From Segatella buccae ATCC 33574 (lineage in GTDB: Bacteria > Bacteroidota > Bacteroidia > Bacteroidales > Bacteroidaceae): 64,000 bases of DNA. Every line of letters starts with the position of its first letter. The stretch's first letter is position 1. Location of the stretch: contig NZ_GL586311.1 of NCBI RefSeq assembly GCF_000184945.1, positions 400,199 through 464,198 on the forward strand, read 5' to 3'. The notes below the pieces were generated by a model. That model was not told where the DNA came from and searched no databases. It was given only the letters and a program-made list of their open reading frames with translations. Below are positions 1-64,000 of the stretch, piece after piece. The position numbers and the translations under genes were made by a program.

Positions 1-31
1 TAATAAGTGGAAAAATCAGTTGATGGGCGCA

Positions 32-3352
<3,321 letters not shown>

Positions 3353-3539
3353 TCAAGATATTAATGCTCCTGCAGGCGGATAAGGCTTCAGATGGTGTGT
3401 GAATAGTTAAAATTCCCATTGTGGGCGCAAATAAGGTGCTTTTTGATGCCCAAATCACCACAAATGGCACCGGAACGACAGGCGAATGGAGGAAAAATCC
3501 TCGTTTTTTTACGAAAAATAGCGATTTAACATATTTATT

Positions 3540-3570
3540 TTTGTTCGCAAACATAAAATGACTATATTTG
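3540..3570 (+). promoter_or_regulatory. Promoter of the first SusC operon
   Basis: TTTG (3540-3543), a 19-nt spacer and TATATTTG (3563-3570) match the Bacteroidota -33/-7 consensus fully. The leader to the SusC start is about 80 nt. The rest of the 433-bp divergent gap (3221-3653) holds no gene I can support. Confidence 0.75.
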
Positions 3571-3653
3571 CAACTCCAGAAACAAACGAACAGGATAGAA
3601 AAAGAACTTGATAACAATATATTAGAATTTACCAATCTATTAAACAGCAAACT

Positions 3654-6600
3654 ATGTCTGGATTTTTTAAATTATGCCGTCTGGTGTTGGTATGTGCCCT
3701 TGTATTCGTAACGGGCAATATTTCTGCACAGACAGTGAAGGGAACTATCGTTGACCAAAGCGGTGAGCCTGTCATCGGTGCGACTGTCCTCGAGAAGGGA
3801 GCCGGCACCAACGGTACGGTAACTGACATCGACGGTAATTTCAGCCTTACTCTTAAAGGAAGCAGCAAGAAGGTGACCGTTTCGTATGTCGGAATGAAAA
3901 CCGTGACCGTGGATGTGGACGGCAAGAGCAGTGTAAACGTGAAGCTCGAAGACGAAGCGTCGACGCTGAACGATGTGGTCGTGATCGGCTATGGCACCGT
4001 GCGCAAGAAAGATCTCACAGGATCGGTGGCCTCCATCAGCAGCGATGACATTGCCGGTGTGCCCGTGTCGAGTGTGAGCGAGGCCATGACCGGTAAGTTG
4101 GCCGGTGTGAAAATCACCACCACCGAGGGTTCGCCCGATGCCGAAGTGAAGATTCGTGTGCGTGGCGGCGGTTCGCTCTCGCAGGACAATTCACCTCTTT
4201 ATATTGTCGATGGCTTCCCCGTGTCGAGCATCAGCGACATCGCTCCGTCCGACATTGAGAGCATTGATGTGCTGAAGGATGCCTCTTCCACGGCCATCTA
4301 TGGTGCCCGTGGTGCCAATGGTGTCATCATCGTGACCACCAAGAGCGGCAAGGAAGGGAAGGTGGCCGTCAACTTCGGTGCCTCTCTCGGCATACGCAAG
4401 GTGGCTAAAAACATCAAGGTGCTGGATTCCTATAACTATGCGAAGTATCAGTATGAAACCCAGACCACGAGCGAGTATGGCGACTGGAACGACTTGGATA
4501 TTTGGAAATCCAAGGCCGGCAACGACTGGCAGGACGAGCTTTTTGGACGCACGGGATTGCAGCAGATGTACAATCTCTCTGTCAATGGCGGCAGCAAGGA
4601 ATTGAAATACAACATCAGCTATTCCCGTACGGATGATAAGAGCATCATGCTGGGCTCCGACTTTAAGAAGAACAATATCAATGCGAAGTTGAACTCGGAA
4701 GTCAGCAAGTGGCTGAGTCTCGACTTCAATGCCCGCTTGAGCTACCAGACTGTCAACGGCTTGAGTGGCGGTGCAGATACCAACGACGGCAATGCGTCCA
4801 ACTCTATCATCAATTCTGCCATCATCTTCCGTCCGGTGGATCCACTGTCGACGAATGACGATGACGATACCGACGAGACTTCAAAGTCGGACATCTCGCC
4901 ATTGGAGCGTATCATGGGTACGTACAAGCAGCAGCGCCGTTTCCGTCAGGACTACAATTTCGGAGTGAACTGGAAGCCTTTCAAGCACGTTACGTTCCGT
5001 TCCGAGTTCGGTTACACGTGGAGGTATGATAACACCGAACAGGCTTGGGATGCCAAGGCCACCCGCAACTTCAACTTGGGTAAGGGTTTCCCGCAGTCGC
5101 GTTTCACCCGCGAAGACACCCGAGGCTGGCGCAATGCCAACACGCTGACTTACGATGCCAAGAATGCGTTTGCCAAAGACGACCGTCTGAATGTGCTCGT
5201 AGGCCAGGAATGGTCAAGTTCGCAGGAAAGAGACTACTACTCTTCGACCATCAACTTCCCCTCAGACTTCACGATCGGCGAAGTGCTTGCCCATCAGGGA
5301 GCCGGCACGGCCAATCCGCAATCCAACTATATCGGCCAAAAGGACAATCTCTTGTCGTTCTTCGGTCGTGTCAACTACTCGCTTGCTGACAAGTATCTGT
5401 TGACCCTGACGCTTCGTGCCGACGGCAGTTCGAAGTTTGCCGATGGCCATCGTTGGGGCTATTTCCCCGCCGCCGCCTTCGCATGGCGTTTGAGCGACGA
5501 GAGTTTCATGCGCTCCACGGCCTCTTGGTTGTCCAATCTGAAACTGCGTTTAAGCTACGGTACAGCGGGTAACAACCGCATTCCATCGGGCAGCATCTCC
5601 CCGTCGTATGCTTTCCCCACCGACTATTCCAAGGTGAAGGCACCCTACTTTGACGAGACGCTCACCACGATGTTGCAGAAAGGTGATGTGCTTTCAAACT
5701 CCAAATTGAAGTGGGAAACCACCGTGACCCGTAATGTCGGTATCGACTACGGTTTCTTCAAGGGACGCATCAACGGTACGTTGGATTTCTATTGGAACAC
5801 GACGAAAGACCTGTTGATGAAGACCGCTGTCTCCACCAGCTCCGGTTACAGCTATCAATACCGCAATTTCGGCCAGACATCCAACAAAGGTGTAGAGTTG
5901 GCCGTGAACGCTTCCATCCTGTCGAAGAAGAATGCCACGCTCGATTTCACCGGTAATATCTCCTACAACCGCAATAAGATAGACAAGTTGGACACCGGCT
6001 CGGAGTGGGATGCCAACAAGTGGGCAGGTACCAATCTGAGCTCTTATGAGAACTTCCGCATTGTGGAAGGCGGCCGGTTGGGCGAAATCTGGGGCTATCG
6101 CATGAACGGCTACTACACGCCCTACGACGCTACGCTCAATCCGACGGGCGAGTTGATTCTCGATGGCACCACTTGGAAACTGCGCGATGGGGTCAACGAC
6201 AAGAGCTACACGGCCATCGGTCAACTCAAGCCCGGTTCGCCCAAGCTCGAGGTCGACGAAAACGGCAATCCCGTGAAGCAGCGTTTGGGCAATACGATTG
6301 CCCCTTGGGCCGGTGGTTTCGGTCTCAACGCCACTTTCCACGGCTTCGACGCTTCCGTGTTCTTTAGCTATCAGTTCGGCGGAAAGCTCATCAACGGCAC
6401 GAAGATGCTGTCTTCTTTCTTCAATAACTCCACCAAGCAGCGCAACCTCAATGCCGATTTCTACACCCGCTACACAGGTGTCGATCCCGTCAACGGAGCC
6501 AAGCTGACTTCACCGACTGCCACCGTTATCGATCAGTATGGAGGCAGCGACAAAGTCGTTGCACGCCTGTTGGAAATCAACGAGGGTGCCACCATCTACA

Positions 6601-6899
6601 ACCCGGCGGTGATGACCAAGACTTTCTTGACCGATTATGCAGTGGAGAGTTCTTCCTTCCTGCGTTTGCAGAACCTCACGATAGGTTATACACTCCCCAC
6701 CAGCTTGATTAAGAGAGTGTTCCTGACCAATGTCCGCTTCTATTTTACGGGCTACAATCTCCTCACCATCACCGGTTACAGCGGCAACGACCCTGAAGTG
6801 GACAGCTTCGGCAAGAAGTATCCCATGTGCCCCGGCATCGACTACGCTTCCTATCCGAAGAGCCGTCTGTATGTATTCGGTGTTAATGTCTCATTCTAA
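3654..6899 (+). CDS. SusC-family TonB-dependent outer-membrane glycan transporter
   Basis: An outer-membrane barrel of 1081 aa that imports oligosaccharides using TonB energy, working with its SusD partner as a lidded pore. Seen: signal peptide ending near NISAQ; a carboxypeptidase-regulatory-like beta-sandwich (VKGTIVDQSGEPVIGATV); the SusC signature region VVVIGYGTVRKKDLTGSV leading into a plug domain with RVRGGGS and PLYIVDGFP; then a long barrel ending in an aromatic residue (FGVNVSF). Length fits the family. The SusD gene follows after 25 bp, so the two are cotranscribed from the promoter at 3540-3570. Substrate cannot be read from sequence; the divergent GH2 suggests a beta-galactosylated glycan. 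Confidence 0.95.
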   Translation: MSGFFKLCRLVLVCALVFVTGNISAQTVKGTIVDQSGEPVIGATVLEKGAGTNGTVTDIDGNFSLTLKGSSKKVTVSYVGMKTVTVDVDGKSSVNVKLEDEASTLNDVVVIGYGTVRKKDLTGSVASISSDDIAGVPVSSVSEAMTGKLAGVKITTTEGSPDAEVKIRVRGGGSLSQDNSPLYIVDGFPVSSISDIAPSDIESIDVLKDASSTAIYGARGANGVIIVTTKSGKEGKVAVNFGASLGIRKVAKNIKVLDSYNYAKYQYETQTTSEYGDWNDLDIWKSKAGNDWQDELFGRTGLQQMYNLSVNGGSKELKYNISYSRTDDKSIMLGSDFKKNNINAKLNSEVSKWLSLDFNARLSYQTVNGLSGGADTNDGNASNSIINSAIIFRPVDPLSTNDDDDTDETSKSDISPLERIMGTYKQQRRFRQDYNFGVNWKPFKHVTFRSEFGYTWRYDNTEQAWDAKATRNFNLGKGFPQSRFTREDTRGWRNANTLTYDAKNAFAKDDRLNVLVGQEWSSSQERDYYSSTINFPSDFTIGEVLAHQGAGTANPQSNYIGQKDNLLSFFGRVNYSLADKYLLTLTLRADGSSKFADGHRWGYFPAAAFAWRLSDESFMRSTASWLSNLKLRLSYGTAGNNRIPSGSISPSYAFPTDYSKVKAPYFDETLTTMLQKGDVLSNSKLKWETTVTRNVGIDYGFFKGRINGTLDFYWNTTKDLLMKTAVSTSSGYSYQYRNFGQTSNKGVELAVNASILSKKNATLDFTGNISYNRNKIDKLDTGSEWDANKWAGTNLSSYENFRIVEGGRLGEIWGYRMNGYYTPYDATLNPTGELILDGTTWKLRDGVNDKSYTAIGQLKPGSPKLEVDENGNPVKQRLGNTIAPWAGGFGLNATFHGFDASVFFSYQFGGKLINGTKMLSSFFNNSTKQRNLNADFYTRYTGVDPVNGAKLTSPTATVIDQYGGSDKVVARLLEINEGATIYNPAVMTKTFLTDYAVESSSFLRLQNLTIGYTLPTSLIKRVFLTNVRFYFTGYNLLTITGYSGNDPEVDSFGKKYPMCPGIDYASYPKSRLYVFGVNVSF

Positions 6900-6924
6900 T
6901 CAACTGAATCAAGCGTATTTGAAA

Positions 6925-8850
6925 ATGAAAAATATTATCAAGACAATCATCATTGGCGCCACTGCCCTGGGCTTTGCTTCCTGTAGTGACTTCCTTGATC
7001 AGACTTCGCCGTCTGACCTGTCGAAGGAAAATGTCTATTCTTCCGCCTATTATACCCGCAATGCCTTGAACAAAGTCTACGGTCTGTTGGTGGAAGATGC
7101 CACCTACTCGCAGGTGTTGGCCTTCTCGTTTATGGTGAATTCAGACTGCGAACTGGTCAATGCCCTTGGCGAATCAAAAGCCACGGAAGACGCAAAAGGG
7201 CACAGCCTGAACAACTATTATACCTCCAAAGCCGGTACGTTCGACAAGGTGCAGCGTGCTTGGGACAAGATGTATGAGGCCATTGAAGACTGTAACGACC
7301 TCATAGCCAATGTCAGTGACAAATCAAGCAAGGAACTTCTTTACTACAAAGGGGAAGCACTCACGTTGCGCGCCATGCTCTATTTCGACCTCGTGCGTAA
7401 CTGGGGAGATGTGCCTTTGAAGATGGACCCCACCCGCGAAGACCTCTCCAACATCAATCATGGCAAGACCGACCGCGACGTGATCATGGACACGCTCATC
7501 GTGGATTTAACCAAAGCCATTGATCTGCTGCCTTGGGCAGGCCAGAGTGGCTACACCACCGAGCATGTCACCAAGGGCTATGCCCATGCGCTTCTGGCCC
7601 AGATAGCCATGCAGCGTGCAGGCTGGGCCATCCGCGAACAGGCCAAGACGGGTTACGAGACGGCAAGCAAAAACAGCGACCCCGTTTATCCCACGCAGCG
7701 TCCGTCGGCCGATGTGCGTACCAAATACTACCGGCTCGCACTGGAACACCTCAACGCCGTCATCGGCAGCGGGGTGCATGCGCTGAACCCGAGCTTTGCC
7801 AACGAATGGTATCTCATCAACCAACGCCGGCTCGACACGCAGTATCGCGAAAACATCTTCGAGATTCCGATGGGGCTCGGTTCATCGGGCGAGTTGGGCT
7901 ACTCAGTGGGTGTGCGCGTGAGCGGAGCCACGGCCAAGTTTGGCCCCAAGGGCAACTCTTCTGCCAACGTGCAGTTGACGGCTCCCCTCTTCTGGTCGTT
8001 CGACCAGAGCGGCAAAGATACGCGCCGCGATGTGACCTGTGCCACCTACACCATCTCCACCGATGCCGGCACCGGACTGATGACGGAGAAGATGGACGGC
8101 AACAAGCCTTTCGCCATCTACTGCGCCAAGTGGGATTTCCGCAAGATGAATGAAGAGTGGCGGCAGCTGGCAGTCAACTCCGATGCCAGTTCGAAAGTGA
8201 TGACCGGTATCAACACCGTTAAGCTGCGCTACTCGCAGGTGCTCCTCCTCTACGCAGAAGTGTTGAACGAACTCAACGGCGGTCCCGACAACAGCACCGG
8301 CGGTGCAGGCATGACGGCCCGCGAGGCTCTGGCCGCCGTCCATGGACGGGCATACGCTTCGGCAGACAAGAGCGTGGCCGAAAACTATGTGAATGGCATT
8401 TCTGCCGACAAAGATGCGTTCTTCAATGCCCTTGTAGACGAAAACGCATGGGAGTTTGCCGGTGAGGGCGTGCGCAAGTATGAGCTTGAGCGCTGGAATC
8501 TGCTGAGCGATAAAATCGACCAAATGAAGGCCGACTACACGGCGCAGTTGAATCAATATCCGGCCAAACTCTACTACAAGACCTATCAGGATGCCGACGG
8601 AGTGAAGATAGACATGAGCAGCGTGTGCTGGTATGAAGAGCCTGCCAACACCGACGGCTACACCTCCGTGACCTTCTGGGGAGCGGAACTCACCGACAGC
8701 AAGCAGCAGAACCTCAAGTCGTTCCTGCCCTATATCAGCGGAGGACTGAACGCAACGGTGAAAAACCGCTACCTATTGCCCATCTACTCCACCACCATCT
8801 CGGATGCAGCCGGAACGCTGCAAAACTCTTATGGTTTTGACAATAAATAA
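6925..8850 (+). CDS. SusD-family surface glycan-binding lipoprotein
   Basis: A 641-aa lipoprotein that caps the SusC barrel and binds glycan at the cell surface. Seen: signal peptide MKNIIKTIIIGATALGFASC with lipidated Cys at 20, then the usual SusD start SDFLDQTSPSDLS; TPR-like helices with LYFDLVRNWGDVPL (typical of the RagB/SusD N-terminal domain); and a C-terminal region with EFAGEGVRKYELERWNLL. The frame is open about 65 codons further upstream across the SusC 3' end, but that stretch is only SusC read in another frame, and the signal peptide fixes the start at 6925. It lies between SusC and the third lipoprotein of the same operon. Confidence 0.94.
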   Translation: MKNIIKTIIIGATALGFASCSDFLDQTSPSDLSKENVYSSAYYTRNALNKVYGLLVEDATYSQVLAFSFMVNSDCELVNALGESKATEDAKGHSLNNYYTSKAGTFDKVQRAWDKMYEAIEDCNDLIANVSDKSSKELLYYKGEALTLRAMLYFDLVRNWGDVPLKMDPTREDLSNINHGKTDRDVIMDTLIVDLTKAIDLLPWAGQSGYTTEHVTKGYAHALLAQIAMQRAGWAIREQAKTGYETASKNSDPVYPTQRPSADVRTKYYRLALEHLNAVIGSGVHALNPSFANEWYLINQRRLDTQYRENIFEIPMGLGSSGELGYSVGVRVSGATAKFGPKGNSSANVQLTAPLFWSFDQSGKDTRRDVTCATYTISTDAGTGLMTEKMDGNKPFAIYCAKWDFRKMNEEWRQLAVNSDASSKVMTGINTVKLRYSQVLLLYAEVLNELNGGPDNSTGGAGMTAREALAAVHGRAYASADKSVAENYVNGISADKDAFFNALVDENAWEFAGEGVRKYELERWNLLSDKIDQMKADYTAQLNQYPAKLYYKTYQDADGVKIDMSSVCWYEEPANTDGYTSVTFWGAELTDSKQQNLKSFLPYISGGLNATVKNRYLLPIYSTTISDAAGTLQNSYGFDNK

Positions 8851-8862
8851 AAACAGCAAGCA

Positions 8863-10527
8863 ATGATTCTCAAGCATATCAACCAAACAGTCTGCGCAGG
8901 AGCCTTTGTGCTCCTGGGTGCAGTCTCTGTAGCTTCTTGCACCGACAAGAACGACTGGGGAGTAGACGCAAGTCACGACCGTTTGTTCCACCCCACCACG
9001 CTCACGGTCACTCCTCAGGACGACCGTGCAACCGTCACTTTCTCCAAGATGCCGGATACCGACTACTACGTGGTGGAATACAGCACCGATTCCCTCTATG
9101 ACGCAATTCCCATGGGCGGCACAGCCCATAGCGTGGTAGATTCTTCCTTCACGTCTTCTCCCGACACCATTTACAATCTTGAAGGCACCACCAAGTATTT
9201 CCTCCGCATCATGAGCCGCAACAAGACCGGGAAGGCCTCTACGTGGAAATATCTCGACGATTACAGTTTCAAGACCAAGTCGGAGCAGATATTCAAGACA
9301 CTCGATGCCGCCGATGTAGATGAGAACAGCATCCGTGTGAGTTGGAAGTCGGGTGCCAAGGTGACCAACATCGTTGTGCTTCAGAATGGTGAGGAGCAGC
9401 AGAATATCGCCTTGACCGACGAACAGAAGGCTGCAGCTTCCTACACCGTCACCGGTCTGAAGCCCACCACCACCTACACCATCAACATCTTGAACGGCGA
9501 GAACAAGCGCGGTTCGCTCACCGCCACCACCGCAGCAGCCATGCCTGCTGCCGACTATAAGGTGACGCTCTCGCCCGATGTGAAGGAACTCTCGCAGACA
9601 CTCATCGATGAGATTGCCGCCAAGGCCAAAGAGAAAGCAGGCAGCACGACCAACTACAGTGCCACTATCGCGATTCCGGCCGGTGTGACACTTGATGTGC
9701 ATGGCATCGGTGACGACGGCAATCCCGCCAGTCTGACCATCCCTGATGGTATGTCGGTGACTTTCTTCGGACTGTCCGGAGGTGAAGTTCCCACACTCAG
9801 CCTCACCAAAAACTTCGATCTCGCCGGCAGTCATGCCTACGTGAGATTCCAAAACTTAAAGCTGAAAGAGAATGGCGCAAGCTATTTTGTCAACCAGAGT
9901 GCCAGCGCCACGGTAGGCGATTTCGCGCTCACCGATTGCGAAGTGGCCAACATCAAGAATGCCTTCTTCCGTTTGCAAGGCAGCAACGGCATCACCATCA
10001 ACAACCTGACGCTCACCAACTGCCTTTTCCACGATATGTGTGCAGGCTATTCGTTCATCCATGTGGACGCCGGTTCGGGCAAGGGCGTGGTGAAAAATGT
10101 CAGGATGACCGATTGCACGCTCTACAATGTGGCCGAGACGGGCAAGATGTTCATTTACAGTAAGAACACCGACATGGAATCTGTCGTACTCGACCACATC
10201 ACGATGTACAACTCTATCGGCGGTGACAACTTCCTGATAGATTTTGGCAAGAACACCTTCGGAGCTGCCACGTTTACCATCAGCAATTCTATCTTTGCGA
10301 AGACTCCTATGGCAGAATCGAAGAAGAATATCCGTGCCCGGGCTCTGCCTGTGTACACCAACACCTACACAACCAACGACTTCGCCATCAAATTGAAAGG
10401 AAGTTCTGCGCTTGATGCAGCTGCAACCGATGTGTTTGCAAATCCCTCCAAGGGCGACTTCACGCTCAAGGCGGCTTATAGCCGTCTCGGTGCCGGCGAT
10501 TCCCGCTGGATTCCTGCTTCCGAATAG
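8863..10527 (+). CDS. Surface lipoprotein with fibronectin-like and beta-helix (DUF4957/DUF5123-type) regions
   Basis: A 554-aa lipoprotein third in the SusC-SusD operon, 12 bp after SusD. Seen: signal peptide with lipobox SVASC (Cys26); two Thr/Ser-rich beta-sandwich segments resembling fibronectin type III (about residues 45-130 and 145-225); then repeated short beta-strand segments with Asn ladders (FRLQGSNGITINNLTLTNC, SVVLDHITMYNSIGGDNF) typical of a right-handed parallel beta-helix. This order matches lipoproteins annotated with DUF4957 and DUF5123, found at the SusE/F position of polysaccharide loci. Those loci often target pectin-type glycans, but I cannot confirm the substrate. Likely a glycan-binding surface protein; an enzymatic role for the beta-helix is possible but no catalytic residues were recognised. 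Confidence 0.7.
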   Translation: MILKHINQTVCAGAFVLLGAVSVASCTDKNDWGVDASHDRLFHPTTLTVTPQDDRATVTFSKMPDTDYYVVEYSTDSLYDAIPMGGTAHSVVDSSFTSSPDTIYNLEGTTKYFLRIMSRNKTGKASTWKYLDDYSFKTKSEQIFKTLDAADVDENSIRVSWKSGAKVTNIVVLQNGEEQQNIALTDEQKAAASYTVTGLKPTTTYTINILNGENKRGSLTATTAAAMPAADYKVTLSPDVKELSQTLIDEIAAKAKEKAGSTTNYSATIAIPAGVTLDVHGIGDDGNPASLTIPDGMSVTFFGLSGGEVPTLSLTKNFDLAGSHAYVRFQNLKLKENGASYFVNQSASATVGDFALTDCEVANIKNAFFRLQGSNGITINNLTLTNCLFHDMCAGYSFIHVDAGSGKGVVKNVRMTDCTLYNVAETGKMFIYSKNTDMESVVLDHITMYNSIGGDNFLIDFGKNTFGAATFTISNSIFAKTPMAESKKNIRARALPVYTNTYTTNDFAIKLKGSSALDAAATDVFANPSKGDFTLKAAYSRLGAGDSRWIPASE

Positions 10528-10551
10528 ATAAGTCCATTCGTAATATCATTT

Positions 10552-10615
10552 GAGGCGGCTGCTTCAAAAGCTTCACCCGTTGCGTGAAACCTTTTGAAGC
10601 TGCCGCCTCTTTTTC
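10552..10615 (+). terminator. Strong terminator after the first SusCD operon
   Basis: GAGGCGGC-GCTTCAAAAG pairs with CTTTTGAAGC-GCCGCCTC over 19 bp with one mismatch, followed by TTTTTC. It separates the plus-strand operon from the convergent AT-rich locus and may act in both directions. Confidence 0.85.
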
Positions 10616-10675
10616 ATCTTTTCTCATGAGGGTGGAGAAAAACTACGGTAGGGTATACAGAGTCCCCCTCCCACT

Positions 10676-12646
10676 CTAATCACATATATTTATCCTCTTC
10701 CGACTGATTTTAACAAGATCCGGAATATCATAGTAGCGCAGTACCCCCACAAGAGTATTAGACATCATATTCTGTTGTAGTGGATACTCAATATATGTTC
10801 TCCATGTTTTCAGTGTCTTGGTCAATATGGCTGCATGGATGCGCTCGTCCAAAATTGTAGCATGCATAACGGCAACGGCACTAATTCCATCTGCCTCAAT
10901 ACAGATAGGATGCCCTGACAAAATCGGCTGTTGACCACAAAAGTTGAGTAAGGTGCGAATATCCATTACCCGTTGTCCCAAAAGAGGCCTACCGACATGT
11001 AAGGCAACAACCGCAGTACGATACTGGCTATTCCAATATTTTGATAGATTATACTGATACAAATCTGCTGTCTCACCAAATCCTCTTAGGTCTGCTGCTA
11101 TTGTAATGCTACCATTGGACCAAGCATCCATACGGTCGTTTTCTGCCAACCAAGCTGCTTTTCCACGATCGGTAAGATGGATAACTATTGGTGAATCTGC
11201 TCTTATATCAGAGGGAATTCTAACAATGACCGGTAACGGATATTCCCCCTTACAATTTACCTGATAACGATATTCTGTAGCAGTACGCAACATTCTGCAT
11301 CCCGTTTGCACCGTCTCTATCCGGTCATTGAATGTGTCCGGCAATCCAAGAATTATCTTCATCCTCCTCTGAATGGTTTGCAAATCTTGCCGACAGAATT
11401 CCTCCCTGGCATCAGCTAAAGAATTCATTTCATCCATACATGCTTGCATAGAACTTTGGGCATTGCGATACTCCAAATTTACCTGACCACTCTTAGTGCA
11501 GAGCATATTGTCATCTTGCCAATATTCCAATGGCTTCAGTGGAGACATATCATCCAGCAGCCACCGACGAAACCATGTCACCATCTTTTCTTGGGCATCT
11601 GTTGGCACCGCATGGCCATCTTCAAAATAATACTGTTCGACCTTTTCAGAATGGCCCAAAACAGTATAGCACTGTTTCACCTCATCAAATCCCTGTAGAG
11701 CCCCCCAATGATCGACAAAATCATATAAACCATCCATCACGAGAAAAGGTTTGGGAGCCATCATCATTCCCATGTCTGCAATCTCTATATGTTCCTTCCC
11801 CTCACACGGCATCCATTGACAACCATCGCTGGGCCCCTGACTTTCCAAAGTACGTTCACGTGACGAAAAAAAGAGTCCGACACATCCCACTTGAATCCGC
11901 TTATCCAATCCAATGAGATAGGCTGTCTGTGTCCCGCCTCCAGAAAATCCATAACAACCAATCTTGCTTCCATCAATATCCTTACGGGTAAGAAGATAAT
12001 CGATAGCCCTGCTGTTGTCAAAATATTCCTGAGCAGCCAAACTGGAGCCAAGAAGCAAATACATGGGGGCAAGAAGTGTATGTTCAGTCGTGACGCCTCT
12101 CGTTAGATTTTTGCCATATACATCAATAAGCTGCTGGCGCTCTCCTTGCCCCAATGGGTCTACAACCATCACAGCAATACCGTTGGCAGCCATACGCTCC
12201 GCAATCATTGATCCACATCCTTTACCATTTTGCCCGTGCCCACACATTTCAATGCAAGCAGGTACTCTGCCACGATGTTCTTCCGGCAGATAAAGATGCG
12301 CCGTGACATATCTGCCGGGAGCACTACAGAAGATGATTTTCTCAACATAGAAGCCACGCCCTTTCTTGGTGTCCACCACGCTACTTTTCATCTTGCCTCG
12401 CACAGGCAAAGCACCAAGAAGTCTTCTGAATCTTGCTCGCAACCCACTGATATAAGTCTCCATCTCTTCTTTTGTTGCAACGGCTCTATTGAATGTCTCA
12501 GCTCTGGCCCGATTATGTTGATGCACCTCCATCATCTCATAATTGAAAAACGATGCAGCCGACCGGAAACGCAAAGCTTGATAGTCTTGAGCAGACACCC
12601 AAACAGATAGTAGTGTCAATATGATGGCAGTCATTATCCTTTTCAT
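10676..12646 (-). CDS. Acetylxylan-esterase-like alpha/beta hydrolase with a degenerate second domain
   Basis: An exported 656-aa esterase likely to remove acetyl or other ester groups from a plant or host glycan. Seen: signal peptide MKRIMTAIILTLLSVWVSAQ; an alpha/beta-hydrolase domain (about 95-365) with nucleophile Ser235 in GFSGGG, Asp309 in MDGLYDF and His345 in EDGHAVP, a complete triad. The C-terminal part (about 380-656) looks like a second hydrolase copy (IVIHLTDRGKAAWL, IAADLRGFGETAD). However, its nucleophile elbow has become ADGISAVAV and no clear His follows, so it is probably inactive. The gene starts 1 bp after the GH31 stop, so the two are coupled. I infer that it removes ester groups before GH31 acts. 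The exact CE family is not assigned. Confidence 0.75.
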   Translation of the reverse strand: MKRIMTAIILTLLSVWVSAQDYQALRFRSAASFFNYEMMEVHQHNRARAETFNRAVATKEEMETYISGLRARFRRLLGALPVRGKMKSSVVDTKKGRGFYVEKIIFCSAPGRYVTAHLYLPEEHRGRVPACIEMCGHGQNGKGCGSMIAERMAANGIAVMVVDPLGQGERQQLIDVYGKNLTRGVTTEHTLLAPMYLLLGSSLAAQEYFDNSRAIDYLLTRKDIDGSKIGCYGFSGGGTQTAYLIGLDKRIQVGCVGLFFSSRERTLESQGPSDGCQWMPCEGKEHIEIADMGMMMAPKPFLVMDGLYDFVDHWGALQGFDEVKQCYTVLGHSEKVEQYYFEDGHAVPTDAQEKMVTWFRRWLLDDMSPLKPLEYWQDDNMLCTKSGQVNLEYRNAQSSMQACMDEMNSLADAREEFCRQDLQTIQRRMKIILGLPDTFNDRIETVQTGCRMLRTATEYRYQVNCKGEYPLPVIVRIPSDIRADSPIVIHLTDRGKAAWLAENDRMDAWSNGSITIAADLRGFGETADLYQYNLSKYWNSQYRTAVVALHVGRPLLGQRVMDIRTLLNFCGQQPILSGHPICIEADGISAVAVMHATILDERIHAAILTKTLKTWRTYIEYPLQQNMMSNTLVGVLRYYDIPDLVKISRKRINICD

Positions 12647-12647
12647 C

Positions 12648-14990
12648 TTATTTTACCCTTATTGTAATACCCTCCTGATTATTCTTACCGGTATAGAAAC
12701 TAACCCGTTTGAGCGTGTCATCATATTGCCAATCACTGATGGTATGCCCATCCACCTCTACAGAGGAAGGTCTGTCGTCTAAGTAGGCTATAACATGGAA
12801 CTGATGGGAGGTTGGTTTAAATTTACCTTCTGTTTTATGTATCTTAAGTTGCCAAGTTTTATTCTTCATACAACTTTCAATCTTAGTCAAGGCATAGATA
12901 CCCTTTTGGTAATCCATCGATTTACCGTCATCCTCATAAAGATTATACGAAGAATACTGAGAAGGATAGACAAGAAGGGTAATATCTTTAACAGGTCGCT
13001 CGCCGATATACTGCATGGCTTCCTGCTGTGGAATGATAGCACCTCTCCTTATAAAAATAGGCATCACATCAATAGGAGTAAGAAACGATTTATGCTGGCG
13101 CCCCAGAATCCGCTCGCCGGACCAGAAATCCACCCAGTCTCCACCAGGAAAATAAACCGGGCGTGAGAGGGCATTTTTGACAGTCACCGGACAAATCATC
13201 ATATCACGGCCAAACATAAACTGATTGGAAATATTGTACGTGATAACATCCTGTGTGTAATCATAGAGCAACGGAGCCATGATTGGCCTTCCGGTTTGAT
13301 ACATATCCCACGCACTTGTGTAAAGATAAGGCTGTAAGGCATAGCGCAGGGAGTCATACTTAATAAATATTCTCTGCGCCTCTTCCCCATAAGTCCAGGG
13401 GGCATGGTAACGAGGATGATCCATTCCGAAGAGAATGGAAACCGGTGAAAACATCCCAAACTGGCACCAACGCAGATATAGATCGGTGTCATAGGCAGAA
13501 TATTGTTCAAAACCTCCCATGCAATGGCTCCAATACCCGACACCCGAAAGGCCTATATTCAGGCCTCCACGGATAACTGGCTCGAACCATTGCCATTCCG
13601 AGCCCCAGTCTCCGGCCCAGATGAAAGGATAGCGCTGTATGCCGGCATACCCCTCACGTGTATGGTTGAATCCACGCTGCCCGTTGAGTTGGGCAAACAG
13701 TTCGTATGGTGCTTTGGCATAGGCAATAGGAAAAAGATTGTGCATCTGTTGTTGTCGTAAGCTCGCATTTTTGAAATGAAGTGCGCTTCCCACATCAGTC
13801 TTAAGGAATTTGACGCCCAAGTCCGTAACTCTCTTGGCCGCATTCTTCCACCACCAATCAACGGCTTCGGGAGAGAAAAAGTCAACAATGGCGTTGGTGT
13901 TCCCATCAGTAATTGTATATCCGGACTTTCGGGCATCATCGAGCAGAGTATTGCGTTTGCCATTATCTAGGAGCGAACGAACATGCAATCCTAACATTGC
14001 CACATGATTCTTGGTCGCATATTCTATCATATTCTTAGGATTCTTGAATGTCTCCCGGAACTCGAAAGAACATCCTCCATTACCCAAACTCATAAAATTT
14101 CGCCACGTAGAATCCAGCCAAAGCAGATCAAAAGGTACGCCTTCCCTGCGCAACCGGGATATCAGTTCGATCACATAAGTATCAGAGGTCTCCTTCTCAT
14201 GTTTCCAAGTTCCGCCACTATAAGAGCCGACATGCAGACCATAAGCTTCGCGGGGCATCAGTGGGGCTGCCCCCGTCAACTGTTGATAACTATGTATCAT
14301 GCTCTCCATACTCGGCCCAAAGATAAAAAAATAGTCATTGTCACCACCAGATGCACTGAAACTATAACAGTCGTATTGACTCCATCCCATATCCCAGTTG
14401 GTGGGCATAGCTGTATGAAAAAAAATGGCATACCCCAGATTGCTCAACATCAGTGGTATGGGACAATAGTTGGCACGTAGGATATCCTTACCTCCCACAG
14501 CCGGTTTAGGGCCGGAACCTAATTCCACATTCAAGCGAATACGTTGGCCCCGTTGGTCAAGATTGTCCATGCGTTCTCCAAAGCCAAAAAAATGCTCGTT
14601 GGCATTCATCGTGACCACATTGCAAACGGAGTCCTTACAAAAAGAGTCGACTTCCTTATAAAGTATTCTTCCCCGATTGTCAGTTACGGTGATGCGCCAA
14701 GGATCTTTATCCACGTGTATCTTCAGACTTCGGGTCGTGACATTCGACTCATTGACCACGAAATCTATATGCCCAAAATCATACTTCGTAACCATCCATT
14801 TCTCATTTTCCGGCATCCTGCCATCAGTACTTTTCGTCACACGAAACATATTGTCCGTGCATATAGAGAGCCGGAGGACACTCTTCCCCGATGAGTACAT
14901 AACATCGTTGCCTGTTACCAAGGGAGAACCTATGGCGGTGACTGTGGTTACAAGCATTGTCAATAGTAGAATAGTCTGTTTGTTTATCAT
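12648..14990 (-). CDS. GH31 family alpha-glycosidase (alpha-xylosidase-like), exported
   Basis: A 780-aa retaining alpha-glycosidase of family GH31; alpha-xylosidase or alpha-glucosidase activity is likely. Seen: signal peptide (MINKQTILLLTMLVTTVTAIGS); N-terminal beta-sandwich with FFGFGERMDNLDQRG; catalytic barrel with DLLWLDSTW; nucleophile Asp in KFLKTDVG (about residue 399) and acid/base Asp in IWAGDWGSEW (about 461); and C-terminal sheets with VMPIFIRRGAIIPQQ. An alternative start 12 codons upstream (15026) adds a basic stretch and was not chosen. With GH2 and GH3 enzymes nearby, a xyloglucan-type oligosaccharide is one possible target, but no endo-glucanase is present, so that stays a hypothesis. 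Confidence 0.87.
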   Translation of the reverse strand: MINKQTILLLTMLVTTVTAIGSPLVTGNDVMYSSGKSVLRLSICTDNMFRVTKSTDGRMPENEKWMVTKYDFGHIDFVVNESNVTTRSLKIHVDKDPWRITVTDNRGRILYKEVDSFCKDSVCNVVTMNANEHFFGFGERMDNLDQRGQRIRLNVELGSGPKPAVGGKDILRANYCPIPLMLSNLGYAIFFHTAMPTNWDMGWSQYDCYSFSASGGDNDYFFIFGPSMESMIHSYQQLTGAAPLMPREAYGLHVGSYSGGTWKHEKETSDTYVIELISRLRREGVPFDLLWLDSTWRNFMSLGNGGCSFEFRETFKNPKNMIEYATKNHVAMLGLHVRSLLDNGKRNTLLDDARKSGYTITDGNTNAIVDFFSPEAVDWWWKNAAKRVTDLGVKFLKTDVGSALHFKNASLRQQQMHNLFPIAYAKAPYELFAQLNGQRGFNHTREGYAGIQRYPFIWAGDWGSEWQWFEPVIRGGLNIGLSGVGYWSHCMGGFEQYSAYDTDLYLRWCQFGMFSPVSILFGMDHPRYHAPWTYGEEAQRIFIKYDSLRYALQPYLYTSAWDMYQTGRPIMAPLLYDYTQDVITYNISNQFMFGRDMMICPVTVKNALSRPVYFPGGDWVDFWSGERILGRQHKSFLTPIDVMPIFIRRGAIIPQQEAMQYIGERPVKDITLLVYPSQYSSYNLYEDDGKSMDYQKGIYALTKIESCMKNKTWQLKIHKTEGKFKPTSHQFHVIAYLDDRPSSVEVDGHTISDWQYDDTLKRVSFYTGKNNQEGITIRVK

Positions 14991-15120
14991 TTGTCTCTTG
15001 CTGTTTTTACAATTTGTTCTGTTCATCTATCTAATGCCATAAAATCTTTTTAACATTGGAGGCTCTGCTACCTGCACACCTCCACAGATGGTATGGTACA
15101 ATTAAAATATGGCACATAGG

Positions 15121-16938
15121 TCATCTATATCCATAATTATTGATCAATGATCCATTAGAAGCATCAATATCCGTTTGGAATATGGGCCAATACTGCCTCG
15201 AATTCGGATCGTTGACATAAAAATTGTTCAGATCGTTCTCTTTCACGGCAACTGTAATGAAGTCATAGTCAAGCTTTCTCCAACCTTCTCCTTTTGGCAC
15301 AGCATTCTCTCCACGAGCTAAACCGTAATATTCAAATTTACCATCTACAGTACGGTAGTAAACATCATGAGGAACCATACTGTAAGCACCGGTACGTGCT
15401 TTCAGTTGTTTCATTTTTATGGCTGTTGCCTTTACCTCCCTGCCAAGGATATTCCACCGGATAAGGTCTTGCTTACGCAACATTTCTCCGGGAAATTCCA
15501 ACAGTCGTTCTTTCTGTATGGCCCGGAGCATGGCATCTTTACCATTAATGGAATTGATATAAGCTGTAACATGCTCGGCACAATCAGCCTGACTAAAGGC
15601 CCGCTGACGCACCATCGTAAGATATTTTTTGGCAAAAGCGAGGTCGCCAAGTTCATTGGCTATTTCTGCAGCCATCAAGAGAATATCTGCATAACGGATA
15701 ACAGGCAAGTTCACACCATCGTCATTACTATTCACGACACGATTCATACGCTCATAATCATACTTCCCAAAATTGAATCCGGGATGCGCCTGGCCTGTTC
15801 CCAAGTTGTCGAGAGTGTAACCATCTCCATTCCATTTATAAGGCACACAATTGATATCACGACGCTCGTCACCTTGGTCATATTCATAATAGAGCGTGGG
15901 AACCGGACAATTCTGTCCACCTTTGTTCGCAACACTCAGATGGCTGCTCTTTGTCTTATGGTATACGCCAAAATGATAGAAGAAACGCCCACGACCAGAA
16001 GCAAATGGAATTTCAAAGATAGACTCCCGATTGGATGTAATGACATCTTGACAGAGTTCATTCCAAATTGATTCATAGGTGGCATTCAGCTTCAAATTGG
16101 CATTATCGATGATATTCTTCAAATCATCATAAGCCTCCTGCAGCAGTGGTAGACCTGTCAATTCTGTATCGTTACTCCTTCTGACACAGTAACCAACCGG
16201 ATCATCAAGAGAGTTTGGACGCTCTGCATAACCTTCAGCCATGAGAATGAGACGGGCCCGTAAACCAAGGGCGTAAGCCTTGTTCACACGTTCAGTCGTT
16301 GAAGTTCTTTTTGATGCGCCCGGCCAAGGGAGATAGTTAGCAGCTTCTTTCAAATCGGCTATAATCTGCTTATAAATCACATCACGATCAGCCTTAGCCT
16401 GATACAAGGTCTTACCGGTGACAGGCGCAAAGCGTGCAGGAACATCTCCCCATGCCCGAATCAAGTCATAGTAGTATTGAGCACGTAAGGCTAAAGCTTC
16501 TCCCAACAGATAGGCCATATCGGCGTTCTTATCAGGATTACCATAATTTCGGATACCATCGATGCAACAGTTCGCCACCTCTATACCATTAAAGAAACAG
16601 GTGTACGAGTTGACACTGCTACCAGACCCCATCCAACCATTGGCTTGAAAAGCACCATAAGAGCATAGTGAAGCCTTTTCATCGGAATTTGGACTGGCCA
16701 GATCGTAATATACCTCTGCATCAGTATTCATACCATAATAAGGCATATAACGCGCACGATGAGAATTTGTCTGTGCAAAATAACTGTATATGTTGATGAC
16801 TGCATCTTCCGCAAGCGATACATTCGAATAAACAGTTTTATCATCATACTCGGATGGACTTTGCACTTCCAGATAATCATTACAGGAGGTTACAATCAAG
16901 CCAAGCAACAGGGCAAAAATAATAGATTTATCTTTCAT
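15121..16938 (-). CDS. SusD-family surface glycan-binding lipoprotein (second pair)
   Basis: A 605-aa lipoprotein partner of the SusC gene just upstream, with a 24-bp gap. Seen: signal peptide MKDKSIIFALLLGLIVTSC with lipidated Cys19 followed by NDYLEVQSPSEYDD; TPR region with AQYYYDLIRAWGDVPARF; C-terminal region with LLEFPGEMLRKQDLIRWNILG and the terminal DIDASNGSLINNYGYR. Base composition is visibly more AT-rich than the first SusD. The two SusDs are clearly different sequences, so they probably bind different ligands. Confidence 0.93.
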   Translation of the reverse strand: MKDKSIIFALLLGLIVTSCNDYLEVQSPSEYDDKTVYSNVSLAEDAVINIYSYFAQTNSHRARYMPYYGMNTDAEVYYDLASPNSDEKASLCSYGAFQANGWMGSGSSVNSYTCFFNGIEVANCCIDGIRNYGNPDKNADMAYLLGEALALRAQYYYDLIRAWGDVPARFAPVTGKTLYQAKADRDVIYKQIIADLKEAANYLPWPGASKRTSTTERVNKAYALGLRARLILMAEGYAERPNSLDDPVGYCVRRSNDTELTGLPLLQEAYDDLKNIIDNANLKLNATYESIWNELCQDVITSNRESIFEIPFASGRGRFFYHFGVYHKTKSSHLSVANKGGQNCPVPTLYYEYDQGDERRDINCVPYKWNGDGYTLDNLGTGQAHPGFNFGKYDYERMNRVVNSNDDGVNLPVIRYADILLMAAEIANELGDLAFAKKYLTMVRQRAFSQADCAEHVTAYINSINGKDAMLRAIQKERLLEFPGEMLRKQDLIRWNILGREVKATAIKMKQLKARTGAYSMVPHDVYYRTVDGKFEYYGLARGENAVPKGEGWRKLDYDFITVAVKENDLNNFYVNDPNSRQYWPIFQTDIDASNGSLINNYGYR

Positions 16939-16962
16939 ATTGTCAAGATATTGTAGTGTTAA

Positions 16963-19900
16963 TTAAAAGGTTAGATTAAAACCAAAAATAAATTGGCGGC
17001 TTTTCGGGTAAGCAGAATAATCCACTCCGGGACAAATGAGAAAGTTACGACAACAATCCACTTCCGGATCCATACCACTATAATTGGTAAAACAGAACAA
17101 ATTGGATGCTGTTATATATAATCGTAGATTCTGAATAAACACCTTACTCAGAATATGCTTTGGCAAGGTATATCCCAATGTTAAAGTCGACAGACGAAGG
17201 AACGAACCATCCTCAATCGCCCAATTGGTACAAACAGCCTTACTGGTATAGGGCGACCACATGACGGTATTGGCATTCATAGAAGCCAAGATTACCGGAT
17301 CATTGACAAGATTGCCATTAGCATCTATGTTGGTCCAACGTTTGCCTTCTGCCATAGTTGTGCTTAGATTACGCCAAAGTCCACCACGCGTGGATGTCTG
17401 ATCTATCTTGTCAGCATTATAGATGTCATTGCCCAAACTGTATGTAAAATCTGCATTGAGATCAAAACCACAAAAATGAGTCCCAATTGTAAAACCACCT
17501 GTCGCCCAGGCATTGGCATCACCTATCTGAACCTTATCGTCATCGTTGATAGTTCCATTACCATCCATATCTTTCAGTTTCAAGGCTCCCGGCCGTACAG
17601 TACCCACGACACCACCACTATTTGCCACACCATCCTTAAGTATCCACCTACCATTCTGACACCCAACAAAATCTTCTATACCATAACGGCCGGTTCCCTC
17701 CAATTCATAGCCAATAATGGTTCCTACGGGGAGGCCCGGTTTGATTATATAGTCAGCCCCACATTCGGTACTGGCCCAATAGGAAGCCTTGGTATAAAAA
17801 CCCATCTTTCCCAAACTGACAACTTTATTAACATTATGTCCAATGGTGAATGAGAAGTCCAATCCGAATTTCTTGGTATTTACTGCATTGTAGTTTAGAG
17901 TCAATTCAAATCCTTTATTATTGGTCTCTCCCACATTCTGAAATTGCGTGTTGTATCCATTACCGGTAATCTGCATTTCCATTAACAGGTCTTTCACATT
18001 ATTTTGATAAAGTTCGAAGGAACCATTAAGTTTATTGTCAAAAAAGCCAAAATCGACGCCCATATTAACAGAACGGGTCGTTTCCCACTTCAAATCCGGA
18101 TTGCTCATTGTCAGTCCAGCTGTCAGCCACGAACTAGCTAAATTCAACCAAGACTGTTGCGTAATAGCATATGAGCGGATAGTCTGACCGGATGGTATAT
18201 TATTATTACCACTGACACCATAGCTTAGACGAAGCTTGAGATTACTCAACCAGTTTTTGGTATCTTTCAGCCATGGTTCTTCCGAAACTCTCCACCCTCC
18301 GGCTACAGAAGGAAAATACCCCCACCTGTTGCCTTTGGTAAATTTACTAGAACCATCTGCCCGAACAGAGACTGTCAACAAGTATCGTTCCAAATAACTG
18401 TAGTTCACGCGTCCAAAAAAAGAGAGCATCTTATTCTTGGGATAGAAATATTCATTCCCTTTAGTCGGTTTGCCTTGTGAGGAAAAACGAAATGCCATGT
18501 CAGCATTATAGAATTTCGGAAAACCTTCAATGCGCGTTGTTGTCAAGGTTTCATCAACGATAATATTTTCCTCTCCCAACAACATATTTAATGAATGCTC
18601 CTTGGGTAAAATTCTTGAGAAATCGTATTGCAGAGTATTCGTATTACGAAAAGTGCGGCGACTCACTTGCGTACGATTGGTCAATGGCAATGTCTGATAG
18701 GCCGACTGCGCATTGTTTTGTGATTCATAAGTCGTTGTGCCAAAAAAATATTTCAGGTCGTTGGAATAGGTGTCTAAACCAACATCAGTTTTAAGTATCA
18801 ACTCGGGAAGAATATTCCATGTCCAAGCCCCATTCATATTAAAGTTCTGCCGGGCACGTCTCTTAAAGTTATCGGCAAGGGCCGTTAGCGGATCCTCCAA
18901 TCCATCATCGACATCATCTTCACTGATTGTACCTCCGAGTTGTTCGGCATCAATATGAAATGGCATTGAGACAATAGCATGACGGATTCGGCCAAACGAA
19001 TTAGAAGAAACAGAGTTTTGATCGCCAGAAGAATCTCCTTGTCCATCGCCATAGATCTTTGTCCGAGAGTATCGAGCAGAAAATTCCAACTTATTCTTCT
19101 TGTTTGGCTCATAATTCAGCTTAAGACTCAGATTATTACGGTTATAATCAGACGTCAACAGGATCTCTTTCTCATTTATGTAGTTGTATCCAACTGTAAA
19201 GCGGAGTTTTTCTGATCCGCCAGAGATATTGAGATTGTGACTAAACACATTCCCAGTACGCCCATAGACTTCATGCTGCCAGTCCTTTTTCTCTAAAGTA
19301 CCGGACAATTTAGATATATCATCCCATCCTCCAAACACTTTCTGATACTTATCATGGTTCGACCCTGATGCAAGAAGTGACAACTCGTATTGCCATTTTA
19401 GGTAATCCTCCAAATCTAAGACATCAACTTTATCAGCCGCCTTCTTAAAACCTATGTAAGCATTATAATTGACCACTACTTTTCCAGCCTTTCCACTTTT
19501 AGTTGTGACAAGAATAATACCGTTAGATCCACGACTACCATAAATTGCTGTAGAAGAAGCATCTTTCAGTACATCGATAGTCTCAATGTCGGAAGCCGGA
19601 ATGTCCGAAATGGAACTAACAGGAAAACCATCGACAATATAAAGAGGTGTATTGTCACGGGTAATGGAACCACCTCCACGAACACGAACTATAATTTCTG
19701 CATCAGGATTACCTTCCGGCAAAGTGACACGTACCCCGGCTAACTTACCCTGCATGGCTTCCACGGGTGATGCTACCGGCACTGCAACGAGGTCAGCATT
19801 ACCAACAGAGGACACAGAACCCGTCACGTCTTTACGTTTCACAGAACCATATCCAATGGCAACAACTTCATTTAACAAATTGGCATCTTCAATCAAAGAT

Positions 19901-20196
19901 ATTACCAGATTACTACTCGACGCTGTCACAATTCTATTCTTATACCCCACGTAAGATACCTCCAATTTAGTATCTTTCGGAACAGATATAGTGAAGTTCC
20001 CATCCATATCGGTTATTGTACCAACAGAGGAACCTGGCACCTTGACACTTGCACCGATAACAGGTTGTCCGGTGTCATCAGTCACCGTACCAGAAACGCT
20101 AAGATTCTGCGCTTTCGTACATAAAGTAGAAGATAGCAGGAATACAAGTGTGCCTAAAACGCACCTTTTTAAGTAGTTCATTTTTCCATTTCTCAT
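16963..20196 (-). CDS. SusC-family TonB-dependent glycan transporter (second pair)
   Basis: An outer-membrane importer of about 1077 aa heading the minus-strand operon SusC, SusD, GH31, esterase. Seen: signal peptide around MNYLKRCVLGTLVFLLSSTL; carboxypeptidase-regulatory-like domain (VSGTVTDDTGQPVIGASV); EVVAIGYGSVKRKDVTGSV; plug with RVRGGGSITRDNTPLYIVDG; barrel ending FIFGFNLTF. The start could be 20196 or 20181; the frame is open to 20238 but those extra residues do not suit a signal peptide. The 172-bp gap to the regulator contains no exact TAnnTTTG box, which fits a promoter that needs an activator. Confidence 0.94.
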   Translation of the reverse strand: MRNGKMNYLKRCVLGTLVFLLSSTLCTKAQNLSVSGTVTDDTGQPVIGASVKVPGSSVGTITDMDGNFTISVPKDTKLEVSYVGYKNRIVTASSSNLVISLIEDANLLNEVVAIGYGSVKRKDVTGSVSSVGNADLVAVPVASPVEAMQGKLAGVRVTLPEGNPDAEIIVRVRGGGSITRDNTPLYIVDGFPVSSISDIPASDIETIDVLKDASSTAIYGSRGSNGIILVTTKSGKAGKVVVNYNAYIGFKKAADKVDVLDLEDYLKWQYELSLLASGSNHDKYQKVFGGWDDISKLSGTLEKKDWQHEVYGRTGNVFSHNLNISGGSEKLRFTVGYNYINEKEILLTSDYNRNNLSLKLNYEPNKKNKLEFSARYSRTKIYGDGQGDSSGDQNSVSSNSFGRIRHAIVSMPFHIDAEQLGGTISEDDVDDGLEDPLTALADNFKRRARQNFNMNGAWTWNILPELILKTDVGLDTYSNDLKYFFGTTTYESQNNAQSAYQTLPLTNRTQVSRRTFRNTNTLQYDFSRILPKEHSLNMLLGEENIIVDETLTTTRIEGFPKFYNADMAFRFSSQGKPTKGNEYFYPKNKMLSFFGRVNYSYLERYLLTVSVRADGSSKFTKGNRWGYFPSVAGGWRVSEEPWLKDTKNWLSNLKLRLSYGVSGNNNIPSGQTIRSYAITQQSWLNLASSWLTAGLTMSNPDLKWETTRSVNMGVDFGFFDNKLNGSFELYQNNVKDLLMEMQITGNGYNTQFQNVGETNNKGFELTLNYNAVNTKKFGLDFSFTIGHNVNKVVSLGKMGFYTKASYWASTECGADYIIKPGLPVGTIIGYELEGTGRYGIEDFVGCQNGRWILKDGVANSGGVVGTVRPGALKLKDMDGNGTINDDDKVQIGDANAWATGGFTIGTHFCGFDLNADFTYSLGNDIYNADKIDQTSTRGGLWRNLSTTMAEGKRWTNIDANGNLVNDPVILASMNANTVMWSPYTSKAVCTNWAIEDGSFLRLSTLTLGYTLPKHILSKVFIQNLRLYITASNLFCFTNYSGMDPEVDCCRNFLICPGVDYSAYPKSRQFIFGFNLTF

Positions 20197-20368
20197 AATA
20201 AAGGTCTTTAACTTAGTTATTTTTAGGTATATCATCAATTATGGCAAAAAGTAGCTATTAGATAAAATCTGCCACAAAAGTCGCTAAAAACCGATATCAT
20301 GATTGGTAAAATCAAACCAAATCTTCGGTATTTTTGTTCCAAATACTGACTTTACAGTCCATTTTACC

Positions 20369-22732
20369 TTATTTTTTATACTTTTGCCGATATTCAGATG
20401 GACTCATTCCATAGGTTGCACGAAAACTTTTGCCAAAATAATTTTGATCAGCAAAGCCACAGGCATATGCTATTTCCTTTACAGCAGAATGGGTTGAAAC
20501 CAACAGATTGCATGCTTTATGCATCCGAGCTCTATTGATAAACTCCTTTGGAGTAATACCAATGATATTCTTCATCTTCCGATTTAGCCCCGACCGACTT
20601 ACTCCAACAACTGTAGCCAAGTCAGTGACATTGATGTCTGATTCTGCCAAGTTTTGGTCTATATAATCCATAATACGATTCATCAAGGCTTCTTCCTCTT
20701 TTGAAAGGCTATCATTTAAAAGATGTATTCCCTGAAAGGATGTACTTTCATTACCATTAGAAACTACATTTCTTTCTTCTAACAGCCTTAAATAGGCTTT
20801 TAAGGTCTCATTTTGCTTTCTCTGCATCTCGCGGATATAAAAATAAATGTAAAAAGCAGAGAATATCAAAATAAGAGCAAGTAAGATATACATAGCCTTG
20901 GCAACCTCTGTCTGCCAAATTGTGGGAATTACAATTAGAGTGAACGTGCGAATGTTGCCAGCCCATTCTCCATTCAGCAATTTTGATTCTATATAGAGCC
21001 GATAAGTTCCCGGAGAAAGGTTGAGTAAAGTCACAGAACGCTCTCTATGCAAACTATTCCATTGCTGTTTTTCCCCTAACCTGAAACGATATTCCAGATT
21101 TTCACAATTTTTATAATTCAGTGCAACAAATGTGAGTTTGATATTTCTTTGATACTGATCCAAGACAATGGTGTCACTCTTGCTGACTGCATAATTTAAA
21201 ACCTTGTTTTCTATAAGGGTGCTGGTCAATACTATTTTGGGAATATGTCCCTTTTGGCGAAGCAAATTAGTATTGAAAATAGCAGCTCCGTCCATAAGCC
21301 CGACTATATATCTGCCATTCCCAAGTGAAAGAGGAGGGGCGTCGGAGAATAACAACCTGTCATCCCACACATCGTTATTATAAGTGACGAAGGTGTTTTT
21401 ATGTATATCAAGGGCCGTCAATCCTTTCGTTCCGATTAACCATAATACCCCATGGGCATCAATGGCAGAAGAAACGTAGCTTTCATCATAATGCAAGAAC
21501 TCAAACCGATTAGCTAACAGATTCTTAGTAAGTATTCGGTTAATCCCCCCACCTTCTGTACATACAAACATGTGATGACAAGGGGTTTCCGTAATATACA
21601 TAGTGGCAGAGTTGTTGAGACTACTAAATCGTCCCGACTCACATTGATGGATCTTAAACCTCAAACGATAGGGAGAAGTTTTTGTCAGTTTACTCACGAG
21701 AAGCCCTCTCGTGGTACATACAAACATGATATCCTTAGCTGTGATATAGGTGTATCGAACCGATCTACATATTTGGGGAAGATTGGTGAATTCTCTGAAT
21801 TGATTGAGGATAATTCGTCTCTCATTGTCAGGATTCAGAATGCAACAAAGTGTTTTATCCATTGTTGACAGCCAAAGCCGTCCCCATTGATCTTGACAAA
21901 TACTGTAGATTTCATCTGCCATTTTATGCCCATAGACATCTTGAGCGATATGTTCGACTACAAAGTCACCACCCTGATTCTCTTGAAGTCTAAAAAGACC
22001 TCTGGGTTTACTTCCTAACCAAAAGATTCCTTTGGCATCCTGATAGATACAATAGATGGCAGCACCAAAACATGTATATCTATGATGAAGACTCCCATCT
22101 CTCCCCAAATAACCTTTTAAATTCAAATGCTCATCAAAGATACGTATGGTGGAGTCTTCCCTATTGGTAATCCATATTCGCCGCTTTTTATCCTTATATA
22201 TACATCTCACCTGACTATTTGTTTTCTGGGGAATTCGAGTAAAGTAGCTCAATTTCTGATATTCTTGCTTTACACCCTTAGAATCCACTGTCCACCTAAT
22301 GCCATGCCTATCCACAATACTTTTGACAGGAACTTCAGAAAAGCGGTATTTCCTCAAGGTTTGATTCCATGTCATCTTAGTATCACTGAACTTACCTGTC
22401 TTGATGTTGAAAAGAAAACATTCATCCTCTACTTTACAAAGAATGCTACTGCCTATGATATGAATATCGGTTATTCTATCATACCCTAAACTGCTCCCAT
22501 CGCCGGCATGAGACTTGAAGGTTACAAAATCATATCCATCAAATCGATCTAACCCATTCCATGTACCTATCCAAATCATCCCATCCCCGTCTTGTGCTAT
22601 ACTCGTACAATGGTGATGGGACAGACCATCAAATTCGCCAAATCGGCGTACATTGAGACTTGCCTGCCCTCGGATTTCTAATATGGCCAAGAACAGACAA
22701 AATACACACATGGCGTTCTTTAGTAAAAACAT
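20369..22732 (-). CDS. Membrane-spanning propeller sensor fused directly to an AraC-type DNA-binding domain (no kinase, no receiver)
   Basis: A 787-aa regulator resembling a hybrid two-component system whose phosphorelay part is missing. Seen in order: signal/anchor segment (1-22); two-component-regulator propeller repeats (about 38-490) with GMIWIGTWNGLDRFDGY, GRLWLSTMD and GVLWLIGTKGL; a Y_Y_Y domain (about 520-603) with FVALNY, YRFRLG and LSPGTYRLYI; one transmembrane helix (about 613-633); a 45-residue linker; and an AraC-family helix-turn-helix (about 680-787) with VGVSRSGLNRKMK and YACGFADQNYFGKSFRATYGMSPSEYR. There is no HisKA, HATPase or receiver domain, and the length is far below the roughly 1300 aa of full hybrids. 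It sits just upstream of the second SusC and probably activates that operon in response to a periplasmic glycan. Confidence 0.88.
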   Translation of the reverse strand: MFLLKNAMCVFCLFLAILEIRGQASLNVRRFGEFDGLSHHHCTSIAQDGDGMIWIGTWNGLDRFDGYDFVTFKSHAGDGSSLGYDRITDIHIIGSSILCKVEDECFLFNIKTGKFSDTKMTWNQTLRKYRFSEVPVKSIVDRHGIRWTVDSKGVKQEYQKLSYFTRIPQKTNSQVRCIYKDKKRRIWITNREDSTIRIFDEHLNLKGYLGRDGSLHHRYTCFGAAIYCIYQDAKGIFWLGSKPRGLFRLQENQGGDFVVEHIAQDVYGHKMADEIYSICQDQWGRLWLSTMDKTLCCILNPDNERRIILNQFREFTNLPQICRSVRYTYITAKDIMFVCTTRGLLVSKLTKTSPYRLRFKIHQCESGRFSSLNNSATMYITETPCHHMFVCTEGGGINRILTKNLLANRFEFLHYDESYVSSAIDAHGVLWLIGTKGLTALDIHKNTFVTYNNDVWDDRLLFSDAPPLSLGNGRYIVGLMDGAAIFNTNLLRQKGHIPKIVLTSTLIENKVLNYAVSKSDTIVLDQYQRNIKLTFVALNYKNCENLEYRFRLGEKQQWNSLHRERSVTLLNLSPGTYRLYIESKLLNGEWAGNIRTFTLIVIPTIWQTEVAKAMYILLALILIFSAFYIYFYIREMQRKQNETLKAYLRLLEERNVVSNGNESTSFQGIHLLNDSLSKEEEALMNRIMDYIDQNLAESDINVTDLATVVGVSRSGLNRKMKNIIGITPKEFINRARMHKACNLLVSTHSAVKEIAYACGFADQNYFGKSFRATYGMSPSEYRQKYKK

Positions 22733-22806
22733 TTAGACAAGCCCTAAAATTTGCAACATAAACTTACTTGTATATGACATAGAGTCAACCAGCAAATGCA
22801 AAATTA

Positions 22807-23190
22807 TTAAATTCTTTTGTAGAACTCGCATTTTGGTGTTTGAAAATTGAGTTTTTGTCTTGGCCTCCTGTTTATTTTCTTCTGTATCATCGCTGTCTTT
22901 TTGTCTGTGAATTCATCGAAGTTTGCTTGCTTTGGGATATACTGCCTAATGAGCTTGTTTGTGTTTTCAATCGCTCCTTTCTGCCATGAGGCATAAGGGC
23001 CGGCAAAGTAAACGACAACTTCTAAACACTTAGTAATCAGATTATGCGCCGCAAATCCAGGGCCATTATCTGTGGCAATGGTCTTGATGTGTTTTTGGTT
23101 GGAACCAACAGCTTGCAATGATGTTTGGACAACTCTCCAATCGTGAAAGTCTGAGAGACATTGTGGTGGCATTGGAAGCTCACCATTCAA
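22807..23190 (-). pseudogene. IS30-family transposase, C-terminal fragment
   Basis: Only the last third of an IS30-type DDE transposase remains. Seen: HIKTIATDNGPGFAAHNLI with the catalytic Asp, VVVYFAGPYASWQKGAIENTNKLIRQYIPKQANF with the catalytic Glu, and NRRPRQKLNFQTPK at the C-terminus. Homology stops near 23095-23100, where an oppositely oriented IS4-type fragment begins; residues encoded beyond that are antisense to the IS4 piece. It cannot be a functional enzyme. It marks a recombination scar at the right edge of the AT-rich glycan locus. Confidence 0.85.
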
Positions 23191-23480
23191 AGTGTAAGTT
23201 TCTTGACATAGAAAGTAAGCCTATTGCCAAAAACACATTTGCATCTGCCAATCAGAATCGTAACTATAGGCTCTTCGAGGATTTTGCTTTCTACATGATG
23301 AAGGAGGCTTGTGAAAAACGTGCGACCTATGAAGTCTTACAAATCCTAAACATATCACTGACGGACAAAACTCACCTAACTGACCTGTTTGATAAGACTA
23401 AATTCAACAATGTCAAAGAACTCGATAGTTCCCTCCATCCCGGGGCTATTCGATTAACATTTAACTCGTCTCAATTTTAA
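23097..23480 (+). pseudogene. IS4-family transposase remnant, internally deleted
   Basis: The reading frame contains the N-terminal IS4-type segment (WNQQLAMMFGQLSNRESLRD, ALEAHHSKC, ANQNRNYRLFEDFAFYMM). It then jumps, after KRAT, straight to the C-terminal segment (VLQILNISLTDKTHLTDLF, KTKFNNVKELD). The whole catalytic core is missing but the join is in frame. The first 40 or so residues of the family are also gone at the junction with the IS30 fragment. An unrelated short ORF downstream (23543-23797) has no recognisable features. Confidence 0.75.
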
Positions 23481-23742
23481 TGGGACACTAGTGAGATAAT
23501 ATATTAAATGGCAAAAGTAAACACCTTGGCATTCATCTCAAAATGGAAGACGATAGAAAACAAAAAGTATTGGAAAAGCATGAGAATGGTAATAAGTTTA
23601 ATGCCACGAACATGAACACGTCCACTTTTTCTCCCCTAGATTTTCTATCCATGACTTTATATATCAATCATTTACAAACATGCTTCTTCCTGTTTTATCC
23701 ACATTTTCACTCTAAAGAGTCATTTTTATATCTATATTTTAG

Positions 23743-23750
23743 TAATTTTG
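23743..23750 (+). promoter_or_regulatory. -7 element for the GH3 gene
   Basis: TAATTTTG fits TAnnTTTG and lies 70 nt before the GH3 start. The -33 position has a T-rich stretch rather than a clean TTTG. Confidence 0.5.
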
Positions 23751-23820
23751 CAGAGACGAAATATTCCTGCCTAAACCTGAAAGGACAATCTATATAACTC
23801 AATGATATAAAACCTACAGG

Positions 23821-26076
23821 ATGAAACATTTGATACTATCATGTGTGCTGTCACTATCCACGACGATGGCGGCACAGGCGCAGCAGTCGCTGCCGCTCTA
23901 TCTGGACGAGACAAAACCGATGGAGCAGCGCATTGACGATGCCATCGGCAGAATGACGCTTCAGGAGAAGATTCGCATCATCCATGCCCAGAGCAAGTTT
24001 TCGGCGGCAGGCGTTCCCCGCTTGGGTTTCCCCGACTTCTGGACTGACGACGGCCCCCACGGTGTGCGCCCCGACGTGTTGTGGGACGAATGGGAACAGG
24101 CAGGACAGACCAACGACTCCTGCGTGGCCTTTCCGGCACTCACCTGTCTTGCTGCATCGTGGAATCCCCGGATGAGTCGCCTCTATGGCGAGAGTCTGGG
24201 CGAGGAGGCACGCTACCGAAACAAGAACATGATTCTCGGCCCGGGTGTCAACATCTATCGCACACCACTCAACGGACGCAACTTCGAGTATATGGGAGAA
24301 GACCCTTACTTGGCTTCCACGATGGTGGTGCCCTACATCCAAGGGCTGCAATCGAAGGGCGTGGCGGCCTGTGTGAAGCACTACTGTCTCAACAACGACG
24401 AGGAATACCGCCATCAGGTGAATGTCATCATCAGCGACCGTGCCCTGCATGAAATCTATCTTCCGGCCTTCAAGGCGGCTGTGGAACAAGGCAAGGCATG
24501 GGCCATCATGGGGGCCTACAACCTCTACAAGGACGAGCACAACTGCCATAACCAATGGACACTCAACAAGATACTGAAAGGTGACTGGAAGTTTGACGGC
24601 GTGGTGGTGAGCGACTGGGGAGGAGCCCACGACACGGAGCAGGCCGTAAGGAACGGACTCGACATGGAGTTCGGGTCTTGGACCAATGGGCTGACGATGG
24701 GGGCCAGCAATGCCTACGACAACTACTACCTTGCCAACCCCTATCTGAAAGGCATCAAAGAGGGCAAATACACCACGAAAGAACTTGACGACAAGGTGCG
24801 GCGCGTGCTCCGACTCTACTATCGCACGACGATGAATCCCAACCGTCCGCATGGTTTCCTCTGTTCCGACGACCATTATCAGGCTGCCCGGCAGATTGCG
24901 GAAGAAGGCATCGTGCTGCTCCAAAACAAGCGCGGGGTGTTGCCCATCAACACGGCAAAGGCCAAACGTGTGCTTGTGGTGGGCGAGAATGCCATCAAGA
25001 TGATGACTGTCGGGGGCGGCAGTTCGTCGCTGAAAGTGCAGCGGGAGATTTCTCCCTTTGAGGGTCTGAAGGCACGGTTGGGAGACGGCATCGCGGTAGA
25101 CTATGCCCGTGGGTATGTGGGCGATGTCACCGGCGATTACAATGGTGTGAGCACCGGACAACAGCTCGAAGACAACCGGTCGGCCGACGAGCTGATAGCC
25201 GAGGCCGTAAGGAAGGCCCGGGGAGCCGACTATGTGGTGATGTTCGGGGGATTGAACAAAAGCGACTATCAGGATTGTGAGGGGCACGACCGCAAGGCTT
25301 ACGAACTGCCCTACGCACAAGACCGCCTCATCGAGGCGTTGGCCAAGGCCAACAAGAACTTCGTCTATGTCAATATCTCGGGCAATGCCGTGGCCATGCC
25401 GTGGAAAGAGCAGGTGCCGGCCATTGTGCAAGGCTGGTTCATCGGTTCGGAAGCCGGTGAAGCACTTGCGGCCATCCTCACGGGAGACGCCAATCCGAGC
25501 GGGAAAATGCCGTTCACTTGGCCCTCCTCGCTCAAGGAAGTGGGTGCCCACGCACTTGACACCTATCCGGGCACATGGCGGAATGCGGCCAAAGGGCCGT
25601 CCGACCCTCACAACATCATCGATGAGGAGTACAAAGAGGGCGTCTACGTGGGCTATCGCTGGGCCGACAAGGAACACACACGTCCGCTCTTTGCCTTCGG
25701 TCACGGGTTGAGTTACACCTCGTTTGAACTGTCCAACCTGCGTGCCGACAAAGCCGCCTTGACCGCAACTGACAGCATCACCTTCACCGTCAATGTGAAA
25801 AATACGGGCAAGCGCGCCGGGGCCGAAACCATCCAACTCTACATTCACGACGTAAAGGCTTCGGTAGACCGTCCCTACAAAGAACTGAAAGGATTCAAGA
25901 AAGTGTTCTGTCAGCCGGGCGAAAGCAAGGAGGTGAGCATCACCATCGGCAACGACGCACTGAGTTTCTACGACGAGGCAACGGGGGCATGGAAATCGGA
26001 GCCCGGAATGTTCGAGGCCCTGATAGGCAACTCTTCCGACAACTTGCGGTTGAAAAAAGCATTCGAGTTGAAGTAG
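23821..26076 (+). CDS. bglX: GH3 family beta-glucosidase / beta-xylosidase, exported
   Basis: A 751-aa retaining beta-glycosidase of family GH3, likely releasing glucose (or xylose) from beta-linked oligosaccharides in the periplasm. Seen: signal peptide MKHLILSCVLSLSTTMAAQAQ; GH3 N-terminal barrel with GPGVNIYRTPLNGRNFEYMGEDP and nucleophile Asp265 in VVVSDWG; GH3 C-terminal domain with EEGIVLLQNKRGVLPI and GNAVAMPW; and a fibronectin-III-like C-terminal domain (FAFGHGLSYTSFELSN). The symbol is by family resemblance. It is a single-gene unit between the IS scar and a hairpin; its composition resembles the first glycan locus rather than the AT-rich one. Confidence 0.88.
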   Translation: MKHLILSCVLSLSTTMAAQAQQSLPLYLDETKPMEQRIDDAIGRMTLQEKIRIIHAQSKFSAAGVPRLGFPDFWTDDGPHGVRPDVLWDEWEQAGQTNDSCVAFPALTCLAASWNPRMSRLYGESLGEEARYRNKNMILGPGVNIYRTPLNGRNFEYMGEDPYLASTMVVPYIQGLQSKGVAACVKHYCLNNDEEYRHQVNVIISDRALHEIYLPAFKAAVEQGKAWAIMGAYNLYKDEHNCHNQWTLNKILKGDWKFDGVVVSDWGGAHDTEQAVRNGLDMEFGSWTNGLTMGASNAYDNYYLANPYLKGIKEGKYTTKELDDKVRRVLRLYYRTTMNPNRPHGFLCSDDHYQAARQIAEEGIVLLQNKRGVLPINTAKAKRVLVVGENAIKMMTVGGGSSSLKVQREISPFEGLKARLGDGIAVDYARGYVGDVTGDYNGVSTGQQLEDNRSADELIAEAVRKARGADYVVMFGGLNKSDYQDCEGHDRKAYELPYAQDRLIEALAKANKNFVYVNISGNAVAMPWKEQVPAIVQGWFIGSEAGEALAAILTGDANPSGKMPFTWPSSLKEVGAHALDTYPGTWRNAAKGPSDPHNIIDEEYKEGVYVGYRWADKEHTRPLFAFGHGLSYTSFELSNLRADKAALTATDSITFTVNVKNTGKRAGAETIQLYIHDVKASVDRPYKELKGFKKVFCQPGESKEVSITIGNDALSFYDEATGAWKSEPGMFEALIGNSSDNLRLKKAFELK

Positions 26077-26128
26077 CCTTCCCCGAAAGAGCATTATCCA
26101 ACTCGCAAAAAGGAGGCAGTAACATAGA

Positions 26129-26168
26129 GTGAGCCTCGATAGGCGCTTGTCCGCTTATCGGGGCTCAC
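26129..26168 (+). terminator. Hairpin after the GH3 gene
   Basis: GTGAGCC-CGATA-GCG pairs with CGC-TATCG-GGCTCAC, a near-perfect 17-bp stem. There is no long U tract, so it may be a Rho-assisted or RNA-stabilising end. Nothing gene-like was recognised from here to 26364. Confidence 0.55.
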
Positions 26169-26364
26169 TTCATAAAGATAGACTACAGATTGACTTAAAA
26201 TGTCTTTTTATCAAGGCTCCTTCTTCCTATAAATTTCAAAGAATTTTTAAGAAAGGACAGAAACACATATTAGTCACCACCTGCGAAGAAACGTCCGATA
26301 GGCAAGAAAGTGAAGCAGGTGGATATTACGTAGGAAGCATTTGCACATGTAAGAATATATGTAC

Positions 26365-26830
26365 TTAATTGTCAATGCGAGTCTCTCTGTATTCCTTTTT
26401 TCCTAACACTCTCAACATAATCGGTTTTTGTTCATGGAAATATACAGCTATTGTTTTGCCAAAATAACCGCTATCATTTGTAACATCAATAGAAATAAAT
26501 ATTTTTCCCTTTTCACCTACCCGTATTGGCTTGTGTGGATATCTAACTTTTGTACACCCACAACTAGTCTTTATTGTATCTATTAGCTGTACTTTGTCCG
26601 TATAATTATAATAATCAAAAAATGTAGTTATGGTATCTTTATATTGGTGAAGAAGAATCTTCTTCTTTTCTTTAAATATAAATTTCCATTCCCAATTTTC
26701 ATCTTTTATCATGCTATAAAGAGGAGTATTACCTGTATCTTTACCCTTACCATAATATAATATAATAGAATAGAAATAAAAGTAGACTCAATATACCAAT
26801 AAGAATAAATACAATCTTAATCTTTTGCAT
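26365..26830 (-). pseudogene. DUF1573-domain membrane-anchored protein, out of frame at a TATTA repeat
   Basis: ATG at 26830 overlaps the end of the upstream membrane-protein gene by 14 nt and begins MQKIKIVFILIGILSLLLFL, a clear membrane anchor. The frame stops after 27 codons. Directly at the break the coding strand has three copies of TATTA (26753-26767). One more copy, or two fewer, would join the anchor to the second part, which is open from about 26760 to 26365. That part has the DUF1573 signature: IKTSCGCTKVRYPHKPI, then GEKGKIFISIDVTN and GYFGKTIAVYF. The repaired protein would be 156 aa. It may be a real inactivation, a switchable frame or an assembly error; an internal ATG at 26712 could still give a 115-aa soluble form. 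Confidence 0.7.
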
Positions 26831-27512
26831 ACATCCTCACTACCAATTGAACAAAAAAACGGTGCAGGAGGAGGGCGGTTACCCCCAAACATGAAAGGAC
26901 TATTACAGCAATATGAATATTCCATTTGCCAGACCATTCATCAACAACCCAATATACTCCGATGGCTAATAGCAGCACAATATAAGAAATCACTTGCTTG
27001 AAAAGTGAAAAATTGACCATTTCGAAGTCACTAAGACGCTCTTTTTCCCGACATACCACAATGGGAAACGTACAGACGTTAACAACCCCTATACAATACA
27101 GATAGGTTGCCAACAGCTGAATCAGGGAAAAACCATAGTACATCATGATAGGAAATAGTAATATGGCAATGAGAGTACAATAAGCAAAGATGAAGTAAAA
27201 TTTGTCAAGAATAAGATGCCTTGCAGGTATCTTCCCTTCATCTTGACATTCATATCCACGACCCTTTCGTATGCAGATCCTGCGTCCGGCAAGACACACC
27301 GTAATTAAAGAAAAAACGAGAAAGAGTTGGGTGTTGGACGTGATTGTCTCAAACCACCATTGTCCACCATGTTGGCTATATCTTATAGCCTGACCGACAC
27401 AAAGCCCTATCCCCAAAAAAGTCAATAAACTTATAATCGTGAACAACACCTTGTCTTGTAACAAAGAGAGGAACAGTAAGTTTTTCTTTAAAGAAATCAT
27501 TTTATTAAGCAT
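26817..27512 (-). CDS. Polytopic membrane protein of unknown function
   Basis: A 231-aa protein with about six hydrophobic segments (roughly 25-42, 62-77, 105-125, 130-150, 175-195 and 200-218, counted from the first Met) and a basic cytoplasmic loop (GRRICIRKGRGYECQ). The start may be the second Met (27500), as the first four residues add nothing. It overlaps the DUF1573 start by 14 nt, so the two are translationally coupled. A small Gly-rich peptide gene and a strong hairpin lie just upstream on the same strand. The layout recalls a small peptide with a membrane export or immunity partner, but the family was not recognised and this is only inference. The region is markedly AT-rich. Confidence 0.6.
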   Translation of the reverse strand: MLNKMISLKKNLLFLSLLQDKVLFTIISLLTFLGIGLCVGQAIRYSQHGGQWWFETITSNTQLFLVFSLITVCLAGRRICIRKGRGYECQDEGKIPARHLILDKFYFIFAYCTLIAILLFPIMMYYGFSLIQLLATYLYCIGVVNVCTFPIVVCREKERLSDFEMVNFSLFKQVISYIVLLLAIGVYWVVDEWSGKWNIHIAVIVLSCLGVTALLLHRFFVQLVVRMYAKD

Positions 27513-27541
27513 AAAATCAAATCATAACTTTATTTCATATT

Positions 27542-27576
27542 GCAAGAGTTCCATCACTTTTTAATGGAACTCTTGC
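27542..27576 (-). terminator. Perfect 13-bp hairpin between the small peptide gene and the membrane protein gene
   Basis: GCAAGAGTTCCAT (27542-27554) and ATGGAACTCTTGC (27564-27576) form a perfect stem with a 9-nt loop. On the minus strand it lies 25 nt after the small ORF stop. No U run follows, so it may be a partial terminator or an mRNA-stabilising element that sets relative expression of the two genes. Confidence 0.6.
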
Positions 27577-27601
27577 CTTAAATGTTTATTTTATACAAAA
27601 A

Positions 27602-27871
27602 TTATCTTATCCTTCTCATACATCTGCTATATGATTTTCTTGCAGAATATAGACAATAGCCATAAGCTGCATATCCCATAGCTATAGTCCCCCCACCTGT
27701 AAAAAAGCCAACGACCGTGCCTGCTATTGGGTAGAAACTGCAATCCCTAACATCTATCATATAATCATCTTCACACATAGCCTTCTGAACGGCTAAATCA
27801 CGGCTATCCCTCATTCTAAAATCAGCATTAATCTCGCCTGTTTTATCATCCGTGACATCAACATCTTCCAC
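27602..27871 (-). CDS. Small Gly-rich, Cys-containing peptide gene, unknown function
   Basis: An 89-aa ORF with GTG start; the same frame is open only 9 codons further up and contains no better start. The first half is acidic (DVDVTDDKTGEINADF). The second half has a hydrophobic Gly-rich segment (YPIAGTVVGFFTGGGTIAMG, then YAAYG) and a strongly basic Cys-containing tail (CLYSARKSYSRCMRRIR). Four Cys residues are present. An acidic leader, Gly-zipper helix and cationic tail resemble a peptide toxin or bacteriocin precursor. There is no recognised leader motif, and it could instead be the 3' remnant of a longer gene because a truncated lipoprotein start abuts it. Real or not is uncertain. Confidence 0.35.
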   Translation of the reverse strand: MEDVDVTDDKTGEINADFRMRDSRDLAVQKAMCEDDYMIDVRDCSFYPIAGTVVGFFTGGGTIAMGYAAYGYCLYSARKSYSRCMRRIR

Positions 27872-27884
27872 TAAATCTCTAAAA

Positions 27885-28001
27885 TCAGAATAAGTTTTTT
27901 ATGAGATTATCGGCACGAGCCAAGACCGCCTGTGTGTGAGATTCATCCCGCCCCCCTACAAAGAGACAGAGCAGCCCGGCAAAGAGCCAAACAGCTTTCA
28001 C
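27885..28001 (-). pseudogene. Remnant N-terminus of a lipoprotein
   Basis: A 38-codon minus-strand frame starting with GTG reads VKAVWLFAGLLCLFVGG, then RDESHTQAVLARADNLI. This looks like the lipoprotein signal plus first helix of Bacteroidota TPR-type lipoproteins, which usually go on with a Ser/Asp-rich repeat. Here it breaks off after ADNLI and stops three codons later at the edge of the AT-rich patch. The expected lipobox Cys is Gly. I read it as a decayed fragment marking a junction. Confidence 0.4.
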
Positions 28002-28059
28002 AAAAGTGTATAAATGTAAACGATGTAGCCGCACAGAATGGAAAAGTTATATACTGTTA

Positions 28060-30249
28060 TCACCTGATGAACAGCAGTTCGCGGTATTTCGGGAGCGTCC
28101 AGAGTTCGTCGGCCACCATGAGTTCGAGCTTGTCTATCTGGTAGCGAATCTCCTCCATCTTCGGGGCCACGATGTCGTGGTAGGCCACTGCCTTTTCGCG
28201 CTCGCTCTCTATGCGGTTGGCCTTTTTGCGGGCATTGACGAGTTCTTCCACGCCCGTCTCTATCTTCTCGGTGCGCTCGGCTATCTCGCGAATGATTTTC
28301 ACGTTGCGTGCCGTGAGCCGGGCACCCTCCTCACGGCCGAAGATGTTGAACATGCCCTCTACATTCTTGGCCAATCTGCTCTGGTAGTGAGTGGCCACGG
28401 GAATGACATGATTCATCGTGAGGTCGCCCATCACGCGCGCCTCTATCTGTATCTTCTTGGTGTAGGTTTCCCATTTCACCTCGTTGCGGGCGCGGAGTTC
28501 GTTCTCTTTCATCACGCCCGTAGACTCGAACATGCGGATGCTCTCAGCATCGAGATAGCGATCGAAGCACACGGGACAGCTGGCCTCGCAGTCGAGTCCC
28601 CGCTCACGGGCTTCGGCCTTCCACTCGTCGCTGTAGCCGTTGCCGTCGAAGCGGATGGGACGACAGGTCTTGATGTCTTCCCGGATGATGTCGATGATGG
28701 CACTCGTCCGGTCTTCACCGCCGGCGATGAGCGCATCCACGCGCCGCTTGAAGTCGGTGAGAGCTTCGGCCATAGCCGAGTTGAGCACGATGAGCGCACT
28801 GGCACAGTTAGCCTCAGAGCCCACGGCACGAAACTCGAAGCGGTTGCCCGTGAAGGCGAAAGGCGACGTGCGGTTGCGGTCGGTGTTGTCAATCATCAGT
28901 TCGGGAATCTCAGGAATGTCGAGTTCCATACCTTTCTTTCCGGCCACGGTGAAGAGTTCGTCCTTGTCAGCCTTCTCGATGTGGTTGAGCAGGTCGGTGA
29001 GCTGCTTGCCCAAGAAGCTGGAGATGATGGCCGGCGGAGCCTCGTTGGCCCCGAGCCGATGGTCGTTGGTGGCACTCATCACCGAGGCCTTGAGCAGTCC
29101 GTTGTGGCGATAGACGGCCATCAGTGTCTCCACGATGAACACCACGAAGCGCAGATTGGCCTCGGGGGTCTTTCCTGCGGCATGGAGCAGCACGCCCGTG
29201 TCAGTGGTCAGCGACCAGTTGTTGTGCTTGCCCGACCCGTTGACACCATCAAACGGCTTCTCGTGCAGCAACACGCGGAAGCTGTGCCGGTGGGCCACTT
29301 TCTTCATCAGACTCATGAGCAACATGTTGTGGTCGACGGCCAGATTGCACTCCTCGTAGATCGGGGCCAGTTCAAACTGGTTGGGGGCCACCTCGTTGTG
29401 GCGCGTCTTACAAGGGATACCCAGTTCGAGGGCTTGTATTTCGAGATCTTTCATGAACGCCTGCACACGCTCGGGAATGGTGCCAAAGTAGTGGTCGTCC
29501 ATCTGTTGGTTCTTGGCTGAGTCGTGCCCCATGAGCGTGCGGCCGGTGAGCATGAGGTCGGGGCGAGCCGAATAGAGGCTCTCGTCAACGAGGAAATATT
29601 CCTGTTCCCACCCCAAGTTGGTCTGCACCTTCTTCACATTCTTGTCGAAATAGTGACACACCTCGGTGGCGGCCACGTTCACGGCGTGGAGCGAGCGCAG
29701 CAGCGGAGCCTTGTAGTCGAGTGCCTCACCGGTATAGGAGATGAAGATGGTGGGGATGCAGAGTGTGTCGTCGATGATGAACACGGGCGATGTCGGATCC
29801 CAGGCCGAGTAGCCCCGCGCCTCGAAAGTGTTGCGTATGCCGCCGTTGGGAAACGAACTGGCATCGGGCTCCTGTTGCACAAGCAGTTTGCCGGAGAAGT
29901 CTTCGATCATTCCTCCCTTGCCGTCGTGCTCCACAAAGGCATCGTGCTTCTCGGCCGTGCCCTCGGTCAATGGTTGAAACCAGTGGGTGTAGTGGGTCAC
30001 GCCGTTTTCCTCGGCCCATTGCTTCATGCCGGCCGCCACGGCATCGGCTATCGAACGGTCGAGGCGGGTGCCATTGTCCATCACGTCTACCAGCTTCTCA
30101 TACACGTCGGCAGGCAGATACTTGTACATCTTGGAGCGGTTGAACACATATTTCCCGAAAAACTCTGAAGGACGCTCCTTGGGGACTTCCACCTCCAACG
30201 GGCGTTTTCTGAACGCTTCGGCCACAACCTCAAATCTTAAATTCGCCAT
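28060..30249 (-). CDS. glnN: Type III glutamine synthetase
   Basis: A GSIII enzyme of 729 aa that makes glutamine from glutamate, ammonia and ATP in the cytoplasm, the main ammonium-assimilation route in many Bacteroidota. Seen: the GSIII-specific N-terminal part (RFEVVAEAFRKRP, PSEFFGKYVFNRSKM); the catalytic beta-grasp/barrel with GWEQEYFLVD, CKTRHNEVAPNQFELAP and NGSGKHNNWS; and a long C-terminal helical tail. Length fits GSIII (about 700-730 aa), much longer than GSI. It is preceded on the same strand by a DUF4250 gene with a terminator between them, so it is probably transcribed alone. No exact TAnnTTTG box was found in the 87 nt before it. Confidence 0.95.
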   Translation of the reverse strand: MANLRFEVVAEAFRKRPLEVEVPKERPSEFFGKYVFNRSKMYKYLPADVYEKLVDVMDNGTRLDRSIADAVAAGMKQWAEENGVTHYTHWFQPLTEGTAEKHDAFVEHDGKGGMIEDFSGKLLVQQEPDASSFPNGGIRNTFEARGYSAWDPTSPVFIIDDTLCIPTIFISYTGEALDYKAPLLRSLHAVNVAATEVCHYFDKNVKKVQTNLGWEQEYFLVDESLYSARPDLMLTGRTLMGHDSAKNQQMDDHYFGTIPERVQAFMKDLEIQALELGIPCKTRHNEVAPNQFELAPIYEECNLAVDHNMLLMSLMKKVAHRHSFRVLLHEKPFDGVNGSGKHNNWSLTTDTGVLLHAAGKTPEANLRFVVFIVETLMAVYRHNGLLKASVMSATNDHRLGANEAPPAIISSFLGKQLTDLLNHIEKADKDELFTVAGKKGMELDIPEIPELMIDNTDRNRTSPFAFTGNRFEFRAVGSEANCASALIVLNSAMAEALTDFKRRVDALIAGGEDRTSAIIDIIREDIKTCRPIRFDGNGYSDEWKAEARERGLDCEASCPVCFDRYLDAESIRMFESTGVMKENELRARNEVKWETYTKKIQIEARVMGDLTMNHVIPVATHYQSRLAKNVEGMFNIFGREEGARLTARNVKIIREIAERTEKIETGVEELVNARKKANRIESEREKAVAYHDIVAPKMEEIRYQIDKLELMVADELWTLPKYRELLFIR

Positions 30250-30336
30250 TGTCTACACTTTTACTTGTTATAACGTTTCCGATACTTAAAGATGGTCTCC
30301 CCCGCCATTTCCTGAGGCCGGGGGCCGAAAATAGAG

Positions 30337-30374
30337 AAAGAGCGTCTCGCCGATGGCATGGCGGGACGCTCTTT
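30337..30374 (-). terminator. Terminator between DUF4250 gene and glnN
   Basis: AAAGAGCGTC (30337-30346) pairs perfectly with GACGCTCTTT (30365-30374), extended by GC pairs inside. On the minus strand it is followed by a U-rich stretch (CTCTATTTTC), ending the DUF4250 transcript. Confidence 0.75.
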
Positions 30375-30384
30375 CGGGTTGGTC

Positions 30385-30564
30385 TTACCAGAATTTATTG
30401 TTCTTTTCGCTGTATTCGAAACCGACGGCCGCCAGCTTCGTTTCCAGTGCATTGCGATCTACATTCATATCGTCGCAGAGATCGTCGAGCGAGCGATAGT
30501 CATCACGGAGCAGCATATTCACCGTGCTGAAAAGAATCATCGGGTCTTTGGGCAGTCTATCCAT
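30385..30564 (-). CDS. DUF4250 small protein
   Basis: A 59-aa protein read from ATG at 30564: it begins MDRLPKDPMILFSTVNMLLR, continues DDYRSLDDLCDDMNVDRNAL and ends EYSEKNNKFW. Length and the LRDDY.SLDDLCDD core match the DUF4250 family, whose members have no known function. The fold is predicted helical, with a possible winged-helix-like arrangement. It has its own -7 box 28 nt upstream and its own terminator, so it is a single-gene unit between the guanine-deaminase gene and glnN. Confidence 0.85.
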   Translation of the reverse strand: MDRLPKDPMILFSTVNMLLRDDYRSLDDLCDDMNVDRNALETKLAAVGFEYSEKNNKFW

Positions 30565-30592
30565 CTTTTTGTTCTACCTATAAAGTCGGCTA

Positions 30593-30600
30593 CAAAATTA
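30593..30600 (-). promoter_or_regulatory. -7 element for the DUF4250 gene
   Basis: TAATTTTG on the minus strand, 28 nt before the start codon. The -33 match is poor. A second TAnnTTTG (TATGTTTG, 30680-30687) lies further up, next to the guaD terminator hairpin. Confidence 0.5.
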
Positions 30601-30690
30601 CGAATTTCTTCCGAATAATTTATCATCATTCCTGCTTTTTTGCTATCCGGCATCACCATGCCCCGGAATCCCCCTTCCGCAAACATAAAT

Positions 30691-30713
30691 AGCAGGGCTT
30701 TCGGGGCCCTGCT
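30691..30713 (-). terminator. Terminator after the guanine-deaminase-like gene
   Basis: AGCAGGGC (30691-30698) and GCCCTGCT (30706-30713) form a perfect 8-bp GC-rich stem with a 7-nt loop; ATTTATGTTTG follows on the minus strand. It lies 32 bp after the stop codon. Confidence 0.65.
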
Positions 30714-30744
30714 ATCACAACTGTTTTTCTCGTACATAAAATGC

Positions 30745-31212
30745 TTAATACTCCGTCTTCTCGGTGCTCTCGTCCCACATCCGGAAGGCCTTGAGTGCCT
30801 CGTCGCGCAAAAGGATCTCCATCGGCTTGTGCCTGTCGGCGGGCTTGAGACCTATCTCCTGATAGATAAAGTCGTCGTCGAAACCGATTTTGGCAGCATC
30901 CTTACGGTCGTTGGCATAATAGATTTTGTCGAGATGTGCCCAATAAATGGCTCCGAGACACATCGGGCACGGTTCGCAGGAGGTGTAGATTTCGCACCCT
31001 TCAAGGTCGAAGTTCTGCAATTTGGAAGTAGCCTTGCGTATGGCGTTGACCTCGGCATGGGCCGTGGGGTCGTGGTCGATGGTCACGCTGTTGGATGCCT
31101 CGGCGACAATTTCGCCGTTTCTTGCAATGACGGCACCAAACGGGCCGCCCCCGTGTTTCACACTTTCTTCGCTCAGGACGATGGCCCTGCGCATGAGTTC
31201 TTTTTTGTCCAT
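30745..31212 (-). CDS. guaD: Guanine-deaminase-like nucleoside/nucleobase deaminase
   Basis: A 155-aa zinc deaminase of the cytidine-deaminase fold. Seen: HAE (His52, catalytic Glu54) and PCPMC (Cys82, Cys85), the zinc-binding pair; GGGPFGAVIARNGEIVAEASN near the start; and the C-terminal part DDDFIYQEIGLKPADRHKPM, typical of small guanine deaminases such as the Bacillus enzyme (about 156 aa) rather than tRNA adenosine deaminases. It probably converts guanine to xanthine for purine salvage or nitrogen supply, which would fit its position near glnN. Substrate could differ within the family. It has its own promoter (31340-31374) and terminator. Confidence 0.82.
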   Translation of the reverse strand: MDKKELMRRAIVLSEESVKHGGGPFGAVIARNGEIVAEASNSVTIDHDPTAHAEVNAIRKATSKLQNFDLEGCEIYTSCEPCPMCLGAIYWAHLDKIYYANDRKDAAKIGFDDDFIYQEIGLKPADRHKPMEILLRDEALKAFRMWDESTEKTEY

Positions 31213-31339
31213 GATACCTTATTATAATTATTAGTCACTCTTTTTCCATCGCAACCGATGGACACGCCACATACTCCGCGACTGAAAGCGCAGACCATAT
31301 AACGCCCGAAAGACCTCCCTCCCGGAAGGTGAAAGCGCA

Positions 31340-31374
31340 CAAAGGTAAGAAAAAATATTGAGATTCTATGCAAA
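31340..31374 (-). promoter_or_regulatory. Promoter of the guanine-deaminase-like gene
   Basis: On the minus strand: TTTG (31371-31374), 23 nt, TACCTTTG (31340-31347). The -7 is perfect; the spacer is slightly long. The leader would be about 120-125 nt. Confidence 0.5.
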
Positions 31375-31532
31375 AAGGCGTTGAAAGTGAGGAGTGAGGA
31401 TAAGAAGTACAGGAATTTAGGACACCGCTCATGGTTTATACGCCCCTGTCTCCCCACACCACTTCAAAGCAAAGAATGAGAAATATAAGGCCTTTCCTCC
31501 ATCTTAGCAGTCTTCGGGTTATATGTTTTTTA

Positions 31533-31660
31533 GTCGGCGAATGATGCGGATCAAACGAATTTATCCGCCCATATCCTTCATTCGCTCAATTCGTTAAATT
31601 CGCCGACACATTTTTATCTTTGTCAGCGAATGATGAGGATTAGGCGAATTTATCTGTCCA
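31533..31660. repeat. Short intergenic repeats built on GTCGGCGAAT
   Basis: GTCGGCGAAT (31533-31542) and its inverse ATTCGCCGAC (31598-31607) bracket about 55 bp. A further diverged direct copy starts near 31623 (CAGCGAATGATGAGGAT, then GCGAATTTATC), parallel to GCGAATGATGCGGAT and ACGAATTTATC at 31537. These occupy most of the 557-bp gap 31213-31769, which otherwise holds only the two divergent promoters. Confidence 0.5.
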
Positions 31661-31732
31661 ACAACTCATTCAGAGATAAACGCAGTTTGCCGCTGAACGA
31701 TAAGCTTCTTTCTTTTCGCAACGGTCGTTAGT

Positions 31733-31762
31733 TTTGCGGCATGGATTTTTTTCGTAACTTTG
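31733..31762 (+). promoter_or_regulatory. Promoter placed directly at the start of the Dna2-like gene
   Basis: TTTG (31733-31736), 18 nt, TAACTTTG (31755-31762). Only 7 nt separate the -7 box from the ATG at 31770, so the transcript would start at, or within a few bases of, the start codon. Confidence 0.65.
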
Positions 31763-31769
31763 CAACGTT

Positions 31770-34700
31770 ATGGCACAGAATATCACTGCAGACGAACTAT
31801 TCGGGCGCATCAGGGAACTGCTGACCGCCACAGACCTACAGCCGGCCACGCGCAACAGCATGATGCACGAGGTGCTGGTGCTGTGCTGTCACGAGGGCGT
31901 GAGAGACACAGAGCAGTCGTTCGGAAACCTCTTTTCGCAGGTGGACTTTCTTTGCAAACGACACCGTGTGGGGGTAAGTGACAAGGCCGACATACAAACC
32001 ATGCGCCGCCATAGCAACGGCAGCGAGCCCTTGGCGCGCGAAGAACTGCTCTACGACGGGCGCGCACTGAGCATCTTCGTGAGTGCCGTGATGGGCAAGG
32101 ACATTCCCTCGGGGCTTACCGAAATCATCCCTCACACTCATCGCCCGCACCAAACGGGGCAGGAAATCAACAGCCGGCAGGTGCGCTGCGTGGTGGACGG
32201 TTGGGACGACAACTGCCTCTACGCCACCCCGGATGGGGAGACGGGCGGTGAACAATATGCCGTAAGACTGCGCAACGAGACCGACGGCACTGACCACAGC
32301 TACCTCACCGGCATCATCCGCAAGGGCACACAGCTCAATCTGCTCGACTGCCATATCGAGACAGAGACAAGGGCCGACAGCGGGGGGCGGGCTTCCGGGG
32401 AAGGCCGGGGGCAACGAATGCTCACGGCACGCATCATCGTGGTGGAACCCGACTTCCTCATCGACATCAGCAGCATAGCGGCCTGCTTCGCCGAGTATGG
32501 TCACCACCCGATGCTCTACCTGCTCAACCAGATGAAACCGCGGGTCAACACGCAGGCTACACTGCTCGGAAACTTTGCCGGAGCGGCCCTCGACGACATC
32601 GTGAACAGCCGTGGAGACTACAACATGAACGACACCGTGCGGAGCAACTTCCGCGAGAAGGCCCTCGAATTTACCACCTGCCGCGACTTCAACGCCCAAA
32701 AGTTCTACGCCGATGCCCTTGTGCAAGCGGGCAATCTGCAACGGGTGGTGGACATACTCTTCGGCCACGGCAACGGGAGCACGGACAATCTTGCCCCCAC
32801 CGGGGAGGAACGGGGCATGGCCCTGCTCGAACCTTCGTTCGTGTGTGAGGCCTTGGGCATACAGGGGCGGGTGGACTTGATGACGACTGACATGCGCCTG
32901 CTGGCGGAACAGAAGTCGGGCCGCAACATGAACATCGAGCGGGGGCGGCCCAACATCGCCTATCACAGCTACCAACTCGAACCGCACTACGTGCAGTTGC
33001 TACTCTACTACGGGGTGCTGCGCTACAACTTCCGACTCGGCACAAACACGGTGGACATACGCTTGCTCTACTCCAAATATCCGCCTAAAGACGGGCTGAT
33101 GGTGGTGGCCTACTACCACCGGCTCTTCCTTGAAGCCATCGCCTACCGCAACCGGCTGGTGGCCATGCACTTCGACATAGCCCGCAAGGGCTTCGGAAGA
33201 TATGTCGGAGAACTGACTCCCGAGACGCTCAACGTGAATGGGGCGACCGACTTCTTCTACAACACCTACCTGCGCCCGCCGCTCGAAGAGCTGACGGCAC
33301 CACTCCACCGGCTCACGCCACTACAACGCGACTACTTCAACCGCATGATGACCTTTGTGGTGCGCGAACAACTAATAGGCAAGGTGGGCAGCCAAGAGGG
33401 CACCAACACGAGCAGCAGCGACTTGTGGGGAATGCCCTTGGCCGAAAAGCGGGACACGGGAAACATCTACACCGGCCTGCGCATCATGCGCAAAGAGCGC
33501 AGCAGCGACTACAACGGGTATGACACCGTAACCCTGAGCGTGCCCGAACAGGAGGAAGACTTCCTGCCCAACTTCCGCGTGGGAGACATGGTCTACCTCT
33601 ATGCCTACGCTCCTGGTGAGTCAGCGGACCACCCCCGGCAGCCGGAACGGGAACCGGACGTGAGGCACGCCATATTATATAAAGGTGTGTTGGAGGAGAT
33701 ACGCACCGACCGGATCGTAGTACACCTGAACGACGGACAGCAACGCGAGGAAGCCATCGACGCACTGCCGGGACTGCCGGCGGAGCACACGGGAGCTCCG
33801 CTCTTCGCTATAGAGCATGGCACCAGCGACATCGGAGCGGCTTCACAAATCAAAGCCCTACACCGATTTGCAGCCGCAGGTGAGGCATTCAAAGACCTGC
33901 TACTGGGCCGGCGCGCACCGGAGAGCGACCCGAGCCGGCAACTCACACGCCCTTACGACGCCACACTCGACGACATTTTGCTGCGTGCCAAACAGGCAAG
34001 CGACTACTTTCTGCTCGTGGGCCCGCCGGGGACAGGCAAGACCAGCCGTGCGCTGCGCTTCATGGTGGAGGAGGCACTGGCCTCCCATCGGGCCGGCGAC
34101 GGGACAAGCAACACCTCGCTGCTACTCTTGTCGTACACCAACCGCGCCGTTGACGAGATTTGCGACATGCTCATCGGGGCCGGCATCGACTTCCTGCGCA
34201 TAGGCAATGAGTTCTCGTGCGACACCCGTTTCCGCCCTCATCTCATCGGCAAAGCCATAGCCGAGCACCCGCGGCTCGACGACATGCGTCACCGGCTGAC
34301 TGCCACCAACGTCATCGTGGGCACCACATCAATGATAGCCTCGCGGCCCTACATCTTCGACTTGAAACGCTTCGACCTTGCCATCATCGACGAAGCAGGC
34401 CAGATATTGGAACCCAACATCATTGGTCTGCTGGCCATGTTGGCCGACAGACCGGCGGAAGATGGCGGACAGGCGACAGACGGCAGCCGACTTCGCCGCC
34501 CGAAATTCATCCTCATAGGCGACCACAAGCAGCTGCCGGCCGTGGTGCAACAGTCGGAGAAAGAGTCGGCCGTAGCCGAACAGTCGCTCCGAGACATCTG
34601 TTTGGACAACTGCCGCAACTCGCTTTTTGAGCGTCTGCTGCGCTGGGAACGCCACGAGGGGCGCGAAGCATTCGTCGGCATCTTGCGCCGACAGGGACGC

Positions 34701-35378
34701 ATGCACCCGGACGTGGCCGAATTTCCCAACCGCATGTTCTATCACGACGAGCATCTGGAGCCCGTACCCTGCCCCCATCAGAAAGAGACGGCCCTCTATC
34801 CGCCTGCTGTCGTCGCCCGCTATGCCGGCCGCTCGGACCTTGACGACCTGCTGCTTTCCCACCGCATGGTGTTCATCCCTTCAGAATTTTGCAGGCAACC
34901 CAACGTGTCGGAAAAGGTGAATATACGCGAGGCCGACACCGTGTGCGAAGTGCTGCAGCGTGTCTATGCCTACTACGGCGACCGGTTCGACCCGGACAAG
35001 ACGGTGGGTGTCATCGTGCCCTATCGCAACCAGATAGCCATGATACGCAAACGCATGGAGCGACTCGGCCTACCGGGACTGGAACGCGTGAGCATCGACA
35101 CCGTGGAGCGCTATCAGGGAAGCCAGCGCGATGTCATCATCTACTCGTTCACCATACAGAATCGCTGGCAAATGGAGTTCCTCACAGCCAGCAGTTTCGT
35201 GGAAAACGGGCACATCATCGACCGCAAACTCAATGTGGCCATCACCCGGGCACGCAGGCAAATGGTGATGACAGGCAATCCGAACGTACTCCACAACAAC
35301 TTGGTTTTCAGACAGTTAATAAACTTTTGCAGAGAAAAAGGAGGCTTTCCGGACATGAAAAAGAACAAAAGAGACTAA
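31770..35378 (+). CDS. Dna2-like nuclease-helicase (RecB-type nuclease plus SF1B helicase)
   Basis: A 1202-aa protein for cleaving and unwinding DNA with ends or flaps, probably in repair or replication. Seen: a PD-(D/E)XK nuclease block with GIQGRVDL (Asp369), LLAEQKSG (Glu380, Lys382) and the downstream HYVQLLLYYGVL. Then follow helicase motifs of the UPF1/Dna2 type: Walker A GPPGTGKT (about 752), Ia LSYTNRAVDEI, II IIDEAGQ (about 873), III GDHKQLPAV (about 917), IV RRQGRMHPDV, V DTVERYQGSQRDVII and VI NVAITRARRQ (about 1156). The nuclease-then-helicase order is that of Dna2. The iron-sulfur cysteine cluster of eukaryotic Dna2 is not evident. No phage or defence partners adjoin it; it stands alone. 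If transcription starts where the promoter predicts, the mRNA is almost leaderless. A later start (Met at codon 31) is possible. Confidence 0.82.
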   Translation: MAQNITADELFGRIRELLTATDLQPATRNSMMHEVLVLCCHEGVRDTEQSFGNLFSQVDFLCKRHRVGVSDKADIQTMRRHSNGSEPLAREELLYDGRALSIFVSAVMGKDIPSGLTEIIPHTHRPHQTGQEINSRQVRCVVDGWDDNCLYATPDGETGGEQYAVRLRNETDGTDHSYLTGIIRKGTQLNLLDCHIETETRADSGGRASGEGRGQRMLTARIIVVEPDFLIDISSIAACFAEYGHHPMLYLLNQMKPRVNTQATLLGNFAGAALDDIVNSRGDYNMNDTVRSNFREKALEFTTCRDFNAQKFYADALVQAGNLQRVVDILFGHGNGSTDNLAPTGEERGMALLEPSFVCEALGIQGRVDLMTTDMRLLAEQKSGRNMNIERGRPNIAYHSYQLEPHYVQLLLYYGVLRYNFRLGTNTVDIRLLYSKYPPKDGLMVVAYYHRLFLEAIAYRNRLVAMHFDIARKGFGRYVGELTPETLNVNGATDFFYNTYLRPPLEELTAPLHRLTPLQRDYFNRMMTFVVREQLIGKVGSQEGTNTSSSDLWGMPLAEKRDTGNIYTGLRIMRKERSSDYNGYDTVTLSVPEQEEDFLPNFRVGDMVYLYAYAPGESADHPRQPEREPDVRHAILYKGVLEEIRTDRIVVHLNDGQQREEAIDALPGLPAEHTGAPLFAIEHGTSDIGAASQIKALHRFAAAGEAFKDLLLGRRAPESDPSRQLTRPYDATLDDILLRAKQASDYFLLVGPPGTGKTSRALRFMVEEALASHRAGDGTSNTSLLLLSYTNRAVDEICDMLIGAGIDFLRIGNEFSCDTRFRPHLIGKAIAEHPRLDDMRHRLTATNVIVGTTSMIASRPYIFDLKRFDLAIIDEAGQILEPNIIGLLAMLADRPAEDGGQATDGSRLRRPKFILIGDHKQLPAVVQQSEKESAVAEQSLRDICLDNCRNSLFERLLRWERHEGREAFVGILRRQGRMHPDVAEFPNRMFYHDEHLEPVPCPHQKETALYPPAVVARYAGRSDLDDLLLSHRMVFIPSEFCRQPNVSEKVNIREADTVCEVLQRVYAYYGDRFDPDKTVGVIVPYRNQIAMIRKRMERLGLPGLERVSIDTVERYQGSQRDVIIYSFTIQNRWQMEFLTASSFVENGHIIDRKLNVAITRARRQMVMTGNPNVLHNNLVFRQLINFCREKGGFPDMKKNKRD

Positions 35379-35395
35379 AAATAACTGTTAAATTA

Positions 35396-35427
35396 TTTCC
35401 CCAAAACAAAAAAACAACATAACTTTG
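35396..35427 (+). promoter_or_regulatory. Promoter of the OmpX-like gene
   Basis: TTTC (35396-35399), 20 nt, TAACTTTG (35420-35427); the leader to the start codon at 35495 is about 60 nt and AT-rich. Confidence 0.6.
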
Positions 35428-35494
35428 CAGCGGATTCAGGAATATCAGTCCGTAAAAGGACTGAATAATTAAGAACTATTTTAAAAAGGAATTT

Positions 35495-36052
35495 ATGAAA
35501 AAGTTTTTGATGACTGTAGTTGCAACTGCTTTAGTTGCTGTAAGTGCTAACGCACAAGTTTATGTAGGTGGCAACTTCGGTGTTGCAAGTTCTAAGGTTA
35601 AAGGTGGCGAAAGTGTTACCACCTATGCCGTTCTCCCCGAGATTGGCTACAACCTCAACAAGGATTGGGCGCTTGGCACAACCGTAGGTTTCGGTAAGGG
35701 CACTCCCGTCGAGATTGAAGGCGAAAGCTCCAACTATCTCACCGTGGCTCCCTATGCCCGCTACACTTTCGTTCACTCCAAGTTCGTCAACGTGTTTATG
35801 GACGGTGGTTTCGGTTACACACACTACAACCACGCAGGCGACCCCCTCTCTACTTCTGTTGACGTATGGAACGTAGGTTTGAAGCCCGGTGTGGCCGTTA
35901 ACCTCAGCAGCAAGTTCAGCTTCGTTGCCCATGTAGGCTTCCTCGGTTGGAAAACCAGCAAGCCCGACTACGATGGTGCCAAGAGCAGCAATGCTTGGGG
36001 CGTGGATCTCGATGGCAACAACGTGACCTTCGGTTTCTACTACAACTTCTAA
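35495..36052 (+). CDS. OmpX-like outer-membrane beta-barrel protein
   Basis: A 185-aa exported protein that should form a small eight-strand outer-membrane barrel. Seen: signal peptide MKKFLMTVVATALVAVSANA; alternating amphipathic strands (VYVGGNFGVASSKV, LPEIGYNLNKDWALGTTVGF, VAPYARYTFVHSKFVNVFMD, VGLKPGVAVNLSSKFSFVAH); and a terminal strand ending VTFGFYYNF with the aromatic C-terminal residue used by the barrel assembly machinery. Members of this group are abundant surface proteins; a specific ligand is unknown. It has its own promoter and a strong terminator. Confidence 0.88.
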   Translation: MKKFLMTVVATALVAVSANAQVYVGGNFGVASSKVKGGESVTTYAVLPEIGYNLNKDWALGTTVGFGKGTPVEIEGESSNYLTVAPYARYTFVHSKFVNVFMDGGFGYTHYNHAGDPLSTSVDVWNVGLKPGVAVNLSSKFSFVAHVGFLGWKTSKPDYDGAKSSNAWGVDLDGNNVTFGFYYNF

Positions 36053-36097
36053 TCTGGCGTGGCTCCGTGCCGGAGCCTACACCGGAAGAGAAATACA

Positions 36098-36140
36098 AAA
36101 CCGCCGCTTGAATGAAATCGTTCAAGCGGCGGTTTTCTTT
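36098..36140 (+). terminator. Terminator after the OmpX-like gene
   Basis: AAACCGCCGCTTGAA (36098-36112) pairs perfectly with TTCAAGCGGCGGTTT (36121-36135), 8-nt loop, followed by TCTTT. A second small hairpin, GGCTCCG-TGC-CGGAGCC (36061-36077), lies between the stop and this terminator. Confidence 0.9.
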
Positions 36141-36193
36141 GTTGATGCCGCTGTTGCCGGCGTGCATCTATACTAAGGTGAAAATTATGGGCA

Positions 36194-36271
36194 TAAAAAA
36201 TGGGGCTCCGCCGAGTCCCAACCTTTTGTTAACCTTAAATCTAATACTATGAAAAACACAATGCAAAGATA
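36194..36271 (-). ncRNA. Candidate small RNA, minus strand
   Basis: Minus-strand TATCTTTG (36264-36271) with ATTG at the -33 position (36291-36294, 19-nt spacer) would start a transcript near 36258. About 40 nt on, GGGACTC (36213-36219) and GAGCCCC (36202-36208) form a hairpin with one mismatch, directly followed by ATTTTTT. The unit would be about 65 nt and contains no start codon with a useful frame. Both ends are predicted only from sequence. Confidence 0.45.
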
Positions 36272-36372
36272 AGCGTTTTCTCTTAAACCGCAATGAATAT
36301 TGCAAAAAATCACACATACAGCACTTATTTCTTGATTTAAATCAATCAAAAGGCACTTATTGGTACAAAATA

Positions 36373-36404
36373 TTTGGCTATATAAAAAAGAATACCTATC
36401 TTTG
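36373..36404 (+). promoter_or_regulatory. Promoter upstream of greA
   Basis: TTTG (36373-36376), 20 nt, TATCTTTG (36397-36404): a full consensus match. The first start codon (greA) lies 125 nt downstream, leaving room for a structured leader. Confidence 0.75.
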
Positions 36405-36408
36405 CAAA

Positions 36409-36485
36409 AGTAGAACAAGGAAATACTGAGATAATCGAGGATATGGATTCCGACATGAACTGATGTCGGAATTCTTTATTTTATT
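36409..36485 (+). ncRNA. greA leader RNA ending in an intrinsic terminator
   Basis: From the predicted start near 36409, transcription meets ATTCCGACAT (36447-36456) and ATGTCGGAAT (36463-36472), a perfect 10-bp stem with a 6-nt loop, then TCTTTATTTTATT. This is a convincing intrinsic terminator 45 nt before greA and on the same strand. Transcripts should therefore either end as a 65-75-nt RNA or read through into greA. Confidence 0.65.
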
Positions 36486-36528
36486 GTCTCCGGGAAAAGC
36501 TATTATTAACTAATAAAAATATTGAATT

Positions 36529-36996
36529 ATGGCTTACATGTCACAAGAGGGCTACGACAAGCTCGTAGCCGAACTGAAGCGCTTGGAGTCTATCGAACGC
36601 CCGAAGGCTTCAGCAGCAATCGCAGAGGCCCGCGACAAGGGCGACTTGAGTGAAAATTCGGAATATGATGCGGCCAAGGAAGCACAGGCTCACCTTGAAG
36701 ATAAGATCAATCGCATGAAAACAACCATTGCCGAAGCAAAGATTGTGGACACCTCGCGCCTGAGTGCCGATGCCGTGCAGATACTCTCAACAGTGGAAAT
36801 GACCAACATGGGCAACAAGGCCAAGATGACCTATACCATCGTGAGCGAGAGCGAAGCCAACTTGAAAGAGGGCAAAATATCCATCAAGACCCCTATCGCC
36901 CAAGGCCTGCTGAACAAGAAGGTGGGCGATGTGGCTGAGATCAAAATTCCCAGCGGAACCATCAAACTGCGCATTGACAAAATCACCATCGAATAA
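36529..36996 (+). CDS. greA: Transcription elongation factor GreA
   Basis: A 155-aa secondary-channel factor that makes stalled RNA polymerase cleave its own transcript and resume. Seen: N-terminal coiled coil (about 8-75) with the acidic tip DLSENSEYDAAKEAQ, carrying Asp39 and Glu42 that place the catalytic magnesium; and a C-terminal FKBP-like domain with the end SIKTPIAQGLLNKKVGDVAE and IKIPSGTIKLRIDKI. Length and both domains are complete. The HIT gene follows after 12 bp, so the two form one operon. A terminator in the leader suggests expression is set by attenuation. Confidence 0.96.
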   Translation: MAYMSQEGYDKLVAELKRLESIERPKASAAIAEARDKGDLSENSEYDAAKEAQAHLEDKINRMKTTIAEAKIVDTSRLSADAVQILSTVEMTNMGNKAKMTYTIVSESEANLKEGKISIKTPIAQGLLNKKVGDVAEIKIPSGTIKLRIDKITIE

Positions 36997-37008
36997 GAAA
37001 GGGGCAAC

Positions 37009-37407
37009 ATGAGCATCTTCTCAAAGATAGCTGCGGGGGAAATCCCGAGCTACAAATGCGCCGAGAACGATAAGTTCTACGCATTTCTCGACATCAGTCC
37101 ACTGGCCAAAGGGCACACGCTTGTGATTCCACGCCGGGAGACGGACTACATCTTCGACATGGAAGACGGCGAACTGGCCGACTTTCAGGTGTTCGCCAAA
37201 AAGGTGGCTACGGCACTCAGGGCGGCTTTCCCTTGCAAGAAGGTGGCACAGGTGGTGCTCGGACTCGAAGTGCCCCATGCCCATATCCACCTCATTCCGA
37301 TCAACAGTGAGGCTGATGTGGATTTCCGCAAGGAGCATCTCAAACTCTCGGAAGCCGAATTCAAGGAAATCTCAGAGAAGATTTACGCCGAATTCAAGAA
37401 ACTCTGA
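37009..37407 (+). CDS. HIT family nucleotide hydrolase (HINT-like)
   Basis: A 132-aa histidine-triad protein that hydrolyses nucleoside phosphoramidates or related nucleotides. Seen: FSKIAAGEIPSYKCAENDKFYAFLDI at the start, GHTLVIPRRE, and the triad HAHIHLIP (about residues 89-96) near the C-terminus. It is complete and 12 bp downstream of greA, presumably cotranscribed; the pairing suggests general housekeeping. A weak hairpin (CCTGCC/GGCAGG) follows near 37413-37435. Confidence 0.93.
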   Translation: MSIFSKIAAGEIPSYKCAENDKFYAFLDISPLAKGHTLVIPRRETDYIFDMEDGELADFQVFAKKVATALRAAFPCKKVAQVVLGLEVPHAHIHLIPINSEADVDFRKEHLKLSEAEFKEISEKIYAEFKKL

Positions 37408-37509
37408 CAGCCTGCCTGACTCTGTCCAAAGGCAGGGGTAAAAAGAAAAAAGGCGAAGAAGTAAAAGGGTAAAGGATGAGATGAGTACACGCATTGGTCA
37501 CACACACAT

Positions 37510-37905
37510 CATGATTTGGTGAAAGGTGTCTCCGCAAAATGCCGCGCGATGGCGAATAATATTAACAAAAACACTTCCGCCAAAACGATCCATCCAGAAC
37601 CGAAAGCCGGCTTTAGAACACCCGAAAAGCCGATCCATATTCCCATTTGGGCTCTTCGAATTTGCAAAAGAGCCACACTTGAAAGCTGAAAGGGCCACAG
37701 TTCCGCTGCAACTGTGGCCCTTTTGCAAGCCCGTTTTGGCCCTTTCAGCCCCGTTTTCGGGTCAAATTTTGTGTTCACAAAATTCAAACGACTGATTATC
37801 AGTGTTTTAAAAACGTCGCCAAATTTGCGCATTTGCGTCGGGCAGGGCGTTTGTCGAGAATATCGCAAGCAGAGAGGCCGAAAACGAACAAATAATTTAA
37901 CAATC
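37510..37905 (+). repeat. Long dispersed repeat, copy A, with central palindrome
   Basis: About 395 bp that aligns along its whole length, with scattered mismatches, to the reverse complement of 45260-45655. The centre is GGGCCACAGTT (37692-37702) and AACTGTGGCCC (37710-37720), a perfect 11-bp stem. Matching landmarks in the second copy are AATAATATTAACAAAA near 37555, GAAAGCCGGC near 37610 and ATATCGCAAGCAGAGAGGC near 37860. Open frames exist in it but run in several frames at once, so I do not call them genes. It fills the 538-bp gap between the HIT gene and manC. Confidence 0.85.
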
Positions 37906-37945
37906 GTCATCCGGCAGTTTCCCAGCCGGACAGCGACCGGTCCGT

Positions 37946-39034
37946 TCAGACAAACTCCTCCCCTTTCTTCATCCGCACCTCGTTGACATACTTGCGTATC
38001 AACGACGAAGAGTCTTCCTTCTTGCAAATGAGAAGCACATTGTCCTTCTCGGCGACGATGTAACCGTCGAGCCCATTGATGACCCCCAGCCGTCCGTGTG
38101 AGAGTTTGATCACGTTGTTGCGGCAGTCTTCAAGCAGCACATCGCTGTCCACCACCACGTTGTCTCCTTCCCCCTTGCTCATGGCCTCATAGATGGTGTG
38201 CCACGTTCCGAGGTCGGCCCAGCCGAAATCACATTTCATCACATACACGTTTTCCGACTTCTCGAGTATCGCAAAGTCTATCGAGAGATTGGGATAGGAG
38301 GGGAAGTTCTCCTTCATGTAAGCATCTTCATCAGCCGGTGAGACTGCTCGGTCTTCCCCATTGAACAAACGGAGCACCGGAGGCAACACCCTTGAGAAGC
38401 ATTCCTGAAGGTTGGCCACATTGGAAATGTAGATGCCGGTGTTCCAGTAAAACTCCCCACTGTCTACAAACATGCGGGCAAATTCGCGGTCGGGCTTCTC
38501 CGTGAACGCCTTCACCCGATAGAGGTCGTGCCCCTCCTGCTCCCCCAACTGAATGTAGCCATAGCCCGGTTCGGGCCGCGTGGGCTTGATACCCAAGGCA
38601 AGGAAACAATCGCGGGAAGCTACAAACTCGAGTCCCTCTTGCACATTCTGGCTGAAAGCCTCCTCGTTGAACACCGTCTGGTCGGAAGGAATCGTGATGA
38701 TGCAGGCCTCCGGATTGAGACGCGCTATGCGGTAAGTGGCCCAGGCTATGCTTGGGGCAGTGTTGCGATGAATGGGTTCCACCAGCAAATTGTCGGCCGG
38801 CAGCTCAGGCAACTGGCTGCGCACAAGGTCGGCATACTGCATATTGGTATTGATGAAAATATGACCCGGTGGAATAATTTTCGCCATCCTGTCGTAGGTA
38901 TTCTGCAACTGCGTGCGCCCGGTTCCGAAAAAATCAACAAACTGCTTGGGATATTGTTCACGGCTGCATGGCCATAATCTCCTGCCTTTGCCGCCGGCCA
39001 GTATCACACAAAAGTTATTATCCGTATTGGTCAT
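37946..39034 (-). CDS. manC: Mannose-1-phosphate guanylyltransferase
   Basis: A 362-aa nucleotidyltransferase that makes GDP-mannose from mannose-1-phosphate and GTP, for surface glycans. Seen: the nucleotide-binding start VILAGGKGRRLWPCSREQYPKQF; EPIHRNTAPSIAWAT; TIPSDQ; FTEKPD; YWNTGIYI; and DFGWADLGTW. There is no C-terminal cupin (isomerase) domain, so it is the short single-function form. It is divergent from the permease genes and followed by the dispersed repeat. Its own upstream 38 nt contain only a near-match -7 (TTAATTTG on the minus strand). Confidence 0.92.
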   Translation of the reverse strand: MTNTDNNFCVILAGGKGRRLWPCSREQYPKQFVDFFGTGRTQLQNTYDRMAKIIPPGHIFINTNMQYADLVRSQLPELPADNLLVEPIHRNTAPSIAWATYRIARLNPEACIITIPSDQTVFNEEAFSQNVQEGLEFVASRDCFLALGIKPTRPEPGYGYIQLGEQEGHDLYRVKAFTEKPDREFARMFVDSGEFYWNTGIYISNVANLQECFSRVLPPVLRLFNGEDRAVSPADEDAYMKENFPSYPNLSIDFAILEKSENVYVMKCDFGWADLGTWHTIYEAMSKGEGDNVVVDSDVLLEDCRNNVIKLSHGRLGVINGLDGYIVAEKDNVLLICKKEDSSSLIRKYVNEVRMKKGEEFV

Positions 39035-39376
39035 ATACTATTAGGTTTTGTTTTCCATTGCGAATATACAAATTAAAAACGGACAAGCCAACTAATTGCC
39101 CACACATTTAATAATGTTCCACAAATCCAAACACTATTTAGAGTATCCCTCTTCCCCCTCCATCCCCTGTCCAATTATTAGGCAGCGGTGTCCAACATTT
39201 AGACACACACACCTTTAATGGTTTTCACCTAACATGCTAACCACCAACACTTTGCCTGTTTTGGCATGGCTATTGTTCGAAAAACGTAAAGGAAACGTGC
39301 CCATCAAGGCACCATCAACCAATCTTCCTCCCGTTCGCCCATGTCGGATGCGGAAAGACAACAAAGAAGAAAAGTC
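39035..39376. other. Divergent gap between manC and the first permease
   Basis: 342 bp with no RNA or gene recognised. Polypyrimidine runs (near 39150-39170) and an A/C-rich stretch around 39205 are visible; no exact -33/-7 pair was found on the plus strand, so the permease promoter is unassigned. Confidence 0.4.
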
Positions 39377-41752
39377 ATGATCAAGAATCTGAAATCAGCC
39401 ATTCTCAACCTCCCCCGCAGAGGCCGGCACAACGTTGCCAAAATACTTTGTCTGGGGTTCGGCCTTGCCATCGGTGCCGTCCTCATTGCACAAGTGTATT
39501 TTCAGGAAAGCTACGACACCTTCTTTCCCGAGGCGGACCGCACCTATCAAATATATGAAGAGTACACCATCGACGGCGAACACGATGAGGGAGAGAAGAC
39601 CAGTGGCGGTGTGGCGCAGGGCGTGAAGAGCTACTGTCCGCAGGTGGAAGCCGCCACACGCTCCACTCAGTTGCTGGGTGATGCGTTGTTTGCAGTGGAC
39701 AACGACCGGAAAATCTCGCTCAACGCCTATCTGGCCGACAGTTGTTTCTTCGATGTTTTCCCGCAAAAGATAGGACAGGGGAAAGCCAAGGAAACCCTGT
39801 CGCGCCCATTCTACTGCCTTGTCAGCCACGAAGTGGCCGGCCGCATCGGCGGCAATGTCGTAGGCCGGCATCTCACTTGCAAGGAATACCCGGGACTCAC
39901 GTTCACCATCGGCGGTGTCTTCGACGACTTTCCCTACAACTCCTCCCTCCACGGCACCGACCTCGTGATAGCCTTGGGCAGCATCGGAAAGATGATGTAC
40001 GACGGATCCGAGCGATGGGTGGGCAATGACCGCTACCGCTCCTACGTGAGGTTGGCGCAGGGCAAGACACCGGCAGACCTCCGTTCCAACATAGAAAAGA
40101 TGCTGCGGGAGAAGATTCCGCAAAAAGAGTTGAAGAAAGCGGGTGTCACGATGGACTATGACTTGAAGCTCCTCAACGACATCTACACGGGCGATCCGTA
40201 TGTCAAAACCATGAGCCGGATACTCCTGCTGCTGGCCTTTGTGCTGCTGTTCTCGTCGGTAATGAACTATCTGCTCATCGTGATAGGCAACATGGTGGGC
40301 CGCACACGGGAGATGGCGGTGCGCAAATGCTTCGGTGCCGACCGCACAGACATCGGCAGCATCGTGTTCTGCGAGGCTGTGGTGCACATCGCGTGTGCCG
40401 TGGTGCTGGCGGGATTGCTCATCTTTGTGTGCAAGGGCACCATTGAACAGCTCACCGCCACGCCGGCATGCGCGCTCCTCCTCAACCGGGGCGGTCTGTT
40501 CCTTCTCTTGGTGTTGGCTGCCATGTTGCTCCTCGGCGGCGTGTTGCCCGGCTTTCTCTACTCGGCCGTCCCTGTGGCAACGGCCTTTCACGGCTATGCC
40601 GAGAGCCGCCGAAAGTGGAAACTTGCCTTGCTCGCCTTCCAGTTTGCAGCAGCCTCTTTGCTCCTTTGCCTACTCCTCACCATCGCCCGGCAGTATGCTT
40701 TCATGGTGGGATTCAATCCGGGCTATGACTATGATAACTTAGCAGTGCTCACTATCGACGGGGCCACTGTCCAACAAAAGGAGAAGTGCATCGCCGACCT
40801 GCGGAAGAAAGCCTACGTGGCTGCCATCTCCTCGGCCGACGCACTGTTCATCAACGGGCAACCGGGCAACAATGTGACGCTTCCGACCGACGACCGGGAG
40901 CTCTTCAACGCAGCCGACCTCAACAACGTGTCCGACGGCTTTACCGATCTCATGGGACTGAAAGTCGTGCAAGGACGCAAGTTCACGGAGCAGACAGACA
41001 GCCTGCGGGAAGTGATGGTGAGCCGCAGTTTTGTGGAAGCCATGAAGAAAACAGCTCATTGGAATGACAATGTGGTAGGCAAGCGCGTGTGCATCTCAGG
41101 GCACAGTGGCGACGCCAATGTACCTTTCACCATCTGCGGCGTGTATGCCGACGTGCGGCTTCATTCGTTCAGCAATCCCGACGAGCGGCCAAGCGTGATG
41201 TTCTACAACCGCCGGCCGGCGGCCCATCTCCTCATCAAGTTGAACGACATGAAGGAGGCTGACATGACCGACATCATGAACAAAGCCACCATGATGTTTC
41301 CCGATAACAAGGTGTCGCTGCACAGCTATGCTTCCATGCTCGCCAACCTCTATCATGCACAGCAGTCTTTCCGCACAGCCGTACTGGTGGGTGGAATGGT
41401 GACACTCATCATCGCACTGCTCGGACTCATCGGTTATACCACCGACGAGGTGAACCGCCGGCGCAAGGAGATAGCCGTGCGCAAAGTCAATGGCGCCCGC
41501 TTGCAAGACATCCTCCGACTCTTCGTGGGCAACATTTCGTGGGTAGCCGTCCCGTCGCTTGTTGTCGGCGGCATAGGCGCCTACATCGTTTCGGCCGGCT
41601 GGATAGAGCAGTTCAGCGAGCGCGTCACGCTCAATCCGCTGCTGTTCGTGTGGTGCATCGCCCTCATTTGGGCAACCATCATTTCGGTAGTCGTCTTCAA
41701 CAGCCTCAAAGTGGCACAAGGCAACCCTGTAGACTATCTGAAAGACGAGTGA
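39377..41752 (+). CDS. FtsX/MacB-type ABC transporter permease (first of a pair)
   Basis: A 791-aa membrane protein with two FtsX-type domains. Seen: N-terminal TM (about 20-40) followed by a MacB-like periplasmic domain (about 45-270); a three-helix FtsX block (about 275-410: LLLLAFVLLFSSVMNYLLIVI, VVHIACAVVLAGLLIFVC); a second TM and periplasmic domain; and a final FtsX block with TDEVNRRRKEIAVRKVNGA, a motif typical of these permeases. The frame is open 12 codons earlier (39341), but the charged extension is unlikely, so MIKNLKSAIL is taken as the start. It is followed after 85 bp by a second permease, then by the ATPase. Likely moves lipid, peptide or drug cargo between inner membrane and periplasm. 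Confidence 0.82.
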   Translation: MIKNLKSAILNLPRRGRHNVAKILCLGFGLAIGAVLIAQVYFQESYDTFFPEADRTYQIYEEYTIDGEHDEGEKTSGGVAQGVKSYCPQVEAATRSTQLLGDALFAVDNDRKISLNAYLADSCFFDVFPQKIGQGKAKETLSRPFYCLVSHEVAGRIGGNVVGRHLTCKEYPGLTFTIGGVFDDFPYNSSLHGTDLVIALGSIGKMMYDGSERWVGNDRYRSYVRLAQGKTPADLRSNIEKMLREKIPQKELKKAGVTMDYDLKLLNDIYTGDPYVKTMSRILLLLAFVLLFSSVMNYLLIVIGNMVGRTREMAVRKCFGADRTDIGSIVFCEAVVHIACAVVLAGLLIFVCKGTIEQLTATPACALLLNRGGLFLLLVLAAMLLLGGVLPGFLYSAVPVATAFHGYAESRRKWKLALLAFQFAAASLLLCLLLTIARQYAFMVGFNPGYDYDNLAVLTIDGATVQQKEKCIADLRKKAYVAAISSADALFINGQPGNNVTLPTDDRELFNAADLNNVSDGFTDLMGLKVVQGRKFTEQTDSLREVMVSRSFVEAMKKTAHWNDNVVGKRVCISGHSGDANVPFTICGVYADVRLHSFSNPDERPSVMFYNRRPAAHLLIKLNDMKEADMTDIMNKATMMFPDNKVSLHSYASMLANLYHAQQSFRTAVLVGGMVTLIIALLGLIGYTTDEVNRRRKEIAVRKVNGARLQDILRLFVGNISWVAVPSLVVGGIGAYIVSAGWIEQFSERVTLNPLLFVWCIALIWATIISVVVFNSLKVAQGNPVDYLKDE

Positions 41753-41837
41753 AATGGTTCGCCAACTTAAAAGGCAAGCAACTCGTCAACTCACCCACTT
41801 GTCAACTGTCAGACAATTCGTTAATTCCAATAAAGAC
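41753..41837 (+). repeat. Short GTCAACT-type repeats between the permease genes
   Basis: The gap carries CTCGTCAACT, CTTGTCAACTGTCAG and related CAACTCG units in loose tandem. Similar low-complexity spacers are common between Bacteroidota genes. No promoter was recognised, so the two permeases are probably cotranscribed. Confidence 0.35.
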
Positions 41838-44237
41838 ATGAAAGAATTATTCAACCTGAAATCTTACTTCACGTTCCTCTCACGGAACAAGATCTACACG
41901 GCCATCAACGTGTTCGGGCTGTCGGTGGCTTTGATGTTTGTCATGCTCATCGGGCTCTACGTGTGGCAGGAGACCAACGTCGACCGACAGCACTCCAAGG
42001 CCCACCGCATCTACTTGGTGGGCACAAATTTTGACGCCCAAGGGTCTGATGGCACCGACGGCACACACCACGCCGTGGCCAGACATCTGCGCAAGCACTA
42101 TCCCGAGATAGAGCGCACGTGCGGTTTCACCTTGAACAGGATAGACATAGCCCACGACGATGAGTTCGTCACAGCCCAAGCGCTGATGACCGACTCCACC
42201 TTTTTCGACTTCTTCGACTTCCCCCTCCTACAAGGAGACCGGCAGACTTGCCTGAAAGACAGACAAGGAACGGTGATTACGCAGCGGTTTGCCCGCAAGC
42301 TCTTCGGCACCGACAATGCGCTCGGGCGCACCATCGTGTGGAACGACAGCATACGCTTCCGGGTGACAGGAGTGGTGGCCGATTTCGACAACACCATCAT
42401 CAACCAAGACGTGGACATGCTCGTCGACTTCTACTACGAGAAGTATTTCAATCGGGCAAGCATTGATGAGACCTTCCCGGGCATGGTGAATTTCACCGGC
42501 TCGTGCGTGCTGGTGATGGCCCGCGAGGGCACCGACTTCATGGCGCGGGAGAAAGGGCTCACGGCATTCTTCACGTCGTTCTGGCCCAGCTTCAATAACG
42601 GTGCCTTCAAATGCAGGGCCACGCTCACACCCCTCGACCGACTCTATCTCACTAAATACAATTCTGACTACGATATCCTGCGCCACGGCAACAGCCGGCT
42701 GGTGACCATCCTGCTCGTGGTGGGGCTGGTGATACTGCTCTTCTCGGTGATGAACTACATCAACCTCACCGTGGCCCAGTCGGGCTACCGGGCCCGCGAA
42801 CTGGCCACGCGCCGCCTTTTCGGTGCACAGAAGCGCGAAGTGGGGCTGCGCTTGGTGCTGGAGAGCGTCGTGCTCTGTCTGCTCTCCTTAGTGATAGCCA
42901 TAGCCTTTGCATGGGCACTCACGCCCCGGTTTGCCGAACTGCTCAATGCCCGTATCGATTTCGGCACCATGCTCCACCTTGCCGTCTTGGCAGCGATGTT
43001 CGGTTCGGCCGTGCTGCTGGGTGTCGTGGCCGGTGCTTTTCCGGCGGCAGTCATGTCGAGGGTGCGGCCCATTGAGGTGGTACGGGGCGCATTCCGACAG
43101 CAAACCAAGATGGTCTTCTCGCGCGTGTTCATCACCTTGCAGAATGTCATCACCATCGTCATGCTCTCCTGCGCGCTCATCATGTCGGCCCAGATGCAAC
43201 ACCTGGTCAAGGCACCGCTCGGTTTCCATACCGACAACCTGATGTGCATTTACGGGGGTGGAGCTTTCGACAACAAAGACTTCCCCACATTCGTCAACCG
43301 CCTGCGGCAGCTGCCTTTCGTCACCGGTGTGGCCCCCGCCATGGGAACACCCGCCGACGGCGGCAACAACAATACTGTCATCGATGAAAAAATGTCGAAG
43401 AGTTTTCAGATGTTCATCGCCACGCCCGAGTGGATGAAGCTCTACGGCATCACGCTCAAGGACGACCACCACGTAGCTGCCCGCCCCGTAATCTACCTCA
43501 ACACGCAGGCTCTGCACGACCTCGGGATGAAGCCCACCGACACACACATGAGCGAATACTACAAGAAGACGGGATTTTACGGGTTTCCGAAAGATGCTGC
43601 TTTCGGCGGTGTGATGAACGACTTCCACATCCGCAACATTCTGGAAGACAACAGCCACCCCATGCTGCTGCTCATACAAGACAAGGTGGAGGAACCGTGG
43701 AGCGTCACCATAGGCTGTTCCGGAGGCAGTCCGGCCGAAAACTTCCGCGAAGTGCAGCGAGTGTTCAAGGAAGTGTTCCACCGCGACCTCTATGACCAAG
43801 GCCGCCCTTACGTGAACCAACAGATAGAAGCAGCCTTCGAACACGAACTGCGCACCTCGCATATCGTCTCCATGTTTGCCTTCATTGCCATCATCATCTC
43901 TCTGCTAGGGCTCGTGGCCATGTCCACCTACTTCATTCAGCAGCGCCGCAAGGAGATAGCCGTGCGCAAGGTGTTCGGCTCCACGAGCAACCAGATGCGC
44001 CTGCGCCTCGTCCGCACCTTCCTGCTCTACGTGCTCGTGGCCTTCGTCGTGGCCGTGCCCATCGTGTGGTATTTCATGGCTGGGTGGATCTCGCAATACG
44101 CCTACCGCATCGTCTGGTGGCCCTGGCTGCTCGCTGCGGGTGTCATCGTGCTGCTCATCTCCTTTGCTGCCGTGGCCGTGCAGAGCTATGTGGCCGGCAA
44201 CGAAAACCCCGTGAAACATATCAACGAGAATCAATGA
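41838..44237 (+). CDS. FtsX/MacB-type ABC transporter permease (second of a pair)
   Basis: A 799-aa paralogue-like partner of the preceding gene. Seen: MKELFNLKSYFTFLSRNKIYTAINVFGLSVALMFVML (N-terminal TM); periplasmic MacB-like domain (about 45-280); FtsX block with LLVVGLVILLFSVMNYINLTVAQSGYRARELATRRLFGA; a second periplasmic part; and a last FtsX block with ISLLGLVAMSTYFIQQRRKEIAVRKVFGSTSNQ. The frame extends 28 codons upstream through repeat-like spacer, which was not accepted as coding. Two dissimilar large permeases with one ATPase suggest a heterodimeric MacB- or Lol-like transporter. No membrane-fusion protein or TolC gene lies nearby. Confidence 0.83.
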   Translation: MKELFNLKSYFTFLSRNKIYTAINVFGLSVALMFVMLIGLYVWQETNVDRQHSKAHRIYLVGTNFDAQGSDGTDGTHHAVARHLRKHYPEIERTCGFTLNRIDIAHDDEFVTAQALMTDSTFFDFFDFPLLQGDRQTCLKDRQGTVITQRFARKLFGTDNALGRTIVWNDSIRFRVTGVVADFDNTIINQDVDMLVDFYYEKYFNRASIDETFPGMVNFTGSCVLVMAREGTDFMAREKGLTAFFTSFWPSFNNGAFKCRATLTPLDRLYLTKYNSDYDILRHGNSRLVTILLVVGLVILLFSVMNYINLTVAQSGYRARELATRRLFGAQKREVGLRLVLESVVLCLLSLVIAIAFAWALTPRFAELLNARIDFGTMLHLAVLAAMFGSAVLLGVVAGAFPAAVMSRVRPIEVVRGAFRQQTKMVFSRVFITLQNVITIVMLSCALIMSAQMQHLVKAPLGFHTDNLMCIYGGGAFDNKDFPTFVNRLRQLPFVTGVAPAMGTPADGGNNNTVIDEKMSKSFQMFIATPEWMKLYGITLKDDHHVAARPVIYLNTQALHDLGMKPTDTHMSEYYKKTGFYGFPKDAAFGGVMNDFHIRNILEDNSHPMLLLIQDKVEEPWSVTIGCSGGSPAENFREVQRVFKEVFHRDLYDQGRPYVNQQIEAAFEHELRTSHIVSMFAFIAIIISLLGLVAMSTYFIQQRRKEIAVRKVFGSTSNQMRLRLVRTFLLYVLVAFVVAVPIVWYFMAGWISQYAYRIVWWPWLLAAGVIVLLISFAAVAVQSYVAGNENPVKHINENQ

Positions 44238-44347
44238 CCGGAGCCTGAGAGGTCGGAGAGTCCCCTCCCCGGCCTTCCTTGGTCCTTTCAGTTGCCCATT
44301 CTCCATCAACATCTTTAATTCCCGATAATTCTTAAAACAAAAATACA

Positions 44348-45010
44348 ATGATTAAAGTAGAAAAACTCAGCAAGTCGTTTCGCACGGAAGAAGTCGAGAC
44401 GATAGCACTCAACAACGTATCATTTGAAGTGGCCGACGGTGAATTTGTGGCCATCATGGGCCCCTCAGGTTGCGGCAAGTCCACACTACTCAACATCCTC
44501 GGACTGCTTGACAATCCCACGGGCGGACAATACTTCTTGGACGGTCGTGAGGTGTCGGGGCTGCAAGAGAAAGACCGCACCGACGTGCGCAAGGGCGAAA
44601 TCGGCTTTGTCTTCCAAAGTTTCAACCTCATCGACGAACTCAACGTCGAGGAAAACATCGAATTGCCCCTCACCTATCTCACCATCCCCAAGGCCGAACG
44701 CCGGCAAAAGGTGCAGGCCATCATGCGGCGCATGGCCATCAGCCACCGCGCCAAGCACTTCCCCCACCAGCTCTCGGGCGGTCAGCAGCAGCGCGTGGCC
44801 ATCGCCCGTGCGGTGGTGTTCGGTCCCAAAATGATTTTGGCCGACGAGCCCACCGGTAATCTCGACTCCAAGAACGGTGCCGAAGTGATGCACCTGCTCA
44901 CCGAACTCAACCAAGAGGGCACCACCATCGTCATGGTGACCCACAGCGAGCATGACGCCTCCATCGCCCACCGCACCATCCGCCTCTTCGACGGACAAAT
45001 CGTGGAATAA
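44348..45010 (+). CDS. ABC transporter ATP-binding protein (MacB/LolD type)
   Basis: A 220-aa ATPase powering the two upstream permeases. Seen: Walker A GPSGCGKST (about 38-46), Q-loop VFQSFNLID, signature LSGGQQQRVAIARA, Walker B MILADEP, and the switch His in VMVTHSEHD. The subfamily (short, with FNLIDELNVEENIELPL) is that of LolD/MacB-type exporters. It is 110 bp after the second permease. The complete set is therefore permease, permease, ATPase in one direction. Confidence 0.93.
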   Translation: MIKVEKLSKSFRTEEVETIALNNVSFEVADGEFVAIMGPSGCGKSTLLNILGLLDNPTGGQYFLDGREVSGLQEKDRTDVRKGEIGFVFQSFNLIDELNVEENIELPLTYLTIPKAERRQKVQAIMRRMAISHRAKHFPHQLSGGQQQRVAIARAVVFGPKMILADEPTGNLDSKNGAEVMHLLTELNQEGTTIVMVTHSEHDASIAHRTIRLFDGQIVE

Positions 45011-45099
45011 AAGGTAAAAGGGTAAAGAGGTGGAAAAGTAAAAGTCGGCATCCCACACTTCGTGCCGGCTGTGATATGGTAGATCGCTTTCCGTATCCT

Positions 45100-45152
45100 A
45101 CAGTAGGGGCAGTGTTTTATGCCTGCCCGCACGCCCGGAGGGCGTATGCAAC
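45100..45152. repeat. Degenerate GTAGGGGC-type intergenic element
   Basis: Around 45103-45150 lie CAGTAGGGGCAGTG and CCCGCACGCCCGGAGGGCG, the latter with a CGCCC/GGGCG hairpin. A related fragment (TCTGCCCCTACAGG) occurs near 48890 between glsB and glsA. They look like decayed copies of a dispersed element. The rest of 45011-45259 shows nothing gene-like. Confidence 0.4.
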
Positions 45153-45259
45153 ATTCAAAAATTTAAAGATACAAAAGGTCAAATATTAAGATATCCCTGC
45201 TTCCCTTTGCCTATTTACAGCCCGGCCGATGCTTGACAGGGAGACCACCGGGATAGAAT

Positions 45260-45655
45260 AATTTGTCAAACTAATTATTCGTTTTCAGCCTCTCTGCTTG
45301 CGATATTTGCAACCGACAACCACTTGGGCGCAAATAAGCGAATTTTGGCAACACTTCCAAACCGTTGACAATCAGCTGTTTGAATTTTACTGACATGAAT
45401 TTAGGTCTAAAAAGGGGCCTAAAAAGGCCCAACCGGGCTTGTAAAAGGGCCACAGTTGCAGCGCAACTGTGGCCCTTTCAACTTTCAACTGTGGCTCTTT
45501 CGCAGGTCTGGAGTGGCCGAATGGGAAAATCGGCGGGCTTTTCCGGTGGTCTAAGGCCGGCTTTCCATTCTGGCCGGAGAGTTTTTGCGGAAGCACTTTT
45601 GTTAATATTATTCACTGCGTTCCGGCATAGCATGGAGACAGTGTTCACCGATTTC
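45260..45655 (-). repeat. Long dispersed repeat, copy B, with central palindrome
   Basis: Inverted copy of the repeat at 37510-37905. Its centre is an even stronger hairpin: GGGCCACAGTTGC (45447-45459), a 3-nt loop and GCAACTGTGGCCC (45463-45475). Similarity covers the full length, including both ends (TAATTATTCGTTTTCAGCC at one side, GGTGAACACTGTCTCC at the other when read on the minus strand). Not called coding. Confidence 0.85.
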
Positions 45656-45661
45656 TCATTG

Positions 45662-45694
45662 GTAACACCTAACACCTGCCACCTAACACCCACC
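45662..45694 (+). repeat. ACACCTAACACC array related to the rsmH insert arm
   Basis: GTAACACCTAACACCTGCC followed by ACCTAACACCCACC directly after repeat copy B. The core CACCTAACACCCA is identical to that of both arms of the element inside rsmH (50754-50993). It shows the motif is not confined to rsmH. Confidence 0.6.
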
Positions 45695-45763
45695 CCCCGC
45701 CCCACCGATGGACAAAAATGATAAAAAAATAGAAACGGCACCATTATTTTAAAGAAATATTAT

Positions 45764-45771
45764 TATATTTG
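45764..45771 (+). promoter_or_regulatory. -7 element for the flotillin gene
   Basis: TATATTTG, 37 nt before the start codon at 45809; the -33 position is AT-rich without a clean TTTG. Confidence 0.55.
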
Positions 45772-45808
45772 CAACACATTTTTATTACAAACTTAAAAAA
45801 CAGATACT

Positions 45809-47299
45809 ATGTTTGCTAATCCGTTTACGCTTTATGCCATCATTGCCGCAGCCGCCGTGCTGCTGCTTTTCTTCGTGTTCACATCCTATGTCAAGGCACC
45901 ACCTTCCTACGCGTTCATCATCTCCGGTCTCAGCCGCGAACCGCGCGTACTCATCGGTTCCGGCGGTTTCCGCATCCCGTTTCTGGAGCGTCTCGACCGC
46001 GTTTACTTAGGACAAATCACGGTAGACATCAAAACCGAGGAGAGCGTCCCCACCAACGACTTCATCAATGTTGATGTGGATGCCGTGGCCAAGATACGCG
46101 TCACTCCGAACGCCGAAGGCACCCGGTTGGCCGCCAAGAACTTCCTCAACATGACCCCTGTCATGATTGCCGAACAGTTGCAGGATTCGTTGCAGGGCAA
46201 CATGCGTGAAATCATCGGTACGCTCGACCTCCGTTCGCTCAACACCGACCGCGACGGTTTCTCGGATCAGGTGATGCAGAAGGCGCAGCACGACATGGCC
46301 AAACTGGGCATCGAGATCATCTCGTGTAACATTCAGAACGTGACCGACAAGGAAGGGCTCATCCACGACCTCGGTGCCGACAATACGGCCAAAATCAAGA
46401 AAGACGCTTCCATCAACCGGGCCAACGCTGAACGCGACGTGAAGATACAGGTGGCTCACGCCGACAAGGATGCCAACGACGCCCGGGTGGATGCCGACAC
46501 GGCCATCGCCATGAAGAACAACGACCTGGCCTTGAAACGCGCCGACCTCAAGAAGCAGGCCGACACGGCGCAAGCCGATGCCGATGCCGCCTACGCCATC
46601 CAGCAGCAGGAGCAGCAGAAGACCATCAACATCAAGACCGTCGAGGCTGAAATTGAAAAGACCAAACGGCAGCAGATCCTCTCGCAGGAGCAAATCATCA
46701 TCAAGCAAAACGAGTTGGCAGCCGAGGTGGAGAAGAAAGCCGATGCCGACAAATATCAGGTGCAGAAGAACGCTGAAGCCGATCTCGAACAGCGCAAGCG
46801 CATAGCCGAGGCCCAGCGCTACGAGGCCGAGCAGAAGGCACAGGCACAAAATGCGGCATCCGATGCCACCCGCTACCAGTTGGAGCAAGAGGCACAGGGT
46901 ATCAAGGCCAAAGGAGAGGCTGAGGCCTACGCCATCTTGAAGCGAGGGGAAGCCGAAGCACAGGCAATGGACAAAAAGGCTGAAGCCTACAAGAAGTATA
47001 ACAACGCGGCCGTGGCGCAAATGATGATAGAGGTGCTGCCGCAAATCGTCGAAAACGTAGCCAAGCCTATCAGTGCCATCAAGGATGTCAACATCTACAG
47101 CGGCGACGGTCAGGGCATCAGTGCGATGAGCGGCAACGTGCCTGTGGCCATCAAGCAGGCCTTTGACGTGCTCAAATCGGCCACGGGTGTGGACATGGCC
47201 GACATCATGAAGGCCGGCTCCATACAGGCCAAGACCACCCGCAACATCAACCTCAATCCCGAAGCACAGGAGATTGCCGATGGCCTTAAAGACGAATAA
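45809..47299 (+). CDS. Flotillin-family membrane scaffold protein
   Basis: A 496-aa SPFH/flotillin protein that organises membrane microdomains. Seen: N-terminal membrane segment (LYAIIAAAAVLLLFFVFTSY, about 7-26); SPFH domain (about 30-200) with GGFRIPFLERLDRVYLG and NIQNVTDKEGLIHDLG; a long Ala/Lys/Glu-rich coiled coil (about 205-395) with repeated EA/AEA patterns; and a C-terminal tail beginning YNNAAVAQMMIEVLPQIVENVAKPI. Order and length fit flotillins rather than HflK/C or stomatins. No NfeD-type partner is adjacent. Single-gene unit with its own -7 box and terminator. Confidence 0.92.
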   Translation: MFANPFTLYAIIAAAAVLLLFFVFTSYVKAPPSYAFIISGLSREPRVLIGSGGFRIPFLERLDRVYLGQITVDIKTEESVPTNDFINVDVDAVAKIRVTPNAEGTRLAAKNFLNMTPVMIAEQLQDSLQGNMREIIGTLDLRSLNTDRDGFSDQVMQKAQHDMAKLGIEIISCNIQNVTDKEGLIHDLGADNTAKIKKDASINRANAERDVKIQVAHADKDANDARVDADTAIAMKNNDLALKRADLKKQADTAQADADAAYAIQQQEQQKTINIKTVEAEIEKTKRQQILSQEQIIIKQNELAAEVEKKADADKYQVQKNAEADLEQRKRIAEAQRYEAEQKAQAQNAASDATRYQLEQEAQGIKAKGEAEAYAILKRGEAEAQAMDKKAEAYKKYNNAAVAQMMIEVLPQIVENVAKPISAIKDVNIYSGDGQGISAMSGNVPVAIKQAFDVLKSATGVDMADIMKAGSIQAKTTRNINLNPEAQEIADGLKDE

Positions 47300-47318
47300 T
47301 CAGCAAAAAGAAATACTG

Positions 47319-47360
47319 AAAACGGCCGCTTGGTCCAGATTCCAAGCGGCCGTTTTACCG
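47319..47360 (+). terminator. Terminator after the flotillin gene
   Basis: AAAACGGCCGCTTGG (47319-47333) pairs perfectly with CCAAGCGGCCGTTTT (47342-47356); the A/T arms make it usable from both directions, also serving the convergent gene ending at 47417. Confidence 0.9.
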
Positions 47361-47416
47361 TATAAAGCATCAAGTGCAGAATGGAGATGCCGCACTCCGG
47401 GCGGCTTTCCATCAGT

Positions 47417-47863
47417 TTATATCAATTTGGAGTTTTGCAGTTTGGTGAGATAGTTCTGCCAATAAGTGATTTTCTCCTGCACCTTCTGCTTGTCAACAAA
47501 TCTGTTCAGGCGCGAATCGCTGAGCTGGGTGTTGAGCAAGAAGACATAGTGCTCCACCAGTTTGGCCTTTTCGCGGGCCGTCTTCTTTTTCGGATAGCCT
47601 CGCTTGGCGGTCTCACGTGCCCACTGGTCGGAGTTGGCGTTGATTTTCCGGGCCGTGGCCTGCAGGTCGGCGACAAAGTTCTCTCGGTAGGCCTTCTCCT
47701 CGGCAGTCTCCTTGCCGGCCGCCAACAGTTCGTCTACACTGATGCCGGCCTTCTGCTCCGCCTGACTGCCTGTGCCCCCGATGGGCTCGTAGGTGGACTG
47801 GGCGAATGCTGCCACCGGCAGCATGGCCAATGCCATAACGGCAAAACGTAATGTCCTATTCAT
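47417..47863 (-). CDS. Exported protein of unknown function, coupled to glsB
   Basis: A 148-aa protein with signal peptide MNRTLRFAVMALAMLPVAAFA and a mostly helical, charged mature part (DELLAAGKETAEEKAYRENF, REKAKLVEHYVFLLNTQL, QKITYWQNYL-like end). No lipobox, no membrane segment after the signal, and no family recognised. Its ATG overlaps the glsB stop (ATGA, 47860-47863), so it is translated with glsB. The tight coupling suggests a role tied to the glycine-lipid pathway or its delivery to the envelope, but this is inference only. Confidence 0.72.
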   Translation of the reverse strand: MNRTLRFAVMALAMLPVAAFAQSTYEPIGGTGSQAEQKAGISVDELLAAGKETAEEKAYRENFVADLQATARKINANSDQWARETAKRGYPKKKTAREKAKLVEHYVFLLNTQLSDSRLNRFVDKQKVQEKITYWQNYLTKLQNSKLI

Positions 47864-48852
47864 TTCTTCTCTTTATAAATTATGTTGTTGGCACCGCTTG
47901 TCAGCTTCAGTGCCTCGGGATGCTCCTCAATGAAACTGTTGATGTGCCGCACGCGCTTTTCCTCCAATATCTCGTCGACGGCTATCAGAATGCCCGTCTC
48001 CTCCACCTCGCCGAAACCATAGTTGATGGCCGTCCCGAAGAGTTTCATCGTGGGACTGAGGTTCATGTAGGCATTGACGAGCGGCGGAATGTTGTATCCC
48101 AGCTTGCGTATCTCACGATTGAGGATGCGATAGTCCTCCTTGAAGTCTGTCGCCGTGAAAAGCCGTTCCAGTTCCGTCTCCGGAGTCTCTATGACAAGCG
48201 GTTTCATCGGAATGACGAGATTCTCCTTGTCATCGAAATGTTTCTTGAGGAAATAGAGTATCATGTCACGCCCGCGGCGGATGTAAGAAGGATACATGGT
48301 CATCTTACCGAAGAAGTATTTCAAGTCGGGATTGATGACCGTAAGGGCTCCCAGACCGTCCCAAAGGTTGTCGAGGGCGAAAATGCTCTTGCTGTTGACC
48401 CGCACGTTCTGATACTCCAGCGACACGAAAGAGCGTCCCAACTCCACGGTGTAGGGCATGTAGTCGGTCAAGAACTTCTCGGAGAAATGGAACATGTGAC
48501 TGGTAGCGAGCAGTGGTTGGCCATTGCCCCCCATCTTCCAATCCTTGCCCGAGAGATAGCGATAGCCACCGATGATCTCGTCGGCCTCGGGATTCCATAC
48601 AATGAGCTGCTTGTAGCATCCCTCGCCGGCATCAAATTCATCAATATCTACGGGCTTTCCCGTGCCGCCACCGGCCGTCCGGAAAGCTATCTCGCGCAGT
48701 CGCCCGATCTCCATCATGACATTCGGCGAGTCGTTGCCCGTGATGATGTAGATTTCGTTGTGGCTCTTGTTGGTCAAACGAAGCTGTTTGTCGGGTGTCA
48801 ACTCGCTTTTCAGCAGTTCCTTACTGACCGGCCGGATGATCTCTTGTTCCAT
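47860..48852 (-). CDS. glsB: Glycine-lipid N-acyltransferase (OlsB-like GNAT)
   Basis: A 330-aa acyltransferase related to OlsB that is expected to N-acylate glycine with a 3-hydroxy fatty acid, the first step to the N-acyl and N-acyloxyacyl glycine lipids of Bacteroidota. Seen: MMEIGRLREIAFRTAGGGTGK followed by DIDEFDAGEGCYKQLIVWNP and IIGGYRYLSG, the GNAT-type core of the OlsB/hemolysin-like family; VELGRSFVSLEYQ; and YPSYIRRGRDMILYFLKKHF. The second-step enzyme glsA lies 128 bp upstream on the same strand, the pairing known from Bacteroides. Its stop overlaps the next gene. Confidence 0.8.
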   Translation of the reverse strand: MEQEIIRPVSKELLKSELTPDKQLRLTNKSHNEIYIITGNDSPNVMMEIGRLREIAFRTAGGGTGKPVDIDEFDAGEGCYKQLIVWNPEADEIIGGYRYLSGKDWKMGGNGQPLLATSHMFHFSEKFLTDYMPYTVELGRSFVSLEYQNVRVNSKSIFALDNLWDGLGALTVINPDLKYFFGKMTMYPSYIRRGRDMILYFLKKHFDDKENLVIPMKPLVIETPETELERLFTATDFKEDYRILNREIRKLGYNIPPLVNAYMNLSPTMKLFGTAINYGFGEVEETGILIAVDEILEEKRVRHINSFIEEHPEALKLTSGANNIIYKEKK

Positions 48853-48980
48853 TTACATTTCTATACTGGTGAGACAGAAGCACTGCAAGGGTCTGCCCCT
48901 ACAGGTTGCACCTCATCCTCTATTTCTTTTATTGTTGATTCTCTGTTGCTGCCTTCCCTTCCCGGGACACTGCTGCCGGA

Positions 48981-49808
48981 CTACAGGTCATAAACCCTGT
49001 CTTCCACAAATTTAGCCCATTCCACCGCGCTTTTGCTCTTGTCGAACGTCTGCCACGGAATGGGTTTGCCAATAGCCACACGAAAGGTCTTATGGACATT
49101 CTTGTACATCTCGTCGACCAGAAAGAGCATGGCGATGTTGAACTTGATGTGGAGTGCCTTGCAAACATTGGCCAGCAGATAGAAGAAGTCGCTGTTGCGG
49201 CCGCCGAAATGGATGGGAACGACATCGCGGTGACACTCCACACTCTTGGTGATGAAGGTCTTTTTCCAGTCCACATCGTGTATCTGTCCACCAATCTTGC
49301 GCGAGCAAAGCCCTGCGGGGAACATCAGCATGTGGTTGTCACTTTGGAAACCGGCCTCGACCATCGCCGGAAAGTTGCGCGTATGGGCCCCGGTCTTGTT
49401 GATGCCGATGCTTACGGGCTTCAATCCCGGGAGGTTGAGCAACAAGTCGTTGACCAGATAGCGGAACTTCCCGTCGTAGTGACGGCCGATGAGAGCCCCG
49501 AGTGCCACGCCGTCGGCCCCACCGAGCGGATGGTTGGAGACAAAGGTATAGAGCTTGCCATCGTCCTTAGCAGGCAGGTTTTCCTCGCCCACGATGTCCA
49601 ACGTCATGTCAAGATAGCGGACACACGCTTCGAGCCATTCCGTACCCACTGTGTGGCGACTCTCCCATAGAAAGCGATTCACCTCATCTTCATGCACAAT
49701 ATGCTTGAGCCATGACACAAGAAATCCCGGGACAAAACGGGCTTTGTCACCCATTTTCCCCTTCAGAATCCGGTCAATGTCAATCGTTTTCTCTAAGTCC
49801 CCATTCAT
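48981..49808 (-). CDS. glsA: Glycine-lipid O-acyltransferase (OlsA/PlsC-like)
   Basis: A 275-aa acyltransferase expected to add the second fatty acid to N-acyl glycine. Seen: FVSNHPLGGADGVALG with His93 and Asp99, which is H-x5-D, one residue longer than the textbook HX4D but placed identically; LLLNLPGLKPVSIGINKTG; and MFPAGLCSRKIGG in the position of the usual FPEG motif. It is first in the operon glsA, glsB, exported protein. A full -33/-7 promoter ends 7 nt before the ATG, so the mRNA would be nearly leaderless; a second -7 box (TATTTTTG, 49832-49839) or a later start (Met19) are alternatives. It could in principle be a general lysophosphatidate acyltransferase, but the glsB neighbour argues for glsA. 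Confidence 0.8.
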   Translation of the reverse strand: MNGDLEKTIDIDRILKGKMGDKARFVPGFLVSWLKHIVHEDEVNRFLWESRHTVGTEWLEACVRYLDMTLDIVGEENLPAKDDGKLYTFVSNHPLGGADGVALGALIGRHYDGKFRYLVNDLLLNLPGLKPVSIGINKTGAHTRNFPAMVEAGFQSDNHMLMFPAGLCSRKIGGQIHDVDWKKTFITKSVECHRDVVPIHFGGRNSDFFYLLANVCKALHIKFNIAMLFLVDEMYKNVHKTFRVAIGKPIPWQTFDKSKSAVEWAKFVEDRVYDL

Positions 49809-49815
49809 GTTGTCC

Positions 49816-49846
49816 CAAAGCTAACACCATGCAAAAATAACGCAAA
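49816..49846 (-). promoter_or_regulatory. Promoter of the glsA operon
   Basis: On the minus strand: TTTG (49843-49846), 19 nt, TAGCTTTG (49816-49823): full consensus. Only 7 nt lie between it and the glsA ATG. Confidence 0.65.
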
Positions 49847-50029
49847 GTTTTTAAATACGTTACCTTTTTCCGTAAAAACTTCAAAAAAAACATACTTTTG
49901 ATAGATTTACCGGCATAAAAAACATACCATTGACGCGACAAAACCGACAACTTCGCACAACGGCCCACGCCCCCCAACCAAGACGAATGAGGCAAAAGGA
50001 TGCCTTTTTACGGAAGTTTTATAAAATTT

Positions 50030-50072
50030 GTGGGGGAAAGTGGAGGATTATGGGGAATTTTATGTAACTTTG
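50030..50072 (+). promoter_or_regulatory. MraZ operator repeats and dcw promoter
   Basis: Three direct G-rich units with exact 10-bp spacing: GTGGGGGAAA (50030-50039), GTGGAGGATT (50040-50049) and ATGGGGAATT (50050-50059). They are followed by a -7 box TAACTTTG (50065-50072), 29 nt before mraZ. Phased G-rich repeats are the known binding site type of MraZ. Here they cover the place where the -33 box should be, which fits repression of its own cluster. Confidence 0.75.
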
Positions 50073-50101
50073 ACCCCAAATTCTCTATATAAGATGTACG
50101 T

Positions 50102-50566
50102 ATGAGATTTCTGGGAAACATCGAAGCCAAGACCGATGCCAAAGGGCGCGCCTTTTTGCCGGCCGTGTTCCGCAAGGTGCTGCAAGCATCGGGCGAGGAG
50201 CGGCTTGTGATGAGAAAAGACGTGTTTCAGACCTGTCTGGTGCTCTATCCGGAATCGGTGTGGAACGTGCAGATGGACGAGTTGCGCAACAAGCTGTCGC
50301 GCTGGAACAAGCGCGAACAGCAGATATTCCGCATGTTTGTGTCGGATGTGGAAATCCTCTCCCTCGACGGCAACGGGCGCTTTCTCATCCCCAAACGCTA
50401 CATGAAAATGGCGAACATCGACCAGAACATCAAGTTTGTGGGTGTAGACAACACCATCGAGATTTGGAGCAACGACCGTTCGGAACCTTTCATGGAGCCG
50501 GAGGAGTTCAGCAGTGCTCTGGAAGAAATCATGAACAACGACTATCAACAGGCAGAACGTGATTAA
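50102..50566 (+). CDS. mraZ: MraZ, transcriptional regulator of the division/cell-wall cluster
   Basis: A 154-aa protein made of two AbrB-like swapped-hairpin domains. Seen: MRFLGNIEAKTDAKGRAFLPAVFRKVL (first domain) and FVSDVEILSLDGNGRFLIPKRYMKMA (second domain), each with the DxKGR- or DxNGR-like motif used for DNA contact. It forms rings and represses the dcw operon by binding phased G-rich repeats, which are visible directly upstream. Its stop overlaps the rsmH GTG start by 8 nt. Complete and of normal length. Confidence 0.95.
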   Translation: MRFLGNIEAKTDAKGRAFLPAVFRKVLQASGEERLVMRKDVFQTCLVLYPESVWNVQMDELRNKLSRWNKREQQIFRMFVSDVEILSLDGNGRFLIPKRYMKMANIDQNIKFVGVDNTIEIWSNDRSEPFMEPEEFSSALEEIMNNDYQQAERD

Positions 50567-51701
50567 GACCGCAGAAACATATCATGTGCCCGTTCTCCTC
50601 AAAGAGAGTGTGGACGGACTGAACATCCGCCCCGGAGGCATCTACGTGGATGTCACTTTCGGGGGTGGCGGGCATTCCCGTGAGATTCTGTCACGCCTGA
50701 CGGGCGGGGCACACCTCTACAGTTTCGACCAAGATGCTGATGCGGAGGGGAATGTGATAGGTGATAGGTGGTGGGTGTTAGGTGATAATGAAAAGCCTAA
50801 AGGAGAAAAGGAAGAACGACCCGGCACTTCATCAGGTCCCAACACCTATCATCTATCGCCAGAAGAAGGAGACGAGGAAGAACAACACGACATTTCATCA
50901 GGTCCCAACACCTATCATCTATCGCCAGAAGAAGGAGACGAGGAAGAACAACACGACATTTCATTAACACCTAACACCCAACACCTATCACCCCAGCCCT
51001 TCACCTTCGTCCGCAGCAACTTCCGTTATTTGAAAAACTGGATGCGCTACTACGGAGTAGACCACATTGACGGACTATTGGCCGACCTGGGGGTCTCAAG
51101 CCACCATTTCGATGACGAGACAAGGGGATTTTCGTTCCGCTTCGACGCTCCGCTCGACATGCGCATGAACAAACGGGGAGGACGGACAGCTGCCGACATC
51201 GTGAACGAATATGACGAAAACAGATTGGCCGATGTGTTCTACCTCTACGGCGAACTAAAAAACTCACGCCGCATAGCCGCAGCACTTGTCAAAGCCAGAG
51301 CACAGGGACGCATAGAGACAACCCAAGACTTTGTGCAGGCCGTGGAACCGCTCTTCCGCCGCGAACGGGAGAAGAAAGACATGGCCAAGTTGTTTCAGGC
51401 CTTGCGCATAGAGGTGAACAACGAAATGACGGCACTCAAAGAAATGCTGCTGGCGGCCACGGAACTGCTCAAACCGGGAGGACGGCTGTCGGTGATAACC
51501 TATCATTCGCTCGAAGACCGCATCGTGAAGAACGTGATGAAGGCCGGCAACCCAGAAGGAAAAGTGGCACAAGACTTCTTCGGACGAATAGAGACACCAT
51601 TCAGACCGGTCAACAACAAAGTGATTGTGCCCGAAGACGACGAACAACAGCGCAACCCGAGAAGCAGGAGCGCCAAACTAAGAATTGCAGAAAAGAAATG
51701 A
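50559..51701 (+). CDS. rsmH: 16S rRNA m4C1402 methyltransferase with an 80-codon repeat insertion
   Basis: RsmH N4-methylates cytidine 1402 of 16S rRNA using SAM. Start is GTG at 50559, overlapping mraZ. Seen: HVPVLLKESVDGLNIRPGG, the SAM loop VDVTFGGGGHSREIL, acidic SFDQDADAEGN, then after the insert FTFVRSNFRYL, DGLLADLGVSSHHFDDETRGFSF, DMRMN, and GRLSVITYHSLEDRIVK with NPRSRSAKLRIAEK at the end. All core motifs are intact. Residues about 66-145 do not belong to the family: they are encoded by a palindromic block (50754-50993) with two perfect 66-bp tandem repeats rich in Glu, Asp, Ser and Pro. Without it the length would be 300 aa, as usual. The insert falls in a surface loop between an early helix and the next strand, so activity is probably kept. 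Confidence 0.9.
   Translation: MIKTAETYHVPVLLKESVDGLNIRPGGIYVDVTFGGGGHSREILSRLTGGAHLYSFDQDADAEGNVIGDRWWVLGDNEKPKGEKEERPGTSSGPNTYHLSPEEGDEEEQHDISSGPNTYHLSPEEGDEEEQHDISLTPNTQHLSPQPFTFVRSNFRYLKNWMRYYGVDHIDGLLADLGVSSHHFDDETRGFSFRFDAPLDMRMNKRGGRTAADIVNEYDENRLADVFYLYGELKNSRRIAAALVKARAQGRIETTQDFVQAVEPLFRREREKKDMAKLFQALRIEVNNEMTALKEMLLAATELLKPGGRLSVITYHSLEDRIVKNVMKAGNPEGKVAQDFFGRIETPFRPVNNKVIVPEDDEQQRNPRSRSAKLRIAEKK
50754..50993 (+). repeat. Palindromic in-frame element inside rsmH
   Basis: Left arm (50754-50790) and right arm (50962-50993) are inverted copies: the reverse complement of the left begins CATTATCACCTAACACCC and the right begins CATTAACACCTAACACCC. About 31 bp align with few mismatches. 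The block between V66 and the family sequence is 240 bp, exactly 80 codons, and stays open. The arm core CACCTAACACCCA also occurs at 45662-45694. I read it as a mobile or formerly mobile palindromic element. Confidence 0.7.
50829..50966 (+). repeat. 66-bp perfect tandem repeat (22 codons) inside the rsmH insert
   Basis: Two identical 66-bp units (50829-50894 and 50895-50960) and the first bases of a third. Each encodes a 22-residue unit of the type SSGPNTYHLSPEEGDEEE-QHDI. Each unit contains CCCAACACCTATCA, resembling the end arms, so the repeat seems to have grown from the element itself. Copy number changes keep the frame. Confidence 0.9.
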
Positions 51702-52114
51702 AAGAAGACGAGATGCCGGAACAAGCGGCCGACGAAACGCTGAAACAGGTCATAGCCAAGCAGGCCACCGAAGACGAGGCACCGCTATCGAAGACGTTCA
51801 CACTGAGGAAAATCCTCGGTGGTGACATTCTCTCGGCACAGGTCATCAGAAGACAGATATGGCTGGTGCTGCTCGTCGTGGCCTTTATCATCGCCTACAT
51901 CTCCAACAGATACAACATACAGAAAGACCTGATAGAGATAGACCACCTGCAAGACGAATTGCAGGATGCCAAATACAAGGCACTCTCGAGCAGCAGTCAA
52001 ATAACGGAAAAAAGCCGGGAGAGCCGGGTGCTGGAACTGTTGAAAAACAACAAAGACAGTGTGATACACATCGCCGACCAGCCACCTTACATTATTAACG
52101 TGCCGGAAGAATAA
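51698..52114 (+). CDS. ftsL: FtsL-like cell division protein
   Basis: A 138-aa bitopic membrane protein of the division complex. Seen: acidic cytoplasmic N-terminus (about 1-48), a single TM helix IWLVLLVVAFIIAYIS (about 54-69), then a periplasmic coiled-coil-like stretch (QKDLIEIDHLQDELQDAKYKAL, heptad pattern) and a short tail. The start overlaps the rsmH stop (ATGA). Position between rsmH and ftsI, size and topology are those of Bacteroidota FtsL; the sequence itself is poorly conserved. Confidence 0.82.
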   Translation: MKEDEMPEQAADETLKQVIAKQATEDEAPLSKTFTLRKILGGDILSAQVIRRQIWLVLLVVAFIIAYISNRYNIQKDLIEIDHLQDELQDAKYKALSSSSQITEKSRESRVLELLKNNKDSVIHIADQPPYIINVPEE

Positions 52115-52120
52115 CAGGAC

Positions 52121-54277
52121 ATGAGCAAATTTGACACCAACAAAGTGATGCCCCGCTACATCGCCATCTCTCTCGTGATGGTGCTGATAGCCCTGGCTGT
52201 CCTGGGAAAGACGGTCTACACCATGACGGCCAAGCGCAGCTTCTGGATGGCAGTGGCCGACAGGGTGAAGAAAGACTCGGTGAGCGTGAAGCCCAACCGG
52301 GGCAACATCCTTAGTTGCGACGGCCAACTCATGGCCAGTTCACTGCCGGAATTCAGAATTTACATGGACTTCAAGGCTCTCAGAGAGGCTGGAAACGACT
52401 CGCTCTGGGACGCCAAGGAAGACTCGATATGCCACGGACTGAGCCAGATATTCCCCGAAAAAACAGCCAAAGACTTCAAGCAGCAACTGGAAGAGGGACG
52501 CAAGAAGCAGAGCCGGCACTGGGCCATCTGGAGCCGGCGCATCGACTACAACACGTTCACGGAGGTGAAGCAGTTGCCCGTGTTCAACCTCACGGCCTAC
52601 CAGAGCGGATTCCACTGGGAGGAGAACAATGCCCGCAAGCGGTCGTACGGGTCGCTCGCGGGCCGCACCATCGGGGCCATGTTCGGAGCCAAAGACACGG
52701 CCCGCTTCGGTCTCGAACTCTCCTACGACTCCATCCTGCGCGGAAAGAACGGCATCGTGCATCGGCGCAAGGTGCGCAACAAGTTTCTTGACATCACCGA
52801 CACGCCCCCCATCGACGGTGCCGACATCGTGACGACCATCGACGTGGGTATGCAAGACTTGGCCGAACGGGCCGTGATAGACGAGTTGAAGGAAATCAAC
52901 GGCAACGTGGGTGTGGCCATCGTCATGGAGGTGAAGACGGGCGACATCAAGGCCATCGTGAACATGGAGAAGTGTTTCGACGGCGAATACCGCGAAATCC
53001 ACAACCATGCCGTCAGCGACCTGCTCGAACCGGGTTCCGTATTCAAGACAGCCAGCATACTGGTGGCCCTCGACGACGGTGTGGTGGACACCACCTACAT
53101 GGTGGAGACGGCCGGCGGTGTGTGGCCGATGTATGGCCGCGACATGAAAGACCATAACTGGAGGCGCGGCGGCTACGGACGCATCTCGCTGCCACGTTCG
53201 CTGGAGGTGAGCTCCAACATCGGCGTGAGCCGCATCATCGACGACCACTACCGCAACAATCCGGAGAAATACGTGCGCGGCATCTACCGCACCGGATTGG
53301 CCGACAATCTGCGCATACCGCTCGTGGGGGCCACGCCGGCACGGATCAGAATGCCGCACAAGAACTCACATGGCCAATACGACAACTGGAGCCACACGGC
53401 CCTGCCGTGGATGAGCATAGGCTACGAGACGCAGATACCGCCCATCTCGACACTGACTTTCTATAACACCATCGCCAACAACGGCAAGATGATGCGCCCT
53501 CGCTTCGTGCAGAGGGTGGTCAAAAACGGGGAGACCATCATGGAGTTTCCACCGGAAGTGATGCGGGAACAGATTGCCAAAGAGTCGACCATCAAGACCA
53601 TGCAGACCATCCTGGAACATGTCGTGAGCCAGGGACTGGGCAAGAAGGCCGGTTCGACCTCCTTTAAGGTGGCCGGAAAGACGGGAACGGCACAGATTTC
53701 GCAGGGTGTGGGCGGTTATAAAATAGGGGTCACCAACTATCTGCTGAGCTTCGCGGGCTTCTTCCCTGCCGACGACCCGCGCTACAGCTGCATCGTCTGC
53801 ATACAGAAATCGGGGCTTCCGGCATCGGGCGGCGGCATGAGTGGCGTGGTGTTCCACCACATAGCCGAGGGCATCATGGCACAAAATCTGAAGTTGGATG
53901 TCAAGGATGCACGCGACGCGAGTTCGGTATTCCTCCCCGACGTGAAGAATGGCAACATCCTTGCAGCCGACTACGTGCTCTCGCAACTCGGTTTCAACAC
54001 CATTGCCGACTGGAACGGGAGTTATGCCAACGGCAACCCCATTTGGGGACGGGCCGAGCGGAAAGGCGCTCACAAGATGGAACTCATACGGCAGAAGACA
54101 TACGGCCACTCCATGATGCCCGACGTGACGGGCATGGGGGCGCGCGACGCGGTGTTTCTCATCGAGAGCCGGGGCGTGAGGGTGAAAATCACCGGCCGCG
54201 GAAAAGTGGTAAAACAGAGTCTGGAACCGGGACATCAGATCAAAAAAGGCGAAGTGTGTACCCTCACAATGGGATGA
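52121..54277 (+). CDS. ftsI: Division-specific transpeptidase (PBP3/FtsI) with C-terminal PASTA domain
   Basis: A 718-aa class B penicillin-binding protein that cross-links septal peptidoglycan. Seen: N-terminal TM (about 12-33), dimerisation domain with [15 protein letters not shown], and transpeptidase motifs in order: S-x-x-K in [11 protein letters not shown] (Ser306, Lys309), SxN in VSSNIGVSR (about 362), and KTG in VAGKTGTAQ (about 520). The last 60 residues ([35 protein letters not shown]) form a PASTA-type domain. It starts 6 bp after ftsL and murE follows after 34 bp. Confidence 0.95.
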
Positions 54278-54311
54278 CGGCCAAGAAAAGAACAATAAAG
54301 AAAGGAAATAT

Positions 54312-55763
54312 ATGGAACTGAGCAAACTGCTGAAGAATATCAAGCCGACGGCCATTGTCGGCGATGCCGAAGTGGAAATCACCGGCATAAACATCGACTC
54401 GCGCAAAATAGGACCGGGCCAACTGTTCGTGGCCATGAAGGGGACACAGGTAGACGGCCACCGCTTTATTTCCAAGGCCATCGAACTGGGGGCCAAAGCG
54501 GTGCTCTGCGAGGACATGCCCGAGAATACGGTTGAGGGGGTGACCTACGTGCAGGTGGCATCGACGGAAGATGCCGTAGGCCCCGTGGCCACGCTCTTTC
54601 ACGGCGACCCGTCGAGCAAGCTGAAACTGGTGGGGGTGACAGGAACCAACGGAAAGACCACTGTCGCCACCTTATTATATAATATGTTCCGCAAAATGGG
54701 ACACAAGGTGGGGTTGCTATCAACTGTGTGCAACTACATCGAAGACGAAGCCATACCTGCCGACCACACCACTCCCGACCCCATAGAGCTCAACGAACTG
54801 CTGGACCGCATGGTCAAGGCGGGCTGTGAATATGTCTTTATGGAATGCTCATCGCATGCCATTGCGCAGAAGCGCATCGGTGGGCTGAAATTCACGGGCG
54901 GACTGTTCACCAATCTCACCCGTGATCATCTGGACTATCACAAGACTTTCGAAAACTACCGCAATGCCAAAAAGGCCTTCTTTGACGGTCTGTCGAAGGA
55001 CGCTTTCGCCATCACCAATGCAGACGACAAAAACGGGATGGTGATGGTGCAGAACTGCAAGGCTACCATCAAGACCTACTCCACCCGCACGATGGCCGAC
55101 TTCCGGGCACGCATCATCGAATGCCACTTCGAGGGCATGTATCTGGAAGTGGACGGCCACGAAGTGGGAGTGCAGTTCATCGGCAAGTTTAACGTGAGCA
55201 ATCTGCTGGCCGTGTATGGTGCAGCAATCATGTTGGGCAAGAAACCGGAAGACGTGCTGGTGGTGATGAGTACGCTGAAGAGCGTGAGCGGAAGGCTTGA
55301 GCCCATCCGCTCGGCTGAAGGCGTGACAGCTATCATCGACTATGCCCACACCCCTGACGCACTGGAAAACGTGCTCAGTGCCATCCACGAGGTGCTCAAC
55401 GGCAAGGGACGGGTGATCACCGTGTGCGGGGCCGGCGGCAACCGGGACAAGGGCAAGCGTCCGCTGATGGCCGTGGAAGCCGTGAAGCAGAGCGACAAGG
55501 TGATTATCACAAGTGACAACCCGCGGTTTGAAGAACCGCAAGACATCATCAACGACATGCTGGCCGGCCTCAACGCCCAACAGATGAAAAAGGTGGTGAG
55601 CATCGTAGACCGCAAGGAAGCCATACGCACGGCCTGCATGATGGCACAAAAGGGTGATGTGGTGCTCATCGCCGGCAAGGGCCACGAAGACTATCAGGAG
55701 ATAAAAGGCGTGAAGCACCACTTCGACGACAAAGAGGTGGTGCGCGAAATCTTCGCCAACTGA
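54312..55763 (+). CDS. murE: UDP-MurNAc-L-Ala-D-Glu:meso-diaminopimelate ligase
   Basis: A 483-aa Mur ligase adding the third amino acid of the peptidoglycan stem. Seen: N-terminal uridine-binding part ([21 protein letters not shown]), ATP site [15 protein letters not shown] (about 111-125), [18 protein letters not shown], and in the C-terminal domain the DNPR motif (SDNPRFEEP, about 402-410), which selects meso-diaminopimelate rather than lysine. So the wall is DAP-type, as expected for a Gram-negative. Complete. Confidence 0.96.
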
Positions 55764-55848
55764 CAAGTCAGCCGACGGGCAGGCATAGTCTGCACGCCGA
55801 CGGACTAAAGGCCACTTACAATCAACATTCATCATTCAATCATAGAAT

Positions 55849-57120
55849 ATGTTATATTATCTGTTCAGATTTTTAGATCAGTTCGACATACCCGGGTCAC
55901 ACCTCTGGCAGTATATCTCGTTCAGGTCGTTGCTCACACTGATTCTTTCGCTCATCATTTCGGCATGGTTCGGCGAGCGTTTCATCAAATTCATGAAACG
56001 CCGGAACATTTCGGAGACCCAACGTGATGCTTCCATCGACCCCTTCGGCACACAGAAGAAAGGCGTGCCCACGATGGGTGGCATCATCATCATCGTGTCC
56101 ATCCTCGTGCCGGTGATACTGCTGGGGCGCATGAGAAACATCTATCTCATCCTGATGATTGTCACCACCGTGTGGCTCGGATTTCTCGGATTTCTCGATG
56201 ACTACATCAAGATATTCAGGAAAAACAAGGAGGGACTGAAAGGAAAATACAAAATCGTGGGACAAGTGAGCATCGGTCTCATCGTGGGTCTGACACTCTG
56301 GAGCAGTCCCGACGCCACCATCAACGAGAATGTAGAGATACAACGGCAGGGGCAAGAAGTGGTAGTGACCCATAAATCGGAGTCGACGAAGTCGCTGAAG
56401 ACAACGATTCCGTTTGTCAAAAACCACAATCTGGACTACTCGGAGCTCATGTCGTTTTGCGGAAAATACAAGACGGCAGCAGGTTGGATGCTCTTCGTTA
56501 TCATGACTATCGTTGTGGTAACGGCCGTCTCCAACGGTGCCAACCTCAACGACGGCATGGACGGCATGTGCGCCGGCAACTCGGCCATCATCGGCGTGGC
56601 CCTCGGCATCTTCGCCTACGTGTCGAGTCACATCGAATATTCGGCCTATCTGAATATTATGTATATACCCGGTTCGCAGGAACTGGTGGTGTTCATCTGT
56701 GCCTTTGTGGGAGCCATGATAGGCTTTTTGTGGTACAATGCCTACCCCGCCCAGATATTCATGGGCGACACCGGGTCGCTCACCATTGGCGGTATCATCG
56801 GGGTGTGCGCCATCATCATTCACAAGGAACTGATGCTGCCCATCCTTTGCGGTATTTTCTTCGTAGAGAGCCTGAGCGTCATCATCCAGTCCACCTACTT
56901 CAAATACCGCAAGCGGAAAGGAGAACGCGTGCGGGTGTTCCGCGCAACGCCCATACACGACAACTTCCGCAAATTGGACTCGCAGCTCGATGCCACCAGC
57001 AAATATCTGCTGAGAGGGTGGCCGCACCGGCAATTTCACGAGTCGAAGATAACCATCCGCTTTTGGATTACGACCATCATTCTTGCGGCCATCACCATCA
57101 TCACGCTGAAAATCCGATGA
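55849..57120 (+). CDS. mraY: Phospho-MurNAc-pentapeptide translocase
   Basis: A 423-aa integral membrane enzyme that joins phospho-MurNAc-pentapeptide to undecaprenyl phosphate, giving lipid I. Seen: about ten TM helices; KKGVPTMGGIIII; FLGFLDDYIKI with the metal-binding Asp pair; NGANLNDGMDGMCAG; NAYPAQIFMGDTGSL; and a C-terminal region with RVFRATPIHDNFRKL. A longer loop around residues 150-190 is typical of Bacteroidota MraY. It starts 85 bp after murE. Confidence 0.96.
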   Translation: MLYYLFRFLDQFDIPGSHLWQYISFRSLLTLILSLIISAWFGERFIKFMKRRNISETQRDASIDPFGTQKKGVPTMGGIIIIVSILVPVILLGRMRNIYLILMIVTTVWLGFLGFLDDYIKIFRKNKEGLKGKYKIVGQVSIGLIVGLTLWSSPDATINENVEIQRQGQEVVVTHKSESTKSLKTTIPFVKNHNLDYSELMSFCGKYKTAAGWMLFVIMTIVVVTAVSNGANLNDGMDGMCAGNSAIIGVALGIFAYVSSHIEYSAYLNIMYIPGSQELVVFICAFVGAMIGFLWYNAYPAQIFMGDTGSLTIGGIIGVCAIIIHKELMLPILCGIFFVESLSVIIQSTYFKYRKRKGERVRVFRATPIHDNFRKLDSQLDATSKYLLRGWPHRQFHESKITIRFWITTIILAAITIITLKIR

Positions 57121-57181
57121 AGGAAAGACGGGAACGTATCAGAAAACAAGTGTTTAACAGACTTAAAGAAACAGGAAAGAT

Positions 57182-58513
57182 ATGAGTAGAATCGTAGTAT
57201 TAGGTGCCGGAGAGAGCGGTGCGGGCGCAGCAGTCCTGGCCAAGAAAGAAGGGTTTGACGTGTTTGTAAGCGACATGTCGCTGATAAAGGACAAATACAA
57301 GAAGCTGTTGGACGATCACCACATTGAGTGGGAAGAAGGGCACCACACGGAAGAAAAGATTCTCAACGCCGATGAAGTCATCAAGAGTCCGGGCATCCCA
57401 AAGGAGGCCCCAATGGTGGAAAAACTCATCAAACAAGGAACCCATATCATCAGCGAAATAGAATTTGCCGCCCGTTACACCCACTCCAAGATGGTGTGCA
57501 TCACGGGGAGCAACGGAAAGACGACGACGACATCGCTCATCTACCATATCTTCAAGGCCGCAGGCTACGATGCCGGACTGGCCGGCAACATCGGCAAGAG
57601 TCTGGCCTTGCAGGTGGCCGAAGACCCGCACGAATACTACATCATCGAGTTGAGCAGTTTTCAGCTCGACAACATGTATGATTTCCGGGCCAACATCGCC
57701 ATCCTGCTCAACATCACCCCCGACCACTTGGATCGTTACGACAACTGCATGCAGAACTATGTGGATGCCAAGATGCGCATCTTGCAGAACCAGACAGCCG
57801 ACGACAGTTTCATCTTTTGGAACGACGATCCCATCATCAAACGGGAGTTGGAAAAATATGACATCAAAGCCGTGAAGTGCCCGTTCTCCGAACTGAAAGA
57901 AAAGGGTTCCATCGGTTACATTGAGGAGGGCGAGTACAAGATAGAAAAGCCCACACCGTTCAATATGGAGCAAGAGGAACTGAGCCTGACAGGCAAGCAT
58001 AACATCTACAACAGTCTGGCGGCCGGTATCGCCACTAACATTGCAGGCATCAAGAAAGAGGTGATCCGCAAGAGTCTGGGCGACTTCCCCGGGGTGGAAC
58101 ACCGTTTGGAAAAGGTGTGCAAAGTGGGCGGAGTGCAATACATTAACGATTCCAAAGCCACCAATGTAGATGCCTGTTGGTATGCTTTGGAGAGCATGAA
58201 GAACCCGACAATCCTCATTCTTGGCGGTAAGGACAAAGGCAACGATTACAACCAAATCAAAGAACTGGTTAAGAAAAAGTGCGTTGGCCTTGTATACCTC
58301 GGGGCCGACAACAAGAAGCTGCACGACAACTTTGACGCCTTGGGTATTCCGGTGCGCGACACACACTCCATGAAAGATTGTGTGGCAGCCTGCTACGAGA
58401 TGGCCCGACCGGGCGATACGGTGCTGCTGAGCCCATGCTGTGCCAGCTTTGACCTGTTCAAGAATATGGAAGACCGCGGCAACCAGTTTAAGACACTCGT
58501 AAGAAATCTGTAA
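57182..58513 (+). CDS. murD: UDP-MurNAc-L-Ala:D-glutamate ligase
   Basis: A 443-aa Mur ligase adding D-glutamate to UDP-MurNAc-L-Ala. Seen: Rossmann-like start IVVLGAGESGAGAA, SPGIP, ATP site CITGSNGKTTTTSLIYHIF (about 109-127), ELSSFQLD, LNITPDHLDRY, EHRLEKV, NDSKATN and the C-terminal LSPCCASFDLFKNMEDRG. All family landmarks are intact and length is normal. A 111-bp gap with a small GC hairpin (CCGGC/GCCGG near 58520-58535) separates it from ftsW. Confidence 0.96.
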   Translation: MSRIVVLGAGESGAGAAVLAKKEGFDVFVSDMSLIKDKYKKLLDDHHIEWEEGHHTEEKILNADEVIKSPGIPKEAPMVEKLIKQGTHIISEIEFAARYTHSKMVCITGSNGKTTTTSLIYHIFKAAGYDAGLAGNIGKSLALQVAEDPHEYYIIELSSFQLDNMYDFRANIAILLNITPDHLDRYDNCMQNYVDAKMRILQNQTADDSFIFWNDDPIIKRELEKYDIKAVKCPFSELKEKGSIGYIEEGEYKIEKPTPFNMEQEELSLTGKHNIYNSLAAGIATNIAGIKKEVIRKSLGDFPGVEHRLEKVCKVGGVQYINDSKATNVDACWYALESMKNPTILILGGKDKGNDYNQIKELVKKKCVGLVYLGADNKKLHDNFDALGIPVRDTHSMKDCVAACYEMARPGDTVLLSPCCASFDLFKNMEDRGNQFKTLVRNL

Positions 58514-58624
58514 TCCGGCCCGGCTGTCGCCGGCCCCATAGCTGGATATGCCCCCCCACCACAGGTCACACACGGGCCATCAAGATGCTTAGACTCAAAG
58601 AACAGAAACAAAAAACAAATAGAG

Positions 58625-59911
58625 ATGATAAACAAGACTTTAGGCAATATATTCAAGGGTGACAAGGTGATTTGGATGGTCTTCTTCTTCCTCTGCATCA
58701 TCAGCATTGTAGAAGTGTATTCGGCCTCAAGCTCTATGACCTACAAGAGCGGAGCCTACTGGGCTCCGATGATCAAGCATACCGGTTTGATACTCTTGGG
58801 CATAGGCGTGATGCTCGTCACACTCAACATTCAGTGTAAATACTTCAAAGTGATCACCCCCATTCTGCTTGTCATCTCTTTCATCACCCTGATATGGGTA
58901 TGGTTTGCCGGTGAATCTACCAACGGGGCCCAACGCTGGATAAGCCTATTGGGCATTCAGTTTCAGCCCTCGGAGATAGCCAAAGGCACCGTAGTGCTGG
59001 CCACGGCACAAATATTGAGTGCCATGCAGACAGATAAAGGAGCCGACAAGAAAGCACTGAAGTTCATCCTCACTGTAGCCGGGCTCTTTACGGTCCTCAT
59101 TGCCATCGAGAACCTGTCTACCGCCATGCTGCTCTGCGTCACTATCTTTTGTATGATGGTGATAGGCAGAGTGCCCACCAAGCAACTGGGCCGGTTGGCC
59201 GGCATCGCAACCCTTTGTGTGGTCATCCTCCTCTCTCTGATATGGATGGTGGGCACCGACCGTCCCGAGCCCGATGCCAACCGGAATCTCACCGAACTTG
59301 CCGGAAAGGGCAAACAAGAGCAGAATGCGCAGAATGTCGGCATGATAGGTAAAATATTTCACCGGGCCGACACATGGAAGTCGCGCATGAAAGGCTTCAT
59401 GAACGACAAAGACCTCAAACCCGGCGACATCGATCTTGACAAGGATGCCCAGAAAGCACATGCCAATATAGCCATTGCCACTTCCAACGTTGTGGGTAAA
59501 GGACCGGGCAATTCCGTTGAGCGCGATTTCCTGTCACAAGCCTTCTCCGACTTCATCTATGCCATCATCATCGAAGAAATGGGCATCGAAGGAGCCTTCT
59601 TCGTGGCTATGCTCTACATCATCCTCCTGTTCAGAACGGGAAAAATAGCCAATCGCTGCGAAAATAACTTCCCGGCATTCCTTGCCATGGGACTGGCTAT
59701 CATGCTTGTCATACAAGCCCTGTTCAACATGCTTGTGGCCGTAGGTCTCGCCCCTGTGACCGGACAGCCGTTGCCGCTCATCAGTAAAGGTGGGACCTCC
59801 ACGGTCATCAACTGTGTTTATATCGGCGTGATTCTGAGTATCAGCCGGTCGGCCAAACGGAAAGCCATCCCACAAGAGGCTACCGGCGGAAATATCCTTG
59901 GAACTGCCTAA
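58625..59911 (+). CDS. ftsW: Septal peptidoglycan polymerase FtsW (SEDS family)
   Basis: A 428-aa SEDS glycosyltransferase that polymerises lipid II at the septum with FtsI. Seen: about ten TM helices; GAQRWISLLGIQFQPSEIAKG, containing the SEDS-typical Arg/Trp and QPSE motif; a long extracellular loop (about residues 215-300); and the C-terminal PLPLISKGGTSTVINCVYIGVILSISRS. Length is slightly above average because of that loop. Partner genes ftsI and ftsL are in the same cluster. Confidence 0.94.
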   Translation: MINKTLGNIFKGDKVIWMVFFFLCIISIVEVYSASSSMTYKSGAYWAPMIKHTGLILLGIGVMLVTLNIQCKYFKVITPILLVISFITLIWVWFAGESTNGAQRWISLLGIQFQPSEIAKGTVVLATAQILSAMQTDKGADKKALKFILTVAGLFTVLIAIENLSTAMLLCVTIFCMMVIGRVPTKQLGRLAGIATLCVVILLSLIWMVGTDRPEPDANRNLTELAGKGKQEQNAQNVGMIGKIFHRADTWKSRMKGFMNDKDLKPGDIDLDKDAQKAHANIAIATSNVVGKGPGNSVERDFLSQAFSDFIYAIIIEEMGIEGAFFVAMLYIILLFRTGKIANRCENNFPAFLAMGLAIMLVIQALFNMLVAVGLAPVTGQPLPLISKGGTSTVINCVYIGVILSISRSAKRKAIPQEATGGNILGTA

Positions 59912-59968
59912 TATGGAAAAAGGGGCACATTTCATACGTCAAATAGTGCTGATAATAAAAAAAATGAT

Positions 59969-59976
59969 TACTTTTG
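59969..59976 (+). promoter_or_regulatory. Possible internal promoter before murG
   Basis: TACTTTTG fits TAnnTTTG and lies 22 nt before murG, in an 87-bp AT-rich gap. No clear -33 box, so support is moderate. Confidence 0.4.
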
Positions 59977-59998
59977 CAACTAAAGAATAAAAGCTATT

Positions 59999-61111
59999 AT
60001 GGATAAGGAATTGAGAATCATCATCAGTGGTGGCGGCACGGGAGGCCACATCTTCCCGGCCATCTCCATTGCCAATGCTGTCAAGGCCAAGCGCCCCGAT
60101 GCCCGCATTCTTTTCGTAGGGGCTGAGGGACGCATGGAAATGCAGCGCGTGCCGGCTGCCGGATATGAGATCAAAGGACTTCCCATCTGCGGATTCGACC
60201 GCAAGCACTTGCTTAAAAACATCGCTGTGCTGTTCAAAATCTGGAAAAGCCAGCGCATGGCCAAGGCCATCATCCGCGACTTCAAGCCCATGGCTGCCGT
60301 CGGAGTGGGAGGCTACGCCAGCGGTCCCACGCTCAACGTATGCGCTGATAAAGGAATTCCCTGCCTCATCCAAGAACAGAACTCATACGCCGGAGTCACC
60401 AACAAGTTGCTGGCCAAGAAGGCCGATAAGATTTGTGTGGCCTACGAAGGAATGGAACGGTTCTTCCCGGCCGACAAAATCATCATGACAGGCAACCCGG
60501 TACGGCAAAACGTCTTGGAGACGAGCATCAGCAAAGAGGATGCCCGGAAAGGGTTCGGACTGGATCCCGACAAAAAAACCATCTTGTTAGTGGGCGGCAG
60601 CCTTGGAGCCCGCACCATCAACGATAGTGTGAAGAATGCCTACACTGAACTGATCGGGCAGAATCCCGACATACAATTCATTTGGCAGACGGGCAAATAC
60701 TATTATCCTGAAATTCAACGGGAGTTTGGACAAAAGACATGTCCCAACCTGAAATTCATGGATTTCATCAGCGACATGGGAGCAGCCTACAAGGCCGCTG
60801 ATCTCGTCATCAGCCGCGCCGGGGCCAGTTCCATATCCGAATTTTGCATCATTGGTAAACCGGTGATCCTCGTTCCAAGCCCCAACGTGGCCGAAGACCA
60901 CCAAACGAAGAATGCCATGGCACTGGTGAATAAGGATGCTGCGCTTTACGTGAAAGATGCCGAGGCCCCGGGGAGACTCATCCAACTGGCCATGGCCACC
61001 GTCAAAGACGATGCCAAACTCGCTTCTCTCAGCGAAAACATCAAAAAATTAGGATTGAAAGACTCTGCCGACATCATTGCCGACGAAGTCATCAAACTTG
61101 CAACAAGATAG
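59999..61111 (+). CDS. murG: Lipid II synthase: GlcNAc transferase MurG
   Basis: A 370-aa peripheral membrane GT-B enzyme that adds GlcNAc to lipid I. Seen: N-terminal ISGGGTGGHIFPAISIA (about 8-24), FDRKHLLKNI, the Gly-rich VGVGGYASGPTL, IQEQNSYAGVTNKLLAKKADKI, and the UDP-GlcNAc-binding C-terminal region with LLVGGSLGARTIND, SRAGASSISEF and NVAEDHQTKNAMAL. Complete and normal length; murC follows after 6 bp. Confidence 0.96.
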   Translation: MDKELRIIISGGGTGGHIFPAISIANAVKAKRPDARILFVGAEGRMEMQRVPAAGYEIKGLPICGFDRKHLLKNIAVLFKIWKSQRMAKAIIRDFKPMAAVGVGGYASGPTLNVCADKGIPCLIQEQNSYAGVTNKLLAKKADKICVAYEGMERFFPADKIIMTGNPVRQNVLETSISKEDARKGFGLDPDKKTILLVGGSLGARTINDSVKNAYTELIGQNPDIQFIWQTGKYYYPEIQREFGQKTCPNLKFMDFISDMGAAYKAADLVISRAGASSISEFCIIGKPVILVPSPNVAEDHQTKNAMALVNKDAALYVKDAEAPGRLIQLAMATVKDDAKLASLSENIKKLGLKDSADIIADEVIKLATR

Positions 61112-61117
61112 TTTGTC

Positions 61118-62494
61118 ATGGAATTAAAGGACATCAAAGCGGTTTATTTTATAGGTGCCGGCGGTATCGGCATGAGTGCCATCGCGCGCTATTTCATCCA
61201 CAAAGGAATGGTCGTGGCCGGCTACGACAAGACTCCTTCCGAGCTTACCCGACGCCTGGAGAAAGAAGGGATGCTCATACATTATGAAGAGAGTGTCGAT
61301 GAGATACCCCATGCTTGCAAAAAGCCTGCTTCTACCCTCGTCGTCTATACACCTGCCATTCCCGCAGACCACAAGGAGTTGACTTTCTTCCGTGAAGGGG
61401 GATTCGAAATAGAGAAACGCGCTCAAGTGCTCGGCACACTGACCCGCACGCATAAAGGACTCTGTGTGGCAGGAACGCATGGCAAGACTACTACATCGAC
61501 CATGTGCGCTCACATCATGCACCAAAGCCAGCAAGACTGCAATGCCTTTCTCGGAGGCATCTCCAAGAACTACGGCACCAACTACATCTTGTCCGACAAG
61601 AGCGATTTCGTGGTCATCGAGGCCGACGAATTCGACCGCTCGTTCCATTGGCTGCACCCGTGGATGAGCGTCATTACCTCCACCGACCCCGATCACCTCG
61701 ACATCTATGGTACCAAGGAGGCCTATCTTGAGAGTTTCCGCCACTACACCGAACTCATCCAACCCGGCGGTGCACTCATCCTCCACAAAAATCTCGAAAT
61801 GCAGCAACATGTGCAGGAAGGGGTACGCGTCTACGAATACAGTCTCGACGAAGGCGACTTCCATGCCGAGAACATTAAGATAGAGAATGGTGAAATCACC
61901 TTCGACTTCATCTCTCCCGTGGAATGTGTAAGGAATGTCATGCTCGGTCAACCCGTTCCCATCAACATCGAAAACGGCGTGGCAGCCATGGCCATGGCTC
62001 AGCTCAACGGCTGCACGGCCGAGGAATTGCGCTACGGCATGAAGACCTACGCGGGCGTGGACCGCCGCTTCGACTTCAAAATCAAGAACGACCGCCATGT
62101 CTTCCTCTCCGACTATGCCCACCACCCGAAGGAAATCTACCAGAGTGCCAAAAGCATACGCGAACTCTACAAGGATCGGAAGATTACGGCCATTTTCCAA
62201 CCGCATCTTTACACAAGAACACGGGATTTCTATCAAGACTTTGCCAACAGCCTCAGCCTACTCGACGAAGTGATACTCTGCGACATCTATCCGGCACGGG
62301 AGAAACCCATTGAAGGCGTGACCTCTAAGCTCATCTACGACAACCTGAAGCCGGGTGTGGAAAAGAGTATGATACATAAGGAAGATGTACTCGACCTCGT
62401 GAAGTCGCGCGACTTTGACGTGCTGCTCGTCCTCGGGGCCGGCGATCTTGACAACTACGTGCCGCAAATAGCCAAACTGCTCGAATCCAAATAA
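61118..62494 (+). CDS. murC: UDP-MurNAc:L-alanine ligase
   Basis: A 458-aa Mur ligase catalysing the first amino-acid addition to UDP-MurNAc. Seen: YFIGAGGIGMSAIARYF, VVYTPAIPADHKEL, ATP site CVAGTHGKTTTSTMCAH (about 116-132), EADEFDRSFHWLHPWMSVITS, DPDHLDIY, GVDRRFDFK, YAHHPKEI and FQPHLYTRTRDF. Its stop overlaps the next start (TAATG), coupling it to ftsQ. No ddl gene lies between them, as usual in Bacteroidota. Confidence 0.96.
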   Translation: MELKDIKAVYFIGAGGIGMSAIARYFIHKGMVVAGYDKTPSELTRRLEKEGMLIHYEESVDEIPHACKKPASTLVVYTPAIPADHKELTFFREGGFEIEKRAQVLGTLTRTHKGLCVAGTHGKTTTSTMCAHIMHQSQQDCNAFLGGISKNYGTNYILSDKSDFVVIEADEFDRSFHWLHPWMSVITSTDPDHLDIYGTKEAYLESFRHYTELIQPGGALILHKNLEMQQHVQEGVRVYEYSLDEGDFHAENIKIENGEITFDFISPVECVRNVMLGQPVPINIENGVAAMAMAQLNGCTAEELRYGMKTYAGVDRRFDFKIKNDRHVFLSDYAHHPKEIYQSAKSIRELYKDRKITAIFQPHLYTRTRDFYQDFANSLSLLDEVILCDIYPAREKPIEGVTSKLIYDNLKPGVEKSMIHKEDVLDLVKSRDFDVLLVLGAGDLDNYVPQIAKLLESK

Positions 62495-63324
62495 TGCACA
62501 TCAACTGGAAGAAAACGACCATTGTAGTGCTTGATGCCGTTCTGGCTGCCTATCTTGTACTGGCATTCACCTCGTTCAACAAACCGGATGAATCAAACGC
62601 CTTGTGCATCAAGGTGAATATCAACATCCAAGACGAGATGACAAACGGTTTTCTCAACGTAAAGGAGATTAAAAACCGACTTGTGGCCCAACAACTCTAT
62701 CCACTGGAGAAGCCCATGCGTTATGTCAATGGGCGCAAGATCGAAGAAATGCTCAGAGCCACCCCGTTTGTCAAGACGGCCGAATGCTACAAAACGCAGG
62801 ACGGGCAGGTGTGCATCTCGCTCACCCAGCGCATGCCCATTGTGCGCATCAAAAGCATCAACGGCGACGACTATTACATCGACGACCACAACAGCATCAT
62901 GCCCGGCACCAAGTACACCAGCGATCTCATCATTGCCACGGGCTACATCAACCGCCCCTTTGCCCGCCAATATGTCTCCGTGCTGAGCAAGGCACTCATG
63001 GAGAAAGACCTCTGGAAAAACCAGATAGAGCAGATCAATGTGCTTCCCGACCGGGGCATCGAACTCATTCCCCGTGTGGGCAACCACATCATCTTCATAG
63101 GCCATCTGCCCGAAAGCAACCGGCAGTCGGTACGCGATGGAGAGATAAAAGCCTACGTGGAGAAAAAGATGGCGCGGCTGGAGAAGTTCTACAAATACGG
63201 TCTTTCGCAGGCCGGGTGGAACAAATACTCATACATCAGTCTGGAGTTTGACAACCAAATCATCTGCAAGAAACATGCAGCCGACACCACGCCCACTCCG
63301 GCAACATCATCACAAACGAATTGA
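62494..63324 (+). CDS. ftsQ: FtsQ-like cell division protein
   Basis: A 276-aa bitopic protein of the divisome. Seen: short cytoplasmic start, one TM helix (TTIVVLDAVLAAYLVLAFTSF, about 8-28), then a periplasmic POTRA-like domain (FLNVKEIKNRLVAQQLYPLE, VNGRKIEEMLRATPFVKTAECYKTQDGQVCISLTQRMPIVRI) and a beta domain with YYIDDHNSIMPG. The order murC, ftsQ, ftsA and the topology identify it; sequence similarity to proteobacterial FtsQ is low. Confidence 0.85.
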   Translation: MHINWKKTTIVVLDAVLAAYLVLAFTSFNKPDESNALCIKVNINIQDEMTNGFLNVKEIKNRLVAQQLYPLEKPMRYVNGRKIEEMLRATPFVKTAECYKTQDGQVCISLTQRMPIVRIKSINGDDYYIDDHNSIMPGTKYTSDLIIATGYINRPFARQYVSVLSKALMEKDLWKNQIEQINVLPDRGIELIPRVGNHIIFIGHLPESNRQSVRDGEIKAYVEKKMARLEKFYKYGLSQAGWNKYSYISLEFDNQIICKKHAADTTPTPATSSQTN

Positions 63325-63339
63325 TAATCACATAAACCT

Positions 63340-64000
63340 ATGCCAAAAGAATTTATCGTAGCTATAGAACTCGGTTCATCCAAGATGACCGGCATTGCGG
63401 GACAGAAGAATCTCGATGGCAGCATCACTGTGTTGGCCGTCGTCACCGAAGATTCCACGTCATGCATTCGGAAAGGTGTAGTATATAACATCGACAAGAC
63501 CGGCCAGTGCCTCACCAACATCATCAACAGGCTCAAGACCATCCTCAAGCAGGAGATTGTCCACGTGTATGTCGGTGTGGGCGGACAGTCTATCCGCAGT
63601 GTGAAAAATGTCATTGTCAAAGAACTGCCTAACGAGACGGTAGTCACCCAAGACATGATCAACGCCCTCATGGACGGAAACCGCAACATGAGCTACACCG
63701 ACCAGGAAATCCTCGATGCGGCCACGCAGGAATACAAGATAGACAACCAGTATCAGCTTGACCCCGTAGGCATACAGTGCTCACGACTGGAAGGCAATTT
63801 CCTCAACATTCTCTGGCGCAAGACTTTCTACCGCAATCTCAACAAGTGTTTCGACAATGCCGGCATAGCCATTGCCGAGATGTATCTCGCCCCCTTGGCC
63901 ATGGCCGACAGCGTACTCACCGAGGCCGAGAAGCGGTCGGGATGTGCCCTTGTAGACATCGGTGCCGACACCACCACCGTCTCCGTCTATCACAAGAATA
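63340..64000 (+). CDS. ftsA: Cell division protein FtsA (5' part only)
   Basis: The first 220 codons of FtsA, an actin-like protein tethering the FtsZ ring to the membrane; the window ends inside the gene. Seen: MPKEFIVAIELGSSKMTGIAG (phosphate-1 loop); the 1C domain unique to FtsA (about 85-165); YVGVGGQSIRSV; and LAPLAMADSVLTEAEKRSGCALVDIGADTTTVSVY (phosphate-2 loop region). It starts 15 bp after ftsQ. ftsZ would be expected next. Confidence 0.94.
   Translation, partial: MPKEFIVAIELGSSKMTGIAGQKNLDGSITVLAVVTEDSTSCIRKGVVYNIDKTGQCLTNIINRLKTILKQEIVHVYVGVGGQSIRSVKNVIVKELPNETVVTQDMINALMDGNRNMSYTDQEILDAATQEYKIDNQYQLDPVGIQCSRLEGNFLNILWRKTFYRNLNKCFDNAGIAIAEMYLAPLAMADSVLTEAEKRSGCALVDIGADTTTVSVYHKN

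Follow-up and report, generated by a model that had tools for sequence, protein, structure and literature searches.

Heptanucleotide arrays in frame within rsmH of Segatella buccae ATCC 33574 and dispersed in its own and related genomes

The rsmH gene of Segatella buccae ATCC 33574 carries an in-frame block between two conserved parts of the protein, which raises the question of where the block came from and how the gene accommodates it. The block was analysed in a window of 64,000 nucleotides, meaning the whole stretch of DNA under study, and in the genome to which the window belongs (G000). Other sampled genomes and sampled loci are given with the prefixes G and L, respectively.

The rsmH gene encodes the 16S rRNA (cytosine1402-N4)-methyltransferase and is one open frame of 380 aa with a GTG start on the forward strand (50559-51701). 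Its surroundings follow the usual dcw order, with mraZ (50102-50566, named from its translation) before it and a short ftsL-like ORF and a penicillin-binding-protein gene after it. The family models PF01795 (8e-93) and TIGR00006 (6.9e-90) match the protein in two stretches, the better being residues 146-380, and cover both flanks of the block. A phmmer comparison with the RsmH structure 1wg8 (fold match E 1e-25) aligned residues 8-64 and 147-379 and skipped the stretch between. The aligned stretches stop at chain residue 58 of 1wg8 and restart at 67, where RsmH has residues 65-146. The in-frame block described in the initial annotation is thereby confirmed, with a single ORF, family models on both sides and absence from most relatives. 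Alignment of rsmH with sampled relatives, proposed there as a check, gave usually 8-25 residues at this place, most commonly 8, against 83 codons here. In the Segatella copri group, which supplied the nearest relatives found, DADAE is followed by the 8 residues RNVVANPN or RNVVANEN. Comparison with relatives sets the insert at codons 65-147 on the forward strand (50751-50999), that is 83 codons or 249 nt, with a net gain of 75 codons or 225 nt over the nearest sampled relatives; the 80 codons at 50754-50993 proposed initially were close. Both the 249-nt insert and the 66-nt repeat unit within it are multiples of three. Of the six frames of the block, the coding one alone is free of stops, the other five containing 4, 7, 11, 4 and 2. 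The block appears to be an in-frame insertion absent from most relatives.

An AlphaFold2 model of RsmH was built from a 64-row alignment (A2). The mean pLDDT is 76.7, with values mostly above 80 in the core and below 50 over most of residues 69-143. This low-scoring segment sits between the helix 60-67 and the strand 148-151, and the model matches the RsmH structures 1wg8 and 3tka. The model supports a disordered loop on an intact RsmH fold. The earlier proposal that residues 66-145 loop out agrees with this prediction, which puts 69-143 in an unstructured loop.

The block is bounded by a 5' arm of heptads (GGTGDTR; 50754-50787, forward strand) with the G-rich strand coding (VIGDRWWVLGD) and a 3' arm of four heptads (50965-50993, reverse strand), its inverted partner, with the C-rich strand coding (LTPNTQHLSP). 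Both arms were found by TRF and array scan, TRF giving period 7 at 50754-50787 and 50965-50992. Inverted arms of about 31 bp had been reported; they are present but imperfect and heptad-built, with 85% complementarity over 27 nt (50754-50780/50965-50991) or, in a longer version, 80% over 51 nt (50743-50793/50959-51009). The interior (50788-50964, forward strand) has no second copy in the genome by whole-genome DNA search; above noise, a search of the own genome with the whole block gave arm matches alone. A 66-nt tandem repeat, overlooked earlier, occupies 50800-50964 on the forward strand (TRF score 288; repeat family D1) with 2.5 copies of a 22-codon unit, PNTYHLSPEEGDEEEQHDISSG. Every full unit holds a partial heptad array on the reverse strand, located by array scan at 50838-50860 in the first unit and 50904-50926 in the second. 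The arms of the rsmH block are two heptad arrays facing each other around a unique interior.

Within the window the heptad pattern gave 10 matches against 0.14 expected (0 of 100 shuffles), an excess not due to chance. Searching the genome with GGTGWTAGGTGWTAGGTGWTAGG at up to 3 mismatches yielded 64 matches, and the reversed-pattern control yielded 0. A count by pattern search put the arrays of the genome at about 27, in about 20 places. The search for the arms elsewhere in the genome and inside other genes, which the initial annotation had put forward, thus found them, dxs and a GH106 gene included. The second heptad array of the window (45663-45701, reverse strand; pattern match, TRF and array scan) is flanked by an ABC-transporter ATP-binding gene (44348-45010) and an SPFH/flotillin-like gene (45809-47299), both named from their translations. 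Most places have a single arm, and inverted arms are a minority. All inverted array pairs within 250 nt are convergent (8 of 8). Four places in the window's genome have convergent inverted pairs, at genome coordinates 248407-248624, 450952-451191 (rsmH), 542369-542550 and 2834425-2834596. The interiors of such pairs are mutually different, with nothing evident in common. The dispersed unit is a G-rich heptanucleotide array, (GGTG[A/T/G]T[A/G])n, and no palindromic element with a body. The dispersed palindromic element claimed at first is not supported, given the single-copy interior, the single-armed places and the differing paired interiors. In G000 most arrays terminate at GGTGTTA, after which come ATG and then A or G, and most lie outside long ORFs, several directly after a stop codon. 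In dxs, the in-frame insert SLSPTSQHLSP occupies a loop that precedes the conserved C-terminal-domain sequence YDMRFLKPLD; this loop varies in length among relatives and is short in solved DXS. The GH106 rhamnosidase-like gene has the in-frame heptad insert NKITPLTPTTHHLPPNTPL. Rfam gave no match across five heptad loci, and the closest relative found, at about 78% DNA identity, is too distant for exact junctions or target-site duplication. Stretches of N lie close after arrays at L061 (2215-2478, array 2007-2041) and L073 (after 1997), so that part of some arrays, or an inverted partner, may be hidden.

Related genomes were scanned with a stricter heptad pattern. Of 60 sampled genomes of the genus, 10 were positive and 50 were without heptads, with 0 hits for the control; the richest was G056, 62% complete, with 130 hits. 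At the order level 6 of 294 genomes from scattered families were positive, one with 22 hits. The view that there is no Bacteroidota equivalent was too narrow, the same heptads being present in several genomes of the Prevotella group and in a few further Bacteroidales. Among the sampled genomes from other families, G326 and G276 have the most hits, and their arrays lie outside ORFs; in other distant Bacteroidales the arrays grade into heptamers of different sequence, for instance GGATTAT, GGTTATG and GGGGATT. Perfect units per array in relatives, in a search that required at least three, numbered four in 23 of 44 arrays, three in 11, five in 4 and more in 6, with the consensus GGTGDTR. The 40 relative loci are no random sample, being the places listed first for ten genomes, and an ORF of 150 codons or more was taken as a proxy for a gene call; 32 of 49 congener arrays lay inside such ORFs and 17 elsewhere. 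Family models identified the host genes as RadA, MiaA, RsgA, Lgt, threonine synthase (thrC), a GyrB/ParE-type subunit, butyrate kinase, YgiQ, DsbD and Mfd, the last with two inserts, besides a hybrid two-component protein, DPP IV, DUF4861, a SpoIIE phosphatase and others. Their functions are unrelated to one another. In RadA and butyrate kinase, the repeat peptide is skipped in alignments to solved homologues. An empty site is directly visible for rsgA in relatives at about 75-78% DNA identity, G031 having ISLSPNTQHPSPAEGWL against ISIGSGWL in G392, and no heptad-like seed was seen at the empty site in these relatives. In the DUF4861 genes of two species (L202 and L214), a heptad insert sits at apparently the same position. 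The butyrate kinase insert of G056 (L239, 1505-1573) is a higher-order tandem repeat, PNTQHPTPNTQK, comparable to the 66-nt repeat in rsmH. A glycosyltransferase gene of the distant Bacteroidales genome G284 (L295, 167-1552) contains an in-frame convergent G-rich/C-rich block of another heptamer, REKDIGHREKDIGH ... NPQPKPQTLNPKP, and the phenomenon is therefore not limited to GGTGDTR.

All 32 ORF arrays have the C-rich strand coding and none the opposite strand. This bias is trivial in part, since the G-rich strand acquires stops from GGTGATG and TTAGG. Arrays of GGTGTTG only, which are open on both strands (L207, L233, L235 and L239), likewise all have the C-rich strand coding. Position 7 of the heptad is G in 72 of 72 heptads of G056 and A in 64 of 88 of G000. 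A heptad ending in A with T at position 5 gives TAA on the C-rich strand, and one ending in G does not. Many G056 arrays are coding and G000 arrays are largely intergenic, a contrast that would fit a selection filter acting after insertion. Four runs of at least three G are present in G056-type arrays and mostly absent in G000; since the third G there is usually A, the quadruplex potential of the window's genome would be weak. Arrays outside G000 mostly end with GGTGTTGG, and the inner boundary of GGTGTTA and ATGR is not kept elsewhere.

The rsmH site itself carries heptad-built inserts in at least three other species (L117, L121 and L128). Counted from the E of DADAE, their linkers have 44 residues in L117, 39 in L121, where the insert is decayed, and 38 in L128, whose sequence is identical in G411. 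The insert peptides differ in sequence and length between species; L117 and L121 have interior residues in common and are grouped with strong support in the tree. The RsmH tree, in which the placement of the window's gene is poorly resolved, forces at least two changes; therefore at least two events, gains or losses, are needed at this site. The length of the loop varies throughout the whole group. Insertion has likely occurred repeatedly, although one old insertion followed by many losses could also account for the shared site.

We propose that dispersed (GGTGDTR)n copies were inserted in frame into rsmH, where two convergent arrays would enclose a locus-specific interior later enlarged by the 66-nt tandem duplication. 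The gene would be read through the insert, and the product would be a disordered loop between the helix 60-67 and the strand 148-151, at a position already variable in length in the family, and RsmH activity would presumably tolerate it. The same heptads would have entered dxs and the GH106 gene and, in relatives, radA, miaA, rsgA, lgt, thrC, the gyrB/parE-type gene, mfd and others. Inserts may survive where the frame is kept, stops are avoided by C-rich strand coding and the position is a loop. Spread would proceed by DNA-level events, namely template switching in replication or repair and then slippage of the G-tract heptamer, with no dedicated transposase. This explanation as a whole, an in-frame heptad-array insertion that spread as DNA and is tolerated as a disordered loop, is probably correct. 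It is based on the anatomy of the sequence, the dispersal in its own and related genomes, the empty sites, the frame, the strand bias and the predicted disorder. For the route of spread, DNA-level copying may be the likeliest single candidate, about as probable as all alternatives together; the argument comes from the exclusion of two enzyme classes and from analogy.

If every array had slipped from a chance seed in place, no movement between places would be needed. Slippage has been proposed for heptamer arrays, which are common in bacteria (PMC4692102); the gradation into other heptamers in distant Bacteroidales and the 66-nt unit, a local duplication at rsmH, point the same way, and the RsmH and DXS sites are loops of variable length anyway. 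Such purely local expansion is nevertheless unlikely in view of the dozens of places per genome occupied by one heptad family with a genome-specific flavour (72 of 72 G in G056, 64 of 88 A in G000), of the many congeners that have none and of the seedless empty rsgA sites. A non-autonomous MITE- or REP-like element with heptad ends, served by a transposase in trans, would make the rsmH palindrome the complete form and the single arrays its remnants. The convergence of every inverted pair, the inner boundary shared by most G000 arrays and the in-frame occupation of genes as in Rickettsia would fit such an element, but the paired-arm interiors have no evident common sequence, the inner boundary is not kept in other genomes and array length varies freely (2-15 units). 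A Y1/RAYT transposase was rejected, as Y1_Tnp does not track the heptads: it is absent from the heptad-bearing G032 and G056 (62% complete), G000 gives one weak hit, and several genomes in which no heptads were hit have it. We consider a MITE- or REP-like origin quite unlikely.

A telomerase-like reverse transcriptase is a further conceivable source, making heptad DNA that is captured at breaks. In its favour, the G-rich repeat resembles a telomere and varies to a limited extent at two positions, and its distribution across families is patchy. A reverse transcriptase source was rejected, PF00078 (RVT_1) being absent from 10 of 12 heptad-bearing genomes; the PF00078 search found no RVT_1 in the window's genome (99.98% complete), G028, G032, G326 or the heptad-richest G056 (62% complete). 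Templated synthesis is thus largely refuted and extremely improbable. It is also very unlikely that the block in rsmH is an ancestral feature of a clade with a function, such as that of a binding loop, and has since disappeared from most relatives. The same site is occupied in four species, L117 and L121 share interior residues in a strongly supported group, and the frame is strictly kept; against this, the peptides differ in sequence and length between species and that of L121 shows decay, disorder is predicted for the insert, and the heptad host genes are functionally unrelated.

Dispersed heptamer arrays are known from Xanthomonas and Nostoc (GGGAATC or GGGGA(C/T)T), with no known spreading mechanism (PMC4692102). 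The present arrays resemble them in consisting of a dispersed G-rich heptamer, which combines a G run and four more bases and is degenerate at fixed positions, in the modal number of four units, in the frequent convergent inverted pairs and in length variation between relatives. The consensus GGTGDTR matches neither GGGAATC nor GGGGAYT, so the heptad is a different heptamer outside these families. Also unlike the published arrays, most of those sampled in several Prevotella-group genomes are in frame within conserved genes, and in the window's genome the quadruplex potential would be weak, the third G usually being A. Arrays of TAACTGA occur in Beggiatoaceae, cyanobacteria and some Bacteroidetes, again with no mechanism found (PMC4679880). 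They are similarly dispersed, patchy over distant lineages and in some cases in reading frames on the stop-free strand; however, the heptamer is different, TAACTGA lies mostly just upstream of start codons, and its coding cases are mainly protein ends or hypothetical proteins, whereas the inserts here are mid-enzyme and in conserved proteins. Rickettsia palindromic elements (RPE) are stem-loop elements of 105-146 bp with a recognisable body (PMC2229807). They are dispersed and tolerated in frame inside conserved proteins, as the heptads also would be here in rsmH, dxs, GH106 and many genes of relatives, and to this extent the initial comparison with Rickettsia stands; the repeated element body is lacking. 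Only the heptad arrays are common to the places, the interiors being unique and the length variable, and the heptad insert is not an RPE because a repeated body is missing, the rsmH interior being single-copy. BrickBuilt of Porphyromonas gingivalis is described as a minisatellite inside a MITE (PMC4596501), and as far as that description goes it is alike in being a Bacteroidota repeat with tandem repeats and inverted ends. By anatomy we would place the heptads beside the dispersed heptamer arrays, and by effect they seem RPE-like. The open-access literature, most subscription journals lying outside it, yielded no description of in-frame heptamers mid-sequence in many conserved enzymes, and a literature search for heptad arrays in Prevotella gave nothing relevant.

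Protein-coding selfish repeats are best known from Rickettsia and Wolbachia, and here a simple heptamer would do likewise across a large, non-reduced gut genus. The affected enzymes serve DNA repair, tRNA and ribosome maturation, isoprenoid synthesis and lipoprotein processing. As heptads sit in frame in many conserved proteins, short repetitive DNA appears to be tolerated as new protein loops. The inserts provide a natural collection of sites at which conserved proteins would tolerate insertion, and a test case for the spread of simple repeats between unlinked bacterial places; in annotation they call for caution, as they can mimic new domains or assembly errors. The heptads might even be self-spreading repetitive DNA moved by an activity common to scattered Bacteroidales, which would repeatedly place short stop-free coding segments in essential enzymes and so remodel the core proteome, the invaded genes being those of genomes of the G056 type, where the heptads have lost the base that forms TAA. 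This wider proposal is doubtful.

Two other dispersed repeats were observed in the window's genome. One of about 330 nt, seen at G000:C1:684972-685323 (L059) and about 40 other places, has copies roughly 70-88% identical and adjoins some heptad arrays. Rfam gave no match to it in the loci that were searched; one copy has several partly open frames, and over 12 copies the reverse strand gives the better consensus fold. The other, of about 370 nt, lies at 37534-37905 and 45251-45628 of the window and in L063 and L071; its copies are 73-77% identical, and the two in the window differ in their open frames.
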